From Gulosibacter molinativorax (GTDB taxonomy: Bacteria > Actinomycetota > Actinomycetes > Actinomycetales > Microbacteriaceae): a stretch of 64,000 bases of DNA. A program made the translations under genes and the position numbers. Position 1 is the stretch's first letter. The number at the start of each line of letters is the position of its first letter. The notes under the pieces were generated by a model, which saw only the letters and a list, made by a program, of their open reading frames with translations, searched no databases and was not told the DNA's origin. Of this stretch, positions 1 through 64,000 are shown one piece after another. Where the stretch lies: NCBI RefSeq assembly GCF_003010915.2, contig NZ_CP028426.1:3401659-3465658 (forward strand), in the 5' to 3' direction.

Positions 1-521
1 GTCCGATCCAACGCCGCGAACACCGACGACGCGGTACGATCCCGCAACGCGATCACGATCCGGAACCGGCTCCACGCCAGCCACGCCACGAACAAGACCG
101 TCTTCACCTTGTCGATCACCGGCCCATCGCCGAAGTCGTACTGCAACCACATGCCGGGTTCCGTGATCCACGGCCGATGCACCCGTACGCGGCCCGCGCG
201 ATACGCGGCACGAACCTCAGCGACCGCGCGCCGGGTCGAGCGTTCCGATCCCGCATAGCCAAGCGCGACCAGTTTCGCGTGGGCCTTATCGGCGCGGATC
301 TTGCCCTGGGACGCCTCGACCCATTCCTCGATCTTCGGCAGGAATGGATCAGTCACGCGTTCTCGCGGTTCGACCGCGCCCACGGGACGGCCAGCGTCCC
401 TCGCGGCGACGTGGTGCGCGACGGTGTGATGCGAACAGCCCGCCAACTCGGCGGCAGCACGCAACGATCCCGTCAGATCATATGCAGCAAGCATTTCCAT
501 AATTTCTCCGTCAGACTTCAT
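1..521 (-). CDS. istA: IstA transposase, IS21 family (C-terminus cut by the window edge)
   Basis: The reverse strand from ATG at 521 reads open to base 1, giving 173 residues. The start MKSDGEIMEMLAAYDLTG and the following helix-turn-helix (AAELAGCSHHTVAHHV) are typical of IS21 IstA DNA-binding domains. Further on, the integrase-like core begins with WLQYDFGDGP, whose aspartate is the expected first member of the DDE triad, followed by KVKTVLFVAWLAWSRFR. IstA cuts and joins the element ends with help from the IstB ATPase. The start is the ATG; upstream codons stay open for a few triplets but hold no better start. Whether the copy is intact cannot be judged because its 3' part is missing. Confidence 0.85.
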   Translation of the reverse strand, partial: MKSDGEIMEMLAAYDLTGSLRAAAELAGCSHHTVAHHVAARDAGRPVGAVEPRERVTDPFLPKIEEWVEASQGKIRADKAHAKLVALGYAGSERSTRRAVAEVRAAYRAGRVRVHRPWITEPGMWLQYDFGDGPVIDKVKTVLFVAWLAWSRFRIVIALRDRTASSVFAALDR

Positions 522-623
522 ACGAGCCTCTTCCCGGGTAACAGTGATGCGACTTCAACATCGCCATCCAACCCGGGAAGGGGCTCCCCGCGATTACGTC
601 ACCGCGGGGATTCACTATTCGAA

Positions 624-718
624 GTGGGCAGATCTTGTGGCCACCAGTGGGCAGTCCGGTTGGCCGTCAGCGGGCAATTCCCTGGCCGCCTATGGGCAGT
701 TTTCCATGGCCGCTAACA
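624..718. repeat. IS21 terminal multi-repeat end
   Basis: Four related motifs (GTGGGCAG, GTGGGCAG, GCGGGCAA, ATGGGCAG) start at 624, 647, 670 and 692, each followed by a GGCC block about 15 bases on. The 22-23 bp spacing and closeness to istA fit the transposase-binding repeats inside IS21-family ends. Confidence 0.7.
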
Positions 719-751
719 ATGCGCTCAACACTGCCCCAAGACATACGCTGC

Positions 752-870
752 TGTTGTCCACAAAGTGTTGAGACATCGTGTGTCCACGAAGCGATGAGAC
801 ATAACATGCGAAGTCGTGAGACTCATTGTCTACGAAGTCCCGAGCTTCAGTGTCCACGAAGTGACGAGAT
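752..870. repeat. Second IS-end repeat set (TGTCCACGAAG type)
   Basis: TGTCCAC-like motifs, mostly followed by GAAG and GAGAC, recur at 755, 781, about 804 (degenerate), 827 (TGTCTAC) and 851, a spacing of 23-26 bp. The architecture matches multi-repeat insertion-sequence ends, but the motif differs from both neighbouring sets and no transposase gene belongs to it here. It is best read as the stranded end of a third element. Confidence 0.5.
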
Positions 871-1013
871 TACACGCCCGGTCGACCCACACGTGCTATG
901 GAATATTCGTAGGTTTGGGGACCACTCAGTGTTGCCTTCGGGGGCCACCGATATTGCCGTTGGGGGCCAGCGACCGTTGACGCTCGGGGCCACTGACCCC
1001 CACCGGCGATTCC

Positions 1014-1760
1014 TTACTGAACTATCGCGGTATGTTCACGCATATTGTGCGTGCCTGTATCAATCCAGATCGTGTTGTGCACGATCCGGTCCATGATCGC
1101 GTCGGCGTGCACCCCAGAGCCCAGCCGTTGATGCCAGTCCTTCTTCAGGTACTGCGTACAGAACACCGTCGACGTACTGCCGCACCGGCGCTCGAGTAAT
1201 TCCAGCAGCATGCTGCGCATCGCCTCATCCGGGTGATCAAGCAGCCATTCATCGATCACCAACAGCGTGAACGCCGCATACTTCTTCAAGAACTTCGTCG
1301 TGCCCTGCGGCTTGTCCTTCGCCAACGCCCAAGCCTCTTCCAGATCGGGCATCCGAATATAGTGCGCACGGATCCGATGCTGACAGGCCTGCTTCGCCAG
1401 CGCGCACCCCAGAAACGATTTCCCCGACCCCGTGAACCCTTGGAACACGATATTCTGTTGTCGATCGATAAACGAACACGTCGCCAGCTGCGCCAACACT
1501 GCCGGGTCCAGGCCACGTTCCTCGACCCGATCAATCCGGCGCAGGTCCGCGTCGGGATAGCGCAGTCCGGCACGCCGGATCAGCCCCTCGACCTTGCCAT
1601 GGTTGAACACCGAGTGCGCCTCGTCGACCACGAGCTGGAGTCGTTGCTCGAACGTCATCCCGAACGTGAGGTCCTCGTCCTGCACCTCGATCGCTTCCAA
1701 CAGTGCGCCCGCGCCCATCTCCCGCAGCTTCCGCTTCGTCTCAATATCGATACCGCTCAC
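1014..1760 (-). CDS. istB: IstB-like ATPase, IS21 family
   Basis: A protein of 248 residues starting at GTG 1760. It contains a Walker A motif (GFTGSGKS) at about residues 106-113 and a Walker B strand ending in LLVIDEW, the usual AAA+ layout of IstB/DnaC-like transposition helpers. The length fits IstB (about 250). The start was chosen because GTGA overlaps the TGA that ends the preceding istA remnant, the normal translational coupling in IS21 elements. The frame is open further upstream, but that part runs through the istA tail and IS-end DNA. Reading frame and motifs look intact, but with its istA gone it could act only with a transposase supplied elsewhere. Confidence 0.85.
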   Translation of the reverse strand: MSGIDIETKRKLREMGAGALLEAIEVQDEDLTFGMTFEQRLQLVVDEAHSVFNHGKVEGLIRRAGLRYPDADLRRIDRVEERGLDPAVLAQLATCSFIDRQQNIVFQGFTGSGKSFLGCALAKQACQHRIRAHYIRMPDLEEAWALAKDKPQGTTKFLKKYAAFTLLVIDEWLLDHPDEAMRSMLLELLERRCGSTSTVFCTQYLKKDWHQRLGSGVHADAIMDRIVHNTIWIDTGTHNMREHTAIVQ

Positions 1761-1828
1761 TTCGCACCACCCGAATAGTAGGTCGCACCGCGCACGTAGC
1801 CGCCATGCTCCACCGGCTCTTCCCGCTG
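1757..1828 (-). pseudogene. istA C-terminal remnant
   Basis: In the frame ending at TGA 1759-1757 the last codons read EEPVEHGGYVRGATYYSGGAK and stop exactly in the GTGA overlap with istB. This is where the IstA C-terminus should be. Upstream of about 1828 the sequence changes abruptly into the GAATATTCG end of another copy, so all but roughly 22 codons of istA have been lost. Confidence 0.5.
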
Positions 1829-2103
1829 CTGAATATTCGCCTGGTTGGGGCCCACCGATCGTGTGGACGGGAGCCACTTCAGTGATTGGCTGATTTTGCG
1901 CTTGGGAGCCACATGTGACGTGAGCGGGCCCCATGCTGGCTCGGTGTTCTTCCCACTGACGTTGTGCTCACCCTCGATGTGAACGAGCACTGCACGGGTG
2001 AGCAGTGCGACAGGATCGCAGCTCGCTCATCAGCGCAAGACAATTGATCAAGAAATTACTTGACATGCCGTTCTGAAAGTCAGATGCCGAGTTCCTTTCC
2101 TAA

Positions 2104-2559
2104 TCAGTTTGCTGGCTCAAGGTCGTACGTTACCCAAGGAGTCTGGCGCGCCACCCGTTCGTATAGTCCCCTCGCCGTCGCGTTGTCAGCTGCGGTGATC
2201 CAGCGAACGAGCGTGGCGCGTTCGTCGCGGGCGATCTCAGCGAGGCGCTTCAGCATGACTTCAGCTACACCTTTGCCTCTAGATTCGGGTGCCGTGAATA
2301 AATCATCAAGATAGAGTCCACGCGCGGCATCGATGGGGCGCGCAAAGGTGCGATAGTGACCAAGCCCGACAGGCTCACCATTGCGAATTGCGAGAAGACC
2401 GCGGGTTTCGTGACGCGAATCCAAGAGCCATGACCACACGATATCGAGCACCGCGGGATCGTGTGGTTTCCCGTAGAAATCCCGATACCCCCGGTAGAGA
2501 ATCGACCACGCGTCTCGATCATTCGCCTCAACCGAACGTACCTCGACTGATCGGCTCAT
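2104..2559 (-). CDS. GNAT-family N-acetyltransferase
   Basis: A 151-residue single-domain GNAT protein. The acetyl-CoA binding region is visible as LYLDDLFTAPESRGKGVAE at about residues 82-100, with the R-G-K-G pyrophosphate-binding turn, and the C-terminal half holds the usual ADNATARGLYERVA helix. It should transfer an acetyl group from acetyl-CoA to an amine; the substrate cannot be read from sequence. The ATG overlaps the TGA of the upstream cupin gene by four bases (ATGA), so the two are probably cotranslated. Both sit between IS debris and the catabolic cluster, so they may be passengers. Confidence 0.8.
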   Translation of the reverse strand: MSRSVEVRSVEANDRDAWSILYRGYRDFYGKPHDPAVLDIVWSWLLDSRHETRGLLAIRNGEPVGLGHYRTFARPIDAARGLYLDDLFTAPESRGKGVAEVMLKRLAEIARDERATLVRWITAADNATARGLYERVARQTPWVTYDLEPAN

Positions 2560-2846
2560 GTAAGTCGCTCGATCTCGATGAAGACGATTTCGGAGTCGGA
2601 GTTCCGATTTTCTACTTGGTGTTCGGAGCCCGCGGGTCTCGTATAACTTTGGCCCTCGACTAGGTCGTTGACAAGCTCGCTGCCATTAGCCTGCACCACA
2701 TGCATGCGCTGCGTTATCATCGGCACGACGACGTATGCGTGCTCGTGGCGGTGCATGGGTATAGCGCCATTGGGCTCGATCGTCCATTTCACTGCTCGAA
2801 AGTGTTCGTTCTCGAATTGCAGCTCGCTCTGAGATCCAGCGTTCAT
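2556..2846 (-). CDS. Small cupin-domain protein
   Basis: A 96-residue single-cupin protein. The first cupin motif is visible as IPMHRHEHAYVVVP (two or three metal-ligand histidines plus an acidic residue) and the second as SYTRPAGSEHQVENR, where the single histidine closes the site. A small stand-alone cupin of this kind may be a metal-dependent isomerase, oxygenase or small-molecule sensor; nothing here decides which. It is the first gene of a two-gene unit with the GNAT gene (four-base overlap). It has no predicted signal peptide, so it is likely cytosolic. Confidence 0.72.
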   Translation of the reverse strand: MNAGSQSELQFENEHFRAVKWTIEPNGAIPMHRHEHAYVVVPMITQRMHVVQANGSELVNDLVEGQSYTRPAGSEHQVENRNSDSEIVFIEIERLT

Positions 2847-3209
2847 GATCCTCCTCGATCATTCCTGTGCCGCTGAGGGAAAGTCAGCTCACACGATGCT
2901 CACTGTATCGGACGGTGCGGGGATGATTAGCATGACCCATTGGGCTGACGGCGAAATCCTGTCCCTGAGCCATCAGACTGAGGATTGCACAAAACGTATG
3001 AATTGCGACACTCGTCCAGTACTGGAGACCCAATTCAATGACACCTGTCGCCTTCTCATGCGGTTAACGCGGCTGATCAGCCAACACCTCGCGAAAACAC
3101 TGGCCATTGTCGACAGCGAGGAATGTGGCAAGGCAGCAACTCGCCGCAACACGGCTGTCGACTAGCGGTTGGCTCACATTGCCCTCTGTAACTCGGGAAG
3201 CTGAAGCGG
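2847..3209. other. No supported gene (363 bp)
   Basis: An open frame of about 106 codons exists on the plus strand from 2845, but it has an erratic composition, no Shine-Dalgarno, no recognisable fold, and starts inside the divergent cupin start region. I see no RNA gene or clear repeat. The stretch probably holds the cupin promoter and the 3' flank of the regulator on the right. Confidence 0.5.
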
Positions 3210-4424
3210 CTACGTCGGCGCTTCCCCGTCCGGCTTTGTTACGACGTTGCCAATGAGTGCCGGGTAGAGCGCGAGGATTAGGTTGGCGGTCGCGGATGCT
3301 GAAGCCAGGGGTTCACCAATTGAGTCTTCGACGCGGGCGAGGCGATACCTCACGGTGTTTGGGTGGACGAATAGAGCTTCGGCTGTACGAGAAATGCTTT
3401 GGTCAGAGGCGAAATAAGCAAGTAGCGTCTCACGAATTTGGTGTGAATCTATTGGTGAGAGTGTGCGTTCAATACGGGCCTTGAGTTGGTGCCGGTCGGC
3501 CTGAGAAAGGAGCCAGGTTGAGAGATCGATACGGTCAATGAACGCTGGGGCTGGTCGTACTAGCGGATCACTGGAGGCAGACCAGGAGCGAGCAATATCG
3601 AGCGCGGTTTCTGCCTCGCGAACACTTTGCGGAATTTGCGAGAGAGCGGTTGTTGGCTCGGAAACACCGACGAGGAAGGACTCAGCGGCTTGCTTCAGCC
3701 ATTGCTCTCCAGCTGGTGAATCGGAGATGAGCGCCGAGACCGTGGCCGGGGCATCAATCGTGGCGCGGCGCAGCATTGCGAGCAGAGGGAGATTCTCGGT
3801 TCGGGCTCGTCCGACAAGCTCTGAGATGTGATCTTCCGTAGCGCTACTGGTATCAAACGGGTCGAGCTCGACCGAGCGAACAGGCGCGTATGCGGGAAAG
3901 CGGAACTGGGAAATTCTGCCCCAGAATCGATGTTCGCGCGCGGGGACCATGCCGTCGTGGAGCGCGGCGAGGAGTTGCTCGTTGTCGCGACGGTCGCGCT
4001 GACTGGCCCCATAGCGAATTCCGTGCACCGCCCCCAACAGGCGCTCGGAGGAATCGAGAAGCAGTTCTCCAATGCGGGCCAGGGTCTCAGGGCCACGACT
4101 CGAGATAGCGATTACATGGACGCTGTCCTGGAGGGAGACTCGCCTTGTCAGTACGTGCCAGCGGCCGACTTCAAATTCGAGGTCGTTGAGATTGGTGTTC
4201 GTGACTTCCTGCCAGATTAGGTGTGTCGGGGCCTCACCGGAACTTGCGACGATGGCGCCTTCGGAGCTGTAAATCGTGGCAGAACCCTGGCAAAGGACGC
4301 TGAGGCGGGAAGCGAGTGCTGGGAGCGGGTCCGTTGAGGAGATTGCAGAGATCAACGAATGGGTGATGTCGAGTGCAGAACGGAGACGTTCGAACTCTGC
4401 GCTGGGGGGCAGGGGGACGGTCAT
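3210..4424 (-). CDS. PucR/CdaR-type transcriptional regulator (divergent from hyuA)
   Basis: A 404-residue protein from ATG 4424 (MTVPLPPSAEF). The C-terminus carries the PucR-family helix-turn-helix (PF13556 type): LLAYFASDQSISRTAEALF then VHPNTVRYRLARVED. The middle resembles the GGDEF-like region of CdaR regulators, and the N-terminal part could be a GAF-like sensor; the classical PucR N-terminal domain is not evident. Such proteins usually activate nearby nitrogen or carbon catabolic genes in response to a pathway metabolite. It is divergent from hyuA with a 220-bp gap containing a perfect palindrome. The frame is open further upstream, but the longer version would overlap the hyuA start region, so the shorter start is preferred. 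Confidence 0.8.
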   Translation of the reverse strand: MTVPLPPSAEFERLRSALDITHSLISAISSTDPLPALASRLSVLCQGSATIYSSEGAIVASSGEAPTHLIWQEVTNTNLNDLEFEVGRWHVLTRRVSLQDSVHVIAISSRGPETLARIGELLLDSSERLLGAVHGIRYGASQRDRRDNEQLLAALHDGMVPAREHRFWGRISQFRFPAYAPVRSVELDPFDTSSATEDHISELVGRARTENLPLLAMLRRATIDAPATVSALISDSPAGEQWLKQAAESFLVGVSEPTTALSQIPQSVREAETALDIARSWSASSDPLVRPAPAFIDRIDLSTWLLSQADRHQLKARIERTLSPIDSHQIRETLLAYFASDQSISRTAEALFVHPNTVRYRLARVEDSIGEPLASASATANLILALYPALIGNVVTKPDGEAPT

Positions 4425-4527
4425 CGTGATCCAAGGTTCAGGTAGTCGGTAGCGTGCCGGTAGGTGGTTGAAGAATGCTCGCACTTTGTGGGAACAGAGG
4501 GAAAACTTCCCTGAATCTGACCCGCGG

Positions 4528-4542
4528 TTGTAGATACTACAA
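4528..4542. promoter_or_regulatory. Candidate operator, perfect inverted repeat TTGTAG-ATA-CTACAA
   Basis: Perfect 6-bp arms with a 3-bp centre, in the intergenic region between the divergent PucR-type gene and hyuA, about 100 bp from each start. A further CGTAG half-site follows at 4545-4549. The position suits a regulator-binding site; identity of the bound protein is inferred. Confidence 0.4.
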
Positions 4543-4644
4543 ATCGTAGCGTGGAAACCTTCGATATCTCTATTGCTCGTAGCCATGGGAGCGCCGAGTC
4601 TGGGATGCATTCCGAAGCTCAATGACGATTTTTTTGGAGGACTT

Positions 4645-6684
4645 ATGAGCAACATTCGTGTTGCAGTGGACGTCGGCGGGACGTTCACCGACGTGTGCAT
4701 TTTCGACGATGCAACGCAACAAATGCGGGTAACTAAAGTGCCCTCGACACCGAGCGATCCGATGATCGCAGTGATGAACGGAGTCGAGCGCGGCGAGATT
4801 GATCTCAATGAAGTCGCGCAGTTCTCGCATGGCACTACGGTGGCCACGAACGCCCTCATCACCCGAAACTTCCCGGCCGCGGCTCTCGTGACCACACGTG
4901 GATTCCGCGATGTACTCGAGATCCGTGACGGAACGAAGGACGACCTATGGGACGCGTACAACGATGTCTCAGAACCCTATATTCGCCGTCGGGACCGATT
5001 CGAAGTGACCGAGCGTATTGACTACGCAGGGAATACCGTCACTCCACTAGATGAGGCGGAAGCGCGCAAGCTTGCGGATCTAATCAAACGCCGTGGTGTG
5101 AAGACCATTGCGGTGTGCTTTCTCAACTCTTATGCGAATGCAGCGCACGAAACACGCATGCGTGAGATCCTCGAAGAGGTGATACCCGACGCTACAGTCT
5201 CAACATCGGCGGAAGTACTCCCAGAGATCTTCGAGTACCCGAGGTTCAACACAGCAGTATCGAACGCGGTGCTCGCGCCACTGGTTTCTGGATACGTGAA
5301 CCGGCTCTCGGATCAATTGCGGGATGGTGGATATCAAGGCGACCTCCTCCTATTGCATTCGGGTGGTGGCTCAATGACCCCGCGTCTGGTCGAGAAGTTT
5401 CCGGTACGACTCGCAGCCTCGGGCATCGCGGCTGGTGCTATCTCGGCAAGGCACATCGCACAGCAATGCGGTTATGACAATGCCGTCAGTCTTGATATGG
5501 GAGGGACTTCGACTGACATTTCGCTCGTGGCCAACGGAGAACTCCGGGTCACACAATCATGGGAGGTCGAGTTTGGTCACCCGATCATTTTCCCGTCAAT
5601 CGAGGTGCTTACGATCGGCGCCGGTGGCGGATCGCTCGCCCACATCGACATCGCCGGATCGCTACGCAACGGGCCCCAGTCCGCTGGTGCTGACCCTGGA
5701 CCGGCCTGCTACGACACCGGCGGTGTGCAGCCAACGAATACCGATGCGAACGTCGTCCTTGGACGCCTCGGGACCTCGCTTGCGGGGGGCGTGAAACAGC
5801 TCGATAAGACACGTGCCGAAGACGCAATCAACAGTGTCATCGCTGGGCCACTCGGTATGGAGACCGCAGAGGCAGCGCAAGCGATTATCTCGGTTGCCAA
5901 CGCCAACATGGCCGATGCGGTGCGGCTCGTCTCAATCCGTCGGGGGTACGACCCTCGAGACTTCGCCCTTCTCGCATTCGGCGGTGCTGGCGCCCTGCAT
6001 GGAGCAGATGTGGCTCGAGAATTGGGTATCCCGAGTGTGGTCGTGCCTCCGAACCCGGGCGTCACATCCGCGATGGGTTGCCTACTCGTTGATATCCAGC
6101 ATGACTTCGCTCAAATGTATACAGGCCTGGCTTCGAATGCTGACGAAGAAGCAATCGAGCAGGTATTCGTCGAACTTGAGACAGAAGCCTCGGCGAGGCT
6201 CCGCCACGAAGGTGTCGCTGATTCGGATGGGATTTTGCAACGAAAGATTTCGATGCGATACCGGGGGCAGTGGCGGTCGCTGCAAGTCTCGATCGGTTCG
6301 GGCCCAGGAGCACTAGAAGATGCCGTGCAGACGTTCCACGAGCAGTATGAGCGGGAGTTCGCATTTCGCCAGGATGACGCGCCTGTCGAGGTCTACCAGC
6401 TGCACTTGAGCGCTGTGGGCAAGATTCCGAAGCCCTCGTTCAAACCTAGTGTTCCCGTGCCTCAGGCGCCTGGCGTTCCAGATTCACGACGCCCCGTTTA
6501 CTTTGGAGCCGACGGATGGCTCGACACGCCGGTTTACGACCGCGACTCACTGGCCGCGGGCACGGCATTCGTTGGTCCGGCCATCATCAATCAGCTCGAC
6601 TCGACCACAGTCGTTCCGCCACATACTCGGGCGGAGATCGATGAATGGCTTAATATCCGCATCCACCTCGAGGAGGTTAACTGA
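4645..6684 (+). CDS. hyuA: Hydantoinase/oxoprolinase family, subunit A (ATP-dependent)
   Basis: A 679-residue protein of the HyuA family (Hydant_A_N plus Hydantoinase_A), homologous to N-methylhydantoinase A, caprolactamase alpha, the N-terminal half of 5-oxoprolinase and acetone or acetophenone carboxylase subunits. Two actin-fold phosphate loops are visible: VDVGGTFTDVCIFDD at about residues 8-22 and LDMGGTSTDISLVANGE at about 288-304. These enzymes use ATP to activate and open a cyclic amide or to activate a ketone. The start at 4645 has a GGAGG at 4636-4640; an earlier in-frame ATG at 4573 lacks such a site. The TGA overlaps the ATG of hyuB (TGATG). The substrate is not determinable; clustering with an NCS1 permease favours a small heterocycle. 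Confidence 0.88.
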   Translation: MSNIRVAVDVGGTFTDVCIFDDATQQMRVTKVPSTPSDPMIAVMNGVERGEIDLNEVAQFSHGTTVATNALITRNFPAAALVTTRGFRDVLEIRDGTKDDLWDAYNDVSEPYIRRRDRFEVTERIDYAGNTVTPLDEAEARKLADLIKRRGVKTIAVCFLNSYANAAHETRMREILEEVIPDATVSTSAEVLPEIFEYPRFNTAVSNAVLAPLVSGYVNRLSDQLRDGGYQGDLLLLHSGGGSMTPRLVEKFPVRLAASGIAAGAISARHIAQQCGYDNAVSLDMGGTSTDISLVANGELRVTQSWEVEFGHPIIFPSIEVLTIGAGGGSLAHIDIAGSLRNGPQSAGADPGPACYDTGGVQPTNTDANVVLGRLGTSLAGGVKQLDKTRAEDAINSVIAGPLGMETAEAAQAIISVANANMADAVRLVSIRRGYDPRDFALLAFGGAGALHGADVARELGIPSVVVPPNPGVTSAMGCLLVDIQHDFAQMYTGLASNADEEAIEQVFVELETEASARLRHEGVADSDGILQRKISMRYRGQWRSLQVSIGSGPGALEDAVQTFHEQYEREFAFRQDDAPVEVYQLHLSAVGKIPKPSFKPSVPVPQAPGVPDSRRPVYFGADGWLDTPVYDRDSLAAGTAFVGPAIINQLDSTTVVPPHTRAEIDEWLNIRIHLEEVN

Positions 6685-8672
6685 TGAATGTAACACTTAC
6701 TCCCAGTACCACTGTTGATCGTCATACGTCCCTAGACCCAGTCACGTTTGAGGTGCTGAAAAACGCATTTGCGACGAGCGTTGACCTCATGAGCGAGCAG
6801 ATCCTGCGCACCTGCTATTCATTCGTCATCTACTCACGTGATTTCTCGTCGGCCTTGTGCGATGCTCAGGGCAATACCGTCATGCAGGGCTCGGGTGACA
6901 TCGCTGTGCATGTTGGTACCTTGCATTTTCAGTGCAAGGCCGTGATCGAGGAATTCGGCGACGATATTCACCCAGGTGATGTGTTCGCGGTAAACGACCC
7001 ATACAAGGGCGGCACTCACATTAACGATGTGTCATTCATCCGCCCGATTTTCTCTGAGGGAAGGATTATTGCGTACGCCCAGAATAAGGGGCACTGGGCC
7101 GACATCGGCGGGCCTGTACCTGGATCTTTCAATGTCGCAGCTACCGAGCATTTTGGCGAGGGATTGCGTATCACTCCGATCCGCATCTGGTCCAAGGGCG
7201 TTTACTTGCAGGACATCGCGAAACTGCTCGTCGGCAATACCAGAGCCCCCGAGCAAGCCATGGGAGACCTCCACGCCCAGTCGGAGGCAACCGCTGTATG
7301 TGAGCGCGAGATCCTTCGGCTTGCAGAGCGATACGGCACCGACACGGTTGAGAACGCTATGCAAGAGACCCAGAACTATGTCGAGCGCACGGTGCTTCGT
7401 CGGCTGAAAGGGTTACCCCAAGGTACTTGGGAGACCACGGACTACTTGGACCTCGATCCCGGTGCGCCAGAAGGCCTCGTGCCGATTAATATCAAGATGA
7501 CACTTGACGGTGAGGGTATTCATTACACTCTTGAGGGTGGGCCTGCGATTAAGGCGTTCTTGAACTCGGGCTATGGTACGACGTTCTCGGCGATCTACGC
7601 GGGGACGAAGACGTTCTTCCCCGATGTGCCGCTTAACTCTGGTTTTTATGCGGCAGTGACTGCGGAGATCGGTCCTGAGGGAACGGTGATTAACGCGGGC
7701 TGGCCACTTGCTGTCACCGGCACGGTCTCCGGCCCCTACGAGAAGATCATGAATGGCATTTTCGAGATTTGGTCGAAAGTGATGCCCGAACGTGCAATGG
7801 CTTGTGCCTTCAATCTTGAGTACCTGCTTGTCGGCGGGCGAGACGCCCGGGGCGCGGACGCACCGTACTTCATGTGGTACGACTGGATGGCCGGTGGGTG
7901 GGGCGGCAGAGTCTCCAAGGACGGGTCGAGTGCTACTGCGCCCGTATTCGGTGTCGGACTTGCAGTGCAAGCTTGCGAGGGGCAGGAACGGCTGACCCCG
8001 GTGCTGACCACCATGCACCAAATTGGCACCGATTCTGGAGGCCCTGGCCGATACCGAGGCGGCTGTGGTGTCGAGAAGGGTGGCCTACTCACCGATGCTG
8101 ATTCTTCAGTCATGAGCTACTGTTGCGACCGCGCACGATCAATCACTTGGGGGATCGAAGGTGGGCTGCCCTCGATACCCCACGGAGTCTGGTTGAACCG
8201 CGACACCGAAGAGGAGCGATTCCTTGGTTCAATCTTCTCTTCGGTGCCCGTTCAGCCAGGTGATTCCTTCTTCCGCCCGTCAGCGGGCGGTGGCGGGCTC
8301 GGTGATCCGCTTGAGCGCACGCCTGAGGAAGTGCTTGAGGATGTGATTGACGACTATGTCTCCGTAGCGCGCGCCGCTGAGGACTACGGCGTAGTGATCC
8401 ATTCAATCGATCCTGACCTCGACGAGTACAAGATTGACGTTCAGGCCACTAGTGCGAAGCGTGACTGGATCCGAGAGCGCCGCGCTGACTGGCTACTGGT
8501 AGATCCGCGCGAAGTGGCGGAGAAATACCAGTCAGGAGAGATTGACCTTCTTGATGTTATCCGGCGCTACGGTGTGATCCTTGACTGGGGAACGGGAGAA
8601 CTCTTTGAGGAAACCACGCGCCAGCATCGCGAACAAATGATGCGACGCTCCGCTGGCCACTGGAAGTCGTAG
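6684..8672 (+). CDS. hyuB: Hydantoinase/oxoprolinase family, subunit B
   Basis: A 662-residue HyuB-family protein (Hydantoinase_B domain over most of its length), the partner of HyuA. Family-typical stretches include FAVNDPYKGGTHINDVSFI at about residues 104-122 and the glycine-rich end of the domain, FFRPSAGGGGLGDPLERTPEEV, at about 528-549. In this family subunit B carries the hydrolytic or carboxylating site and works on the intermediate made by subunit A. The gene is coupled to hyuA by a one-base overlap and has AGGAGG at 6671-6676. A 10-bp stem-loop follows 12 bases after the stop, so hyuAB is probably a two-gene unit. Confidence 0.88.
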   Translation: MNVTLTPSTTVDRHTSLDPVTFEVLKNAFATSVDLMSEQILRTCYSFVIYSRDFSSALCDAQGNTVMQGSGDIAVHVGTLHFQCKAVIEEFGDDIHPGDVFAVNDPYKGGTHINDVSFIRPIFSEGRIIAYAQNKGHWADIGGPVPGSFNVAATEHFGEGLRITPIRIWSKGVYLQDIAKLLVGNTRAPEQAMGDLHAQSEATAVCEREILRLAERYGTDTVENAMQETQNYVERTVLRRLKGLPQGTWETTDYLDLDPGAPEGLVPINIKMTLDGEGIHYTLEGGPAIKAFLNSGYGTTFSAIYAGTKTFFPDVPLNSGFYAAVTAEIGPEGTVINAGWPLAVTGTVSGPYEKIMNGIFEIWSKVMPERAMACAFNLEYLLVGGRDARGADAPYFMWYDWMAGGWGGRVSKDGSSATAPVFGVGLAVQACEGQERLTPVLTTMHQIGTDSGGPGRYRGGCGVEKGGLLTDADSSVMSYCCDRARSITWGIEGGLPSIPHGVWLNRDTEEERFLGSIFSSVPVQPGDSFFRPSAGGGGLGDPLERTPEEVLEDVIDDYVSVARAAEDYGVVIHSIDPDLDEYKIDVQATSAKRDWIRERRADWLLVDPREVAEKYQSGEIDLLDVIRRYGVILDWGTGELFEETTRQHREQMMRRSAGHWKS

Positions 8673-8683
8673 TCGGTATCCAC

Positions 8684-8721
8684 GTGAGCTCGGGCACGGC
8701 ATGCGTCAAGTCCGAGCTCAC
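8684..8721 (+). terminator. Stem-loop after hyuB
   Basis: GTGAGCTCGG (8684-8693) pairs perfectly with CCGAGCTCAC (8712-8721) around an 18-base loop. There is no strong T-run, so efficiency is uncertain. Confidence 0.5.
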
Positions 8722-8867
8722 GGCCGGCGTGCAATTCCTCGGCCCCAACTTTGGGACCGATGTTCATCTGAATCCCGAAGGCCCTCGATCCCAGAGTTTA
8801 TGCAAATGACAAAGATGTCAGTGTAAATTCCGGCGATTGCACAGTACGCATTAGTGGTTGAAGTCAC

Positions 8868-9000
8868 AAAAATGAGTACTCGACGCGCTCATTTTTCGCG
8901 TCGCCCAAGGTTTTGCCGGATCTCCCGGCATTAACGGAACCTTGCAAAGGGAAAAGCCGCGCAATGCAGTTTGCGCTGGCGGCCAAGCAGGTCGATTTCT
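8868..9000 (+). promoter_or_regulatory. Structured leader of the NCS1 permease (attenuator or riboswitch candidate)
   Basis: AAAAATGAG (8868-8876) can pair with CTCATTTTT (8888-8896), but the enclosed CGACGCG (8881-8887) can instead pair with CGCGTCG (8897-8903), so the two hairpins exclude each other. Downstream AAGGTT (8907-8912) pairs with AACCTT (8938-8943) around an inner GCCGG/CCGGC hairpin (8915-8929). A third GCCGC/GCGGC element follows before the GGAGG at 9009. It matches no riboswitch class I recognise. Confidence 0.45.
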
Positions 9001-9021
9001 ATACCAATGGAGGTATGAAAA

Positions 9022-10416
9022 GTGAGTTTCAATCTCACCGGCAGTAATTCAGACGTTGAAGCAACAGACGCTTTAGCTCGGGAGGGTAACGACGAAGACC
9101 AGATGTCGCGGGGGTCTCTCGCCCTCGCCTGGTCTGGTGTGGCGAGTGCGTTTTTCTTCGTTTACATTGGCGCAGCCATGGCGAGCGCATATGGCACCGC
9201 TAACGCAATTATCGGGATCATTCTGACTATCCTCGCTTACGGCGCAATCAACGCAGTCCTCTCGAAATACGCGCTGGAAAACCGAACGACTGTTGCCCAA
9301 TTCTCGCGTACTATCTTGGGCACGGCGGGTTCTTCGATTGCCACCGTCATATTCGCGCTGGTGGCAATTTACTACGCGGTGTTTGAAGGATCCATCGTCG
9401 CTTACGCATTCATGGCGGCCTTCGGCGGCGAGATGTGGATGTGGAGCCTCATAGTCGTCATCTACTCAACCCCGTTGATTCTCGGTGGTGTTCGTCGTTT
9501 TCTTGATAAACTCAACGGCTGGCTGATGCCGCTCTACTTCTTCGGGCTCATCGCAGCCGTGATCTGGGCAGGAGCCGTGTACGGCTTCAGTGATGCCTGG
9601 CTGACACACGCCCCCGAGGTTGAATTGCCCTTTACCGCAGGCGGGCCTGGCTGGCTGGCAACGTTCGCCGGCTACATGGGCGTCTGGATCATGATGATGT
9701 TCACAATGGACTACGCAGCGCTCGGCAAGCGGAAGGACGTGAAGTTTCACCAGCGCATCACATTCGGTCCGCTCTTCTACGTGCTCGCGTACGGTTTCTC
9801 GGCATTCGTGGGAATCTTTCTCACCTTTACGATTCCTGGCGTCGAAGTAACCGAGACCGGTCTCGCTGGCGGCATCGTGAGCCTCATGGGTGTCCTTGGG
9901 CTCATCGTGATCATTGCGTCGCAAACTCGCATTAATACGGCGAACTATTACCTTGCGGCTGCAAACCTGCGGGCCTTTGGCGAACGGGTATTTCGAGTCC
10001 AGATGCCCAACATCGCGTGGGTTCTCATCTCTTCGGTGATTATCTACCTATTGATGCTTCTGCCGATTGTGGAGTACCTCCTGTTGGCGCTTGCTTGGCA
10101 GGGTGTGCTGGTGACGGCCTGGGTCGCTATCGCACTGACCCACATATTGTTGGCCCGCGGCAAGAACCAGGAGCACGCGGCCATCGCCGACGAACACTAT
10201 CGCGCGTTCAATAACAACGGACTGATTGCTTGGTTGGTCGGTACCGTGATCGGTTTCGTGATGATGATCCTCGGCGCTATAAACCCCGAACTTGCTGGTA
10301 TCGGATCGACTTGGGGTCCAATCCTTACAGCTGTTGCTTCTTCCGTGGTATACGCGATTTTGTGGAAGACCAACCCGGTGAGTCGGACCGCCCTTGTAAA
10401 GGTGGATGCTCGATAG
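9022..10416 (+). CDS. NCS1-family permease (purine/cytosine/allantoin/hydantoin transporter family)
   Basis: A 464-residue integral membrane protein with about 12 hydrophobic segments and the layout of the nucleobase:cation symporter-1 (CodB/PucI/Mhp1) superfamily. Examples are the first segment LAWSGVASAFFFVYIGAAM and WIMMMFTMDYAALGKR in the middle. These carriers import cytosine, purines, allantoin, hydantoins or related ring compounds with Na+ or H+. Start is GTG 9022, with GGAGG at 9009-9013; a nearby ATG at 9015 is in another frame and stops at once. It follows hyuAB in the same direction behind its own structured leader and faces the second PucR gene. The transporter is likely the importer for the compound attacked by HyuAB and/or the Pxp-like set. 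Confidence 0.8.
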   Translation: MSFNLTGSNSDVEATDALAREGNDEDQMSRGSLALAWSGVASAFFFVYIGAAMASAYGTANAIIGIILTILAYGAINAVLSKYALENRTTVAQFSRTILGTAGSSIATVIFALVAIYYAVFEGSIVAYAFMAAFGGEMWMWSLIVVIYSTPLILGGVRRFLDKLNGWLMPLYFFGLIAAVIWAGAVYGFSDAWLTHAPEVELPFTAGGPGWLATFAGYMGVWIMMMFTMDYAALGKRKDVKFHQRITFGPLFYVLAYGFSAFVGIFLTFTIPGVEVTETGLAGGIVSLMGVLGLIVIIASQTRINTANYYLAAANLRAFGERVFRVQMPNIAWVLISSVIIYLLMLLPIVEYLLLALAWQGVLVTAWVAIALTHILLARGKNQEHAAIADEHYRAFNNNGLIAWLVGTVIGFVMMILGAINPELAGIGSTWGPILTAVASSVVYAILWKTNPVSRTALVKVDAR

Positions 10417-10431
10417 CAATGTGCGCCTGCC

Positions 10432-10468
10432 GCGAGCCCGAGCTTCATGCTTTGATGTTCGGGCTCGC
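10432..10468. terminator. Bidirectional stem-loop between permease and pucR-type gene
   Basis: GCGAGCCCGA (10432-10441) pairs perfectly with TCGGGCTCGC (10459-10468) around a 17-base loop. It sits between two convergent genes. Confidence 0.55.
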
Positions 10469-10499
10469 TGTCGGCCACGCGCGAGAACGATCGGCCAAA

Positions 10500-11966
10500 C
10501 TAGTACGGTTCAAGTTCAACGAGTCGAAGAGCCATGAGGCAAGTTGCCTTACCGTCTAATGTGTCGAGAGGGATGCCAAGGATTTCCTCGATGCGGTGTA
10601 GGCGATAGCTCAGCGAATTTCTGTGTATGAATAGTTGCTCACAGGTGCGTGAAGGCTGTGCGTCGTGCCTGAGCCATGTCCGGAGTGTGGGGAGCAGCTC
10701 GGTGCTACGTTGCTCATCTTGCTCGATGAGCGGTTGAAGAAACTTCTTCGCCGACTCTCGTGCTCCTCGACCGGCCGCAGCGGCGACTACGGCGCTAAGC
10801 CCGAGTGCAGGGGCTATGACAGGTCCTTCTGTGTGCCCTATGAGGTCAAGTGCATGTACGAGCGCGATCCGGAGTTCATCGATAGTGTGTGTGGGTCCGC
10901 GAAACACTAGTGGCAGATTCGGATCAACTTGTAGTAAGTGCTCTGTGTCGGTGGGGAGATCGTGACGCGGAATCTGCATGAGTGCGATGAGCCGGTCCTC
11001 GACTTCGATTACACGAACCTCATAGAACGCGTCATGGAGAGCGACTCGAAGTTTCCAGACTGAGGCCGCGTTCTTACCGCCTAGATCAGCGACTAATAGC
11101 GAGGTTTCGGCCGTCCGGTTCAGCCCAAGTTCCTGGAAAGCGCTCGCCACTTCGCTGCGCGTGGAATCCGACCATGACGTTGAGCGGTTGAGAAAGCGGA
11201 GCATGTCAGTGTGACTGCTGGCGTCCACCCTTGCTGCTCTATTGAGCTGCAATGCGAGGATTGAGCTAACGGGGGCCAGAAGAGCTTCGAACTCGTGAGG
11301 AGATCGGTGCCGCTGTACGGCTAATTGACATGGCTTATTGAGTCCCATTGGCAGGGCCATGAGAAATGCTTGAGACTTACCGTTGTGATCGATGCCCGTC
11401 TGCCACGTGGCTGAAGAGGGATATTTCGCGATCAGGAGGTCATGCGCGTCGTATACCGCAACGGGTACCTCAAGGACCGCATAGATTGCGGCGAGTAGAG
11501 TCGAAATCTCTGCGCCGTTATTTGCGAGCCTCGCGCACTCGTCAGCCAGCTGCCAGCCTCGGTCGGTGAGCTCGATCCGTTCGGTCTGAAGCATGTATTC
11601 AACGTATTGGTTGACTTTGAAAAGAGGTACTTCATTTGGTGCCTCGATTAGGGGAACGTCATAGCGCGCACAAGCGTCAATCAATCCGGCGGGCAGTGTT
11701 TGGTGAGCGATGCCGACCGCGAACACGAGTGCGGAAATTGGCACTCGCTTGAGACGTTCGACGTAGGCATCCCAAATTAGTGGTTCAGTAAAATTCATGC
11801 CGATTCCCGATGTGAGGACCAGTGCATTCGGTTCAAGGTACGGCGTCGGGTCTAGGTATTCTGCGGGGGCGCAACGAGCTACCTCGCGACTTAGCCGCTT
11901 TTTGGACGAAGGTGTCTCCAGGCGCAACTGCAAGGAGGGCTCGGCGAGCAGGTCCGAAATCAGCAT
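10500..11966 (-). CDS. PucR-family regulator with N-terminal PucR domain
   Basis: A 488-residue protein from ATG 11966. The N-terminal 120 residues (MLISDLLAEPSLQLRLETP, later YLEPNALVLTSGIGM) match the PucR domain (PF07905) of purine-catabolism regulators, and the C-terminus has the helix-turn-helix RTCEQLFIHRNSLSYRLHRIE. This is the classical full-length PucR layout, unlike the regulator at 3210-4424. It is divergent from the pxpA gene with only 86 bp between starts, so it probably controls the pxpA-tautomerase operon and perhaps the permease. An upstream ATG at 12020 would extend into the pxpA start and lacks a ribosome site. Its effector is unknown. Confidence 0.82.
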   Translation of the reverse strand: MLISDLLAEPSLQLRLETPSSKKRLSREVARCAPAEYLDPTPYLEPNALVLTSGIGMNFTEPLIWDAYVERLKRVPISALVFAVGIAHQTLPAGLIDACARYDVPLIEAPNEVPLFKVNQYVEYMLQTERIELTDRGWQLADECARLANNGAEISTLLAAIYAVLEVPVAVYDAHDLLIAKYPSSATWQTGIDHNGKSQAFLMALPMGLNKPCQLAVQRHRSPHEFEALLAPVSSILALQLNRAARVDASSHTDMLRFLNRSTSWSDSTRSEVASAFQELGLNRTAETSLLVADLGGKNAASVWKLRVALHDAFYEVRVIEVEDRLIALMQIPRHDLPTDTEHLLQVDPNLPLVFRGPTHTIDELRIALVHALDLIGHTEGPVIAPALGLSAVVAAAAGRGARESAKKFLQPLIEQDEQRSTELLPTLRTWLRHDAQPSRTCEQLFIHRNSLSYRLHRIEEILGIPLDTLDGKATCLMALRLVELEPY

Positions 11967-12058
11967 CGTTTTCTTTCTTGCAGTTGCACAAATAGCATAG
12001 GAACATTCTTGCGCATGCATAGTAACGCTTTCTGCCTCGAACGCGTAATTTCGTGCCT

Positions 12059-12790
12059 ATGGCTACACAACGACGTGAATCAGTAACAGTCAATTCGGAT
12101 CTGGGCGAGGCCTTCGGATTGCACACCTTCGGCAACGATTCTGCCCTTATGGGCTTGATCGACATCGCAAATGTCGCGTGTGGATTCCACGCTGGTGACC
12201 CTGGCGTAATGGAAGAGACCGTCTCGTTCGCCAAGCAGCAAGGAGTGCGCGTGGGTGCCCACCCTGGCCTACCAGACCTTGTTGGGTTTGGTCGTCGTGA
12301 GATGAAACTGACGCCGGAGGAAGTCGAGAATCTCATTCGCTATCAGGTCGGTGCGCTAAATGGCTTCCTGGCGAAGTACGGGATTCCCTTAAACCACATC
12401 AAACCGCACGGGTCGCTCTATGGAATGCTCGCTCGCGACGAAGGACTAATGCTTTCGGCCGTGCGAGTCGCTCAGGACTACCAAGTTCCCGTGTTCGGAA
12501 TCCCTGGATCAGCACATCAGAGAGTCGCTGAGCGCGAAGGCGTCCGGTTTGTGGGTGAGCTGTATGTGGATCTCGACTACAACGATGACGGCGGACTAAT
12601 TATTCTGAGACAACCACACGCAACTGATCCCGAGCGAGCCGCAGAGAAGGCGCAGCGGGCAATTGAGGACGGAACTATCGTCACAGTTGGCGGCCACGAG
12701 CTACCCATCGAATTTGACAGTATCTGCATCCATTCGGATACACCCAATGCTGCAGATGTCGCTGTCGCAGTGCGCGCTGTGATCGCGTAG
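12059..12790 (+). CDS. pxpA: LamB/YcsF family protein, 5-oxoprolinase subunit A-like
   Basis: About 243 residues of the LamB/YcsF (PxpA) family. Family signatures are VNSDLGEAFG near the N-terminus, ANVACGFHAGDPGVM at about residues 38-52, GAHPGLPDLVGFGRREM at about 70-86, and IKPHGSLYGML. In Bacillus subtilis PxpA works with PxpB and PxpC to open 5-oxoproline with ATP. Start is ATG 12059 or GTG 12053, two codons earlier. No Shine-Dalgarno is visible upstream of either, so a leaderless transcript is possible. It is the first gene of a six-gene operon (pxpA, accB-like, accC-like, pxpB, pxpC, tautomerase). Confidence 0.85.
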   Translation: MATQRRESVTVNSDLGEAFGLHTFGNDSALMGLIDIANVACGFHAGDPGVMEETVSFAKQQGVRVGAHPGLPDLVGFGRREMKLTPEEVENLIRYQVGALNGFLAKYGIPLNHIKPHGSLYGMLARDEGLMLSAVRVAQDYQVPVFGIPGSAHQRVAEREGVRFVGELYVDLDYNDDGGLIILRQPHATDPERAAEKAQRAIEDGTIVTVGGHELPIEFDSICIHSDTPNAADVAVAVRAVIA

Positions 12791-12846
12791 CTGATCGAAC
12801 TTTATTTTCACCCAAACCATTTCATTTACGGAGAGGAACCACCCAT

Positions 12847-13083
12847 ATGAGCGCAGAGATCATCGCCCCTATTCCAGGAATATTTTACCGTCGCCCCGCG
12901 CCAGACAAGAGTCCGTTTGCCGAGGTTGGTGATGAGGTCGAGGCAGGTCAGACCATTGGCGTCATCGAGATCATGAAGCAATTCACCGAAGTGCGTAGTG
13001 ACGTGGCGGGCGTGATCGCGTCATTCGATATCGAGGACAACGGCATGGTAGGGCCCGGCGACATCGTCGCAAGGATCAGCTAA
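12847..13083 (+). CDS. Biotin carboxyl carrier protein-like subunit
   Basis: A 78-residue biotinyl/lipoyl domain. The biotin-attachment site is visible as VIEIMKQFTEV, with the modified lysine following the methionine (residues around 43). It lacks the long Pro/Ala-rich N-terminal linker of the fatty-acid AccB and is the bare domain only, as seen in carriers that sit with pxpBC genes. A GGAGAGG lies 10-16 bases upstream of the ATG. The carrier would be carboxylated by the next gene product and would deliver CO2 to a carboxyltransferase, which by context is the PxpB/PxpC pair. Confidence 0.85.
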   Translation: MSAEIIAPIPGIFYRRPAPDKSPFAEVGDEVEAGQTIGVIEIMKQFTEVRSDVAGVIASFDIEDNGMVGPGDIVARIS

Positions 13084-13118
13084 GTCACCCATAACGATAG
13101 AGCTGAAAGGAGCAAATA

Positions 13119-14474
13119 GTGAAGAAACTGCTAGTCGCCAACCGTGGCGAGATAGCGGTTCGAGTGATTCGTGCCGCGCGAGAGATGGGAATCGCCACTG
13201 TCGCGGTGGTGAGTGAGGCCGACAGAAACTCGAACTTTGGCCGACTTGCTGATGAATCAGTAGAGATTGGTCCTGCAGCGGCAAGCCTTAGTTATCTCAA
13301 CCAAGACGCAGTCATGGCCGCTGCCGCGCAGACCGGGGCTGACGCAGTGCATCCGGGTTACGGCTTCCTCTCGGAGAATGCAGAGTTTGCGCAGAAGGTC
13401 ATCGACGCGAACCTCATTTGGGTGGGGCCGATGCCCGAGACCATTATTCTAATGGGTGACAAGTCGCGCGCACGACAAGCCGCGATCGAGGCTGGTGTGC
13501 CCGTCCTCGCAGGAACCAATGGCTGGTTGGATACTGCTGAGGACATTGAAGCGATCGCTGATGATATCGGCTATCCGTTGGTGGTGAAGGCCGCGGCGGG
13601 CGGTGGAGGCCGCGGGATTCGGCGGATAAACAAACGTGAACACGTTCGCCGCACAGTGGAAGTTGCGCAGTCAGAGGCACTCGCGGCATTCAACTCGAGC
13701 GAGGTTTATTTCGAACGATTTGTTACCCGAGCACGTCATGTGGAGGTGCAAGTCCTCGGTGATGGGGAGACCTGGGTGCATCTGGGGGACCGCGACTGCT
13801 CGATGCAACGCAGACAGCAGAAGATCATCGAGGAAGCTCCTGCGCCGGGGATTCCAGATGAGCTGCGGCAGCGGATGCGGGAGACAGCTGTTGAATTGGC
13901 TCGACAATCAAAATACTCGGGTGCCGGCACTGTTGAATTTCTCTATGACCCGGACCGGCAAGAGATCGCGTTTATTGAGATGAATACGCGCCTGCAAGTA
14001 GAACACCCGATCAGCGAGGTGATCACTGGTATCGATCTGGTCCGTGAACAGCTGCGTATTGCCGCAGGCGAGAAGCTTGGATACTCGCAGAGGGACGTTC
14101 ATTTCGAGGGCCACGCATTCGAATTTCGAATCAATGCCGAAGACCCGAGCAACAACTTCATGCCGAGTCCAGGACTCATCGAGACACTTGATCTTTCGGG
14201 CGGACCCGGTGTCCGTTCTGATTTCGGTTTCTCCGTGGGGCAGACCGTGATGCCGTTCTACGACTCGATGCTCGGCAAACTCATCGTCTGGGACAGCAAT
14301 CGTGAGCGCGCACTCTCTCGAGCAGGGCGTGCGCTTAACGAAGTACAGATCACAGGTATCAAAACCACAGTGCCGCTTATGCGGGAACTTGTTGCACTCA
14401 AGGAGTTTGCCGAGGCGCAGCATCACACGACCCTTCTTGAATCAATATCCGAAAAGTTGGGAATGACTTTATGA
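13119..14474 (+). CDS. Biotin carboxylase
   Basis: A 451-residue stand-alone biotin carboxylase of normal length. It starts with KKLLVANRGEIAVRVIRAARE, has ATP-grasp features (KAAAGGGGRGIRR at about residues 155-167, EMNTRLQVEHPISEVITGID at about 287-306) and the FLSENAEFA segment. It carboxylates the biotin on the small carrier encoded just upstream, using ATP and bicarbonate. Its genomic setting among pxp genes indicates a dedicated enzyme, not the housekeeping acetyl-CoA carboxylase subunit. An AAAGGAG precedes the GTG at 13119. The stop overlaps the start of pxpB (ATGA), implying coupled translation. Confidence 0.9.
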   Translation: MKKLLVANRGEIAVRVIRAAREMGIATVAVVSEADRNSNFGRLADESVEIGPAAASLSYLNQDAVMAAAAQTGADAVHPGYGFLSENAEFAQKVIDANLIWVGPMPETIILMGDKSRARQAAIEAGVPVLAGTNGWLDTAEDIEAIADDIGYPLVVKAAAGGGGRGIRRINKREHVRRTVEVAQSEALAAFNSSEVYFERFVTRARHVEVQVLGDGETWVHLGDRDCSMQRRQQKIIEEAPAPGIPDELRQRMRETAVELARQSKYSGAGTVEFLYDPDRQEIAFIEMNTRLQVEHPISEVITGIDLVREQLRIAAGEKLGYSQRDVHFEGHAFEFRINAEDPSNNFMPSPGLIETLDLSGGPGVRSDFGFSVGQTVMPFYDSMLGKLIVWDSNRERALSRAGRALNEVQITGIKTTVPLMRELVALKEFAEAQHHTTLLESISEKLGMTL

Positions 14475-15364
14475 CCCTTCCAGAACACGCCCGTTATACC
14501 TGGGGCGGTGACGAATTCCTCGTCGTAGAGATCGCCCCAGACATGTCGCTGGAGGCGAACTTCGTCGCTAACTCGATCGCGACACGTATCGAGGAACGAG
14601 AGCTGCCAGGGATAGTGGATATTTGCCCTGCGAACGCGTCGCTGCTTATTCGCTTCAACCCAGATGAGCTGCCCTACATGGACCTCGAGCGCCACGTTCG
14701 CGATGTCGATGTCGAGGTTCGAAAAGCAACCGAAGGTGTCCTTGAGACCCGGGTGTTCGAAGTCCCAGTCTGGTACGACGACCCCTATACCCGGGCGACC
14801 GGAGCGAAGTTTCGAGAGGGCTACCATCAAGATCCCTCGGGCACCGACCTTGAGTATGCGGCACATGTAAATGGGCTTGCGGACGCGCAGGAGTTCGTTC
14901 GCCGTCACCACGAGCGGCCCTGGATCGTCTCCATGGTGGGCTTTGTCGCCGGACTCCCGTTTCTGTACCAGCTGGCCCCGTTGAGTGAGCAGCTCGAGGT
15001 GCCGAAATACCTGAGCCCGCGCACAGACACTCCTCCGCTGACGGTGGGCATCGGAGGCTGCTTCACCGCGCATTATTCAGTTCGCGGCGCGGGCGGATAT
15101 CAGATGTTGGGAATCGCCCCGGCGCCTATATACGATCCAGAGCAGAAGCTCGCCGACTTCACTGATTTCTCAGTCTTGTTCAAGACTGGAGATATTGTGA
15201 AGTACCGTCCGGTCAATGAAGCTGAGTACCGTGAAATTGAGGAGCAAGTGCAAGCGGGCACTTATCGCTACAAGCAGGCGTCCGTCACATTTTCGCTCAC
15301 GGAAGCTCTCGACGATATCGACGGTCACAATCGCAAACTTTTGGAGGCACTAAATGTCGCTTGA
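14471..15364 (+). CDS. pxpB: KipI/PxpB family carboxyltransferase subunit
   Basis: A 297-residue protein of the allophanate hydrolase subunit 1 (KipI, PxpB) family. Recognisable parts are VDICPANASLLIRFNP near residue 45, FEVPVWYD at about 96, and VGFVAGLPFLYQL plus VGIGGCFTAHYSVRGAGGYQMLG in the C-terminal half. The fold matches half of the carboxyltransferase domain of urea carboxylase. With PxpC it can act either in ATP-dependent 5-oxoproline opening or, with a biotin carboxylase and carrier as here, in carboxyl transfer to an amide. It overlaps accC by four bases and pxpC by eleven, so expression should be stoichiometric. Confidence 0.85.
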   Translation: MTLPEHARYTWGGDEFLVVEIAPDMSLEANFVANSIATRIEERELPGIVDICPANASLLIRFNPDELPYMDLERHVRDVDVEVRKATEGVLETRVFEVPVWYDDPYTRATGAKFREGYHQDPSGTDLEYAAHVNGLADAQEFVRRHHERPWIVSMVGFVAGLPFLYQLAPLSEQLEVPKYLSPRTDTPPLTVGIGGCFTAHYSVRGAGGYQMLGIAPAPIYDPEQKLADFTDFSVLFKTGDIVKYRPVNEAEYREIEEQVQAGTYRYKQASVTFSLTEALDDIDGHNRKLLEALNVA

Positions 15365-16319
15365 GATAATCAAGCCCGGGCTATCGACAACGGTTCAGGA
15401 CCGGGGTCGCTTCGGCTATTATCGGTATGGGATTCCTCAGGGCGGCGCAATGGATCAGTACGCTGCGGCACTGGCGAATCGCATCGTTGGCAACACGGCC
15501 GATGACGCGTTGCTTGAGTGCTCCTATCTTGGTCCCAAGATCAGTATAGATTCCGATGCCCTCATTTCCGTCACTGGAGCACCGATCGATGTGCTCGTCA
15601 ATGGTGTGGAGGTCGAGCAGAATGCGCGCCTTGAACTCGAAGCGGGAGACGAACTTTCCTTTGGTGTGATCAAGGGCGGAACGAAATTTTTCATCGCTGT
15701 GGCGGGAGGTATCGATGTCCCGGAAGCGCTCGGCTCTCGCTCAACCTATCCCATCGGCCGGATCGGCGGACTTGAGGGACGCGCGCTTATTGCCGGCGAT
15801 ACATTACCGGTGGGCTTACCTCACCCGGAGTCGTTGCCTCGACTTGAACGAGTGCCCAAGGACATGCTGCCCGAATATAGTAGGAGCATGCGCGTGCGTG
15901 TGATGGTTGGCCTCTACGATCACAAGCTCACCGACGAGGGACTCAGGAACCTCACCGAAGCCGAGTGGACGCTCACGCCCGTCGCAGACCGCATGGGACT
16001 GCGGTTCGACGGGCCGGGAGTCGAGTGGAAAGACGAACCCCAGCCCTTCGGAGCAGGCCAGGACCCTTCGAATATCACGGACGCCGGGTACCCGGTGGGT
16101 TCCATCCAAATCCCTGGCGGCACCCAACCGATCGTGCTGCACTACGACGCGGTGTCAGGTGGTGGGTACGCTCAAGCGGGCACAGTCATCAGCGCAGATA
16201 TGGATCTTTTTGCTCGCATGTCTCCCGGAACGAAAGTCCGCTTCGTGCCAGTAGATATGGAAGAAGCACTGGCAGCACGCGCTGAGGCTCGAGCCCGTTT
16301 TGATCGAATCTGGTCGTAG
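15354..16319 (+). CDS. pxpC: KipA/PxpC family biotin-dependent carboxyltransferase subunit
   Basis: A 321-residue protein of the allophanate hydrolase subunit 2 (KipA, PxpC) family. The N-terminus has the signature IIKPGLSTTVQDRGRFGYYRYGIPQGG split over residues 5-31, followed by GAMDQYAAALANRIVGN. Later parts (PVADRMGLRFDGP at about residues 205-217; GSIQIPGGTQPIVLHYDA at about 248-265) are also typical. Together with PxpB it forms the carboxyltransferase-like module. The ATG lies 11 bases inside the end of pxpB. Length is normal and no disruption is seen. Confidence 0.87.
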   Translation: MSLEIIKPGLSTTVQDRGRFGYYRYGIPQGGAMDQYAAALANRIVGNTADDALLECSYLGPKISIDSDALISVTGAPIDVLVNGVEVEQNARLELEAGDELSFGVIKGGTKFFIAVAGGIDVPEALGSRSTYPIGRIGGLEGRALIAGDTLPVGLPHPESLPRLERVPKDMLPEYSRSMRVRVMVGLYDHKLTDEGLRNLTEAEWTLTPVADRMGLRFDGPGVEWKDEPQPFGAGQDPSNITDAGYPVGSIQIPGGTQPIVLHYDAVSGGGYAQAGTVISADMDLFARMSPGTKVRFVPVDMEEALAARAEARARFDRIWS

Positions 16320-16330
16320 AAGGGAATATT

Positions 16331-16525
16331 ATGCCATTCGTGAATGTCAAGTTATTTGAGCACCGGTTGCAGCAGGATCCGGAACTCTCGAAGCGGCTTG
16401 CAATCGCCATCGACAAGGTTGTGGCCGAGTATTGCACCGGTTCCGACGGTAGACGACCAGAAACCTGGGTGACTGTCGAAGGTGTCCCTCGAGAGCAATG
16501 GACCTTCAATGGGGAGCTTCGATAG
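16331..16525 (+). CDS. Tautomerase-family small protein (4-oxalocrotonate tautomerase-like)
   Basis: A 64-residue protein starting MPFVNVKLFEHRL. The proline right after the initiator methionine is the general base of tautomerase-superfamily enzymes, and the spacing to the second strand (ETWVTVEGVPREQWTF) fits the short 4-OT subfamily. It is the last gene of the pxp-type operon, 11 bases after pxpC. It may interconvert keto and enol forms of a ring-opened product or act on an unsaturated acid; it is an uncommon companion of pxp genes and the best clue that the pathway is not simple oxoproline recycling. No other family fits better, but short proteins carry little signal. Confidence 0.65.
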   Translation: MPFVNVKLFEHRLQQDPELSKRLAIAIDKVVAEYCTGSDGRRPETWVTVEGVPREQWTFNGELR

Positions 16526-16544
16526 CTTGATTGATTGAGGCCTT

Positions 16545-16580
16545 GAGTGGTCACGGTCACTTTGATGGCGGTGACCACTC
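16545..16580 (+). terminator. Stem-loop after the pxp-type operon
   Basis: GAGTGGTCAC (16545-16554) pairs perfectly with GTGACCACTC (16571-16580). It lies 20 bases after the tautomerase stop. There is no T-run. Confidence 0.5.
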
Positions 16581-17306
16581 CTGGGGCTCGGGCTGTCACC
16601 TATTGGAGTCGTCTTGACCGTTGCTCGCGTGACGTTACTCGCTGACCCCAGACCGGTTGACCTCGGTTTCGCTGACCACCCACAGCAACACACTTGGTCC
16701 TTGATGCGCTTCGTGTGAATTCTGCGGTTCATCGCAAGACTGCGTCGTTGGGTGTGCTGAAGGATTGACTGAGATCGGAGGTTCAGCGGGCAGATCGGCT
16801 TCGTCGCACCCTTTGAACTCTAAGCGCTGCTATCGCGTCGTCAGCAGATAGTAGGGCCAGAGTTCTCAACAACTTTTCGCCACCGGTTATTTGACTGCAT
16901 GAACGTACGTGGCCGGTCGCCGCTGAACCTGGTCCATATACGGGGCTCGTATTCACTTCGGGGATGCGTTCCGCTCACGCGATTCGATTCGCCGGTCGTG
17001 CCGGAATTGGACTGATTTGGTATGACGTCTATGGAGGAACTCTCGAAGGTGTGGAGGAGCAAAGGAACTGCTTTCGCGAGTACGGGTGTCGAGGAAACGG
17101 CGGCAATCCGCATAGATGCCTCGCCTCATGATCGGGGATCTGCATGGTGAATACCAGGCGCCGCTTGTCTAAATGGATGGAGATATTGACCGCTGGAGAT
17201 TCTGCGGACATCGAGCGTGACGAGGAATTGGAATCTCGACACCGCGCATAGCCCCGCAATGACCCACATTCTGCACCCTGATGGAATCTCGCGCATAGGG
17301 GCATCC
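16581..17306. other. No supported gene (about 725 bp)
   Basis: Only short frames without ribosome sites or recognisable folds are present on either strand. The lower GC, position between cargo and integration module, and scattered repeats of GCTGACC (near 16641 and 16674) suggest decayed mobile DNA, but I cannot assign a family. Confidence 0.4.
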
Positions 17307-17519
17307 ATGACAGCCCACAGCAAGACACCCGCGCCCATACCCGCCTCGCTCCTCACGATCGAGCAAGCCGCAGACTTCCTACAGGTGAGCACGAAGACGA
17401 TCCGCCGCTGGATTGCTACCGGCGACTTGCCCGCCCGCCGCTTCGGGGGCCGCGCTATCCGCATCCGCCGCGCTGACATCGAGGCGATGGGCGAACCGCT
17501 GACGGCTCGTTCCGCCTGA
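17307..17519 (+). CDS. Excisionase-like helix-turn-helix protein
   Basis: A 70-residue MerR-like HTH_17 protein: LLTIEQAADFLQVSTKTIRRWI then a short wing with GDLPARRFGGRAIRIRRADIEAM. This is the standard actinobacterial excisionase or binding-domain protein found beside tyrosine integrases. The ATG at 17307 is preceded by TAGGGGC; a longer frame from 17217 has no such site. It converges on the integrase gene with a shared terminator between them. It probably directs excision of the element, as Xis proteins do, although repressor roles are known for the same fold. Confidence 0.75.
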   Translation: MTAHSKTPAPIPASLLTIEQAADFLQVSTKTIRRWIATGDLPARRFGGRAIRIRRADIEAMGEPLTARSA

Positions 17520-17528
17520 CCGTGAATG

Positions 17529-17558
17529 AAAACCCCGCCTTTGCCCGGGTGGGGTTTT
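17529..17558. terminator. Bidirectional intrinsic terminator between xis and int
   Basis: AAAACCCC (17529-17536) pairs with GGGGTTTT (17551-17558), extended by an inner CC/GG. T-runs face both ways, serving both convergent genes. Confidence 0.85.
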
Positions 17559-17559
17559 C

Positions 17560-18906
17560 TCAGGCCTCCTTGCGGACCTCGGTGATCTGCACCACCTCGC
17601 CGCCCTCGGTCTTCTTCTTCTCCTTCTCTTTGGCGGGCACCTCGGGAAGCGCCGGCATGCGGTCGGCCAACTCCGCCTCCCGCCCGGTCAATGCCTGATA
17701 GGTCATCGCCGCGGCCACCGTCGAATGTCCCAGAAACGCTTGCGTTTCCTTGAGCGTGGCGCCACTCTGCGCAAACGCGGTGGCCGCGAAGGCCCTTAGG
17801 TCGTGCTCTCGGACTTCACCGCGCACGCCGACCGCGTCCCGGGCTTCATTCCAGGGTCTGTTGAATCGCTGATCATCAATGAATTCAGCGTCACCTCCGG
17901 GCTGGAAGAGGAGCCCGTCGGGGCCGGCTGCGGCGTGCGCATCAAGGTGCGCCTGAATCATCGGCGCGAGATGTGCGGGAAGAGTCACCACCCGCCGGCC
18001 TTCTCTGGATTTCGGATCGCCGACCTCCCATGAGGACCTCACGAGGCGCTCAAGCCGCGCGGGGCGGCCTTCCATCTCAGCGGCGGCGGTCTCCTTTGCG
18101 TTCCGGGCATCTAACTCTGCCGCTTCCTGTGTGAGGTCGTCGGAGTCTTTCGTCACTCGCTGCGCCTGCCGGTTCACGCTGATCTCAAACCGCCCCGCCT
18201 CTGCATCGAATCGCAAGTCGCTCCGCCGCAGCGCCCGCCATTCGCTAAGCCGAAGCCCGCCATAGGCGGCGATTACGACGGCCGCCCGCCACAGCTCAGG
18301 CATTGCCTGCACGAGCTGCGCAAGCTCCTCGAGGGTCGGCGGTCGATGCTCGACCCCGGCGGAGGTTTTCGTTTGCTTGCCTTGAACCGGGTTCTTTTCA
18401 ATAACCCCGTCTTCAATCGCAGTGCTGAGCACAGATCGCAAGAACGCGACCTCGCGTGCCGCACCGGTTGGGGCCTCCTTGGCGCGTTTCGTGTGCCAGG
18501 CCCGCACCCGGGCCGGGGTAATTCCCGCGATCGGGTCGGCGGTGAATTCGTGCAAGCTCTTATCGAGATACCGGCGGTACTCGCTCCGCGTCTTCGCTCG
18601 GAGTGGCGCGCCGTCGGCGGTGGTACGTTGCTCGATCCAGGTTGCGGCGTATGCGCCGAAAATCTCCGACTTCTGCTGCTTGGGGGATTTCCATTTCCCC
18701 GATTCGATCGCGCCGCGCTGTTTGGAAAGCCAGCCGTCGGCGTCGGTCTTCGTCGTGAATGTCGTAGGTGCGGTGTACGTCTGCCCGTCTGGACCGACGT
18801 ACCGAGCACGAAACCGTTTGCCGCGCTTCTCGATCGCGCCGAACGAGCGGCGACCGGCGCGATACGCGCGCTTTTCGGTGTCCCCTGTAGTCTCATCCTC
18901 AGGCAT
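17560..18906 (-). CDS. int: Tyrosine recombinase / phage-type integrase
   Basis: A 448-residue integrase from ATG 18906, which has GAGAGGGG upstream; a TTG 20 codons earlier is the alternative. The N-terminus (about 25-75) resembles an arm-binding domain (FGAIEKRGKRFRARYVGPDG). A SAM-like core-binding domain spans about 85-190. The catalytic domain has Arg in AAYGGLRLSEWRALRRSDL, the H-x-x-R block HDLRAFAATAFAQSG, the later His in LGHSTVAAAMTYQAL, and the nucleophile Tyr in MTYQ. All expected catalytic groups appear present. An insertion rich in acidic and alanine residues (about 265-300) is seen in the catalytic domain. It lies about 170 bp from the tRNA-Thr fragment, the usual position next to an attachment site. 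Confidence 0.92.
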   Translation of the reverse strand: MPEDETTGDTEKRAYRAGRRSFGAIEKRGKRFRARYVGPDGQTYTAPTTFTTKTDADGWLSKQRGAIESGKWKSPKQQKSEIFGAYAATWIEQRTTADGAPLRAKTRSEYRRYLDKSLHEFTADPIAGITPARVRAWHTKRAKEAPTGAAREVAFLRSVLSTAIEDGVIEKNPVQGKQTKTSAGVEHRPPTLEELAQLVQAMPELWRAAVVIAAYGGLRLSEWRALRRSDLRFDAEAGRFEISVNRQAQRVTKDSDDLTQEAAELDARNAKETAAAEMEGRPARLERLVRSSWEVGDPKSREGRRVVTLPAHLAPMIQAHLDAHAAAGPDGLLFQPGGDAEFIDDQRFNRPWNEARDAVGVRGEVREHDLRAFAATAFAQSGATLKETQAFLGHSTVAAAMTYQALTGREAELADRMPALPEVPAKEKEKKKTEGGEVVQITEVRKEA

Positions 18907-18927
18907 TGCGGTTGCCCCTCTCGGTTT

Positions 18928-19049
18928 GAAATCCCATGGGATTTGAGTGGGATTTCGCACTGTCAATTCTTGTCCATTAGTGTCTATTTGTGGAATTCGT
19001 CACATACGGCGTGTTCCGCACCAAATCAACGACGTAGCCCGAAATCCCA
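18928..19049. repeat. Repeated GAAATCCCA motifs, candidate integrase arm sites
   Basis: GAAATCCCA occurs at 18928-18936 and 19041-19049, and its reverse complement occurs, complete or nearly so, at 18937-18945 (TGGGATTTG) and 18948-18956 (TGGGATTTC). They surround the integrase start and approach the tRNA fragment, as arm-type binding sites would. Confidence 0.45.
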
Positions 19050-19080
19050 AGGGAGTGGAAACCCTAGTGATTTCCTAGTG

Positions 19081-19132
19081 TTTCTGTCTTGTAAACAGAA
19101 GGTCATCGGTTCGAACCCGATAGGCGGCTCCA
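19081..19132 (+). tRNA. tRNA-Thr(TGT) 3' fragment, attachment site
   Basis: From 19083 a 5-bp anticodon stem TCTGT/ACAGA encloses CTTGTAA, with anticodon TGT at 19090-19092. A T arm ATCGG-TTCGAAC-CCGAT follows at 19105-19121, then AGGCGGC, discriminator T and CCA (19130-19132). The required 5' acceptor strand GCCGCCT and D arm are absent upstream, so it is not a functional tRNA gene. It is the duplicated 3' segment left by integration into a tRNA-Thr gene. Confidence 0.85.
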
Positions 19133-19161
19133 CTTGTCTGAGCCGAAGCGGGGTGGTCGAC

Positions 19162-21468
19162 GTGATCGTGATCGTCGACAACCGCGACTCGTACACGTTC
19201 AACCTCGCGCAGCTGTTTGCAGTCGTCTCGGGTACCGAACCGCTCGGGGTGCCCGCCGACGAAGTGTTTGCGCAGCGACTTCCGGCTCGTCTCGCGGCGG
19301 GGGAGTTCAGCCACCTCGTAATCTCGCCGGGGCCCGGCACACCCGCAGAACACGGCGACTTCGCCGGCTCGCGGGCCGCGCTCGAGGCCGCCGGGGATGT
19401 GCCGACGCTCGGCGTGTGCCTGGGCCATCAGGGGCTCGGGATGTTCGCGGGCGCCACCGTGGATCGGGCACCTCGCGCGCGCCACGGATTCGTCAGCCGC
19501 GTAGCGCACTCAGGAGCCGGGATTTTTCGGGATGTGCCGCAGGAGTTCGCGGTGGTCCGCTACCACTCGCTGCACGTGCGGGACGTCGACGAGGTGAGCC
19601 TGCGCATCCACGCCCGTGCCGAGGACGGCGTGATCATGGGCCTCGAGGTGCGCGACCGGCCGCACTGGGGCGTGCAGTTTCATCCGGAATCGATCCTGAC
19701 CGAGCACGGCGCGACGCTCGTGCGAAACTTCCTCGACCTCGCGCGGGTGCAAGTGCCGCAGCGCGCTGACCTACAGGCCGCGGGCCAGCGCAGCACGGGG
19801 CAGTGGACACGAGGGCAGCAACTTGCCGGGCAGCAGTTTGCCGGGCACCAAGGCCCTGCGCCGCGTCGGCGGCGTGCTCGGGCCGCATCTGCGCTGCCAA
19901 GGCCGCAAGTCACCGTCGAGACGATCGAGCGCGAGATTGATTGCGCCGCGACCTTTGCACACGTGGATGCGGGCGCCACGGCAGCGTTCTGGCTCGATTC
20001 GGCCTCGCGCGTGAGCGACTCCGGCCGCTACAGCGTGCTGGGCACGAACGAGGGGAGCCGCGCGCGAACCGTCCGCTCGCGCGTCGGCGGGGCGACCGAA
20101 ATCCAAACGGGTGATCGCACCGAGGTGCTCGAGCAGGACATCCTGACGTTTCTCGAGGATGCGCTCGCCGAGACCGCAGGAGACTGGCCCGACATTCCGT
20201 TCACCGACGGGTTCTTCGGCTATCTCGGTTACGAGTGCCGGACGCTGACCACGCCCGGTAAACCGTCGCGGTTCCGCTCCGAGCAGCCCGACGCGTACTT
20301 CGTCGAACCGCAGGCGCACATCGTCGTCGACCACGACCTCGGCCACACGCATCTCGTCGTGAGAGAAGGGGAGGACGCCGACCAGCTTCGGCAGCAACTT
20401 CGCGAGGCACTGCGGTTTGAGGCGCCCTCCGCAGCTCCGACCGGCCAGGCAGACCCAGCCGAGCGCGCAGACGCGGTCGATCTCCCAGGCACGGTCGAGC
20501 GACCAAGCACGGTCGATCGCCCAGTTTCGGCTGAACGCGCCGTGCCGGCGACACGGCAAGTCTCCGGCGGGCACCGCACACCGACCCCGCGCGGTCGCTG
20601 GCGGCTCACCGACACGGAGTACGCATCCCGAATCACCGACATCACGGCGGCCCTCCTGCGCGGCGATTCCTACGAGGTGTGCCTCACTGACGCATACGAA
20701 GTGACGGCCGAAGTCGATGGGCTCACGCTGTACCGCGAGCTGCGCGGCCAGAGCCGCGCCCCGTATGCCGGGTACTTCCGGTTCAACACCTTTGGCGACA
20801 ACCTCGAGGTGCTGTCGGCCTCACCCGAGCGGTTTTTGCGGGTCACCGCCGATCGCACGGTCGAGTCGAAGCCGATCAAGGGCACGGCACGACGCTCGGC
20901 AGACCCTGGCGAAGACATCGGGCTCGCGAACGCACTCCGCGACGACCCGAAGACGCGCGCTGAGAACCTCATGATCGTGGACCTCCTGCGCAACGACCTC
21001 GGTCGGGTGTGCGAGGTCGGCTCGGTTGCGGTGCCGTCCCTCATGCAGATCGAGAGCTACTCGAACGTCCACCAGCTCGTGTCGACGATCCGGGGCAGGC
21101 TGAGGGCCGACCACTCGCTCGTGGACCTGCTGCGCGCGACGTTCCCCGGTGGGTCGATGACCGGCGCTCCGAAGGCGCGAACGCTCGAGATCATCGACGC
21201 GCTCGAGGCCGGGCCGCGCGGCATCTACTCGGGCACCCTCGGCTACCTCGGACACGACGGCACCGCCGACCTCAACATCGTGATCCGCACGATCGTGAAG
21301 GCTGGTTCAAAGATGCAGATTGGCGCGGGCGGCGCGATCGTGCTCGACTCTGACGTCGCGGCCGAGATCGAGGAGAAGAACCTCAAGGCCGCGGCGCTCG
21401 TGCGCGCGATCGGTCGGGTCGCGGCACACGCCACGGCAGACGACTCGGAGGCCCACAATGACCGTTGA
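19162..21468 (+). CDS. pabAB: Aminodeoxychorismate synthase, fused PabA-PabB
   Basis: A fusion of about 768 residues. Residues 1-195 are a class I glutamine amidotransferase (VIVIVDNRDSYTFNL start, nucleophile Cys in GVCLGHQGLG, catalytic HPES). A Gln/Ala/Arg-rich linker follows, then the PabB part with the N-terminal lobe near 260-400 and chorismate-binding domain from about 480, including ESKPIKGTARRS and TFPGGSMTGAPKARTLE. The lysine in PIKGT marks PabB rather than TrpE (PIAGT). A second low-complexity linker (about 424-476, repeated ERP/VDRP/ERA triplets) splits the lobes. It makes aminodeoxychorismate for folate. Of nearby GTG codons (19153, 19162, 19168), 19162 aligns best with PabA starts. 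The frame is open far upstream through the tRNA fragment, which is not coding. Confidence 0.88.
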   Translation: MIVIVDNRDSYTFNLAQLFAVVSGTEPLGVPADEVFAQRLPARLAAGEFSHLVISPGPGTPAEHGDFAGSRAALEAAGDVPTLGVCLGHQGLGMFAGATVDRAPRARHGFVSRVAHSGAGIFRDVPQEFAVVRYHSLHVRDVDEVSLRIHARAEDGVIMGLEVRDRPHWGVQFHPESILTEHGATLVRNFLDLARVQVPQRADLQAAGQRSTGQWTRGQQLAGQQFAGHQGPAPRRRRARAASALPRPQVTVETIEREIDCAATFAHVDAGATAAFWLDSASRVSDSGRYSVLGTNEGSRARTVRSRVGGATEIQTGDRTEVLEQDILTFLEDALAETAGDWPDIPFTDGFFGYLGYECRTLTTPGKPSRFRSEQPDAYFVEPQAHIVVDHDLGHTHLVVREGEDADQLRQQLREALRFEAPSAAPTGQADPAERADAVDLPGTVERPSTVDRPVSAERAVPATRQVSGGHRTPTPRGRWRLTDTEYASRITDITAALLRGDSYEVCLTDAYEVTAEVDGLTLYRELRGQSRAPYAGYFRFNTFGDNLEVLSASPERFLRVTADRTVESKPIKGTARRSADPGEDIGLANALRDDPKTRAENLMIVDLLRNDLGRVCEVGSVAVPSLMQIESYSNVHQLVSTIRGRLRADHSLVDLLRATFPGGSMTGAPKARTLEIIDALEAGPRGIYSGTLGYLGHDGTADLNIVIRTIVKAGSKMQIGAGGAIVLDSDVAAEIEEKNLKAAALVRAIGRVAAHATADDSEAHNDR

Positions 21469-22327
21469 ATATCGCTGGCAGGGCGACGCCTTCGTGCGCG
21501 TGGCGCGGGATGCCCCAGGCGAACTCCTCGTGGCCGACTCGTGGCGCAGCGAGGGCGGCCGCGTTGCCGCGTTCGAGTATCACGTCGCTCGGTTCGAGGA
21601 TGCGTGCCGTCGCGTCTCGCACGTCGACTATGGCTGGCGCGCGGTGTGGGCCTCGCTCATCCGCGTGATCGAGGCCGAGGGCGACGCGTCGCTCTTCCCG
21701 CGGATCAGCCTCGAGGCGGTCGGCGCGGTTGCCGGGCGCGATTCTGGTCCGTCACCCGACCTCATCCTCGCGATCCGGCCGTGCCCGACCGCGCGCGACG
21801 AGACAACGCTGCTGGTCTATGACGCTCCTGACCCGCGGCTCGATCCGCGCACCAAGGGCCCCGATATTCCGCGCCTCGCGAGGGCCAAGGCCGCAGCGCT
21901 CGCGGCTGACGACGCGACGGATGCGCGGGCCGCGGACGACATCATCCTGACCGATGCCGATGGCGCCCTGCTTGAGGCCTCGACGGGGTCGCTCGTGCAC
22001 TGGCGCGACGGCGGGATTGTGCTCTCGAATCGCTTCGAGCGGCAACTGCCAAGCGTCACGATGCGGCAAGTGACCGACCGGGCTGAACAACTTGGGATTC
22101 CCGTCGATTACCGGTCGATCTACGCCACCGAGCTGGGCGACGGCCCGCTGTGGTTCGTGAACGCCGACCACGGCGTGAGTCCCGTCTCCGAAGTGCGGGC
22201 TGGCAGGCAGGCCATCGCCATCCCGGCGCATCCCGATGCGCACGAGTGGCGAGACTGGTGGTGGGCGACGTTCGAGCAGCCCGACGCGAATACGGCGACC
22301 GGCAGGCCCGCACTCAACTTCCCGTAA
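21458..22327 (+). CDS. pabC: Aminotransferase class IV, aminodeoxychorismate lyase-like
   Basis: A 289-residue fold-type IV PLP protein. Family marks are RLARAKAAALAADDATDARAADDIILTD, where the PLP lysine lies in the KAAA region at about residue 145, and GALLEASTGSLVHW with LPSVTMRQV, matching the GxxxEATxSNxF and P-x-x-x-G-x-x-R blocks. The ATG lies 11 bases inside the end of pabAB, so the pair should be cotranslated. By context it converts aminodeoxychorismate to p-aminobenzoate and pyruvate. The expected S-N after E-A-T reads S-T-G-S, so a branched-chain or D-amino-acid transaminase relative is possible, but position favours PabC. Confidence 0.78.
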   Translation: MTVEYRWQGDAFVRVARDAPGELLVADSWRSEGGRVAAFEYHVARFEDACRRVSHVDYGWRAVWASLIRVIEAEGDASLFPRISLEAVGAVAGRDSGPSPDLILAIRPCPTARDETTLLVYDAPDPRLDPRTKGPDIPRLARAKAAALAADDATDARAADDIILTDADGALLEASTGSLVHWRDGGIVLSNRFERQLPSVTMRQVTDRAEQLGIPVDYRSIYATELGDGPLWFVNADHGVSPVSEVRAGRQAIAIPAHPDAHEWRDWWWATFEQPDANTATGRPALNFP

Positions 22328-22377
22328 TGCCGCGTCGGTAGCCTCCAGTCAGGAACGCGCCCGGATGGAGGCCACCC

Positions 22378-23292
22378 ATGACTGATCTCGCCGCCGAGAC
22401 TCGAGGGCTCGTGAAGCAGTTCGGCTCGCTTCGAGCGCTCGATGACTTCAACCTGCGCGTGCCGACCGGGCAGATCACCGGCTTTCTCGGGCCGAACGGT
22501 GCCGGGAAATCGACCGCGATCCGCGTCATCCTGGGGCTGCTGCGCGCCACGTCCGGCACGTGCCAGGTCTTCGGGCAGGATGCGTGGCGAGACTCGGTCG
22601 CGATCCACCGTCGCGTCGCATACGTTCCCGGCGACACGAGCCTGTGGCCCAACCTCACCGGTGGCGAGGCGATCGACCTGTTGCTGCGCATCCGCGGCAC
22701 CACCCATAGCAAGAAACGACTCGCGCGGCTCGTGGAGCGCTTCGAGCTCGACACGAAGAAGAAGGCGCGCACCTACTCGAAGGGCAACCGGCAAAAGGTC
22801 GCGCTCGTCGCGGCGCTCGCGGCTGACGCGGAGCTGTTTGTCTTCGACGAACCGACGAGCGGGCTCGACCCCCTCATGGAGGCGATCTTCACGGATGAGG
22901 CCCGGGCGCTGCGGGCCGATGGGCGCACGATCCTGCTGTCGAGTCACATCCTCGCGGAGGTGGAGAAGCTGTGCGATTCGGTGACGATCATCCGCGCGGG
23001 CAAGGATGTCGAGACCGGCACGCTCGCGGAGCTGCGGCACCTGACCCGTTCGACGGTTCGGGTGACCACGGCGAGACCTGCCGAGGATTTCCAGCGCATC
23101 GAGGGCGTGCACGATTTCGAGGTCCGGGACGGCACGCTGCACTTCGACATTGACGGCGCGCACCTCGCCAAGGTGCTCAACGTCCTTGCCGAGGGCGGCG
23201 TCGAAAACGTCACCATCACCCCGCCGTCGCTCGAGGATCTCTTTCTCCGACACTATGGCGACGACATTCGAGAAGTCGCGGCCGCAGAATGA
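22378..23292 (+). CDS. ABC transporter ATP-binding protein
   Basis: A 304-residue ATPase with Walker A GPNGAGKST at about residues 39-47, a divergent signature YSKGNRQKVALVAALA (typical of DrrA-type exporters), Walker B ELFVFDEPTSGLDP and a switch histidine in LSSHILAE. The C-terminal 80 residues form the short regulatory tail found in ABC-2 exporters. It overlaps the permease gene by four bases (ATGA). The pair most resembles tetronasin or anthracycline-type export systems, so efflux of a lipophilic compound is likely, with no clue to the substrate. Confidence 0.88.
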   Translation: MTDLAAETRGLVKQFGSLRALDDFNLRVPTGQITGFLGPNGAGKSTAIRVILGLLRATSGTCQVFGQDAWRDSVAIHRRVAYVPGDTSLWPNLTGGEAIDLLLRIRGTTHSKKRLARLVERFELDTKKKARTYSKGNRQKVALVAALAADAELFVFDEPTSGLDPLMEAIFTDEARALRADGRTILLSSHILAEVEKLCDSVTIIRAGKDVETGTLAELRHLTRSTVRVTTARPAEDFQRIEGVHDFEVRDGTLHFDIDGAHLAKVLNVLAEGGVENVTITPPSLEDLFLRHYGDDIREVAAAE

Positions 23293-24887
23293 ACCGGCCG
23301 TTCGCGGGAACAGGCGCGCTCATCCGCTTCAATCTGCGCCTCGACCGGGTGCGCATCCTAATCTGGACACTCGCGATCGGTCTCGGGGTATGGGCCTCTG
23401 TCGTTGCGCTCGACGAGGCGTATCCGACACCGGAGTCGCTCGCGGCGCGCGGGCAGCTCATGGACAACCCCGCGACGGTCATCATGACCGGCCCCGCATT
23501 TTCGCTCGACCACTACACCTTCGGCGCGATGGTCGCGAATGAGCTCTACCTTTACGTGCTTATTCCGGCCGCGATCATGTCCATCCTGCTCACGGTGCGG
23601 CACACGCGTGCCGATGAGGAATCCGGGCGACTCGAGCTCGTCCGAGCCCTCCCGGTCGGGCACTTCGCGCACTCGACCGCCGCGATCGTCACGGTCGCGA
23701 TCGCTAATGTGCTGGTCGGGGGCGCGACCGCCGGGGCTCTCATCGCATCCAATATGGCCGCGCCGGATTCGCTCGCGTTCGGGCTCGGCACGGCGCTGAC
23801 CGGGATGGTGTTTGCGAGCATCGCGATGACGGCGGCGCAGGTCACCGAGCACGCGCGCAACGTCACGGGCGTCGCGTCCGGCGCGCTCGCGGTCGCATTT
23901 CTCGTTCGCGGCATCGGCGACGCTCTCGAGACTGGCGGCTCCTGGCTCTCGTGGTTTTCGCCGTTCGCGTGGGCGCAGCAAACGAAGGTCTACGTCGACC
24001 TGCGCTGGTGGCCTCTCGCGGTCTCGGTCGCGGTGATCGTGGTGCTCTTCGCCGTGTCCTTTTCGCTCGCGCGTAGGCGAGACCTCGGCGCCGGGTTGCG
24101 CGCGCCGCGCCCTGGCAGGGCACGCGCAACCCGGTATCTGCTGCAGCCTTGGGGACTCGCGGATCACCTCATCCGTGGAACCTGGATCGTCACGACGCTC
24201 GGCATCATGTTCTTCGGCGTCGCAATGGGCACGCTGGTGTCGAACATCGGCGACATGCTCGACGCGAATCCGTCGCTGCGAGACTGGGTTGCGCTCAGCG
24301 GCACCGATCTGTCGGGGGAGTTCGCGGGGCTCATCCTCCAGTATGTGCTCCTCGCGCCGATTATCGTCGCGACCTCCTCCGTGCTCAGGATGCGTCAGGA
24401 AGAGGGTTCGGGGCGGCTTGCGCAATTGCTCGTGGCGGGTCGGTCGCGCAGCGGATTCCTCGCGAGCTGGCTCGGGACGGTGTTGGTCTACACCGTGATC
24501 TCGACCGTCTTGCTCGGGATCAGCGTCGGGGCTGGCGTGGCAATTGGTACTCGGGAGCCCGACCGCATCGACGACCTCCAACTTGCGTCCCTGACGTACC
24601 TCCCCGCGATCCTGCTCATCGCATCCGTCGCGGTCGCCCTCTATGGACTCATCCCTCGCTTCGCCTCGCTGGCCTGGGCGCTCGTGACTTGGGTTGTCAT
24701 TGTCTTGTTCCTCGGCGGGCTGCTGAAGCTGCCAGACTGGGCGATGAATATCTCGCCGCTGACCAACACCCCGGCGTACCCGACGGACGGCTTCGACGCC
24801 CTGCCGCTATTCATCATGGGCGGGATTACGGCAGTGTTGGTCGTTGTGGGATTCCTTGGGTTTAGGAGCCGGGACCTTCACGCCTAG
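23289..24887 (+). CDS. ABC-2 type exporter permease
   Basis: A 532-residue membrane protein with about 12 hydrophobic segments arranged as two similar halves, each starting with a short amphipathic stretch before the first span (LIRFNLRLDRVRILIWTLAI; LIRGTWIVTTLGIMFFGVAM). Both halves have an R-x-E-E-x-G-R-L motif (RADEESGRLELVRALPVG; RQEEGSGRLAQLLVAGRS), the conserved cytosolic loop of the TnrB/tetronasin-type ABC permease family. It probably forms the membrane part of the exporter with the preceding ATPase and needs no second permease because it is an internal duplication. Confidence 0.85.
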   Translation: MNRPFAGTGALIRFNLRLDRVRILIWTLAIGLGVWASVVALDEAYPTPESLAARGQLMDNPATVIMTGPAFSLDHYTFGAMVANELYLYVLIPAAIMSILLTVRHTRADEESGRLELVRALPVGHFAHSTAAIVTVAIANVLVGGATAGALIASNMAAPDSLAFGLGTALTGMVFASIAMTAAQVTEHARNVTGVASGALAVAFLVRGIGDALETGGSWLSWFSPFAWAQQTKVYVDLRWWPLAVSVAVIVVLFAVSFSLARRRDLGAGLRAPRPGRARATRYLLQPWGLADHLIRGTWIVTTLGIMFFGVAMGTLVSNIGDMLDANPSLRDWVALSGTDLSGEFAGLILQYVLLAPIIVATSSVLRMRQEEGSGRLAQLLVAGRSRSGFLASWLGTVLVYTVISTVLLGISVGAGVAIGTREPDRIDDLQLASLTYLPAILLIASVAVALYGLIPRFASLAWALVTWVVIVLFLGGLLKLPDWAMNISPLTNTPAYPTDGFDALPLFIMGGITAVLVVVGFLGFRSRDLHA

Positions 24888-25145
24888 CCCGACGTACCCG
24901 CGGCGTGGTGCTCGCCTCCGGAAAAGGGACATCTGCCGTAGCGGACGCACAGGCATGCTCGTCTGAAGCGACACACCGTTGTCCCAAGCGCACAGCGATT
25001 CCCTAGGTAATCGGTTGCGCGATACCCTGGACGTATTGGGAGCACGATGTTGCGACCGAGTCGCGACATCCCACGAAGAGTGATCAAGGCTGATCGGTGG
25101 GAACGATGGCCGAGCCACTCTTGAGGTCAAGGGGGACTACGGGCT

Positions 25146-25709
25146 ATGTCGAATATTGATCACCAGGGCGAACCGCGAACCCGCTCGGCAGCGAGGCCGA
25201 GTCCAGCGGGCCCGACGAAACGGCGCACGACGCAATCGCCCGCGGAGCCCCGGCTGCGCGAACCGCTCACGAAAGAGCAGAGCGCAGCCCTCGCGAGAAT
25301 CCAATCGTCGTGGAACGAACGGCCGAGGGATGTGCCCAAGGTCGAGCGTTTTCTCGCTCGCACAATCGTGGCCCACCGCATCCCGCTCGAGCTCGTGAGT
25401 GCCGCAATCAACGTGCCCTACGTCCGTGTCGTGAGGATTGTGAAGCGCGTGACCGGGAAGGTCCCGAGCGCGCTCGCGATCACCGAGGCCCGGGCGGCGA
25501 ATCACATCTCGCATCAGGAGATGATCGCGCTGCTGTCGAATCGCGAGTACGACCCGCCGATCGGGGGTAATTCCGGGCTCGTGGATGTGCGGCAGCAGCC
25601 CAACAGCGTGACGGTGTTGCAGCAGGCTTACTTGCGGGGGATCGTCACGCAAGGGGAGCTGTGGTCGATCGGCGACAGTATTTCGGTGCGCAAGGCGCCT
25701 GAGAAATAA
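25146..25709 (+). CDS. Hypothetical protein with possible helix-turn-helix
   Basis: A 187-residue protein with AAGGGGG upstream of its ATG. The first 55 residues are Arg/Pro/Thr-rich and probably disordered. Residues about 60-125 are predicted helical (EQSAALARIQSSWNERP, then VERFLARTIVAHRIPLELVS) with AAINVPYVRVVRIVKRVTGK resembling a helix-turn-helix recognition unit. The C-terminus is mixed. I do not recognise the family. The protein stands alone between an exporter operon and msrB. DNA or RNA binding is a guess from charge and the helix pattern. Confidence 0.6.
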   Translation: MSNIDHQGEPRTRSAARPSPAGPTKRRTTQSPAEPRLREPLTKEQSAALARIQSSWNERPRDVPKVERFLARTIVAHRIPLELVSAAINVPYVRVVRIVKRVTGKVPSALAITEARAANHISHQEMIALLSNREYDPPIGGNSGLVDVRQQPNSVTVLQQAYLRGIVTQGELWSIGDSISVRKAPEK

Positions 25710-25794
25710 CGCCGGGCGTCCACGCGTCAACTGCTTGACACGTGAACGGCCCGGCGCACGAACGACTGCGAGTTCGAACTACTGCGAGTTCGGT

Positions 25795-26199
25795 CTACTC
25801 CGCATTCGGGGTGAACTGCAGGCTCACCGAGTTCATGCAGTAGCGGTCGCCGGTCGGCGTCCCGAAACCGTCGGGGAAAACGTGGCCAAGGTGCGAACCG
25901 CACTTTGCGCACAAAACCTCGACTCGGCGCATCCCGAGCGAGTCGTCCTCGAGATACTTCACCGACTCGGGGCGCAGCGGCTCCCAGAAGCTCGGCCAAC
26001 CGCAGCCTGCGTCAAACTTCGTCTCCGCCTTGAACAGTTCGTTGCCGCACGCGCGGCACGAGTACACGCCCGGGCGTGCCTCTTCCAGCAACTCACCAGT
26101 CCACGGACGTTCAGTCGCGGCCTGACGGAGGACCTGGAATTCCTGGGGGTTCAGGATCTCGCGCCACTGCTCATCGGTGCGTTCGATCTCATAAGTCAT
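25795..26199 (-). CDS. msrB: Peptide-methionine (R)-S-oxide reductase
   Basis: A 134-residue MsrB of normal length. The zinc-binding pairs CRAC (about residues 48-51) and CAKC (about 97-100), the GCGWPSFW motif and the catalytic cysteine in RYCMNSVSLQF are all present. It reduces methionine-R-sulfoxide in proteins using thioredoxin and is cytosolic. The gene stands alone, divergent from the DUF3263 gene with 119 bp between starts; AGGAGTTCC precedes the ATG. Confidence 0.95.
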   Translation of the reverse strand: MTYEIERTDEQWREILNPQEFQVLRQAATERPWTGELLEEARPGVYSCRACGNELFKAETKFDAGCGWPSFWEPLRPESVKYLEDDSLGMRRVEVLCAKCGSHLGHVFPDGFGTPTGDRYCMNSVSLQFTPNAE

Positions 26200-26318
26200 T
26201 GGAACTCCTCTCGCGATCCGGTCAGTCTACGCGCGTCGAGTGGGAGCCTCAGAGAATCAGGCATATCATCTCTAGACCTGCCTGCAATCACGCGGGCCAA
26301 CACTCTGGAAGGGTTCGG

Positions 26319-26585
26319 ATGAGTTTGTCGCCGTCGCCGATTGGCGAATCTTCGCTCTCCGAACTCGAGCGTCGCATCCTGGATTTTGAGGATGCGCATC
26401 CGCAGCACTCGCGCGCCAAAGAGGACTCGATCCGGGCCGACTTCGGTTATTCCTCAACTCGCTACTATCAAATTCTCGGTACGCTCATGGAATCCCCGGA
26501 CGCACTCAGGGAGAATCCGTTGTTGATCAAACGACTGCACCGGATTCGCGACCGTAAGCGCGCGCGCCGGTATCGGTCGGCGTAG
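26319..26585 (+). CDS. DUF3263 family protein
   Basis: An 88-residue basic helical protein of the actinobacterial DUF3263 family: LSELERRILDFEDAHPQHS near residue 12, RADFGYSSTRYYQILGTLM at about 39-57 resembling a winged-helix core, and a very basic C-terminus (RIRDRKRARRYRSA). The ATG at 26319 has GGAAGGG nearby; longer frames run over the msrB promoter. Function is unknown; a DNA-binding role is plausible from charge. It lies next to a LytR_C protein gene, an arrangement common in actinobacteria. Confidence 0.8.
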   Translation: MSLSPSPIGESSLSELERRILDFEDAHPQHSRAKEDSIRADFGYSSTRYYQILGTLMESPDALRENPLLIKRLHRIRDRKRARRYRSA

Positions 26586-26651
26586 ATTTGTGAGTCGAAC
26601 TAGACTTCTCACGTCGAATAGCACCAACTGCACCAGGAAAGAACTACCCAC

Positions 26652-27224
26652 GTGAAGTACCCCCATGATCGTTTCGACGATTTCCCCGCCAGCCTGAAGC
26701 GGCGCGGGGCGCACCGTGCGCCACGTGGGCGAGGCTCGAAGCTGGCTTCCTGGCTCATCGCGGTGGCCTCGTTCGTGCTCCTCGTCGGGATCGGCGTTGG
26801 CGTGATGTGGATGATTGATCGGCAGGTGCAGTTCACCTCGCAGGTCGCGGAATCGACCGCCCCTGAAACGACGGCGGCGGAAACCGCGCAGCCGGAGACA
26901 ACCCCGACTCCCGAGGCACCGGTCGCGACGCAGGATCCGAACATCAACGTGACGGTGCTCAACGGCGCTGGCGTGAGCGGCCTCGCCGGCACTGTCGCGG
27001 ATACGCTGACTGCTGATTCGTGGAACGTCGGCACCGTGACGGATGCGGACAACACCGACTACGGAACGACGATCGTTGCCGTGAACAGCGAAGCGGACAT
27101 GGGCGCCGCGCTCGGCGTCGTTGAGGCGCTCGGAATCGGTGAGGCCGTCGTCGACCCCGCGGTGGCACAGCCCGGTGAACTCGTCGTGATCGTCGGCGCC
27201 GACGGCACTTCGCTCTTGGGTTAG
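26652..27224 (+). CDS. LytR C-terminal domain membrane protein
   Basis: A 190-residue protein from GTG 26652 (AGGAAAG upstream). A basic N-terminus is followed by one transmembrane helix (LASWLIAVASFVLLVGIGVG, about residues 31-50), a Thr/Pro/Glu-rich extracellular linker, and a LytR_C domain (PF13399) from about residue 97 (NINVTVLNGAGVSGLAGTVAD ... TTIVAVNSE). The domain is also found at the end of LytR-CpsA-Psr wall-ligases but here stands alone on a membrane anchor, as in many actinobacteria. The role is probably in wall assembly; the exact function is not known. Confidence 0.83.
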   Translation: MKYPHDRFDDFPASLKRRGAHRAPRGRGSKLASWLIAVASFVLLVGIGVGVMWMIDRQVQFTSQVAESTAPETTAAETAQPETTPTPEAPVATQDPNINVTVLNGAGVSGLAGTVADTLTADSWNVGTVTDADNTDYGTTIVAVNSEADMGAALGVVEALGIGEAVVDPAVAQPGELVVIVGADGTSLLG

Positions 27225-27418
27225 GCGCGTCGGCCCGCCGCCGCAGCCTGCCAACACCCTGCCCGTTGCGCCGCGCAGGGTGGGGCCACGCGGTGTTTCC
27301 CGTGCGTTCAATCTCCGTTCTCGTCGCGGCTGATCTGCCGCACCCGGGCGTTTCCGGGGGTCGGTAGCTTCCTCGTGTTGATTCATGAGGGCGCCGCAGC
27401 GCCGAGGGAGAGATTCTT

Positions 27419-27628
27419 ATGACCACTGGAACCGTGAAGTGGTTCAACGCCGAAAAGGGCTTCGGCTTCATCACCGTCGATGGTGAGGGTGGGGATGTGT
27501 TCGTGCACTACCGCTCCATCGAGATGAAGGGCTTTCGGACGCTCGAAGAGGGCCAGGCCGTCGAGTTCGAGGTTGTGCAGGGCGAAAAGGGCCCGCAGGC
27601 CGAGCACGTTCGTCCCGCCGGCGCCTAA
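27419..27628 (+). CDS. Cold-shock protein, CspA family
   Basis: A 69-residue OB-fold protein with both RNA-binding motifs, [18 protein letters not shown] (RNP1 KGFGFI) and DVFVHYRSI (RNP2-like VFVHY). It binds single-stranded RNA and DNA and acts as an RNA chaperone. The usual alanine at the RNP2 end is replaced by tyrosine (HYRSI). AGGGAGAG lies upstream. It is the typical small housekeeping Csp of high-GC Gram-positives; the second one in this window (36668) is longer. Confidence 0.93.
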
Positions 27629-27699
27629 CGACGGGCCGCAGCCTGATCCAAGGCTGGCTGTCTGAAATCGTTCGCCACCAGCGGACCGGCGGGGCTCTG

Positions 27700-27726
27700 C
27701 TTGCACTCTCAGGTTGAGAGTGCCAA
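27700..27726. promoter_or_regulatory. CIRCE operator, degenerate copy
   Basis: CTTGCACTC, 9 bases, GAGTGCCAA. It matches the HrcA-binding consensus TTAGCACTC-N9-GAGTGCTAA except at the outer bases. Confidence 0.85.
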
Positions 27727-27734
27727 CATTGTCT

Positions 27735-27761
27735 TTAGCACTCGAGTTAGCTGAGTGCTAA
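27735..27761. promoter_or_regulatory. CIRCE operator, perfect copy
   Basis: TTAGCACTC (27735-27743), 9 bases, GAGTGCTAA (27753-27761), an exact match to the HrcA operator, 43 bp upstream of the groEL start. HrcA should repress groEL from here. Confidence 0.95.
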
Positions 27762-27789
27762 TTTGTTGAACCGCCAATGGACGTCCTGA

Positions 27790-29424
<1,635 letters not shown>

Positions 29425-29443
29425 GTCTGACTAACGGTTCACA

Positions 29444-29477
29444 CAGTGGGCGGTACCCCTTCGGGTGCCGCCCACTG
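29444..29477 (+). terminator. Terminator after groEL
   Basis: A 15-bp stem (CAGTGGGCGGTACCC with GGGTGCCGCCCACTG, one mismatch) around a 4-base loop. It has only a weak T tail. It may also serve the convergent WXG100 gene. Confidence 0.75.
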
Positions 29478-29516
29478 GTGCATTAACCGGACCGCTCGCG
29501 TCGGGCGTGACGGCTG

Positions 29517-29807
29517 CTAGACGGCGAAGAGACGGATGATGTCGCTCTCGGTCGTGCCGTAGTAATCTGCTGCGGCACCAAGCGCCTGGTTGATGCTCTG
29601 GATGGCCTCCTCAACCTGGCTCTGGGCGCCGCGCCACTGCTCGACGGCACCCTGAAACGCGACGGAGGCCTGACCCGACCAGCTTGATTCGAGCGTGGTC
29701 AGCGTCGTCGTGAGCTGGCTCGTATGGGTCTGGACGGCATCGATATCGCTGTATGCGGTGGCCATGGTCGTGGCCATGAAATCTGAGTCAACGGTGAACT
29801 TTGCCAC
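29517..29807 (-). CDS. WXG100 family protein (orphan ESX-type substrate)
   Basis: A 96-residue helical hairpin protein from GTG 29807 with AAGGAG upstream. The W-x-G turn is visible as ESSWSGQASVAF at about residues 41-52, with heptad-like helices on both sides (about 8-38 and 48-80), and the length matches ESAT-6/CFP-10 relatives. The C-terminus has Y-x-x-x-[DE]-like elements (YYGTTESDIIRLF). Such proteins are usually exported by type VII secretion as dimers. No secretion ATPase, partner WXG gene or toxin lies nearby, so it is an orphan here. Confidence 0.85.
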   Translation of the reverse strand: MAKFTVDSDFMATTMATAYSDIDAVQTHTSQLTTTLTTLESSWSGQASVAFQGAVEQWRGAQSQVEEAIQSINQALGAAADYYGTTESDIIRLFAV

Positions 29808-30000
29808 GGCGGGCTCCTTCTGCTCCGTCCCCGCGCGCATTGGTCGCGGGTGACGAGACCAAGGTAGGCCGCGCATCCGCGCCGCGAGTGGCCACGCCCG
29901 CGACCTGTGGAGGAGAGCGCATCCACAGGCGGATACGCGACCGGGTAACGCCGAAGCGGAGGCGAGAGCTGTGCGCGATTACGCGGAAAGCTGTGCGCGA

Positions 30001-31839
30001 TTACGCGGAGTAGTCGTCCTCGACGGGCGGTGCGGTCAGCAGCGGGAACTTGAGGCGGAAGGTAGCCCCGCCACCGGGCGTGTCCACGACGTCCACGGTA
30101 CCTTCGTGGGCCTGCATGATGGCCGACACGATCGCGAGCCCGAGGCCCGTGCCGCCGGTGTCGCGCGCGCGGGACTTGTCGGCTCGCCAGAAGCGCTGGA
30201 AGATCTTCTGTTGTTCTTCCTCCGTGACGCCTTCGCCGTGGTCGATGACCTCGATGATGGCGAGCTTGCGCGGCTCATCGACGACTACGCCGAGCTCGAG
30301 CGGGCTGCCCTCGGGCGTGTACCGCAGGGCGTTGCCGACGATGTTCTGGATGGCCTGGCGAACCTTGTCGCTGTTGCCGTAGATCATCGCCGGGATGTCG
30401 CCCTCGTCCTCGTCGTAGGAGTCGGTCTGCGCCATCGCCGCGGGCTCCACGATTTCAGGGGTGGGGGCAGAGGCGGGGGCCTGGCTGGCGTCGCGCTGGT
30501 CATCAACCGCGAGGTCATCGTCGGTTGCCGCCGCGTTGCGGCGCATCCGAGGCATGCGCGGGGTCAGCGCTTGTACGAGCCGACGACGGCGGGCGCCGCG
30601 CTCTCGCGGCGCCTGTTCTTCGGGCTCTGCGGTCGCCACGTCTTCATCACTTGACTCGAGCAACGGATTCGCGGACAAGGGCTCGGAAGCACCAGCATGC
30701 CCGAATGCGCTCTGACCGGGGTCGTATTCGGTATCGTCGGCGGTTACCACGTACACGGGCCTCACACTGACGGTGCGCTCGGGAGCCTGCGCCATCGTGT
30801 CCATCGCCGCATCCTCGGCGAGTGGCTCGAGGTCGATGACGTCCTTGGGCACCTCGCGGTCCTCGTCGAGCCTGGCGAGCTGGAGGAGGTCCTCGACGAG
30901 GCCCCCCATGCGCTTCGCCTCGCCCTCGATTCGGTCCATCGCGCTATCAACCTTTTCCTCGCTGTCGAGCGCGCCCATGCGGTAAAGCTCGGCGTAGCCT
31001 CGCACGGTCACGAGCGGGGTACGCAACTCGTGGGATGCATCCCCGACGAACCGGCGCATCTGCGAGATCGTGCGATCACGCTCAATCAGCGCGGAATCGA
31101 TGCGGCCAAGCATCGAGTTGAGGGCGCGCGAGAGCCTGCCGACCTCAGTATTCGGTGTCGATTCGGGCAATCGCTGGTCATAATCGCCCGCCGCAAAGGC
31201 CATCGCGGTGGCCTCCACTTTTCGGAGCGGTTGGAGGGTCGCGGACACCATGAGGCGCGTGAGCGCCGCGGCAAAGATCAGGACGGAGAGCCCGAAGCCG
31301 AAGAAGATCGCGAGGAAGCTGGCCATCGTGGCGTTCACGCTCGATAGGGGCATCGCGACCACGAGGGTGCCGTAAACTTGGTCGGCCTGGTACTGATCCT
31401 CGCGAACCGTCACGACACGCCAGGGCGCGCCGAGCCCGTCGTGAATCTCGCCGATTGGGTAGGAAGGCCCGTCCGGATCCGCGGGCAAGTCGAACGGGAT
31501 CGTGCTCGTGTCTGGCGCGATGGATCGCGGCCGGCCTGTCCAGTTGTCGACGAGCAGGCGTCCCGACTCGTCGACGATGGCGACGTAGTAGGGCTGGGGC
31601 GCGTTACGGATGTGTTCGAACGTGAACTGGCCCGTGTTCGCCTCACTACCGACGACGAGCGAGGGATCCGCCGCGATCGAGCGGAGATTTGCATCCATCT
31701 GCCCAACGAGCGTTGGGCGCAACAACAACGTGGTGCCGGTGCCTGCCACGATCAGTGAGAAGGCAAGCAGCACCACATTGACGATGGTGAGCTGGTTGCG
31801 GAGGGAGAACTGGTCCCAGCGCGGAAAGCGCTTGGCCAC
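30001..31839 (-). CDS. Membrane sensor histidine kinase with long acidic insertion
   Basis: A 612-residue kinase. An N-terminal membrane helix (about residues 18-38), an extracellular sensor region (about 45-170), a second membrane helix (about 175-200) and a HAMP domain (about 200-250) precede the H-box FVGDASHELRTPL (phospho-His near residue 271). The N-box NIVGNALRYTPEG, G1 DHGEGV and G2 GGTGLGLAI are intact. Between dimerisation and ATPase domains lies an unusual stretch of about 120 residues (about 350-470), rich in acidic, Pro, Ala and Arg residues and probably disordered. It is encoded 6 bases after the response regulator. The stimulus is unknown. Confidence 0.92.
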   Translation of the reverse strand: MAKRFPRWDQFSLRNQLTIVNVVLLAFSLIVAGTGTTLLLRPTLVGQMDANLRSIAADPSLVVGSEANTGQFTFEHIRNAPQPYYVAIVDESGRLLVDNWTGRPRSIAPDTSTIPFDLPADPDGPSYPIGEIHDGLGAPWRVVTVREDQYQADQVYGTLVVAMPLSSVNATMASFLAIFFGFGLSVLIFAAALTRLMVSATLQPLRKVEATAMAFAAGDYDQRLPESTPNTEVGRLSRALNSMLGRIDSALIERDRTISQMRRFVGDASHELRTPLVTVRGYAELYRMGALDSEEKVDSAMDRIEGEAKRMGGLVEDLLQLARLDEDREVPKDVIDLEPLAEDAAMDTMAQAPERTVSVRPVYVVTADDTEYDPGQSAFGHAGASEPLSANPLLESSDEDVATAEPEEQAPRERGARRRRLVQALTPRMPRMRRNAAATDDDLAVDDQRDASQAPASAPTPEIVEPAAMAQTDSYDEDEGDIPAMIYGNSDKVRQAIQNIVGNALRYTPEGSPLELGVVVDEPRKLAIIEVIDHGEGVTEEEQQKIFQRFWRADKSRARDTGGTGLGLAIVSAIMQAHEGTVDVVDTPGGGATFRLKFPLLTAPPVEDDYSA

Positions 31840-31845
31840 GTTCGA

Positions 31846-32544
31846 TTAGACCTTGGTGCCCGGAACCTTGAGCATGTAGCCGAAGCCTCGCTTGGTCTGG
31901 ATGAGCGACTCGCTCGTGTGCGCATCCAACTTGCGACGCAGGTACGAGATATAGGACTCGACGATGCCGGCGTCGCCGTTGAAGTCGTACTCCCAGACGT
32001 GGTCGAGGATCTGCGCCTTCGAGAGCACGCGGTTCGGGTTCAGCATGAGGTAGCGCAGCAGCTTGAATTCGGTCGGGCTGAGGTCGATTGGTTCATCGTT
32101 AATGAACACCTCGTGCGTGTCCTGATCCATCGTGAGCTCGCCCACGCGGATGACGGCCTCTTCCTCGGTCTGCATAGTGCGCCGGAGGATTGCCTTGATT
32201 CGCGCGACGATCTCGTCGAGGCTGAACGGCTTCGTGACGTAGTCGTCGCCACCCGAGTTCAGGCCCTCGATCTTGTCGTCGGTCGAGTCCTTCGCCGTGA
32301 GGAACAGGATGGGGGAGACATAACCGGATGCGCGCAGGCGCTTCGTGACGCCGAAGCCCGACATGTCGGGCAGCATGACGTCGAGCACGATTAGGTCGGG
32401 TTCCTCGTCAATTACCGCGGCGATTGCGCCTGCACCGTTCCCGACGGTGCGAACCATGAATCCGGCGAAGCGCAGGCTCGTCGAGAGCAGCTCGCGGATG
32501 TTCGGTTCGTCATCAACAACAAGGATCTTAGGTCCGTCACTCAT
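31846..32544 (-). CDS. OmpR/PhoB-family response regulator
   Basis: A 232-residue regulator. The receiver domain has the acidic pair VVDDEPN, the phosphorylated Asp in LIVLDVMLPDMSG (about residue 54) and the LTAKD and KPF switch residues. The C-terminal winged helix (LSPTEFKLLRYLMLNPNRV, then RRKLDA and TKRGFGYML) is of OmpR type. It is the first gene of the two-component operon, with the kinase 6 bases downstream. The full set of conserved residues suggests a functional regulator; targets are not visible. Confidence 0.95.
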   Translation of the reverse strand: MSDGPKILVVDDEPNIRELLSTSLRFAGFMVRTVGNGAGAIAAVIDEEPDLIVLDVMLPDMSGFGVTKRLRASGYVSPILFLTAKDSTDDKIEGLNSGGDDYVTKPFSLDEIVARIKAILRRTMQTEEEAVIRVGELTMDQDTHEVFINDEPIDLSPTEFKLLRYLMLNPNRVLSKAQILDHVWEYDFNGDAGIVESYISYLRRKLDAHTSESLIQTKRGFGYMLKVPGTKV

Positions 32545-32690
32545 ACTGACCAGTATCGACCCACTAGGCTGAAGGCCCGCTGGTGATCGTTCCCAGGTTC
32601 CCTGATCGGAGCGGGATTTTTGGGATATACGACGGACCCGGAGTTGTCGCGGAGCGACGTATCGAAAGGCCTTTCGACAGGCTCAAGGAC

Positions 32691-34331
32691 CTACGCAACC
32701 GCCGTGAGCGATTCCGCGTCGAGGATCGAGTACGCGTACCCCTGCTCGGCGAGAAAGCGCTGGCGATTCTGCGCGAAGTCCTGATCCACGGTCTCGCGCG
32801 CGACGATCGTGTAGAAGGATGCGGAGACCCCTGTCGACGACGGGCGCAGCAGGCGGCCGAGGCGCTGCGCCTCTTCCTGGCGAGAACCGTATGAGCCGGA
32901 AATCTGGATCGCGACCGACGCATCCGGGAGATCGACCGAGAAGTTCGCGACCTTTGAGACCACGAGAATCGGGGCATCGCCGTTTCGGAACGCCTCGTAG
33001 AGTTCCTCGCGCTCCTTGTTCGGTGTCTGACCGGTGAGCTTCGGCACGCCGAGGGTCTCGGCGACCTCGTCGATCTGGTCGAGATACTGGCCGATGATGA
33101 GGATGCGCTCGTCGCGGTGCTTTTCGACGATCTCCTTCATGACATCCAGCTTGACCTCGGCGGTTGCCGCGATGCGGTAGCGATCCTCGTCCGCCGCGGA
33201 GGCGTATTCCATGCGCGTCTCGTAGGGCAGGTCGACGCGAATCTCGAAACACTCGGCGGGGGATATGAAGCCCTGAGCCTCGATCTCCTTCCAGGGCGCG
33301 TCGAAGCGCTTCGGGCCGATGAGCGAGAACACGTCGCTCTCGCGGCCATCCTCGCGCACGAGCGTCGCGGTGAGGCCGAGTCGTCGGCGCGCCTGCAGGT
33401 CGGCCGTCAGCTTGAACACTGGCGCGGGCAGCAGGTGCACCTCGTCGTAGACGATGAGTCCCCAGTCGAGGGCGTTCAGCAGCGAGAGGTGCGCGTATTC
33501 GCCCTTCCGTCGCGCGGTGAGGATTTGATAGGTCGCGATCGTGACGGGCTTGATCTCTTTCGATTCGCCCGAGTATTCGCCGATCTCATCCTCGGTCAGG
33601 GTCGTGCGGCGCAGCAGCTCGGCGCGCCACTGGCGTGCCGAGACGGTGTTGGTCACGAGGATGAGCGTGTTGGTATCGGCCGCAGCCATGGCGCCTGCAC
33701 CGACGATCGTCTTGCCCGCGCCACAGGGGAGGACCACGACGCCGGAGCCACCCTCGAAGAAGTTACTGACCGCATCCTTTTGGTAATCGCGCAGCGACCA
33801 GCCGTCCTCGGTGAGGTCGATCTCGTGCGGGGTGCCGGGGGTGTAGCCCGCGAGATCCTCCGCGGGCCAGCCGAGCTTGACGAGTTGCTGCTTGAGCGAA
33901 CCGCGCGCCCAGTCCTGCACGCGATAGCCGCCCTCGATGGGCGCCTCGAGCATCGGCGCGACCTTCTTATTGGTCGCGATCTGACGGATCACGGTCTCGT
34001 CGGTCGAGCGAATAATGAGGCCCTCGTCATCGCGTTCGATCACGAGCTTGCCGTAGCGGTCGACGGTGTCGCGCAGGTCGTAGGCGACCGATTCGGGCAC
34101 CGGGAACTTCGCGTATTTGTTGAGCGTTTCGAGCATCTCGTCGGCGGTGTGGCCTGCGGCTCGGGCGTTCCAGAGGCCCAATCGCGTGATGCGATAGGTG
34201 TGGACGTGCTCGGGCGCGCGCTCGAGTTCGGCAAACACGGCAAGCTCGTGTCGGGCATCATTGGCGTCCGGATGTGCGACTTCGAGCAGCACGGTTCGGT
34301 CACTTTGCACAATGAGGGGTCCAAGAGCCAT
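32691..34331 (-). CDS. DNA repair helicase, XPB family
   Basis: A 546-residue superfamily 2 helicase. The N-terminal 170 residues are the XPB-type damage-recognition-like region. The motor has motif I LPCGAGKTIVGAGA, the DEVH box IVYDEVHLLPAP, motif III TATLVREDGRESD, and the C-terminal lobe with SGSYGSRQEEAQRLGRLLRP (motif VI). Actinobacterial XPB proteins unwind DNA 3' to 5' and are linked to repair. Start is ATG 34331; a longer frame upstream overlaps the partner gene. It follows the Helicase_C_3 protein gene by 64 bases, a conserved pair in this phylum. Confidence 0.93.
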   Translation of the reverse strand: MALGPLIVQSDRTVLLEVAHPDANDARHELAVFAELERAPEHVHTYRITRLGLWNARAAGHTADEMLETLNKYAKFPVPESVAYDLRDTVDRYGKLVIERDDEGLIIRSTDETVIRQIATNKKVAPMLEAPIEGGYRVQDWARGSLKQQLVKLGWPAEDLAGYTPGTPHEIDLTEDGWSLRDYQKDAVSNFFEGGSGVVVLPCGAGKTIVGAGAMAAADTNTLILVTNTVSARQWRAELLRRTTLTEDEIGEYSGESKEIKPVTIATYQILTARRKGEYAHLSLLNALDWGLIVYDEVHLLPAPVFKLTADLQARRRLGLTATLVREDGRESDVFSLIGPKRFDAPWKEIEAQGFISPAECFEIRVDLPYETRMEYASAADEDRYRIAATAEVKLDVMKEIVEKHRDERILIIGQYLDQIDEVAETLGVPKLTGQTPNKEREELYEAFRNGDAPILVVSKVANFSVDLPDASVAIQISGSYGSRQEEAQRLGRLLRPSSTGVSASFYTIVARETVDQDFAQNRQRFLAEQGYAYSILDAESLTAVA

Positions 34332-34395
34332 AACGCTCAATTGTACCGGCCCCGGTGCTTTCCGGTCAGCCCCGCGAAAAGACTCCGCGCGGGGA

Positions 34396-36135
34396 CTAGT
34401 CGTCGATCGACAGAATCGAGCGCATCGGGAGAGTGCGCTCCACGTCAGCGTCGAGGTCGAGTGCGCGAAGCCGCTGCGGGCCCACCGACAGCGGCACAAG
34501 TGCGAGGGTCACCGAGTCCTTACCGGGCACGTCGATCGCGACGTGCACCTCCGCACGGTTGCGCCGGGCGATCTCAAGGCGCCGCTGGATCCACGTGCCG
34601 CGGTCGTCATGCTGATCACTCGAGGCGGCCTGCACCGCCAGCTCGGCCGCGGTCTTCGCCGCGGTCGGGCCGGGCTGCGGTCGCTGCGGCGTGGCGATCG
34701 TGCGCGATCGCTGCGAGACCAGCGCGCCCGAAGCGCCCTCGAGAACGGCCGGGTAGCGCGCATCCAGCAGGGCCGCGAGCACCACGGCTGGCGCGACGCG
34801 GCTCACGAGGTCCTCACCCTCGCGACGAAGCGCGAGGGTACCGATCGCGGTATCGACCTCGAGCGCGTCGCGGAGTTGCGCATCCTCAACCCGAATTCGG
34901 GTCGAGCTGCTCGCCGCGCGGTCGTAGGCCTGCACGCGGACCTTGCCGTGCGAAGCCGCCGTGCTGGTGATGAGGTAGTCGACCGGCTGCGGGATCCCGG
35001 TCAGCGAGATTTCAGCGAGGAGCGCACGAATCGACTCCTCGGTCATCCCACCGTTCAGCGCGCGCGATAGCGAGGCGGGCGTGACGCGATACTCGCTCGC
35101 GAGCGCGCGCCGCTCGAGATCGGCGACCTGCCGAAGTTTTTGATCGAGGGCGCCGGAGAGCGGGCCGGGCGAGAGGATCGTCTGGTCGGGCTGCACGTAG
35201 ACCTGCGTGACCTCCTCGGGCAGGTGCTGCGCGAGAAGGTCGGCGGCCTCGGCACGGTCGTCGTCCAGCACGAGCGCGCCGAGCAGCGTGAACTCGCCGC
35301 GGTCGACGAGGCCGAGCGCGGCCGCGGAATCCACCTGGGCGGCGGCATTTCCCAGGAGCGTGAGCGCGCTCGTGTCTTCGCCGTCGTCGATAAATGTCGA
35401 CCGATCGGCGGAACCGACGAGATCGAGGGAATCGGTGAGCGTCTGCAGCGATTCCAGGGTGAGCTCCGCCAGCCAGGCGTCGATCAGGCGGCGCCACCGG
35501 TCGGTCACGGGGAGCGAGCTGAATGCGTCGCCGTCCTCCGTGAGGTGCCACGCCGCGCCGACCGGCGTGATGAGGTCGGCGGCGTGAAGCCAGCGGTACA
35601 TCGACCCGACTACGGTCGAATCCGCACCCAGCTGCGTGGCGAGACGGCGCACCTCGACGCCACTCATCCGCGCCTGGTCGCGTGTGCGGCGGACGATCCG
35701 GGGCTCGACCGCGATCAGCCACAGCGCGTCGTTCGCGAGTTGGGTCACTTCGTGGGCGGATGCAGTGCCCGCCGATTCGGGCTGGCTGCGGTCGAGCTCG
35801 CGATATTTGGTGACGGTAGGGACGAGCGTGGCAAGCTGCCGGACAACTTCGGGGAGCAGCTCGAGTGCATCGTCTTCGCCGACCGCGAGCTCGAGCTCGG
35901 CCGCGCGATCCAGCGCATCCTCGTTGCCGAGACGAAGCCCGCGCAGCGTCGGCCAGTCGAGGCGGCCGAGCGCGGACGCGATATTGGCCGGTGCCTCGAG
36001 CCACTCCGCGAGATCGAGCAGATCCTCGACGGCACGGGAATTGACCTTTCGGTCCTGAATCAGCCGCGCAAAGCCCGGCTCGTCGAGCTTGCGCAGCGAC
36101 GACAGAATGCGGAGCGAATCAGGAACGGTGGACAC
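34396..36135 (-). CDS. Helicase-associated protein (Helicase_C_3 domain), XPB partner
   Basis: A 579-residue protein of the actinobacterial helicase-associated family. The N-terminal half is alpha-helical, with winged-helix-like stretches. A Helicase_C_3 (PF13625) region lies near residues 290-420 (TQVYVQPDQTILSPGPLSGAL ... RALASEYRVTPASLSRALNGGM). It has no Walker motifs, so it is not a motor itself. Its consistent position before the XPB gene suggests a partner or regulator in DNA repair; this is inference. GTG 36135 is 7 bases after the upstream membrane-protein gene, so all three genes probably form one operon. Confidence 0.82.
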   Translation of the reverse strand: MSTVPDSLRILSSLRKLDEPGFARLIQDRKVNSRAVEDLLDLAEWLEAPANIASALGRLDWPTLRGLRLGNEDALDRAAELELAVGEDDALELLPEVVRQLATLVPTVTKYRELDRSQPESAGTASAHEVTQLANDALWLIAVEPRIVRRTRDQARMSGVEVRRLATQLGADSTVVGSMYRWLHAADLITPVGAAWHLTEDGDAFSSLPVTDRWRRLIDAWLAELTLESLQTLTDSLDLVGSADRSTFIDDGEDTSALTLLGNAAAQVDSAAALGLVDRGEFTLLGALVLDDDRAEAADLLAQHLPEEVTQVYVQPDQTILSPGPLSGALDQKLRQVADLERRALASEYRVTPASLSRALNGGMTEESIRALLAEISLTGIPQPVDYLITSTAASHGKVRVQAYDRAASSSTRIRVEDAQLRDALEVDTAIGTLALRREGEDLVSRVAPAVVLAALLDARYPAVLEGASGALVSQRSRTIATPQRPQPGPTAAKTAAELAVQAASSDQHDDRGTWIQRRLEIARRNRAEVHVAIDVPGKDSVTLALVPLSVGPQRLRALDLDADVERTLPMRSILSIDD

Positions 36136-36142
36136 GGCGGAA

Positions 36143-36412
36143 CTACTGCTTCTTTAGTGCTCTCCGGTTGGCTATCACGCGCCAAATCACGAAAATGACC
36201 AGGAGAACGAAGGCCACCGGGAAGCCCCAGTAGGCGATGAGCACACACGCGGGCCAGACCCACGAGGTGCTCGTGGCGAAGTCGACGCCGAACAGTGGGG
36301 CGAGGAGGACGGTGAACAACGCGACAAACGAAATAGCGGCGATCCCGACCGTGAGGTAGGCGAGGATGCGCTCCATCGTGGATGCTCGGATGTCGTCTTG
36401 CGAATTGGTCAC
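36143..36412 (-). CDS. Small two-span membrane protein
   Basis: An 89-residue protein with two hydrophobic helices (YLTVGIAAISFVALFTVLLA at about 20-39 and VWPACVLIAYWGFPVAFVLL at about 52-71) and a basic tail (RVIANRRALKKQ). The family is not recognised; similar small proteins are common in Microbacteriaceae. It leads the three-gene unit with the helicase-associated protein and XPB, with 7 bases to the next start. No function can be inferred from sequence. Confidence 0.65.
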   Translation of the reverse strand: MTNSQDDIRASTMERILAYLTVGIAAISFVALFTVLLAPLFGVDFATSTSWVWPACVLIAYWGFPVAFVLLVIFVIWRVIANRRALKKQ

Positions 36413-36488
36413 CGAATTAGCCTAGTCGACTCGGGCCGTGGAATGCCGCGGCGGGTAGACTAGTTACATTGTGCGACACCGCGCACAC

Positions 36489-36528
36489 CGCCGTAGCGGG
36501 ATCCCATGACAATGGGTGGACTGCGGCG
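36489..36528 (+). promoter_or_regulatory. Hairpin in the long 5' leader of the second cold-shock gene
   Basis: CGCCG (36489-36493) pairs with CGGCG (36524-36528) around an inner CCCAT-GACA-ATGGG hairpin. The leader from the divergent small-membrane-protein gene to the csp start is about 255 bp. Long structured leaders are usual for cold-shock genes, so a temperature-responsive role is possible. Confidence 0.35.
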
Positions 36529-36667
36529 AGGCGCGAGCACGTTCGGGAACGACCGTCCGGCGGACTCCGGTTTCGGGTCACCCGTGCCTCACAGGCGCAC
36601 TTGCGCCATGATTTCAGTTAGTAAGTACGACGCGCTCGCCGAACTTGAGCGCACAAGGAGATGAGCC

Positions 36668-37051
36668 ATGCCAACTGGCAAGGTGAAGTTTTACGACGCA
36701 GACAAGGGATTCGGGTTCATTCAGGGCGACGACGGCCAGGAAGTGTTCCTCCACGTGACGGCGCTGCCGCCGGAGGTCACGTCCCTCAAGCCGGGCACCC
36801 GGCTCGAGTACGGCATCGCCGATGGTCGAAAGGGCGCGCAGGCGCTCTCGGTTCGTGTGATTGACGCGCCCGCGTCCGTCGTGAAGCTCAAGCGCAAGTC
36901 GGCCGACGACATGGCGGTGATCGTGGAGGATCTCGTGAAGGTGCTCGACAAGGTCGGCGGCCAGCTGCGTCGCGGCCAGTACCCGCCGTCGTCGACCGGC
37001 AGCAAGATCGCGGCGATGCTGCGCCGAGTGGCAGATGATCTCGATGCCTGA
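36668..37051 (+). CDS. Cold-shock protein with C-terminal helical extension
   Basis: A 127-residue protein: an N-terminal cold-shock domain (GKVKFYDADKGFGFIQGDD, then EVFLHVTAL) followed by about 60 extra residues, mainly helical and charged (DDMAVIVEDLVKVLDKVGG). This is the longer actinobacterial CspB-type form, which binds nucleic acid through the N-terminal OB fold. AAGGAG lies 7-12 bases upstream. Its last bases overlap the next gene, so the two should be cotranslated. Confidence 0.9.
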   Translation: MPTGKVKFYDADKGFGFIQGDDGQEVFLHVTALPPEVTSLKPGTRLEYGIADGRKGAQALSVRVIDAPASVVKLKRKSADDMAVIVEDLVKVLDKVGGQLRRGQYPPSSTGSKIAAMLRRVADDLDA

Positions 37052-37946
37052 CGTCAACTCTTCGCGCGAGCCCGCGGCCGACATCGAAACCGAGTCGGCC
37101 ACGGTTGCCGACACGACCCAGGCCGCGCCACCGCTCGAACTGACTCCGGAGCAGCTGGCGGAATCGATCGAGCTCGCCGAGGACGCGCTGCGCGAGATCA
37201 CCGAATTCAACTTCATTGGCGACTTCCACGATGTCGTCGACGAGGGCGACGGGATCTATTCGCTGCGATTCGTCTCAAACTCGCCTGGGTTCCGCGACTG
37301 GTGGTGGACTGCGGCGCTGACGCGCATCGATGGTGCGGACGCGCCTACCGTGCTCGAGTGCGGACTGCTTCCCGGTGAGGATGCGCTGCTCGCGCCCGAG
37401 TGGGTGCCCTGGGCAAAGCGCCTCGCGCGTTTCCGCGCGACGCACGACTCGCACGGCAATCTCTTGCCGGAGGCTGACGAACAGGCGGAAGGCGACGCCG
37501 AGGCGAGCCCGCGCAGCCGCACGCGCAAGCGCACGCGGACCAGACTGCGTCGCCGTGGTGAATCGGTGAAGACCGAGGACGCGGTCGATTCCGATTCCGA
37601 TACCGATACTGATGCCGATACCGAGGGCGATTCCGTTCCGGGCGACGAAGAGCGCGCGGCGACCACCGATCGTGCCGCGACTCACACCAACTCGGACGAC
37701 GTGATTAGCGGCGCCGAGGAGTCGAAGCAGGACGAGCAGAAGCACGGCGAGCAGAAGCAGTCGGGCGGCGCCAAGGCCAAGTCGCGCACCCGTCGTCGGG
37801 TTCGGCCCGCGATGAACGCATCGTCTGCCACCAAGGAAGAACTGCCCGTCGCGCCAGACATTCGCGACTACGCGGAGGAAATGGACGAGGCTCTCGACGG
37901 CGTCTCATTCGAAGAAACCGATACTGACGACGAGTCGGGGCGCTAG
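37044..37946 (+). CDS. DUF3027 family protein
   Basis: A 300-residue protein; ATG 37044 is preferred, with an in-frame ATG at 37035. The DUF3027 domain covers about residues 30-135 (AEDALREITEFNFIGDFHDV ... NSPGFRDWWWTAALTRIDG). The rest is low-complexity: an Arg-rich patch (RSRTRKRTRTRLRRRGE), then an Asp-repeat tract (DSDSDTDTDADTEGD) and a further basic segment. It overlaps the cold-shock gene and probably functions with it, but the family has no known role. The alternating basic and acidic tracts suggest nucleic-acid or protein contacts. Confidence 0.85.
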   Translation: MPDVNSSREPAADIETESATVADTTQAAPPLELTPEQLAESIELAEDALREITEFNFIGDFHDVVDEGDGIYSLRFVSNSPGFRDWWWTAALTRIDGADAPTVLECGLLPGEDALLAPEWVPWAKRLARFRATHDSHGNLLPEADEQAEGDAEASPRSRTRKRTRTRLRRRGESVKTEDAVDSDSDTDTDADTEGDSVPGDEERAATTDRAATHTNSDDVISGAEESKQDEQKHGEQKQSGGAKAKSRTRRRVRPAMNASSATKEELPVAPDIRDYAEEMDEALDGVSFEETDTDDESGR

Positions 37947-38009
37947 TGCTTTCCAAGTCATGCGACTCCCCGCGGAGCAGGGCGTCGCGCTGAACTCTCG
38001 CGATAAGCC

Positions 38010-38052
38010 CTGAGGGCCTGGTGCCACCGATTCGGTGGTACCAGGCCCTCAG
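38010..38052. terminator. Strong stem-loop between DUF3027 and serC
   Basis: A 20-bp stem (38010-38029 with 38033-38052, one G/T position) closed by a 3-base loop. It sits between two convergent genes and can act both ways. Confidence 0.8.
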
Positions 38053-38101
38053 TGTGTTGCCATTAGCGTGTCGCGCCTCAGTGCGTCGCGGCAGGTTTCG
38101 T

Positions 38102-39214
38102 CTAGTCGAGTCGCTCGACGACGTAGGTGATGCAATCGGCCAGGCTCGACACATCCACCGGGTCGACTGACGCGAAGGTGCCGACTCGCAACTGGTTGCG
38201 ACCGAGCTTCCGGTACGGCTCGATGTCGACGATGCCGTGCTCGCGCAGCACCGATGTCACGGCCTTACCGTTCACGGACTCGTCGAGGTCGATTGTCACG
38301 ACGACCTGCGAACGATACTGCTCCTCCGCAACGAACGCGGACGCCCACGGGTTGTGGGCAATCCACTCGTAGAGGAAGTTCGACGACTGGCGGGTGCGCG
38401 CATCCACGAACTCGAGCCCACCGTTTTCGTTCATCCAGCGAACCTGCGATTCGAGGAGCGAGAGGGAAGCGACCGCCGGCGTGTTCAGCGTCTGATCCTT
38501 GCGCGAGTTGTCGATCGCGTGCTTCAGGCTGAGGAACTCGGGGATAAAGCGGTCGGATGCGGCGATGCGTTCGATGCGCTCTATCGCGGCGGGGGACACG
38601 ACAGCGAGCCAAAGCCCGCCGTCGGAGCCGAAATTCTTCTGCGGCGAGAAGTAGTACACGTCCGTGGCCGAGAGGTCGACCGCGATACCACCAGCGGCGC
38701 TGGTTGCATCCACCATCGTCAACGCGCCGTCATGCTGGACACGCTCGATGCTCACCATCGCACCGGTGGAGGTCTCATTGTGAGCCGTCGCGTAGAGGTC
38801 GATGCCCTCTGCGGCCTCAAGGCGGGCCACCGAACCCGCCGCGGCCTCGCGAACATCCGGAGCCTCGAGCCACGGGGCCGAGGCCGAATGCGCAAACTTC
38901 GAACTGAATTCACCGAACACGGCGGTCTGTGCGCGCTTTTCGATAAGTCCGAAGGCCGCAGCATCCCAGAACGCGCTCGCGCCACCGTTGGCCAGGAGTA
39001 CCTCGTAACCGTCGGGCACGCGATACAGGTCTGCGATACCCTCTCGGATATCGTGGACGAGTTGTTTCACCGGCTGCTGGCGGTGCGACGTGCCGATCAC
39101 AGTGGTGGCACGGTCCATGAGGTCGTCAAGCTGCTGGGTACGCACCAGCGAGGGGCCGGATCCGAATCTTCCATCCTGGGGGAGAAGATCTGCCGGAATA
39201 CGAATTTCGGTCAT
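38102..39214 (-). CDS. serC: Phosphoserine aminotransferase
   Basis: A 370-residue class V PLP aminotransferase of the actinobacterial SerC type. The PLP lysine is in YYFSPQKNFGSDGGLW (about residue 195), and the N-terminus has DGRFGSGPSLVRTQQL and the GTSHRQQPVKQLV phosphate-binding segment. It converts 3-phosphohydroxypyruvate and glutamate to phosphoserine in serine and pyridoxine synthesis. ATG 39214 is chosen over longer open upstream sequence because family members start here. It is divergent from the DtxR gene, 103 bp apart. Confidence 0.92.
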   Translation of the reverse strand: MTEIRIPADLLPQDGRFGSGPSLVRTQQLDDLMDRATTVIGTSHRQQPVKQLVHDIREGIADLYRVPDGYEVLLANGGASAFWDAAAFGLIEKRAQTAVFGEFSSKFAHSASAPWLEAPDVREAAAGSVARLEAAEGIDLYATAHNETSTGAMVSIERVQHDGALTMVDATSAAGGIAVDLSATDVYYFSPQKNFGSDGGLWLAVVSPAAIERIERIAASDRFIPEFLSLKHAIDNSRKDQTLNTPAVASLSLLESQVRWMNENGGLEFVDARTRQSSNFLYEWIAHNPWASAFVAEEQYRSQVVVTIDLDESVNGKAVTSVLREHGIVDIEPYRKLGRNQLRVGTFASVDPVDVSSLADCITYVVERLD

Positions 39215-39317
39215 GGGCACAAGCCTAGAGCGCTCGTGGGGTTTCGGATCGGTAGGCTTGCATGTGTCGTTCACGCGCCGCGAACGCCGCAGGGATATTG
39301 AGAGGGGAGGGAATGTC

Positions 39318-40001
39318 GTGACTGATCTCATCGACACCACTGAGATGTATTTGCGCACCATTCTCGACCTTGAGGAAGAGGGCATCACGCCGCTTCGCGC
39401 GCGAATTTCTGAACGGCTCGGCCACTCGGGCCCCACCGTTTCGCAGACTATTGCGCGTATGGAGCGAGACGGCCTCGTCGAAGTGGCGCCCGACCGCCGC
39501 CTCGTTCTGAGCGAGCAAGGCCGTGAGAAGGCCACGCGGGTCATGCGCAAGCACCGCATCGCGGAGTCGCTTCTCGCCAACGTGATCGGCCTTGACCTGT
39601 CACAGGTTCATGACGAAGCATGCCGCTGGGAGCACGTCATGAGCGATGAGGCCGAAGAACGGATCTTTGATCTGCTTGGCCAGCCGACGCATTCGCCGTA
39701 CGGCACCCCGATTCCAACCGCCGAGGACGACGGTCGGCAGATGAGCACGGATTTTCTTGATGGGGTTCAGGCGCTCAGCGAGGTCGGCGCGGATGCGGGA
39801 CCACAGCTCGTGCGCCGGCTTGGCGAGCCCGTCCAGGCTGATCTCGACCTTCTCGCGATGCTGCATGGCGGGGGAGTGTTTCCGGGCGCATCCGTGACAG
39901 TAGAGAACGCTGGCGAGCGATTTATCGTTACCGTTGTTGGCCGAAACGCCGGAGTGATCATTCCGGTTGAGGCGGCACGGCACATCTACGTGGCCAAATA
40001 A
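39318..40001 (+). CDS. DtxR/IdeR-family metal-dependent regulator
   Basis: A 227-residue regulator from GTG 39318 with GAGGGGAGGG upstream. The N-terminal winged helix (TEMYLRTILDLEEEGI ... SGPTVSQTIARMERDGLV) is followed by the dimerisation domain with metal ligands (HRIAESLL, CRWEHVMSDEAEERI) and a C-terminal SH3-like FeoA domain (about 150-227). Cys and His-Glu ligands match iron-sensing IdeR/DtxR. It likely represses iron acquisition genes when Fe2+ is bound; the MntR-type shorter form is excluded by the third domain. Confidence 0.92.
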   Translation: MTDLIDTTEMYLRTILDLEEEGITPLRARISERLGHSGPTVSQTIARMERDGLVEVAPDRRLVLSEQGREKATRVMRKHRIAESLLANVIGLDLSQVHDEACRWEHVMSDEAEERIFDLLGQPTHSPYGTPIPTAEDDGRQMSTDFLDGVQALSEVGADAGPQLVRRLGEPVQADLDLLAMLHGGGVFPGASVTVENAGERFIVTVVGRNAGVIIPVEAARHIYVAK

Positions 40002-40054
40002 CCGCGCCATCTTGCCGAAGTCGAGAGCGCTCGAAACTTCGCTGATAACGAACG

Positions 40055-40249
40055 CCGTTATCTTTCCGTAAGTTTTAAGTCACGAAAGCGTGACTATTTC
40101 GTGATCTTTCGTTACGGTCTTAAGGAATCGACGAACACAATCTGTGTTCAGTTCATGTCGGGGCGTCGCAATCCCGCTCCTCGACATTGTTCATCCACAG
40201 CACTTTGTGGGGCGGGCGGTAGGAACCGGGCGACGTGGAGGGTCGAACT
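40055..40249 (+). ncRNA. Structured leader of the M23 gene, copy A
   Basis: Nearly identical to 41622-41814. Possible pairings: GAACACA/TGTGTTC; ATGTCGGGG (40155-40163) with the CTCCTCGACAT arm ending at 40187; CGTCGC (40164-40169) with GCGACG (40230-40235); CCCGC (40173-40177) with GCGGG (40212-40216); CCACA/TGTGG (40195-40210); CGG-TAGGAA-CCG. Some exclude each other, and the last pairing abuts the ribosome site GTGGAGGG. Not a riboswitch class I recognise; it lacks the GTCAGCTAAC core of the c-di-AMP (ydaO) class. Confidence 0.6.
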
Positions 40250-41404
40250 TTGGAACTTACTACTCAGACCGGCAATGCGCCACTGACTCGTCGCCAGGCT
40301 CGTGAGATTGAGCGCCGTACCGGCGTTCGTCCCGTCGCGAAAATCGCCCCCGTGGTCGACGTCAATGACACCGGCGAGATCGAACGAAACGAAATGGACG
40401 CACTGATCTCAGTGCTTCCGACCGAACTTGTGGACCGCATCGCGAGCCCCGTGGCCGGGGACTCCCCTGATGATGCAGTCGCGGTACCCGTCGCCTTTGA
40501 CGCACGGAGCCTCTCGGTTCGCGCCCCGCGCCCCGCGGCGCTTGTCGCGCGGCGGCGTCGTCGCGCTGCGGGTGGTTTCGCGGCCGCCGCCTCGGTGACC
40601 GCGATTGCAGCCGTTTCGCTTTCCACGCTTAGCGGGCAGGCCACCAGTGTTGCGGCAGACGCGCACCAGGCGAACCTGCTGTCGGCAACAACCGAGAATG
40701 CTGCTCCGCAGCCCACCGAGACGCCCGACGAGGCGGCCAATGAGGTCGTCACTCCGGCGCCGATCGAGGTCGACGCGCAGTCGACCACGATTCAGAGCTT
40801 CGACTCGTCCGCAGTCCAGGCTGCCGCGACCGAGGTCGTTATCGAGACGCCCGCCGAGGAGATCGCGCCGAGCGGGCCCGTTGAGTCGAGCGAGCCGGTG
40901 GAGTCAAGCGAGCCTGCTGAATCTTTTGAGCCGGTGGAAACCTCCGAACCCGCTTCGGACTACTCGGGTTCATCCGACTCGAGCTCGTCTTCGCAGACCG
41001 CCTCGGCGCCCGCGCCTTCCGGCAACATCGTGTGGCCCGCTGGCAGCTCGGTGAGCAGCCACTACGGCTGGCGCGACGGTCGGATGCACGAAGGCACCGA
41101 CTTCACGCCGGGAGCCGGCACTCCGATCGGCTCGATTGCCGACGGTGTTGTGACCGACGTCGTTTACGGTCACGGTGGCTGGGGTAACTACGTTGTGGTG
41201 ACGCACGAGATCAACGGTCAGTCCGTGGAGTCGCTGTATGCACACATGCAGGATGGCTCGATTTCGGTCTCGCAGGGTCAGCACGTTACTGCGGGTCAGC
41301 GACTCGGCGCGGTGGGGAACACCGGCAACTCGTACGGTGCGCACCTGCACCTCGAGGTTCGAGTGAATGGCTCGCTGGTCGACCCGCTGTCGATCCTTCC
41401 CTAA
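40250..41404 (+). CDS. Secreted M23 (LytM-type) peptidoglycan endopeptidase
   Basis: About 384 residues from TTG 40250, with GGAGGG seven bases upstream. An unusual N-terminus of about 90 residues (LTRRQAREIERRTGVRPVAKI) precedes a basic stretch and a single hydrophobic segment (GGFAAAASVTAIAAVSLSTL, about 105-124), probably a late signal or anchor helix. A Pro/Glu/Ser-rich linker (SSEPVESSEPAESFEPVETS) leads to the M23 domain from about 260, with zinc-site motifs HEGTDF and HLHLEV. It should cut wall peptide cross-links outside the cell. The first 200 residues are nearly shared with the NlpC/P60 protein at 41815. Confidence 0.87.
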   Translation: MELTTQTGNAPLTRRQAREIERRTGVRPVAKIAPVVDVNDTGEIERNEMDALISVLPTELVDRIASPVAGDSPDDAVAVPVAFDARSLSVRAPRPAALVARRRRRAAGGFAAAASVTAIAAVSLSTLSGQATSVAADAHQANLLSATTENAAPQPTETPDEAANEVVTPAPIEVDAQSTTIQSFDSSAVQAAATEVVIETPAEEIAPSGPVESSEPVESSEPAESFEPVETSEPASDYSGSSDSSSSSQTASAPAPSGNIVWPAGSSVSSHYGWRDGRMHEGTDFTPGAGTPIGSIADGVVTDVVYGHGGWGNYVVVTHEINGQSVESLYAHMQDGSISVSQGQHVTAGQRLGAVGNTGNSYGAHLHLEVRVNGSLVDPLSILP

Positions 41405-41498
41405 CGATTATTCAGCGCGTAGCCACCCGTTACCTCTTCGAGACCCGGTCTCGAAAGTTTCGGGTGGCTCGCGTCGTTCTGAAAGTCTTCAAAGATCG

Positions 41499-41600
41499 TG
41501 TATGGTTGTCCAGGTTGCCGTCGCAACAGGGTTGATCCCCGTGAATCTGCGGGTTTTGCCCCCACTCGACTCTCGAGCTTGCCGGGTCGGCAACCATACA
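41499..41600 (+). promoter_or_regulatory. Structured intergenic element with alternative pairings
   Basis: TGTATGGTTG (41499-41508) pairs perfectly with CAACCATACA (41591-41600). Alternatively GGTTGCCG (41513-41520) pairs with CGGCAACC (41588-41595), which excludes the outer helix. A CCCG/CGGG hairpin followed by TTTT lies inside at about 41538-41556. It could be a small RNA, a terminator with anti-terminator, or a leader for the next gene. Confidence 0.4.
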
Positions 41601-41621
41601 GCTCAACACGAATGACGAAAT

Positions 41622-41814
41622 CCGTTATCGATTCGTAAGGCTTTTGTCACCAGGACGTGACATTTCCGAGATCTTTCGTTACGCTCGTAGATATCGACGA
41701 ACACATCCGTGTTCAGATCATGTCGGGGCGTCGCAATCCCGCTCCTCGACATTGTTCATCCACAGCACTTTGTGGGGCGGGCGGCACTAGCCGGGCGACG
41801 TGGAGGGTCGAACT
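41622..41814 (+). ncRNA. Structured leader of the NlpC/P60 gene, copy B
   Basis: Homologous to 40055-40249. Differences keep pairing: the hairpin CGG-TAGGAA-CCG of copy A is CGGC-ACTA-GCCG here, and GAACACA/TGTGTTC becomes GAACAC/GTGTTC. The start region (GTGGAGGGTCGAACTTTGGA) is identical. Confidence 0.6.
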
Positions 41815-42876
41815 TTGGAAAACACCACGCTTACCGCCACTGCGCCGCTTACCCGTCGCCAGGCTCGTGAGATCGAGCGCCGTACCGGCGTTCGTCCCGT
41901 CGCCGGCATCGTTCCTTCGGTAGAGACCAAGGACACGGGCGAGATCGCGCGCTACGAGATGGACGCGCTGGTCTCGGTCCTCCCGACTGAACTCGTGAAC
42001 CGCATCGCCGCTCCGATGGCCGATGAAGCGGTCGCCGTTCCTGCGGCATTCGACGCACGTGGGCTCTCGGTTCGCGCCGACCGCCCGCCCGTGCTGATCG
42101 CACAGCGTCGCCGCCGAGTCGCCGGTGGCTTCGCCGCCGCTGCTTCGGTCACCGCAATCGCTGCCGCCGCACTGACGACCGTTGGTGGTCAGGGTGCAAG
42201 CGTCGCAGCTGAGGAGCACCAGGCAAACCTGCTCTCGGCAACCGCCGATGACACCGCTTCGCAGCCGGCAGAGACGGCCGCTGAAGAGGCGCCCGCCGAG
42301 GTCGTTACCCCGGCGCCGATCGAGGTTGACGCGCAGTCGACCACGATCCAGAGCTTTGACGCATCCGTCGTTCAGGCCGCGGCCACTGAGGTCGTCGTCG
42401 AGACGCCGGTTGAAGAGGAAGTTGCCCCGAGCGATTCGGGTGCCGCTGACGCCTCGTCGGAGTCGTCCTCGAGCGAAAGCAACTCGTCGAGCGAGAGCAG
42501 CTCGTCTGCGACGACGGCTTCATACTCCGCACCGACCTCGGCGGTCGGCGCGAATGTGGCTGAAACGGCACAAAACTACATCGGTACCGGTATCTACCAG
42601 TTCGGTGGCAACACTCCCGCAGGTTGGGACTGCTCGGGCTTTACCCAGTGGGTATTCGCACAGCACGGCATCAGCCTTCCGCACAGCGTTGGTGGTCAGT
42701 CCAGCCTCGGTACCGTCGTGTCTGACCCGCAGCCTGGTGACCTCGTCATCTTCGGCGGCTATCACGTTGGGATTTACGTCGGTAACGGCCAGATGGTTGA
42801 TTCCCCGGACGTAGGCCGTTCGATCGAGATCGGTGGTCTCGACGCTGGTAGCAGCTACTACTTCGTGCGCATCTAA
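41815..42876 (+). CDS. Secreted NlpC/P60 peptidoglycan hydrolase
   Basis: About 353 residues from TTG 41815, with GGAGGG upstream as in its paralogue. The N-terminal 200 residues (LTRRQAREIERRTGVRPVAGI; membrane segment GGFAAAASVTAIAAAALTTV; AEVVTPAPIEVDAQSTTIQS) match the M23 protein closely. A Ser-rich linker follows, then an NlpC/P60 domain from about 245 with catalytic Cys in GWDCSGFTQWVF and His in GGYHVGIYVGNG. It cleaves D-Glu-to-diamino-acid bonds in wall peptides. It has its own intrinsic terminator. Duplication with exchange of the catalytic domain explains the pair. Confidence 0.9.
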   Translation: MENTTLTATAPLTRRQAREIERRTGVRPVAGIVPSVETKDTGEIARYEMDALVSVLPTELVNRIAAPMADEAVAVPAAFDARGLSVRADRPPVLIAQRRRRVAGGFAAAASVTAIAAAALTTVGGQGASVAAEEHQANLLSATADDTASQPAETAAEEAPAEVVTPAPIEVDAQSTTIQSFDASVVQAAATEVVVETPVEEEVAPSDSGAADASSESSSSESNSSSESSSSATTASYSAPTSAVGANVAETAQNYIGTGIYQFGGNTPAGWDCSGFTQWVFAQHGISLPHSVGGQSSLGTVVSDPQPGDLVIFGGYHVGIYVGNGQMVDSPDVGRSIEIGGLDAGSSYYFVRI

Positions 42877-42892
42877 TTTCTGCGATGACTTT

Positions 42893-42931
42893 GACAGAAC
42901 GCTCCGCCAATGCGGAGCGTTCTGTCTTTTT
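42893..42931 (+). terminator. Intrinsic terminator after the NlpC/P60 gene
   Basis: A perfect 15-bp stem (GACAGAACGCTCCGC with GCGGAGCGTTCTGTC), 4-base loop and TTTTT tail. Confidence 0.95.
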
Positions 42932-43091
42932 CTCGAGCGCCGCCGGTACACCATCGACCGGCGCGCGCGGCATTACCCGGAGTCGACGACAAGGTGAACC
43001 TTTCGTGACGTCGGGAAAGAAATCCGTGGTATCCGGCCGACTGGCGGGTACTATCGCTTTCAGCACGCCAGACCTATCGTGTGGAGGCATC

Positions 43092-43298
43092 ATGCGAGTT
43101 CACGAGACCAACCCCACCAGGGTTGTTCGCGCGTGCTCGGGCGCCTGCAGCGGGTTTGAGCGTCATTCCTTACACGCGATATCCATCGCGTCGCCCTTAG
43201 TCGTGCACAGTAGTGTTCGTCTGTCGGCATCATCTCGGCACCGTCGTTTGACGGTGCCGTTTTCTGTTTCCCGAGGAAGCCTCGAGCCACGGGGCTAG
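43092..43298 (+). ncRNA. Candidate small RNA or leader-peptide unit before the HNH gene
   Basis: GGAGG at 43083 precedes ATG 43092 of a 68-codon frame whose early codons include two Cys in ACSGACSG. The same stretch holds hairpins CAACCC-CACCA-GGGTTG and CGCGAT-ATCC-ATCGCG and an intrinsic terminator at 43236-43263 inside the frame. The combination of a short frame, hairpins and terminator upstream of a gene fits either an attenuator controlling the HNH gene or an independent small RNA. Neither is proven. Confidence 0.35.
43236..43263 (+). terminator. Intrinsic terminator upstream of the HNH gene
   Basis: CGGCACCGTC-GTTT-GACGGTGCCG (10-bp perfect stem) followed by TTTTCTGTTT. It is about 50 bp upstream of the HNH start. 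Confidence 0.85.
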
Positions 43299-43312
43299 GT
43301 GGAAGGATCTGT

Positions 43313-43807
43313 ATGCGCACCCTCGTTCTCAACGCTGGCTATGAACCAATCTCGATCGTGTCTGACCGCCGAGCACTCGTGCTCGTGCTGGGCGGAAAAG
43401 CCTCGGTGCTGGAGGCCGATGAATCGGTACCGCTGCGTTCGATGACCGAGGTGCATGCGAGCCCGCAGGTGATCCTGCTTCGTCAGTACGTCCGCATCCC
43501 GATGGCCCGTCACCAGCCGGTGTCGCGAAAGGGCGTGCTCCGACGCGATAGCCACCGATGCGCCTACTGCGACGCGTTCGCCAACACCATCGACCACGTG
43601 CAGCCGCGCTCCCGCGGCGGGCGCGACTCGTGGGAGAACCTCGTTGCCTGCTGCCTGCGCTGCAATAACGTCAAGGGCGATCGGACCCCGGAGGAGATGG
43701 GTTGGAAGCTTCGCCATCGCCCGGGTGTGCCGATGCCGCAGCGCTGGCACCTCCGCGGCACCGAGACCGCAGTGGCTGCCGAGTGGGCCCAGTACCTCGC
43801 AGCGTGA
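43313..43807 (+). CDS. HNH endonuclease family protein
   Basis: A 164-residue protein common in actinobacteria. The N-terminal 80 residues (MRTLVLNAGYEPISIVSDRRA) are characteristic of this subfamily, followed by an HNH domain with zinc cysteines in HRCAYC and CLRCNN and the catalytic core TIDHVQPRSRGG. GGAAGGA precedes the ATG. It is a chromosomal stand-alone HNH protein, probably a structure- or damage-related nuclease; it is not next to any restriction or phage genes. Confidence 0.9.
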   Translation: MRTLVLNAGYEPISIVSDRRALVLVLGGKASVLEADESVPLRSMTEVHASPQVILLRQYVRIPMARHQPVSRKGVLRRDSHRCAYCDAFANTIDHVQPRSRGGRDSWENLVACCLRCNNVKGDRTPEEMGWKLRHRPGVPMPQRWHLRGTETAVAAEWAQYLAA

Positions 43808-44022
43808 CTCGCCGTGTGAACCTCGTCATAGACTCCGCGGCGGCCTAGACTCCACGACGGACTAGAGTCCGCGGCACACTAGAGGATCGTACTTTCTCGT
43901 TCAAGGGGATCGAGGTTGTCGGCGGATCGTGAGGCTGCGTGGTCGTCAGTGTTTCGGCGGATGTTTGACTACGGTGAGGCCCGCATAGGTACATTTGAGG
44001 CGTTGCAACGGGAGGGATTGCA

Positions 44023-45924
44023 TTGATTCGCCAATTTGCCTCAGGTCACTCGGCGCGTTCGTCCAGACCGGACGCGGAGAGGCGGAGGTCGCATCGTGGG
44101 AAGCTTGCGACGTACCTGGTGGTTTTGGTCGCCATGCTGGCTCAAGCGCTTGGAGGGTTCGGCAACTCGTCATCGGAATATACCGCGGACCAAACTCGCG
44201 TCGGAGATTTCGAGTTTGAGTCGTGGACAAGCGACTGGTACGTCGGTTTGGAGCGCACACCAGGCGGAAAAAAGCGTTCTTACGCTGAAGTGACGGAGAC
44301 GCTTGTGCCAGTGTTTCCGTTGACTGACCAGAACCGTGGCATTGTGCGGACCGTGCCGCTCGACACTATCGACGGTCAGCTGGAGGTCACAGACGTCGAC
44401 GTCCGCGATGCCCAAGACAACAAGGTTGAGTTTGAGAGCCATGTATCTAATGGGGAACTGACGGTTGAAATCGGGGGAGAAGAGTTCGTTCACGGCATTC
44501 AGACCTACGTCCTCACATACACCCTGCGTGACGTGATCGATGACCTGGGGAATCCAGAAGTCCAAGAGCTATATGCTGATCTCCTCCCAACGTGGAGGCC
44601 GCAGCGCATTGTGTCCTTTTCGGCTCGGGTCATATTGGACCCGGAACTCGCTGAGTCGCTCGTTGGCGAGGCGTCTTGCTACATTGGCCGGGCCGGCGCG
44701 ACCGATCAGTGCGAGATTCTCGAGGAGGGCCTGAGCTACTACATCGCGCCGAGTCCGATGACCCCGAACGTGACAGTCACTCTGAACTTCGGATTCGAGC
44801 AGGGTACGGTGCCGGAACTTTCGCTTCTCGACCGGATCGGTTGGTTCCCGTTTGTTGTGGCGGTGATTTCGTTCGCGAGTCTGTTTGTTAGCGCCGCGCT
44901 GCTTGTCGTGCAGTTGCGACGATCACGCCACGCGCCGGGCGGGACGATTGTACCGCACTACGAGCCACGTTCGGACGTATCACCGCAAATAGCAGCCCAC
45001 CTCATGCCTGGGCTTTCGCGTCGCGCGTTCTCCTCGAGTGTCCTTTACGGTGCTGTGCACGGTGCCCTCGCCATCGAGGAATCGGCCACAGAGAATGACT
45101 CGCCGCGCGTTTGGGGGATAAGAAAGCGGAGGCAGGAACTGCGCCTGCGGCAGTCATACAGTCGTGCAGATTTGCCACGGATCGAGCAGCGGTTCGTCGA
45201 ATCGGTGCTATTCCCACGTGACGTGATCGTCACAGTCAATGGAAACAAATCAGTCGGCAGCGCGTACCAGCGTTTCGTCGAAGTTGCGCGTGCATCCATG
45301 GTCGAGCAGGGTTTCATCGAGAATTCTGGGGCTGCCGTCGCTGCAAAGCGGCGGACACTGTGGGTAGCGGTTCCGTCTATCCTCCTATCGTTCGCCTCAT
45401 TTATTGTCATGCTGATTGTCAACGGCGGTGCTTTGATCAACCTATTCCTCTTGAACTTCTTACTGTTGGTCATCATGGCTGCGGTTTCGCGGTCCGTTAC
45501 GACTTGGCTGCGTACTCCAACGGGTGCGCTAGCGCGTGATCATTTGTGTGGGCTGCGCGACTACATCAGGCTTGCTGAGGCCGACCGTATCCAGGCATTG
45601 CAATCAGCAGAAACTGCGGCTGCTCACGCGGCAGATGCGCGCGTGATCGATGTCTATGAACGGTTGCTGCCCTATGCGTCCCTGTTCGGGCTCGAACGAA
45701 CCTGGGTGAAAGAACTGCAAGCGAAGTACGAGTCGGTAAGTACGACCCCGGACTGGTTCCACGGATACCATCCTCTGGTGTTTGCATCGGCGGTCACGCA
45801 GCTTGGGCAGCCTCGGAGTACACACTTCACCTCAGGCGATACTGGTGGGGCGAGTTCGAGCGGCTTTGGCGGTGGCGGAATGGCTGGCGGTGGCATCGGT
45901 GGGGGTTCCGTCGGCGGACGCTGA
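44023..45924 (+). CDS. DUF2207 domain membrane protein
   Basis: A 633-residue protein from TTG 44023, with GGGAGGG upstream. After a basic leader there is a signal or anchor helix (LATYLVVLVAMLAQALGG, about 28-45), an extracellular DUF2207 domain (about 60-280), a membrane helix (WFPFVVAVISFASLFVSAAL, about 284-303), a cytosolic domain, two further membrane helices (about 445-490) and a Gly-rich C-terminus (GGGGMAGGGIGGGSVGGR), typical of DUF2207 proteins. The function is not known. The gene sits in a patch of lower GC bounded by short repeats and an IS remnant, suggesting recent arrival. Confidence 0.82.
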   Translation: MIRQFASGHSARSSRPDAERRRSHRGKLATYLVVLVAMLAQALGGFGNSSSEYTADQTRVGDFEFESWTSDWYVGLERTPGGKKRSYAEVTETLVPVFPLTDQNRGIVRTVPLDTIDGQLEVTDVDVRDAQDNKVEFESHVSNGELTVEIGGEEFVHGIQTYVLTYTLRDVIDDLGNPEVQELYADLLPTWRPQRIVSFSARVILDPELAESLVGEASCYIGRAGATDQCEILEEGLSYYIAPSPMTPNVTVTLNFGFEQGTVPELSLLDRIGWFPFVVAVISFASLFVSAALLVVQLRRSRHAPGGTIVPHYEPRSDVSPQIAAHLMPGLSRRAFSSSVLYGAVHGALAIEESATENDSPRVWGIRKRRQELRLRQSYSRADLPRIEQRFVESVLFPRDVIVTVNGNKSVGSAYQRFVEVARASMVEQGFIENSGAAVAAKRRTLWVAVPSILLSFASFIVMLIVNGGALINLFLLNFLLLVIMAAVSRSVTTWLRTPTGALARDHLCGLRDYIRLAEADRIQALQSAETAAAHAADARVIDVYERLLPYASLFGLERTWVKELQAKYESVSTTPDWFHGYHPLVFASAVTQLGQPRSTHFTSGDTGGASSSGFGGGGMAGGGIGGGSVGGR

Positions 45925-45940
45925 AGTTGCGTACTCGGAC

Positions 45941-46306
45941 CGTGTGGAACAGGTGGTCATCGACACACTGGAATCGACTCCGAACGGCGCACACACGACT
46001 ATGTCCGGCATGGCACCACGAGCCTGTTTGCCGCGCTGAACGCCGCCGACGGGACGGTGATCTCCTCAATTCATCGCAAGCATCGCTCGATCGAGTTCAA
46101 GAAGTTCCTCCAGAAGATCGATACGAACGTCCCCGAACACCTCGACGTGCATGTGATCTCTGATAACTACTCCACGCACAAACATCCCTTGGTGAAGGCG
46201 TGGAACGAGAGCCTGAAGCCGTTCATCTGGACCAAGACTGACGAGGATATCCTCAAATCCATCGCCAGATACCTGAAACGAATTAACGGATCGGGACACG
46301 AGTCCC
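45941..46306 (+). pseudogene. IS630-like transposase remnant with internal deletions
   Basis: The plus strand contains RRTHDYVRHGTTSLFAALN, then DGTVISSIHRKHRSIEFKKF, then DVHVISDNYSTHKHPLVKAW joined directly to NESLKPFIWTKTDEDIL. In IS630-family transposases the D-N-Y segment and the N-x-x-P-K-P-F-I-W segment are separated by about 80 residues that include the last catalytic acid, so this copy has an in-frame deletion there. An upstream fragment (VEQVVIDTLESTP) is joined out of register to the R-R-T-H part. No terminal repeats were identified. The gene cannot encode an active transposase. Confidence 0.75.
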
Positions 46307-46329
46307 CGCGGCGGACTAGAGCTCGCGGT

Positions 46330-46848
46330 TTAGGCCGTCCCTGCCTCGCGATGGCGCGCGTACTTCGGGAGCTTGCCGGATACCGCATCCTGGACTAGGT
46401 CGGCGTCGAGGCTCGCCGCGACGAAGTCGGCTAAGCGCTGATCGAGCTCGGTGCGGAAGGACAGCTTCATCGCTGCGCCCAGCTGCTCGCTCAGGAACGG
46501 CGCGGCGTGGCGATAGGTAATCTTCCAGGTCACCTTCGTGCCGCCGTCCACGGCCTTGAAGTGCCAGCCCTCGCCGTAGTCGGCAAGCCACCATGGGCCC
46601 TTCACCATGTGGTTGCTCGATACCTGGCCGGGGAACCACACATCGTATTCGAGAATCAGGCGACGACCATCGTTGACCCGCTCGAATACCTGGACCCCGC
46701 GATCGAGCGCCCGTGCATCCCGAAGCAGCATCCGCTTCTCGACGTGGCTGTCCCACGAGATCCGGTCAGCACCGAGCGTGTGGGCGAGGGCGAACGCCTC
46801 ATCGGGGGTGAGATTGACGATCGCTGAGGCTTCGAGAGATTGCGGCAT
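46330..46848 (-). CDS. SRPBCC-fold protein (DUF2505-like)
   Basis: A 172-residue protein from ATG 46848 with AGGGAG upstream. The pattern EASAIVNLTPDEAFALA ... VTWKITYRHAAPFLSEQLGAA with a long C-terminal helix fits the START/SRPBCC lipid-binding fold, close to the actinobacterial DUF2505 group. It has no catalytic motif, so it probably binds a hydrophobic ligand. It stands alone, divergent from the aldehyde dehydrogenase gene with 159 bp between. Function unknown. Confidence 0.68.
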   Translation of the reverse strand: MPQSLEASAIVNLTPDEAFALAHTLGADRISWDSHVEKRMLLRDARALDRGVQVFERVNDGRRLILEYDVWFPGQVSSNHMVKGPWWLADYGEGWHFKAVDGGTKVTWKITYRHAAPFLSEQLGAAMKLSFRTELDQRLADFVAASLDADLVQDAVSGKLPKYARHREAGTA

Positions 46849-47007
46849 GCTCCCTAGTCTATGAAATTGACCCACAATGCCTTGCCGTTGTCTACGCGCG
46901 CCCCGTAGCTCGCACTGCCTTGTAGCGTCCAGCCGGCGGGCATACGGTGATTTCACCTGGCGCTGCACAGTTTGCGCTGCGCTCAATGAAGAGAAGGGTC
47001 ACCCTCA

Positions 47008-48426
47008 ATGTCGTTCAACTCCGTAGACGAACTCCTTGCCGCGATTTCGGCAACCGAAGGCGGTCGCGACGCGATCGATCCGGCCACCGGCGAGGTATTC
47101 GCCCAGGTTCCGGTCGCCACCGCTGAAGACCTCGAGGATGCGGTCAACCGCGCGGAAGCCGCGCAGGTGTCGTGGGGCAAGCTGTCGCACGCAGAGCGCA
47201 GCGACTACCTGAACAAGGCAGCCGACGCGATCGAGGCGTCCTCGGAGGCACTCGCCGTGCTGCTCTCGCGTGAGCAGGGCAAGCCGCTCAATGGTCCGAA
47301 CGCACGCTTCGAGGTCGAGGCATGCGTCGGTTGGATCCGCGCTAACGCCGCGTTCGAGCTCGAGCCCGAGGTCATCGTCGAAGACGACAAGGTCCGCTCG
47401 GAAATGCACTACGACCCGATCGGCATCGTGGGCGCAATCAGCCCGTGGAACTGGCCGATGATGATCTCGATCTGGCAGTGGGCACCGTCGCTGCGCATGG
47501 GTAACACCGTCGTTGCGAAGCCCGCAAGCTCGACCACCCTCTCGGTGCTCGCTCTCGCCGCCGTCATGAACGAGGCACTGCCCAAGGACGTCCTCATCGT
47601 CGTCCCGGCAAACAGCAAGGTTGGCGCGGCCCTGTCGAGCCACCCGAAGGTCGGCAAGATCATGTTCACCGGTTCGACCGAGGTCGGCAAGATCATTGCG
47701 CGCGACGCGTCCGGTTCGATCGCCCGCCTCACCCTCGAGCTTGGTGGCAACGACGCCGGCATCGTCCTCCCCGGCACCGACGTCAAGGCAATCGCCGAGG
47801 ACCTCTTCTGGGGTGCGTTCATCAACACCGGCCAGACCTGTGCCGCGATGAAGCGACTCTACGTCCACGAGGACGACTACGACGCGGCCGTCGAGGCCAT
47901 CGTCGAGGTCGCGAAGAACGCCCCGATGGGTAACGGTCTCGATGAGCAGAACGTGCTCGGCCCGCTGCAGAACAAGGGCCAGTACGAGGTCGTCTCGAAG
48001 CTCGTGGATGCGGCTCGCGACGGTGGCGCCACCATCGCGCTCGGTGGTAACCCGGACGACAGCCAGCCGGGCTACTTCTACCCGACGACGATCGTCTCGG
48101 ACATCGACAACGACAACCCGCTCGTCGCCGAAGAGCAGTTCGGTCCGGCGCTCCCGATCATCAAGTACTCGGACCTCGACCAGGCCGTCGAGTGGGCGAA
48201 CGGCCTCGACGTCGGCCTCGGCTCTTCGGTGTGGGGTACGGACTCGGCGCAGGCCGTCGAGGTCGCGAAGCGCCTCGAGGCGGGCACGACCTGGATCAAC
48301 GGTCACGGTGGCATTGACCCGCGCATCCCCTTCGGCGGTGCCAAGTCGTCGGGCTACGGTCTCGAGTTCGGTGACGCTGGCCTCAAGGCGGTCGCGCAGC
48401 CGCACGTGATCACGATCAACAAGTAG
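47008..48426 (+). CDS. NAD(P)-dependent aldehyde dehydrogenase
   Basis: A 472-residue aldehyde dehydrogenase. The coenzyme region has SPWNWPMMISIW and FTGSTEVGKII, the general base Glu lies in LELGGNDAGIV (about residue 249) and the nucleophile Cys in NTGQTCAAMKRL (about 283). Length and motifs are complete. The subfamily looks like broad aldehyde or succinate-semialdehyde dehydrogenases, and the substrate is not determined. It is transcribed alone and ends in a strong terminator. The acetate uptake and propionate genes next to it hint at short-chain carbon metabolism. Confidence 0.9.
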   Translation: MSFNSVDELLAAISATEGGRDAIDPATGEVFAQVPVATAEDLEDAVNRAEAAQVSWGKLSHAERSDYLNKAADAIEASSEALAVLLSREQGKPLNGPNARFEVEACVGWIRANAAFELEPEVIVEDDKVRSEMHYDPIGIVGAISPWNWPMMISIWQWAPSLRMGNTVVAKPASSTTLSVLALAAVMNEALPKDVLIVVPANSKVGAALSSHPKVGKIMFTGSTEVGKIIARDASGSIARLTLELGGNDAGIVLPGTDVKAIAEDLFWGAFINTGQTCAAMKRLYVHEDDYDAAVEAIVEVAKNAPMGNGLDEQNVLGPLQNKGQYEVVSKLVDAARDGGATIALGGNPDDSQPGYFYPTTIVSDIDNDNPLVAEEQFGPALPIIKYSDLDQAVEWANGLDVGLGSSVWGTDSAQAVEVAKRLEAGTTWINGHGGIDPRIPFGGAKSSGYGLEFGDAGLKAVAQPHVITINK

Positions 48427-48439
48427 GCTCTGCCGCATA

Positions 48440-48485
48440 GAAATGTGGTGACCATCCCCAGGGATGGTCACCACATTTCTTTTTT
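48440..48485 (+). terminator. Intrinsic terminator after the aldehyde dehydrogenase
   Basis: A stem of about 18 bp (GAAATGTGGTGACCATCC with its complement) with a tight loop and six T. It also lies downstream of the convergent symporter. Confidence 0.95.
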
Positions 48486-48503
48486 CCGGGATGCGTGTTG
48501 CGG

Positions 48504-50120
48504 CTAGTGCTCGACCGCCGCCTCCGCGCCGTGACCGGTCAGAGAGCGGACCTCCATTTCGGCCGCGAGCGCCGCATCCTCAGCACGCTTCGACGTAACG
48601 GTGCCGAGCCATCCGAGGAAGAAGCCGAGCGGAATCGAGATGATGCCGGGGTTCGCGAGCGGGAAGATCGCAAAACTCACGTCCGCGCCGAGCAGCGAGG
48701 TCTCCGTACCGGAGACGACAGGGGAGAAAGCGATGAGTAGGAGGGCGCTCGCGAGCCCGCCGTACATGCTGAGCACCGCACCTCGGGTCGTGAACTTCTT
48801 CCAGTAGAGGGAGTAGATGATCGTGGGTAGGTTCGCCGAGGCCGCCACCGCGAACGCGAGGGCGACGAGGAAGGCGATGTTCTGGCCCTGGACACCGATG
48901 CCGCCGATGATCGCGACGATGCCGAGCACGACGACGGTGATCTTGCCGACTCGCACCTCGGTCTCGGGGGAGGCCTTGCCCTTCTTAATGACGCTGCCGT
49001 AGATGTCGTGGGCAAACGAGGCCGCGGCGGTGAGCGCGAGGCCCGCGACGACCGCGAGGATCGTGGCGAATGCGATTGCCGAGACGATCGCCATCATGAC
49101 TGGTCCGCCCAGCTTCAGTGCGAGCAGAGGCGCGGCCGAGTTGACGCCGCCAGGCGAGTTCAGGATGGTGTCCGGGCCGACGAGCGCGGCGGCGCCGTAG
49201 CCCATGACGAGGGCGAACAGGAAGAAGGCGCCGATCAGCCAGATCGCCCAGACTACCGACTTGCGGGCTTCCTTTGCGGTCGGGACGGTGTAGAAGCGCA
49301 TCAGGACGTGGGGGAGACCCGCGGTACCGAGCACGAGCGCGAGCCCGAGCGAGATGAAGTCGAGCTCCTTGCCGCCGTATTGCAGACCCGGCGCGAGGAT
49401 CTCCGCGCCCTTCTCCGACACATCCACTGCGTGCTCCAGCACGCTGCCGAAGTTGAAGCCGTGCATCGTGAGCACCCAGAGCGTCATGAGCAGGGCGGCG
49501 CCGATGAGCAGCCAGGCCTTGATGATCTGCACCCAGGTGGTACCCTTCATCCCTCCGATCAGGACGTAGACGATCATGAGTACGCCAACGACTGCGACCA
49601 CGAGGCTCTGGCCGACCTTGTCGTCGATCCCGAGCAGGAGCGAGACGAGCCCACCGGCCCCGGCCATCTGTGCGAGCAGGTAGAAGAAGCACACGGCGAG
49701 CGTCGTTGTCGCCGCGGCCATCCGCACCGGGCGCTGCTTGAGGCGGAAGGAGAGTACATCGGCCATCGTGAACTTGCCGGTGTTGCGCATCAGCTCGGCG
49801 ACGAGCAGGAGCGCGACGAGCCAGGCGACGAGGAAGCCGATGGAGTAGAGGAAGCCGTCATAACCGTTGATCGCGATGGCGCCGGTGACGCCCAGGAAGG
49901 ATGCGGCGGAAAGATAGTCGCCCGAGATCGCGAAGCCGTTCTGAGTGCCGGAGAACGAGCGACCGCCCGCGTAATAGTCGGCGGCCGACTGGTTGCGGCG
50001 GCTCACTCGCACGACGATGAACAGGGTGATGGCGACGAACGCGATGAAGATCGAGATGTTCAGCAGGGGATTGTTCTCGATGGTCTCGACGGCTTGCGCG
50101 AGGGCTTGCTGGACGTTCAT
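48504..50120 (-). CDS. actP: Cation/acetate symporter, SSS family
   Basis: A 538-residue sodium:solute symporter with about 13 membrane helices. The family signature FAISGDYLSAASFLGVTGAI follows the first span, and AADYYAGGRSFSG precedes it, as in ActP. The overlap with a DUF485 gene (four bases) is the standard actP arrangement (yjcH-actP). It should import acetate, propionate or pyruvate with Na+ or H+, which fits the propionyl-CoA synthetase gene just upstream on the same strand. Confidence 0.9.
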   Translation of the reverse strand: MNVQQALAQAVETIENNPLLNISIFIAFVAITLFIVVRVSRRNQSAADYYAGGRSFSGTQNGFAISGDYLSAASFLGVTGAIAINGYDGFLYSIGFLVAWLVALLLVAELMRNTGKFTMADVLSFRLKQRPVRMAAATTTLAVCFFYLLAQMAGAGGLVSLLLGIDDKVGQSLVVAVVGVLMIVYVLIGGMKGTTWVQIIKAWLLIGAALLMTLWVLTMHGFNFGSVLEHAVDVSEKGAEILAPGLQYGGKELDFISLGLALVLGTAGLPHVLMRFYTVPTAKEARKSVVWAIWLIGAFFLFALVMGYGAAALVGPDTILNSPGGVNSAAPLLALKLGGPVMMAIVSAIAFATILAVVAGLALTAAASFAHDIYGSVIKKGKASPETEVRVGKITVVVLGIVAIIGGIGVQGQNIAFLVALAFAVAASANLPTIIYSLYWKKFTTRGAVLSMYGGLASALLLIAFSPVVSGTETSLLGADVSFAIFPLANPGIISIPLGFFLGWLGTVTSKRAEDAALAAEMEVRSLTGHGAEAAVEH

Positions 50121-50488
50121 GCGCGCTCCACCACCTCGAGCTGCTCGCCGTTTTCGATGGCCGTGAGCTCCTCACGAAGCTCGGCGGAGTCCGGATCGAG
50201 CTTCGAGTTGGCGAACCGGACGTACCACATCGTGATCGCGAACGTCGTGATGAACTGGCCGAGGCCAAGCAGCAGTCCGAGGTTGATCATCCCGAAGACC
50301 GGAGTGGCCATGAACTCGGGCGCGTAGGCGCCGAGCAAAACGAAGGCGAAGTACCACGCGAGGAAGAACGCCGTCATCGGGAAGACGAACGAGCGCTGCT
50401 TCTTGCGCAGGCGCTGGAACTTGGGGGTTTGTTGGAATTTCTCGTAATCGATCGTGCCGTTCGGTGGCACGTTATTGGCGTCGTGCAT
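50117..50488 (-). CDS. DUF485 membrane protein, symporter partner
   Basis: A 123-residue YjcH/DUF485 protein from ATG 50488 with a perfect AAGGAGG. Two membrane helices (FPMTAFFLAWYFAFVLLGAY at about 37-56 and MINLGLLLGLGQFITTFAIT) flank a short loop, and the motif FQRLRKKQRSFVFP precedes the first. It is always encoded before ActP-type symporters and probably helps their assembly or activity. Its last bases overlap the symporter start. Confidence 0.88.
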   Translation of the reverse strand: MHDANNVPPNGTIDYEKFQQTPKFQRLRKKQRSFVFPMTAFFLAWYFAFVLLGAYAPEFMATPVFGMINLGLLLGLGQFITTFAITMWYVRFANSKLDPDSAELREELTAIENGEQLEVVERA

Positions 50489-50572
50489 GGGGCCTCCTTG
50501 CCGCATGGTGGGACGGGTGATGAAGCTCGCGCGGGTGCGCGGGCAGGAAGTGTGGTGGGGAAGTGTGGTGTG

Positions 50573-52513
50573 TTAGACCGCGATCGGTACCGCGACCGAT
50601 TGCGTGTGCGGAATATCCGGATTCGCGGGCCCGAGGGCGGTGATTTCGTCGAGCGTGGAGCGATCCTCGATGGTCGCGGGAACCTTGTAATCCTCGCCGT
50701 CGAGGATCTGTCGGATGGTCTTGCGCAGGACCTTGCCCGAGCGGGTCTTCGGCAGCCGCGACACGATCGCGACGTCCTTGAACGCGGCAACGGGGCCGAT
50801 GGTGTCGCGCACGTGCGCAATCAGTTCACGCTCGAGGCCCTCGGCGGCGACGTCGAAGCCGTGCTTCAGCGTCACGACGCCGTACGCGCGGTGGCCCTTG
50901 AGGTTGTCGCGCACACCGACGACCGCGGCCTCGGCGACGGCCTCGTGCTGCACGAGCGACTCCTCGATCGACCCGGCGGCGATGCGGTGCCCGGCAACGT
51001 TGATCACGTCATCCGTGCGGCCGGTGACGAACACGTAGCCGTCCTCGTCCACGTATCCCGAGTCACCAGTTGAGTAGTAGCCCGGGAACTCTTCGAGATA
51101 GGAGCTGTGGAAGCGCTCGGGCGCGCCCCACACGGTCTTCAGATATCCAGGCGGGAGCGGGAGCTTGAGCGCGATGTTGCCCTCCGCGCCCGGCTCTGTG
51201 ACTTCTTCGCCACCCGCGTCGAGGATGCGCAGGTCGACCCCGGGGCACGGCAGGGTGCAGGAGCCGGGTTTCGTCGGGAGCAGTTCGGTGCCGCGCTGAT
51301 TCGCGGCGATCGCCCAGCCGGTCTCGGTCTGCCACCAGTGGTCGATCACGGGGCAGTGGAGTCCGTCGTTCGCCCAGTGGTAGGTCTCGGTATCGAGGCG
51401 CTCGCCCGCGAGGAACAGCGCATCCAGGCTGCTGATGTCGCACTGGCCCGCGTACTCGAGCTCCGGATCCTCGCGACGAATCGACCGCAGCGCGGTCGGG
51501 GCGGTGAAGAGCACCTTGACGCCATACTCTTCGACGACGCGGAAGAACGCACCCGCATCCGGAGTACCGACCGGCTTGCCCTCGTAGATCACCGTGGTGG
51601 CACCGGCAAGCAGCGGCGCGTAGACGATGTAACTGTGGCCGACGACCCAGCCCACGTCGGAAGCCGACCAGAACACATCCCCCGGCTCGATGCCATAGAT
51701 CGAGCCCATCGAGCGGGTCAGCGCCACGGCGTGCCCGCCGGTGTCGCGCACGATCCCCTTCGGGTTTCCGGTGGTACCGGAGGTATACAGGATGTAGGCA
51801 GGATGCGTGGCCTCGACCGGGACGGGCGCGACCGGCTCCGCCTTTGCTTCGGCCTCTTTCCAGTCGAGGTATTCGACTTCGCCACCCTGGTAGTCGGCGG
51901 CGGAGCCGGCGATGCGCTCGCGGTCGGCGACGATGACGGTCGTGACGGTGCCGGTGGATGCGTGCAGCGCCCGGTCCACAATCGGCAAGTACTCGACGAC
52001 TCGCTTTGGCTCGAGGCCGCCCGAGGTTGTGACGATCACCTTCGGCGCCGCGTCGTTGATGCGCACGGCGAGCTCGCTCGCGGCGAAGCCGCCAAAGACG
52101 ACCGAGTGCACGGCGCCGATGCGGGCGCAGGCGAGCATCGAGATGATCGCCTCGGGAATCATCGGTAGGTAGATCAGGACGCGATCGCCCTTCTGCACGC
52201 CGGATGCGCGGAGTGCGCCGGCGAATCGGGCGACGTGATCCTGCAGCTCGGCGTAGGTGATGCGCGATTGCGTGCCGGTCATCGCCGAGTCATAGATGAC
52301 GGCGGTGCGGTTGCCGTTGCCCGCGAGCACGTGCCGGTCGACGGCGTTGAAGCACGTGTTGAGCTCGCCGTCGGGAAACCACTCCCACGAGGTCTCGGAG
52401 TGTTGGGCGAGGGCCCGAGTGGGCTTCTTCGTCCAGTCGATGAGCTCGGCTGCCTCGAGCCAGAATTGCTCCCGATTCTCGATGCTGTCGGTCCAAGTGG
52501 CGTGGGTCGTCAT
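50573..52513 (-). CDS. prpE: Propionyl-CoA synthetase (AMP-forming acyl-CoA ligase)
   Basis: A 646-residue adenylate-forming enzyme. It has the P-loop ILYTSGTTGNPKGIV at about residues 244-258, WWQTETGWAI, the hinge and YSTGDSGYVDEDGY region, and the C-terminal catalytic lysine in LPKTRSGKVLRKTI. Length and sequence fit the acetyl/propionyl-CoA synthetase group; the neighbouring prpDBC operon favours propionate as substrate. It is divergent from the LuxR-type regulator and lies upstream of the DUF485-actP unit on the same strand with an 84-bp gap, so uptake and activation may be coexpressed. Confidence 0.85.
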   Translation of the reverse strand: MTTHATWTDSIENREQFWLEAAELIDWTKKPTRALAQHSETSWEWFPDGELNTCFNAVDRHVLAGNGNRTAVIYDSAMTGTQSRITYAELQDHVARFAGALRASGVQKGDRVLIYLPMIPEAIISMLACARIGAVHSVVFGGFAASELAVRINDAAPKVIVTTSGGLEPKRVVEYLPIVDRALHASTGTVTTVIVADRERIAGSAADYQGGEVEYLDWKEAEAKAEPVAPVPVEATHPAYILYTSGTTGNPKGIVRDTGGHAVALTRSMGSIYGIEPGDVFWSASDVGWVVGHSYIVYAPLLAGATTVIYEGKPVGTPDAGAFFRVVEEYGVKVLFTAPTALRSIRREDPELEYAGQCDISSLDALFLAGERLDTETYHWANDGLHCPVIDHWWQTETGWAIAANQRGTELLPTKPGSCTLPCPGVDLRILDAGGEEVTEPGAEGNIALKLPLPPGYLKTVWGAPERFHSSYLEEFPGYYSTGDSGYVDEDGYVFVTGRTDDVINVAGHRIAAGSIEESLVQHEAVAEAAVVGVRDNLKGHRAYGVVTLKHGFDVAAEGLERELIAHVRDTIGPVAAFKDVAIVSRLPKTRSGKVLRKTIRQILDGEDYKVPATIEDRSTLDEITALGPANPDIPHTQSVAVPIAV

Positions 52514-52646
52514 GCGTTGCCTCCCTGAAGATCTCGCGTCAGTGCGAGATATTTACAAGACCTCGGCACTCCGCTGTGCCAGGTGTTATCGTTCACGCTA
52601 CGAACCCCCTCAATGCCGAGGTACCCCCGAAAGTTGGTATCGCACC

Positions 52647-53522
52647 TTGCACCGCCGCACACCGCGATCTGAATACGAACTCCTCGAAACCGCTATTTCC
52701 GAGCTCAACGACGCTGGCTCGTTTCCGCTCGTGTTTGGCGGTCTGACCAGCGAAAATAGTGTCCGCGTGTCGTCGCTTCGGGGGAACCGAACCGGCTCGC
52801 TCGCCGGCCTCCACGTCGTGCAGCGTCGAGGCCTCGGTGGCCAGGCGTTGAGCTTTCTGCAACCCAGGCTCACGACCGACTACCGCACCGCACGGCACAT
52901 CACTCACGACTACGACCGCGAGGTGCTTTCCGAGGGAGTGACCGCACTGCTCGCGGTGCCGGTTGTCGTTGAAGGCAATGTGCGCGGCGTGTTGTACGGC
53001 GCCGAGCGTGAGGGCATGAGCGTCGCGAACCGGTCGGTCGAGCGCGTGGTGCAGGCCGCATCCCGACTCCAGCAGCAGCTGCGCGATCGCGACCAAGCCG
53101 AGCGCGAGCGGCTGCGAATCGAGCTTCGATCACTACCCACCGCGAGGGCGTCGGCACCGACCGTCGCGGATCTCTCTGGCGAAAAGCTCGAGGAGCTGCG
53201 CGCGAGCTACGCCGAACTGCGTTCCATCACCGCCTCGCTGAGCGACCCGGCACTGATCGAGCGGATGCGCCACGTCGAGTCTCGACTCGCCGCGTTGTCG
53301 ATGCCAACCGCGGCACAGGAAGCCGATGTGCAGCTTTCGCCACGCGAGGTGGATGTGCTCGGTTACGTCGCCATCGGGCTCAACAACGGCGAAATCGCGG
53401 CGGAACTCGCGCTCGCCGAGTCGACGGTGAAGAGCTACCTGGCGACGGTGATGCGCAAGCTCGGCCAACGCACTCGCCTCGGCGCGGCCACCGAAGCGCG
53501 GAGGCTTGGACTCATCCCGTAA
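52647..53522 (+). CDS. LuxR-type regulator with GAF-like sensor domain
   Basis: About 291 residues from TTG 52647; the start is uncertain, as no good ribosome site is visible and the frame is open upstream over the prpE start. A GAF-like sensor spans about 10-150 (LAGLHVVQRRGLGGQAL ... GVTALLAVPVVVEGNVRGVLYGAE), then a coiled-coil helix (about 145-215) and a C-terminal LuxR helix-turn-helix (LSPREVDVLGYVAIGLNNGEIAAELALAES, at about 233-262). Such regulators often control CoA-ligase genes divergent from them, so prpE is the likely target. Confidence 0.82.
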   Translation: MHRRTPRSEYELLETAISELNDAGSFPLVFGGLTSENSVRVSSLRGNRTGSLAGLHVVQRRGLGGQALSFLQPRLTTDYRTARHITHDYDREVLSEGVTALLAVPVVVEGNVRGVLYGAEREGMSVANRSVERVVQAASRLQQQLRDRDQAERERLRIELRSLPTARASAPTVADLSGEKLEELRASYAELRSITASLSDPALIERMRHVESRLAALSMPTAAQEADVQLSPREVDVLGYVAIGLNNGEIAAELALAESTVKSYLATVMRKLGQRTRLGAATEARRLGLIP

Positions 53523-53582
53523 ACGCTGAGTGTATGCGCTAAAGCGTATTTTCATGGTTGCTCTCGCTAAAAAAGCGGCTAA

Positions 53583-53592
53583 TGTATGCATA
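53583..53592. promoter_or_regulatory. Candidate GntR operator, TGTATGCATA
   Basis: TGTATGCATA, a near-perfect palindrome, lies 53 bp upstream of the GntR start, and a related half-site TGTATGC occurs at 53531. FadR-type GntR proteins bind short palindromes of this sort, so autoregulation and control of prpDBC are plausible. Confidence 0.35.
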
Positions 53593-53644
53593 AGTGAATG
53601 TGGTGCCACAAGCACGTGGTACCCGGCGAAGCAACGGAGGGCTC

Positions 53645-54283
53645 ATGCGCGCAAGCGACAAGGCGTACGCGACGCTGCGCGACGAGATTCTTTCCGGTGA
53701 GCTCGCGCCCGGTACCCCGATGGCCGAGGTGGAGCAATCGACCCGGCTCGGCGTGAGCCGCACTCCGGTGCGCGAGGCCTTCTCCCGGCTCACCGGGGAA
53801 GGGCTGCTGACCTCGAAGTCTGCGCGGCTGCTGGTCGTCACCGAGCTCACGGCCGAGCGCATCCGCGCCCTCTACGAGCTACGCGACGCACTCGAGACGA
53901 GGGCCGCGGCACTGGCCGCGCAGCGTCGCGAACGTCGGGTTTTCGAGGGGCTGCGGGAGCAGCTCGAGGCGGCACCCGCGCTCCTCGAAGCTGCGGATGG
54001 CGAGGCCGGCATCGTTCGCTACTTCGAGATCGTGGATGCGCTCGATCTCGCGATCGAGGATGCGGTCGGCAACTCCTACGTCACCGGTGCGTTGACGAGC
54101 GCGCGCCTGCACTCGGCGCTCGTGCGCCGTCTCTCCCAACACGATCCGGCACGGCTCCGAGCCGCGGCGCGCGAGCACCTGCTCGTCGTCGACGCCATTC
54201 TTGCGGGGGAGGCCGAGCTCGCGGCCGCCGCCGTCAAAGTCCACCTGCACAACAGCCTCGAAAGCGCCCTCGCGCGCCTTTGA
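53645..54283 (+). CDS. GntR/FadR-family regulator of the prp operon
   Basis: A 212-residue regulator with CGGAGGG upstream of ATG 53645. The N-terminal winged helix (YATLRDEILSGELAPGTPM ... LGVSRTPVREAFSRLTGEG) is standard GntR. The C-terminal all-helical FCD domain (about 75-212) keeps metal-ligand-like residues (His in REHLLVVDAIL and KVHLHNSL). It heads the prpD-prpB-prpC genes with 119 bp to prpD and most likely senses a methylcitrate-cycle or related acid. Confidence 0.87.
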   Translation: MRASDKAYATLRDEILSGELAPGTPMAEVEQSTRLGVSRTPVREAFSRLTGEGLLTSKSARLLVVTELTAERIRALYELRDALETRAAALAAQRRERRVFEGLREQLEAAPALLEAADGEAGIVRYFEIVDALDLAIEDAVGNSYVTGALTSARLHSALVRRLSQHDPARLRAAAREHLLVVDAILAGEAELAAAAVKVHLHNSLESALARL

Positions 54284-54402
54284 CACACCGAACCGAACCG
54301 CTCAGCACCCACGAATGCGCTCCTGCGCACCAACCGACTCAATACCGTCATCGCTCGCCATGAGCGCACACAGTAGGCCCCATAGAAAGCAAGGTCCGCC
54401 TG

Positions 54403-55938
54403 ATGAAACAGCACGAAGTCCGCGTCTACAAGTCCGAAGAGAACCTCGCGCGCGAAGACCAGCTCGCGTGGAAGATCGCCCAGGTCGCGACCGACCCCGT
54501 CGAGGTCACCGAAGAGGTCACCGACATGGTAATCAACCGCGTGATCGACAACGCCTCCGTGGCCGCCGCATCCCTCAACCGTGCCCCGATCGTGGCCGCG
54601 CGCGGGCAGGCGACCTCCCACCCTGCATCCCGCCACGGCGAGGGTGCGACGATCTTCGGCCTCGCGGAGTCGGAGCGCACGAGCCCCGAGTGGGCCGCGT
54701 GGGTCAACGGCGTCGCGGTTCGTGAGCTCGACTACCACGACACGTTCCTCGCCGCCGAATACTCGCACCCGGGCGACAACATCCCGTCGATCACGGCAGT
54801 GGCGCAGCACGCCGCGACCTCGCGAGGCCTCACCGGCCGCGAGCTCGTGCGCGGTATCGCGACCGGCTACGAGATTCAGGTGGACCTCGTGAAGGCGATC
54901 TGCCTGCACGAACACAAGATCGACCACGTCGCGCACCTCGGCCCGTCGGCCGCGGCCGGTATTGGCACACTTCTCGGCCTCGACACCGAGACGATCTTCC
55001 AGGCCGTTGGCCAGGCGCTGCACACGACCACCGCGACGCGCCAGTCGCGCAAGGGTGAGATCTCGACGTGGAAGGCGCACGCCCCGGCGTTCGCGGGCAA
55101 GATGGCCGTCGAGGCGGTCGACCGTGCGATGCGCGGGCAGACGAGCCCGACCCCCATTTACGAGGGCGAAGACGGTGTCATCGCGTGGCTGCTGAACGGC
55201 CCGGAGGCACGCTACTCCGTGCCGCTGCCGGACGCGGGCGAGGCGAAGCGCGCGATCCTCGACACCTACACCAAGGAACACTCGGCCGAGTACCAGGCCC
55301 AGGCCTGGATTGACCTCGCTCGTAAGCTGCACCGCGAGCACCCGGAGCTGGTTGCGCATCCCGAGAACATCGCGTCGGTGCTCATCAAGACCTCGCACCA
55401 CACGCACTACGTGATCGGCTCGGGCGCGAACGACCCGCAGAAGTACGACCCGACCGCGTCGCGCGAGACGCTCGACCACTCGATTCCGTTCATCTTCACC
55501 GTCGCGCTGCAGGATGGCGCGTGGCACCACGTCGACTCCTACTCGCCCGAGCGCGCTGGCCGTCCCGACACCGTCGAGCTGTGGCAGAAGGTCACGACGG
55601 TCGAAGATGCCGAATGGACGCGTCGCTACCACTCGCTGGACATCGCTGAGAAGGCATTCGGCGGTGCGGTGGAAATCACCCTGACCGATGGCACCGTCAT
55701 CCGTGACGAGATCGCGGTCGCGGATGCGCATCCGCTCGGCGCGCGCCCCTTCGCGCGTGAGCAATACATCGAGAAATTCCGCACCCTCGCTACCGACATC
55801 CTTGGGGATGCTGAGGTTGAGCGCTTCCTCGACGTCGCGCAGCGCCTGCCCGAGCTCAAGGCGGAGGAACTCGGCCAGCTCACGATCGTCGCCGCGCCGG
55901 GCCTGCTCGTGGCGAGCCCCAACACCGGTCTCTTCTAA
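54403..55938 (+). CDS. prpD: 2-methylcitrate dehydratase
   Basis: A 511-residue MmgE/PrpD-family enzyme of full length. Typical parts are [20 protein letters not shown] near residue 115, [20 protein letters not shown] at about 153-172, [20 protein letters not shown] at about 218-237, and the C-terminal [16 protein letters not shown]. It dehydrates 2-methylcitrate to 2-methylaconitate without an iron-sulfur cluster. It is the first structural gene of the prpDBC operon, with prpB 10 bases downstream. Confidence 0.93.
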
Positions 55939-55948
55939 GGAGTTTTGA

Positions 55949-56848
55949 GTGCTGTACGCAAAGAACACCCCGGCCCAGAAGCGCGCGAACTTCCGCGCAC
56001 AGCTTGCCAGCGGCGAACTGCTGCGATTCCCGGGCGCCTTCAACCCGCTTTCGGCGCGCATGATCGAGGACAAGGGCTTCGACGGCGTCTATGTCTCCGG
56101 CGCCGTGCTCGCTGCCGACCTCGGCTTGCCCGATATCGGGCTCACCACGCTGTCTGAGGTTGCTGGCCGCGGCAAGCAGATCGCGCGGATGACCGAGCTG
56201 CCGACGATCATCGACGCCGACACCGGTTTCGGTGAACCCATGAACGTCGCTCGCACCGTGCAGGAACTCGAGGACGCTGGCCTTGCCGGCTGCCACATCG
56301 AGGACCAGATCAACCCCAAGCGCTGCGGTCACCTCGACGGCAAACAGGTGGTCGACTCAGAGACCGCGACCAAGCGCATCCGCGCCGCCGTTGACGCGCG
56401 TCGCGACGAGAACTTCCTCATTATGGCCCGCACCGATATTCGGGCGGCCGAGGGACTCGATGCCGCGCTCGACCGCGCGAAGGAACTCGTGGATGCGGGG
56501 GCCGATGCGATCTTCCCGGAGGCGATGCGCACGCTCGAGGAGTTCGAGGCGATGCGGGCGGCGGTCGATGTGCCGCTGCTCGCCAACATGACGGAGTTCG
56601 GCAAGAGCGAGCTGTTCTCGGTGGATGAGCTGCGGAACGTCGGCATGAACCTCGTGATTTGGCCCGTTTCGATGCTGCGCATCTCGATGGGGGCAACCGG
56701 GCGCGCGCTTGACGCTCTCACCGAAGTTGGACACCTGCGTGACAAGCTCGACGAGATGCAGCACCGTGCTGATCTCTACGAACTCCTCGACTACGAGGCC
56801 TACAACCACTTCGACACCTCCGTATTCAACTTCCGGGTCGAGCGCTAG
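55949..56848 (+). CDS. prpB: Methylisocitrate lyase
   Basis: A 299-residue ICL/PEP-mutase-family enzyme. The active-site loop KRCGHLDGKQVVD is at about residues 130-142, the Mg-binding segment reads IIDADTGFGEP (about 87-97), and ARTDIRAAEGLDAALDRAKE follows. It cleaves 2-methylisocitrate to pyruvate and succinate in propionate catabolism. GTG 55949 has AAGGAG seven bases upstream. It lies between prpD and prpC in the usual order. Confidence 0.95.
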   Translation: MLYAKNTPAQKRANFRAQLASGELLRFPGAFNPLSARMIEDKGFDGVYVSGAVLAADLGLPDIGLTTLSEVAGRGKQIARMTELPTIIDADTGFGEPMNVARTVQELEDAGLAGCHIEDQINPKRCGHLDGKQVVDSETATKRIRAAVDARRDENFLIMARTDIRAAEGLDAALDRAKELVDAGADAIFPEAMRTLEEFEAMRAAVDVPLLANMTEFGKSELFSVDELRNVGMNLVIWPVSMLRISMGATGRALDALTEVGHLRDKLDEMQHRADLYELLDYEAYNHFDTSVFNFRVER

Positions 56849-56880
56849 CCGACGGCCGCTTACACAGATTGGACAGCCAG

Positions 56881-57993
56881 ATGGAAGAGAAGGAAATCTA
56901 TAAGGGTCTCGCCGGTGTGCCGGTGGACTACACCGCGATCTCCAAGGTGAACCCCGAGACGAACTCGCTGCTGTACCGCGGTTACCCGGTGCAGGATCTC
57001 GCCGCGAAGCTCAGCTTCGAAGAGGTCGCGCTGCTGCTGTGGAACGGTGAGCTGCCGACGGAGGCAGAGCTCGCCGAATTCGTGGCGGAGGAGCGAGCTG
57101 GCCGTGCGCTTGACGCGACGCTCAAGGGCATCATCGACACGCTGCCGACTGACGGGCACCCGATGGATGTGGTCCGCACCGCCGTTTCGGTGATCGGCGC
57201 ACAGGACCCCGAGACCGAGACGAACACGCCGGAGTCGAACCTCGCGAAGTCGAAGCGACTGTTCGCCGCCCTGCCCGCGGTCGTGGCCTACGACCAGCGT
57301 CGTCGGCGGGGACAGGACGTGGTGGCTCCGCGCGATGACCTCGACTACTCGCAGAACTTCCTATGGATGGCCTTCGGAGAGGAGGCTGCGCCTGAGGTGG
57401 TGGATGCGTTCCGCGTCTCGATGGTGCTGTACGCCGAGCACTCGTTCAACGCATCCACTTTCACCGCCCGCGTGATTGCGTCGACGACCTCGGACCTCTA
57501 CAGCGCTGTCACCGGCGCGATCGGTGCGCTCAAGGGCGCCCTGCATGGTGGCGCGAACGAGGCCGTCATGCATACCTTCGCCGAGATCGGCACCGCCGAG
57601 AACGTCAAGCCATGGCTCGATGACGCGCTCGCGAACAAGAAGAAGATCATGGGCTTCGGCCACCGCGTCTACAAGCACGGCGACTCGCGCGTGCCGACGA
57701 TGCAGGCGGCGATGGAACGGATGATCGCATACTACGACCGCCAGGACATGCTCGATCTCTACCGGACTCTTGCGGCGGAGTTCGTCGAGCGAAAGGGCAT
57801 CCACCCGAACCTCGACTACCCGGCGGGCCCGACGTACCACCTCATGGGCTTCGATACGCCGACTTTCACGCCGCTGTTCGTCGCGTCGCGTGTGACCGGC
57901 TGGACCGCGCACATCATGGAGCAGAACGCGTCGAACGCGCTGATCCGCCCGCTCTCGGTGTACAACGGCCCGGACCAGCGCGAGCTGCCGTAG
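56881..57993 (+). CDS. prpC: 2-methylcitrate synthase
   Basis: A 370-residue short citrate-synthase-family protein. The active-site histidines lie in LKGALHGGANEAVMH (about residues 220-234) and GFGHRVYKHGDSR (about 258-270), and the catalytic Asp region reads PNLDYPAGPTYHLMGF. Bacterial 2-methylcitrate synthases have this length. It condenses propionyl-CoA with oxaloacetate. ATG 56881 is preferred over an in-frame TTG 12 bases earlier. It ends the operon; the tandem repeats and a stem-loop follow. Confidence 0.92.
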   Translation: MEEKEIYKGLAGVPVDYTAISKVNPETNSLLYRGYPVQDLAAKLSFEEVALLLWNGELPTEAELAEFVAEERAGRALDATLKGIIDTLPTDGHPMDVVRTAVSVIGAQDPETETNTPESNLAKSKRLFAALPAVVAYDQRRRRGQDVVAPRDDLDYSQNFLWMAFGEEAAPEVVDAFRVSMVLYAEHSFNASTFTARVIASTTSDLYSAVTGAIGALKGALHGGANEAVMHTFAEIGTAENVKPWLDDALANKKKIMGFGHRVYKHGDSRVPTMQAAMERMIAYYDRQDMLDLYRTLAAEFVERKGIHPNLDYPAGPTYHLMGFDTPTFTPLFVASRVTGWTAHIMEQNASNALIRPLSVYNGPDQRELP

Positions 57994-57999
57994 GTAGTT

Positions 58000-58055
58000 G
58001 CTGCCTGCTGCCTGCTGCCTGCTGCCTGGTGCCTGGTGCCTGGTGCCTGGTGCCT
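58000..58055. repeat. Eight 7-bp tandem repeats (GCTGCCT x4, GGTGCCT x4)
   Basis: Four copies of GCTGCCT (58000-58027) run straight into four copies of GGTGCCT (58028-58055), then GGTACC. It starts 7 bases after the prpC stop. A slippage-prone tract of this kind can vary in copy number between strains. Confidence 0.95.
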
Positions 58056-58134
58056 GGTACCGCGGCGCTGTCGCAGCGCATCCGTCAAGTGCCGGCGCCC
58101 GGGGCAGCAGGTCGGCTGGGAGCGTGACGGCTCG

Positions 58135-58168
58135 GCGCCCGGAGTGGATTTACTTCCACTCCGGGCGC
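58135..58168. terminator. Stem-loop after prpC
   Basis: GCGCCCGGAGTGGA (58135-58148) pairs perfectly with TCCACTCCGGGCGC (58155-58168) around a 6-base loop. It has no long T tail. Confidence 0.7.
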
Positions 58169-58192
58169 GGTTGCGTTCAGGGGTGCGTCAGC

Positions 58193-58640
58193 GGCGCGAA
58201 TATTCAGGCCGAGGGACGGCTGCGGCTTGAAATTTCGGGCTGGGGCGCGACGCTGGCTTGAATATTCATGCTGAGGCACGCTGCTGGTTTGAATTTTCAA
58301 ACCAGGGGGAAGCTGTGGCTTGAAATTTCAAGCCACGAAAATGATGACCTGAAATTTTAAGCCGAGCGGGTGTCACCGAGGGGATATACCCTCCGTGACA
58401 CTCCCTCGGCTTAAGTTTTCAAACCATGAAAACCGTGGTGTGAAAATTCAAGCCGCGACCGGTGGATGGCTTGAAAACTCACGCCGCGATTGGTGCGTGT
58501 CGTGAAAATTCACGCCGCAGTTGGGCGGGGCTTGAAATATCACGCCGCAATTCGGGTGGATGGCTTGAGAATTCAAGCCGCGATTCGGTGAAGGCGTGAA
58601 CCTTCGAGCCAGGGGCTCGCCTGGCGTGAAATCTCACGCC
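58193..58640. repeat. Array of 14 imperfect 18-bp palindromes at about 31-bp steps
   Basis: The unit resembles GGCTTGAAATTTCAAGCC, which occurs perfectly at 58317-58334. Copies start at 58193, 58224, 58255, 58286, 58317, 58346, 58408, 58437, 58468, 58499, 58529, 58562, 58593 and 58623. Steps are 29-33 bp, mostly 31, with one double step (62) occupied by a larger hairpin (GTGTCAC ... GTGACAC, about 58371-58402). Spacers are 11-15 bp and partly alike (GCGATTGGTG type in the right half). The array lies between the convergent prpC and terC genes and ends 10 bp from the terC stop. Confidence 0.95.
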
Positions 58641-58650
58641 GCGTTTACGC

Positions 58651-59934
58651 TCACGCGCGGGCTTCGCCGCCGCCCGGTGCGCCGTTCGCCTCGGTTTCCG
58701 GAGATGCTGACCCATTCACGTCGTTGGCCGAAGCATCCGAGCCGCCATCCGCATTCGAGCCGGTACCCGCGGCCGAGGTGGCGTCCGCAGCGCCTGCATC
58801 CGAGCCGGGGCCTGCATCCGAGCCGCCATCCGCATTCGAGCCGCCAGCCGCATCCGAACCAGAACCAGAACCAGCACCAGCACCAGCAGCCGACGCCGAG
58901 GCAGCTTCCGAGGCAGCCTCAACTTCAGCCGCCGCCGCAGCCGCAGCTTCCTTCCGGTCGGCCGGGCCGCCCTCACGCGAGTAGATAAGGGATGCAATGG
59001 TCGCGATGAGCAGCACGCCGAAGATAAACAGCAGTGAGAACCACGTCGGAATCTCGGGGGCCCACTCGATGGGCTCGCCACCGTTGATCCAAGAGAGTTC
59101 GTTGACGTGCATCGCGTGGAACACTAGCTTGACGCCGATGAAGCCGAGGATGAACGCGATACCCAGGTCGAGGAAGACGAGGCGCGAGAGCATCGCGTCG
59201 AGGAGGAAGTACATCTGGCGCAGACCGAGCAGCGCGAGCGCGTTCGCCATGAACACGAGGTACGGCTCCTGCGTAATGCCGAAGATCGCAGGAATCGAGT
59301 CGAGCGCGAAGAGGATGTCGGTCATCCCAAGCGCGACGACGACGAGCACAAGGGGAGTGAACAGCTTCTTGCCGTTCTCGACGATCGTCCACTTGTCGCC
59401 GTTGTAGCTCTCGGAAGCCGGGATGAACTTGCCGATCTTCGAGACCCACTTCGGCATCTCGGGATCGGATTCGTCGAAGGAGTCGCGGAACTGGCGGATC
59501 GCCATGAATAGCAGCCAAGCGCCGAAAATGTAGAAGACCCACGAGAGCTCGTTGAGGATCCAGGCGCCGGCGATGATGAAGATCGTGCGGAAGACCAGGG
59601 CCATCGCGATCCCGATGAGCAGCGCCTTTTGCTGCGCGAGTTTCGGTACCTTGAAGCCCGTCATGATCATGAGGAAGACAAAGAGGTTGTCGACCGAGAG
59701 CGCTTTTTCAGTCGCGTAACCCGCGATGAAGTCGCCGGCATGCTTCCAGTCCCAGAGCCAGGCAATGATCAGCATGAACACGAACGCCATGGCGACGTAG
59801 AAGAGCGTCCAGAGGCCCGATTCCTTGATCGAGGGAACGTGGGCGTGTTTGACGTGCGAATAGAAGTCAAAGACAAAGAAGCCGACGATTACGGCGACGC
59901 TGATTAGCCAGACCCAAATATCGACATGACCCAT
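58651..59934 (-). CDS. TerC/Alx-family membrane protein with long low-complexity tail
   Basis: A 427-residue protein. Residues 1-325 form a TerC-family transporter with about eight membrane helices and the signature acidic sites GYATEKALSVDNLFVFLMI and DILFALDSIPAIFGIT. This family exports manganese, for example Alx/MntX. The C-terminal 100 residues are Ala/Ser/Gly/Asp-only low complexity (AGAGSGSGSDAAGGSNADGG) and probably disordered cytosolic tail. GGAGG precedes the ATG. A yybP-ykoY-type leader upstream supports manganese control. Confidence 0.9.
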   Translation of the reverse strand: MGHVDIWVWLISVAVIVGFFVFDFYSHVKHAHVPSIKESGLWTLFYVAMAFVFMLIIAWLWDWKHAGDFIAGYATEKALSVDNLFVFLMIMTGFKVPKLAQQKALLIGIAMALVFRTIFIIAGAWILNELSWVFYIFGAWLLFMAIRQFRDSFDESDPEMPKWVSKIGKFIPASESYNGDKWTIVENGKKLFTPLVLVVVALGMTDILFALDSIPAIFGITQEPYLVFMANALALLGLRQMYFLLDAMLSRLVFLDLGIAFILGFIGVKLVFHAMHVNELSWINGGEPIEWAPEIPTWFSLLFIFGVLLIATIASLIYSREGGPADRKEAAAAAAAEVEAASEAASASAAGAGAGSGSGSDAAGGSNADGGSDAGPGSDAGAADATSAAGTGSNADGGSDASANDVNGSASPETEANGAPGGGEARA

Positions 59935-59965
59935 TGATTAGCCTCCAGGGTTCACTAACGGAACT

Positions 59966-60075
59966 ACTCTGAAGGTCTCTTCCGCCGCTACTGCGGCCGA
60001 CGCTCCCGGGACGGAACTTAGGTGTCCGAAGCCGTGATGACGAGAACGTCGCAGGAGGAATACTCCCCTTCACCA
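59966..60075 (-). promoter_or_regulatory. yybP-ykoY-type (manganese) riboswitch upstream of terC
   Basis: On the minus strand GTGAAGGGGAGTA begins near 60074 and GGAAGAGACCTTCAGAGTA ends near 59965. These carry the two conserved metal-site loops of the class (GGGGAGTA and AGACC) and their flanks pair as TGAAGG with CCTTCA. Intervening hairpins and position just before a TerC-family gene fit. A covariance-model search would settle it. Confidence 0.75.
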
Positions 60076-60112
60076 CCCGCAAGGGTACACGGCCAACACG
60101 CAGAAGGCACGT

Positions 60113-60682
60113 TCACTGTGGATAGACGGGGTACCCATTCGCCGATCGGACGGTGTATCCGAGCACCGAATCTGGGTTCGATTCCAGCACCGACAGCGCC
60201 ACGTTCGAGATGTGCGGTGCGCGCCATTCCAGTAATTGATCGAGCGCTAGCCGGATCACCGACCCGTGCGTCAACGCCAGCACATTCTCATTCGGGAACT
60301 GCGCCGCGATCGAGTCAAATGCCGCGAAGGCCCGGGTGAGTGTCGCATCCACCGTTTCTACAGACGGGTGGTCGATGGCCGTTCGGCTGCCATCGACCCG
60401 GTACACGTGTTCGCCTTCCAGCACGCCGAAGCTTCGCTCGACCAGTTCCGGGATGAGGATGGGCGGCTCGAGTCCCAAGGCCGCGGCGATGATTTCGGCG
60501 GTGTGGCGGGCGCGACCCAGCGGCGAGGCCACGATTCGGGTCCAGTCGCTCCCGCGAAGCAACCTGGCCGCATCCTCAGCCTGCTCGACACCGCGCTCGT
60601 TGAGCGGAATATCGGTGGTGCCCTGCAACTTCATCTGGGCGTTCCAATCGGTTTCGCCGTGACGAATCAGTCCAATGCGCAT
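60113..60682 (-). CDS. Histidine phosphatase (phosphoglycerate mutase family)
   Basis: A 189-residue protein. The catalytic R-H-G is in IGLIRHGETDWNAQMKLQG, the second histidine lies in NVLALTHGSVIRLALDQLL, and the ASPLGRARHTAEIIA block is present. It belongs to the broad-specificity phosphatase group (GpmB/CobC type) rather than true glycolytic mutases, judging by length. It is divergent from ftsY with about 50 bp between starts. The substrate is unknown. Confidence 0.87.
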   Translation of the reverse strand: MRIGLIRHGETDWNAQMKLQGTTDIPLNERGVEQAEDAARLLRGSDWTRIVASPLGRARHTAEIIAAALGLEPPILIPELVERSFGVLEGEHVYRVDGSRTAIDHPSVETVDATLTRAFAAFDSIAAQFPNENVLALTHGSVIRLALDQLLEWRAPHISNVALSVLESNPDSVLGYTVRSANGYPVYPQ

Positions 60683-60733
60683 GCTTCCCGCCGTTCAAGC
60701 TCGTAGTGGGTGGTCATCCCGTACCCTAATGGC

Positions 60734-61615
60734 ATGGCGGAACGTAAATCCTGGTCGCTCGGCGGTGCTCTTCGAAACATGTTCGGTCGTCAGACGATCG
60801 ACGAGTCGACTTGGGAAGATCTCGAGGATGCGCTGCTCACGGCAGACTTCGGCCCCACCATCACCGACGAGGTGATCGAGGAGCTCCGCGAGCAGGTTGA
60901 CCGCTATAACACGACGGATCCGCGCGACCTCAAGCGCATGCTGCGCGAAGTGATCGAGGAGCGACTGTCGAAGTTCGACACCACGCTCAACCTCTCGGAC
61001 CGGCCCGCGGTGACGCTAATTGTCGGGGTGAACGGAGTGGGGAAGACCACGACGATCGGGAAATTCGCTCGTTTCCTTCGCAACTATGGCCGCACCGTGG
61101 TGATTGGTGCTGCGGACACGTTCCGCGCCGCGGCCGTCGAGCAACTCGACACCTGGGCGATGCGCGCGGATGTGCGCATCGTGCGCCCCCAGCAGTACGG
61201 TCAAGACCCGGCGTCCGTCGCCTATCAGACCGTCGAGGTCGCAATGCGCGAGGGTATCGAGATGGTCATCATCGACACGGCGGGTCGACTCCAGACCAAG
61301 GCTGGCCTGATGGATGAGCTCACCAAGATTCACCGGGTCATCGAGAAGCTCACGCCGGTGAGCGAGGTGCTGCTGGTTCTGGATGCGACCACCGGCCAGA
61401 ACGGTGTCTCGCAGGCCGAGGCGTTCATCGAGCACGCGGGCGTGACAGGGCTTGTGATCACGAAGCTAGACGGGTCCGCAAAGGGCGGGTTCGTGCTCTC
61501 GGTGCAGGAACGCACCGGGCTGCCCATTAAGCTGATCGGGACCGGCGAGGGCATCAACGACCTCACCGGTTTCACGCCGCACGTGTTTGCCGAGCAGCTG
61601 CTCGCGGACGCGTAG
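60734..61615 (+). CDS. ftsY: Signal recognition particle receptor FtsY (short form)
   Basis: A 293-residue FtsY containing only the N and G domains: N-domain helices (about 15-85), G1 GVNGVGKTTTIGKFA, the insertion-box region DTFRAAAVEQL, G3 IDTAGRLQTK, G4 TKLDGSAKGG. It is the membrane-side receptor for SRP-ribosome complexes. The acidic or membrane-binding N-terminal extension of many FtsY proteins is missing; an amphipathic start (SWSLGGALRNMFGRQ) may replace it. ATG 60734 lies about 7 bases after a TACCCT -10-like hexamer with no Shine-Dalgarno, so the transcript is probably leaderless. Confidence 0.93.
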   Translation: MAERKSWSLGGALRNMFGRQTIDESTWEDLEDALLTADFGPTITDEVIEELREQVDRYNTTDPRDLKRMLREVIEERLSKFDTTLNLSDRPAVTLIVGVNGVGKTTTIGKFARFLRNYGRTVVIGAADTFRAAAVEQLDTWAMRADVRIVRPQQYGQDPASVAYQTVEVAMREGIEMVIIDTAGRLQTKAGLMDELTKIHRVIEKLTPVSEVLLVLDATTGQNGVSQAEAFIEHAGVTGLVITKLDGSAKGGFVLSVQERTGLPIKLIGTGEGINDLTGFTPHVFAEQLLADA

Positions 61616-61696
61616 GCGGCCGATCGCCCGCGCCACATAGCTAAAACATAGAAAGCTCATCGGCCCTTCAACGCCGCGCGCGTTGAAGTGTGTCGC

Positions 61697-63097
61697 ATGA
61701 ACAGCGCACCGAACTCAGAACACAACCACCACCGGGGCGAAGAGCAACCCGCGGCATTCAAGTCGACTGGGGAAAACGGCCAGCCCGGGACCTATAACCA
61801 GTCCGCGGACGACAGCCAGTACGGGATCTACGGCCAGCCCGGGGCACCTGGCCAGCCCGGGACGCCTGGCCAGCACGGGGCACACAGCAACCCCAGGCAG
61901 AAGAACCCGATCAAGCGCCGCATCCTCGCCGCGGGTGCGGCGTTTGGTCTCGTTCTCGCCGGTGCGGTCGGTGGAGTGGCAGTCGGAGGATCGATCGTCC
62001 AGGGGCAGGTTGAGCGGCAGATCGCCGAGCAGCAGACGGACTCCCAGATGGGCTCGCTCCCGTCGCAGCAGGGGCTCGAACAGCTGCTGCCATGGAACCT
62101 GCAGCGCGATCAGCAGCAGAGCCCGAACCAGCAGCAGACCCCGGAACAGCAACAGGGCCAGTCAGATGCCGCATCCGGGGGCACGCAGCTCGACGTTGCC
62201 CCCGCGAGCGTGAGTGAGTCGTCTGGCGTGGCTCTCATCGAGACGCAGCTCGGCTATCAGGGCGCAGCCGCGGCGGGCACCGGAATCGTGATGAGTTCGG
62301 ACGGCCTCGTGCTCACGAATAACCACGTCATCTCCGGCGCCACGCAGATCAGCGTCACGACCGATAACGGCGCGACCTACGACGCGACGGTCGTCGGCAC
62401 CGATTCGACCCAGGACGTAGCTGTCTTGCAACTCGACAATGCCTCGGGCCTCACACCCGCCACGATCGACCAGGACAACAACCTGGCAGTGGGCGACACG
62501 ATTGCCGCGATCGGAAACGCGGGTGGCGGTGGTCAGCTCATGAGTGCCGACGGCACGGTGGTCGACTTGAACGCGAGTGTCTCGACGACGAGCGAGGGTG
62601 CCATGGCCAAGGGCGAGTCGCTCTCGAACATGATTCAGATTGACGCCGACGTGGTCTCCGGTGACTCGGGCGGCGCGGTCCTCGACAACCAGGGCGAAGT
62701 CGTCGGGATGACGACGGCGGCCTCGAGCGGCACCTCCAACATCAGTGGCTACGCAATCGAGATAGATCAGGCGCTTTCGGTCGCGCAGTCGATCATCGAT
62801 GGTGTCGACACCGGCACGAACACGATCGGTACCCCGGCGTTCCTCGGCATCGCGCTCGGCACCGGCAACGGTACGACAATTGCGGGGGTTTACCAGAACA
62901 CTCCCGCGGCCGATCTTGGACTCCAAGCCGGCGACACGATTACCGCGATCGATGGCATCACGGTGAGCAGCGCATCCGAACTCTCGGCGCTCATCGCCGA
63001 GTACACCCCGGACACGCAGGTGTCCGTGACCTGGACCACCGCGGCCGGAGCGCCGCAGACCGGCACGGCGACGCTCATGGCTGGTCCGGCGAACTAG
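61697..63097 (+). CDS. Membrane-anchored HtrA-like serine protease with PDZ domain
   Basis: A 466-residue protein. Residues 1-75 are a cytosolic Gly/Gln/Pro-rich tail (GQPGAPGQPGTPGQHG), followed by a membrane helix (ILAAGAAFGLVLAGAVGGVA, about 75-95), a Gln-rich outer linker and a trypsin-like domain with His in TNNHVISGA, Asp in DSTQDVAVLQL and Ser in SGDSGGAVLD. A PDZ domain covers about 385-460 (LGLQAGDTITAIDG). Layout matches actinobacterial PepD/HtrA proteases acting on misfolded wall or membrane proteins. ATG 61697 is preferred to GTG 61688. Confidence 0.9.
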   Translation: MNSAPNSEHNHHRGEEQPAAFKSTGENGQPGTYNQSADDSQYGIYGQPGAPGQPGTPGQHGAHSNPRQKNPIKRRILAAGAAFGLVLAGAVGGVAVGGSIVQGQVERQIAEQQTDSQMGSLPSQQGLEQLLPWNLQRDQQQSPNQQQTPEQQQGQSDAASGGTQLDVAPASVSESSGVALIETQLGYQGAAAAGTGIVMSSDGLVLTNNHVISGATQISVTTDNGATYDATVVGTDSTQDVAVLQLDNASGLTPATIDQDNNLAVGDTIAAIGNAGGGGQLMSADGTVVDLNASVSTTSEGAMAKGESLSNMIQIDADVVSGDSGGAVLDNQGEVVGMTTAASSGTSNISGYAIEIDQALSVAQSIIDGVDTGTNTIGTPAFLGIALGTGNGTTIAGVYQNTPAADLGLQAGDTITAIDGITVSSASELSALIAEYTPDTQVSVTWTTAAGAPQTGTATLMAGPAN

Positions 63098-63954
63098 CCC
63101 ACGAGACTTGCGGAGGATGCGACGGCGGCGCGAGCTGCCGACGCGACCTCCGCGAGTCTCGTTTCGTCGATGCCGGTGACGAATCCGTGCTCGTGCAGCA
63201 CGCGCACGATCTCTTCGGTCGCGATATTGCCGTGCGCGCCGGGCGCAAACGGGCAGCCACCAAAGCCAGCGAGGGCGGCATCAAAGCGATCGATCCCGGC
63301 ACGGGCGGCGGCGATTACGGTCCCGAGCGCCTGCCCTTCGGCGTTGTGCAGGTGCAGCGACAGCGGCACATTAGGATGCGCGGCCCGCACGGTCTCGACG
63401 GTCGCGATCACCGTCGCGGTGGCTGCGGTGCCAAGGGTGTCGGCGAGGCCGACGTGCGAGACGCCCATGTCGGCGAACGCGCCGACGAGGCCCGCGACGC
63501 GATCTGCCCTGACGTCGCCCTCGAACGGGCATAGGAACGCCGTCGAGATGCCGGCGAAGAAGTCAATCTCCGGATGCCGTGCCACGGCCTCGGCGAGGCT
63601 GGCCAGCGCATCCTCGGTCGACTGACCGGCGTTCGCCGAAGAATGGGCCTGACTCGCCGACGCGACGATCTGCACGTGCGTGGCCCCCGCATCCGCGGCC
63701 CGATCGATGCCCTTGCCGTTGAGCGCGAGCACCGTGTATTCCGCGGCCCCGGCACGAAGTCCCGCGAGTACTTCCGCGGCGTCGGCCATCTGCGGCACGC
63801 GCTTGGGGTTGACGAAAGATGCGACCTCGAGCCGCGACACCCCGGCCGAGATGAGCCCCTCCGCGATCTCGAGCTTCGTGGCGGTGGCGACAAGGACGTC
63901 CTCGTCCTGCAGGCCGTCGCGGAGGAAGACGTCTGTCACGTCGATGCGGGTCAC
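63094..63954 (-). CDS. Hydroxymethylglutaryl-CoA lyase family enzyme
   Basis: A 286-residue DRE-TIM metallolyase. The N-terminal VFLRDGLQDEDV gives the Asp metal ligand, LSLHLHNAEG the H-x-H ligands, and AGFGGCPFAPGAHGN the conserved cysteine loop of HMG-CoA lyases. It would cleave HMG-CoA to acetoacetate and acetyl-CoA (leucine catabolism) or a related acyl-CoA. GTG 63954 overlaps the TGA of the preceding gene. It converges on the protease gene, whose stop it overlaps by four bases. Confidence 0.85.
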   Translation of the reverse strand: MTRIDVTDVFLRDGLQDEDVLVATATKLEIAEGLISAGVSRLEVASFVNPKRVPQMADAAEVLAGLRAGAAEYTVLALNGKGIDRAADAGATHVQIVASASQAHSSANAGQSTEDALASLAEAVARHPEIDFFAGISTAFLCPFEGDVRADRVAGLVGAFADMGVSHVGLADTLGTAATATVIATVETVRAAHPNVPLSLHLHNAEGQALGTVIAAARAGIDRFDAALAGFGGCPFAPGAHGNIATEEIVRVLHEHGFVTGIDETRLAEVASAARAAVASSASLVG

Positions 63955-64000
63955 GCGGAGGCCTGCTCTCGCGAACCCGAGAGCGCCTCGATGTCCTCGG
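63951..64000 (-). CDS. C-terminal end of an upstream gene (partial)
   Basis: The minus strand from the window edge reads EDIEALSGSREQASA and stops at TGA 63953-63951, overlapping the GTG of the HMG-CoA lyase gene. Only 15 residues are visible. A CoA-transferase or acyl-CoA enzyme would be a common neighbour, but the sequence is too short to tell. Confidence 0.45.
   Translation of the reverse strand, partial: EDIEALSGSREQASA

What the first reader, a model, noticed from the sequence alone, without database searches (positions are those of the whole stretch)
58193..58640. Helically phased array of 14 palindromes between prpC and terC
Fourteen imperfect 18-bp palindromes recur at steps of mostly 31 bp, close to three helical turns, so every site would face the same side of the DNA. 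The centre of the array has one double step filled by a larger inverted repeat. Half-sites drift (GGCTTGAA, GGTTTGAA, GGCGTGAA) while dyad symmetry is kept in many units (GGTTTGAA with TTCAAACC; GGCTTGAA with TTCAAGCC), suggesting selection for symmetry. Spacers of 11-15 bp are too short for CRISPR. Possible roles: a multisite protein-binding locus (nucleoid organiser, partition-like or topological insulator between convergent genes), or a run of RNA hairpins protecting both 3' ends. I do not know of a described element with this layout.
Basis: seen in the sequence. Interest (0 to 1): 0.8.

Follow-up and report, generated by a model that had tools for sequence, protein, structure and literature searches.

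The report
Seven phased DNA-box arrays, one genome
A bacterial chromosome carries seven copies of an elaborate non-coding DNA element, rows of 18-letter symmetric boxes spaced about three helix turns apart around a central inverted repeat, which looks like a docking strip for an unidentified DNA-binding protein and was not found in the related genomes examined.

Summary
The window array (58193-58640) has 14 boxes and a central inverted repeat whose dyad lies 31 bp from both neighbouring box centres. The genome holds seven such arrays, all between genes, sharing one layout. Boxes are as alike between arrays (69%) as within them (70%), while 13-bp spacers are near chance between arrays (29% vs 27%): boxes are maintained, spacers are not. 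Constraint is mirror-symmetric, but the two arms of a box do not covary and G·T equals A·C mismatches, so boxes look like protein half-sites in DNA, not RNA hairpins. The central repeat's arms do match copy by copy. The model found arrays in none of 10 same-genus, 397 other family and 395 other order genomes (samples may overlap; filters strict in the last two). Best reading: a lineage-specific multi-site binding element wrapped by an oligomeric dimer-type protein, working like phased Lrp/AsnC operators. Protein and role are unknown; REP/BIME-like selfish DNA is the main rival.

The parts
56869..57993 (+). citrate synthase family gene (prpC-like), left neighbour
   Evidence: Pfam PF00285, E 5.5e-125
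58002..58058 (.). TGCCTGG minisatellite left of the array; short-period CTGG minisatellites also lie left of arrays B, C and D
   Evidence: TRF
58135..58168 (.). plain hairpin (14-bp perfect arms), probably the ordinary junction hairpin; long inverted repeats of unrelated sequence were detected at this junction in 4 of 7 relatives
   Evidence: (I23); the role is inferred
58193..58210 (.). box 1
58224..58241 (.). box 2
58255..58272 (.). box 3
58286..58303 (.). box 4
58317..58334 (.). box 5 (perfect 18-bp palindrome)
58335..58345 (.). A-rich 11-bp inner spacer, left
58346..58363 (.). box 6, inner left
58357..58414 (.). central inverted repeat (dyad 58385/58386), sharing its outer arms with the two inner boxes
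   Evidence: (I1)
58408..58425 (.). box 7, inner right
58426..58436 (.). A-rich 11-bp inner spacer, right
58437..58454 (.). box 8
58468..58485 (.). box 9
58499..58516 (.). box 10
58529..58546 (.). box 11
58562..58579 (.). box 12
58593..58610 (.). box 13
58623..58640 (.). box 14
58651..59934 (-). TerC family gene, right neighbour, converging on the array; 10 bp between the last box and its stop codon
   Evidence: Pfam PF03741, E 3.6e-47

Best explanation
The array is one of seven copies of a lineage-specific, non-coding DNA element that serves as a multi-site landing strip for a symmetric (dimeric, probably higher-oligomeric) DNA-binding protein. Shown by sequence: each box is two half-sites (about GGCKTGAA) conserved independently of each other, mostly in one helical phase, placed around a long inverted repeat at the same offsets in all seven arrays, while spacers drift. 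Inferred: dimers on adjacent boxes line up on one face, touch, and wrap or stiffen the DNA, as Lrp/AsnC-type oligomers are described to do on sites two or three turns apart, with the A-rich inner spacers helping the bend and the central inverted repeat forming the organising centre, possibly as a hairpin or cruciform. Inferred and weaker: the nucleoprotein acts as a local boundary at gene junctions (topological or transcriptional barrier). Outer boxes multiply by tandem duplication of 31-bp modules and are then kept by selection for binding.
For: Seven arrays with one layout; the seventh (E1) was found by a model built without it, E 8.4e-10. Steps over 65 boxes: 31 in 32 of 58, 28-30 in 18, 33 in 1, and 61-63 across the dyad in 7. 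Boxes 0.689 identical between arrays vs 0.703 within; 13-bp spacers 0.290 between (letters shuffled 0.273, sd 0.005), 0.505 within, 0.633 for adjacent ones: duplication history in the spacers, constraint in the boxes. Mirror-symmetric tolerance: r 0.90 for information over 65 boxes, r 0.82 for non-consensus rates over 51 outer boxes. No arm covariation (376 of 520 vs 376.5; outer boxes 314 of 408 vs 311.7) and G·T = A·C = 35, as expected for half-sites read in DNA. Central arms match copy by copy: 82 vs 66 expected, 26 of 5040 permutations as good; the centre folds better than all 200 shuffles in 6 of 7. Short inner spacers are A/T-rich at their centre, 0.77 (n=13) vs 0.32 (n=38), 0 of 20000 permutations. 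At up to one mismatch the own genome has 31 box sites, all inside six of the arrays, and 0 for the reversed pattern. Precedent for phased wrapping sites: PMC2995911, PMC8707732, PMC10201364 (passages).
Against: No binding protein identified. The genome has 11 AsnC-domain matches (1-8 in each relative; some are two domains of one frame), the nearest about 38 kb from an array. No lone box, at that stringency, that would tie the arrays to a regulator gene. Conservation between arrays could come from gene conversion rather than selection. Boxes were collected by likeness to a symmetric consensus, and weak ones were allowed to shift by one base toward it, which inflates conservation and mirror symmetry. 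Array D lacks a foldable centre (69 of 200 shuffles fold as well) and E1's central arms match poorly. One inner spacer (left of F, 12 bp by my placement) fell in the long class. The boundary role rests only on position: all seven between genes, 4 convergent, 2 tandem, 1 divergent.
Confidence: 0.55

Rival explanations
1. Selfish or mobile intergenic repeat (REP/BIME, REPIN, BOX or MITE-like): a module of about 200 bp (six boxes around a central inverted repeat) spread to seven junctions and then grew by slippage; boxes are kept because they are the recognition sites of the mobilising enzyme.
For: Extra DNA at junctions that are compact in relatives (mrp-tatB: 523 bp here; 22-117 bp in 8 of 10 relatives by tblastn ends, the other 2 not measurable); found only in this genome so far; intergenic; smallest copies 3+3 boxes; tandem 31- and 62-bp growth in array D.
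Against: No near-identical copies: spacers between arrays are near chance, so no recent spread; box arms do not covary as I would expect of REP stem-loops; only seven copies. No transposase was looked for in the whole genome, so this is not excluded.
Confidence: 0.25
2. Neutral, decaying 31-bp minisatellite with no function.
For: TRF detects period-31 repeats in W, B, C and D; adjacent spacers still share 63%; array D trails off into degenerate 31-bp repeats at L014:8648-8825.
Against: Decay alone does not keep boxes at 69% while spacers fall to near chance across seven loci, nor keep the same offsets around a central dyad, nor copy-specific matching arms in the central repeat.
Confidence: 0.07
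3. RNA element: tandem hairpins that stop transcription or protect 3' ends.
For: Perfect boxes can fold (-9.1 kcal/mol) and the window's central repeat folds strongly (-43.3 kcal/mol as RNA); 4 of 7 arrays lie between convergent genes.
Against: Box arms do not covary and G·T and A·C mismatches are equal; 0 terminator-like sites in 57950-58700 (1.4 expected in shuffles); the prpC side already has a strong hairpin at 58135-58168; one array lies between divergent genes; RNA hairpins need no helical phase.
Confidence: 0.06
4. Centromere-like or chromosome-organising site (ParB, MatP or condensin-loading type).
For: Multi-box arrays on one chromosome; phased palindromes suit a spreading or bridging protein.
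Against: If the main contig is a circle, arrays lie about 204, 850, 879, 918-919, 1233 and 1517 kb from dnaA on both arms, not clustered at origin or terminus; not found in 10 relatives that must segregate too.
Confidence: 0.07

Closest known systems
Lrp/AsnC-family multi-site operators
   Same: Imperfect AT-centred palindromes in clusters, centre spacing of two or three helical turns (30-31 bp also reported), same face of the helix, DNA wrapped around oligomers (PMC2995911, PMC8707732, PMC10201364: passages only).
   Different: Those passages describe promoter or operator regions; here 6 to 16 boxes per array in gene gaps, 4 of 7 convergent, around a long inverted repeat; no AsnC-domain gene is linked to them.
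REP/BIME and REPIN elements
   Same: Intergenic palindromic repeats, sometimes in clusters or tandem (PMC3733652 passages; PMC3116915 listing and abstract start only).
   Different: Seven loci instead of high copy number, 31-bp phase, arms not covarying, central repeat with fixed offsets.
BOX elements of pneumococcus (recalled, no call)
   Same: Modular intergenic element with a variable number of inner modules.
   Different: Different layout as I recall it; no phased palindromic boxes.
ParB-parS / Noc / matS sites (recalled, no call)
   Same: Short palindromes bound by a dimer on the chromosome.
   Different: Different motifs, mostly single dispersed sites, origin- or terminus-biased.

Membership tests
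Lrp/AsnC multi-site operator | semi-palindromic AT-centred sites spaced two or three turns apart | tested here: met
Lrp/AsnC multi-site operator | an Lrp/AsnC protein binds the sites | not testable with these tools
   11 AsnC-domain matches in the genome, nearest about 38 kb from an array
Lrp/AsnC multi-site operator | sites at the promoter of a regulated gene | tested here: inconclusive
   4 of 7 arrays (W, E2, C, F) lie between convergent genes and so at no promoter; E1, B and D lie upstream of at least one gene
REP/BIME/REPIN | stem-loop maintained by pairing of the arms | tested here: not met
   no arm covariation in 65 boxes; the central repeat, a different part, does covary
REP/BIME/REPIN | high copy number across intergenic regions | tested here: not met
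   31 box sites at up to 1 mismatch, all in arrays; seven arrays
REP/BIME/REPIN | RAYT (TnpA-REP) transposase in the genome | not tested
CRISPR array | near-identical repeats with spacers of about 25-40 bp (recalled) | tested here: not met
   boxes about 70% alike, spacers 10-15 bp; cas genes were not searched for
Rfam RNA family | covariance-model match above the gathering score | tested here: not met
   57900-58800: 5 matches at E up to 1, all far below their gathering scores
intrinsic terminator | GC hairpin followed by a T run | tested here: not met
   0 found in 57950-58700, both strands

The most novel reading that the evidence does not exclude
A new class of chromosomal nucleoprotein element: a symmetric scaffold (long inverted repeat, A-rich bend sites, phased boxes on both sides) on which a dedicated oligomeric protein builds a wrapped, boundary-like complex at seven gene junctions of one bacterial lineage, two of them flanking a 23S rRNA methylase-like gene.
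Probability: 0.3. Interest if true: 0.85.

Novelty: new variant of a known kind. Interest (0 to 1): 0.62.

Why it matters
It is a compact, repeated, strongly patterned non-coding element with a clear prediction: one protein should bind about 65 boxes in seven arrays. If confirmed it would give a natural, countable system for multi-site DNA wrapping or insulation in a bacterium (an actinobacterium by my inference, since the second contig's best matches are actinobacterial plasmids), and a bait that should pull the protein out directly. If it is selfish DNA instead, it shows how a protein-binding array can be kept while its spacers are replaced.

Tried and rejected
Rfam scan of 57900-58800: only sub-threshold chance-type matches. 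Viral contig scans: 30, 11 and 32 stretches, no such pair in the 73 loci; three contigs with a triple core-like hairpin look unrelated; L350 is a 125-bp tandem repeat. Lone half-matches in G004, G030 and G041 were taken as chance. Core-only hairpins in G004 and G003 have no flanking boxes. Orientation of the centre: best fit flips only F, margins small, no rule drawn. Six literature searches of an open-access library listed no element of this layout; that is the only basis for calling it undescribed.

Sensitivity limits: the sequence-blind detector scores W, B, C, D at 57-89, but the E locus (25.9) and F (32.7) lie within the noise of other DNA (up to 33.5 inside the mrp gene of one relative; 26.7 in 161 unrelated loci; 30.7 in L350), so in the G004 survey (787 kb of about 3.2 Mb, best 20.8, shuffled maximum 22.2) it would have missed small arrays. 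A box matrix on 794 kb of G004 and G010 stretches found no pair of boxes 28-34 bp apart, but only for this box sequence. The family and order model searches used stricter filters and few scored candidates per genome. The array-free junction was examined for W, C and E only; for B, D and F the G004 stretches gave one flank or none.

Full report
OBSERVATION. The window contains 14 boxes of 18 bp at 58193-58640 with steps 31,31,31,31,29,62,29,31,31,30,33,31,30. A sequence-blind score for phased palindromes gives 88.7 with 15 dyads at the array, against 17.1-18.2 in three local shuffles, and period 31 is the best of 18-47. The 62-bp step holds a long inverted repeat whose dyad is 31 bp from both neighbouring box centres, so the order is ...31-31-29-31-dyad-31-29-31-31.... 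Left neighbour is a citrate-synthase-family gene (prpC-like), right neighbour a TerC-family gene, converging.

SEVEN ARRAYS. The window is G000:C1:3401659-3465658 of a 3.50-Mb genome in two contigs. The pattern GGCNTGAANNTTCANGCC with up to one mismatch occurs 31 times, in six clusters only; the reversed control occurs 0 times. A covariance model of the 138-bp centre (R1, built from six arrays) recovered these and a seventh, weaker array at C1:62876-63011 that was not used to build it (E 8.4e-10). Names used here: W (window), E1 and E2 (L011), B (L012), C (L013), D (L014), F (L015). All share the same offsets, within a base or two, around a central inverted repeat with a core such as GAGGTGATATCACCTC or GAGGGTATATCCCCTC. 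I listed 65 boxes, placing weak ones by position and letting each shift by up to one base toward the consensus: W 14, E1 6, E2 6, B 9, C 7, D 16, F 7. Steps were 31 (32 of 58), 29 (9), 30 (5), 28 (4), 33 (1) and 61-63 across the dyad (7).

WHAT IS CONSERVED. Boxes are 0.689 identical between arrays and 0.703 within; 13-bp spacers are 0.290 identical between arrays (0.273 with letters shuffled), 0.505 within arrays and 0.633 between adjacent spacers. So arrays grew by local duplication, spacers lost that memory between arrays, and boxes did not. Tolerance to change is mirror-symmetric across the box (r 0.90 for information over all 65; r 0.82 for non-consensus rate over 51 outer boxes). Yet the two arms do not covary: 376 of 520 cells paired against 376.5 expected (2853 of 5000 shuffles as good; within-array shuffles 377.5, 3258 of 5000), 9 of 18 double changes compensatory, 135 single changes, G·T 35 and A·C 35; outer boxes alone 314 of 408 against 311.7, 1541 of 5000 shuffles as good. 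This is what independent half-sites read in double-stranded DNA would show, and not what RNA stems would show. Caveat: boxes were found by likeness to a symmetric consensus, which raises conservation and symmetry figures.

CENTRE. The arms of the central repeat match copy by copy (82 against 66 expected, 26 of 5040 permutations as good), though E1 matches poorly. As single-stranded DNA the 60-bp centre folds better than all 200 shuffles in 6 of 7 arrays; D does not (69 of 200 as good). The 10-11-bp spacers of the inner steps are A/T-rich at their centre (0.77, n=13, against 0.32 for 38 longer spacers; 0 of 20000 permutations); F's left inner spacer, 12 bp by my placement, was counted with the longer ones. 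Long inverted repeats with unrelated arms were detected at the prpC-terC junction in 4 of the 7 relatives in which that junction was found; the window has such a plain hairpin too, at 58135-58168, besides the array.

CONTEXT. W: prpC-like> <terC-like. E1: dinB-like> then a 23S rRNA adenine methylase-like gene (Pfam RrnaAD; erm-like by my recall)>. E2: that gene> <alpha-amylase-family gene (called treZ in my notes). B: <zinc alcohol dehydrogenase, ACPS-like> (below Pfam's cut-off). C: mrp-like> <tatA/B-like. D: two genes on the minus strand. F: glycerate kinase> <HepT-like (the names mrp, dinB, treZ and capF are mine, without a family call). So 4 of 7 are convergent, 2 tandem, 1 divergent. With dnaA at C1:2610358-2610843 and assuming a circular main contig, the arrays lie about 204 to 1517 kb from dnaA on both arms. 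Short-period CTGG minisatellites lie just left of W, B, C and D; TRF reported none near E or F.

RELATIVES. Ten other same-genus genomes were held. mrp and tatB are neighbours in all 10; the gap between tblastn ends is 22-117 bp in 8 of 10 (two tatB matches stop short), against 523 bp here. prpC and terC are neighbours in 7 of 10. dinB and the amylase-family gene are neighbours in 4 of 10, and in G010 a methylase-like gene (69% identical) sits beside the amylase-family gene with no boxes in the locus. In 47 short loci of relatives (180 kb) and 42 G004/G010 stretches (794 kb) no two boxes lie 28-34 bp apart. R1 found only core-hairpin matches in G004 and G003 within the genus at E up to 0.1, and nothing outside the own genome in 397 other family and 395 other order genomes at E 0.001 with stricter filters; the two samples may overlap. 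Plasmid and phage records: no match. The second contig has no boxes.

MECHANISM. The anatomy fits a dimeric protein that reads each half-site, sits on one face of the helix about every three turns, and assembles on both sides of a dyad. The described proteins that behave most like this are Lrp/AsnC regulators: a review of archaeal members states that sites are clustered and imperfect, spaced two or three turns apart, with DNA wrapped around oligomers (PMC2995911, passages), and another paper mentions 30-31-bp periodicity (PMC8707732, passage). The genome has 11 AsnC-domain matches against 1-8 in each relative, the nearest about 38 kb from an array. I therefore say it works like such operators, and do not file it as one: the protein is unknown, and 4 of 7 arrays are at no promoter. 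A boundary role at gene junctions is my preferred function, at low confidence.

VERDICT. Real, apparently under constraint, multi-copy, and so far seen in one genome; probably a protein-binding scaffold. Function and protein are open. A REP/BIME-like selfish origin remains possible, since no transposase search was run.

Noticed in passing
L011:6846-8453: Two arrays (E1, E2) flank a 23S rRNA adenine methylase-like gene preceded by a short leader-like ORF, in a stretch of lower GC (0.49-0.61 against mostly 0.62-0.70 around it); a 69% identical gene sits beside the same neighbour in G010 without arrays.
   Followed up: partly
window 58002-58058; L012:8255-8335; L013:7828-7989; L014:7928-8031: Short-period CTGG minisatellites lie within about 135 bp of four of the seven arrays, always on the lower-coordinate side; none reported near E or F.
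   Followed up: partly
L185, L188, L189, L193 (prpC-terC junction of relatives): Long near-perfect inverted repeats (25-37 bp arms) of unrelated sequence occupy the same convergent junction in different species, as if symmetry is kept while sequence turns over.
   Followed up: partly
L014:8648-8825: Degenerate 31-bp repeats continue beyond array D, as if boxes there are decaying.
   Followed up: no
L262:18423-19627 and L263:1436-8666 (second contig): A transposase-like gene pair (IS3-like by look, no family call) occurs four times about 3 kb apart, with the gene between copies repeated, on a contig with plasmid-like matches.
   Followed up: no
L015:8612-9656: HepT-like gene (Pfam) with an upstream ORF that looks like a nucleotidyltransferase (no family call), possibly a toxin-antitoxin pair, next to array F.
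   Followed up: no
L013:10683-10971: A separate 104-bp tandem repeat (2.8 copies) between called ORFs.
   Followed up: no
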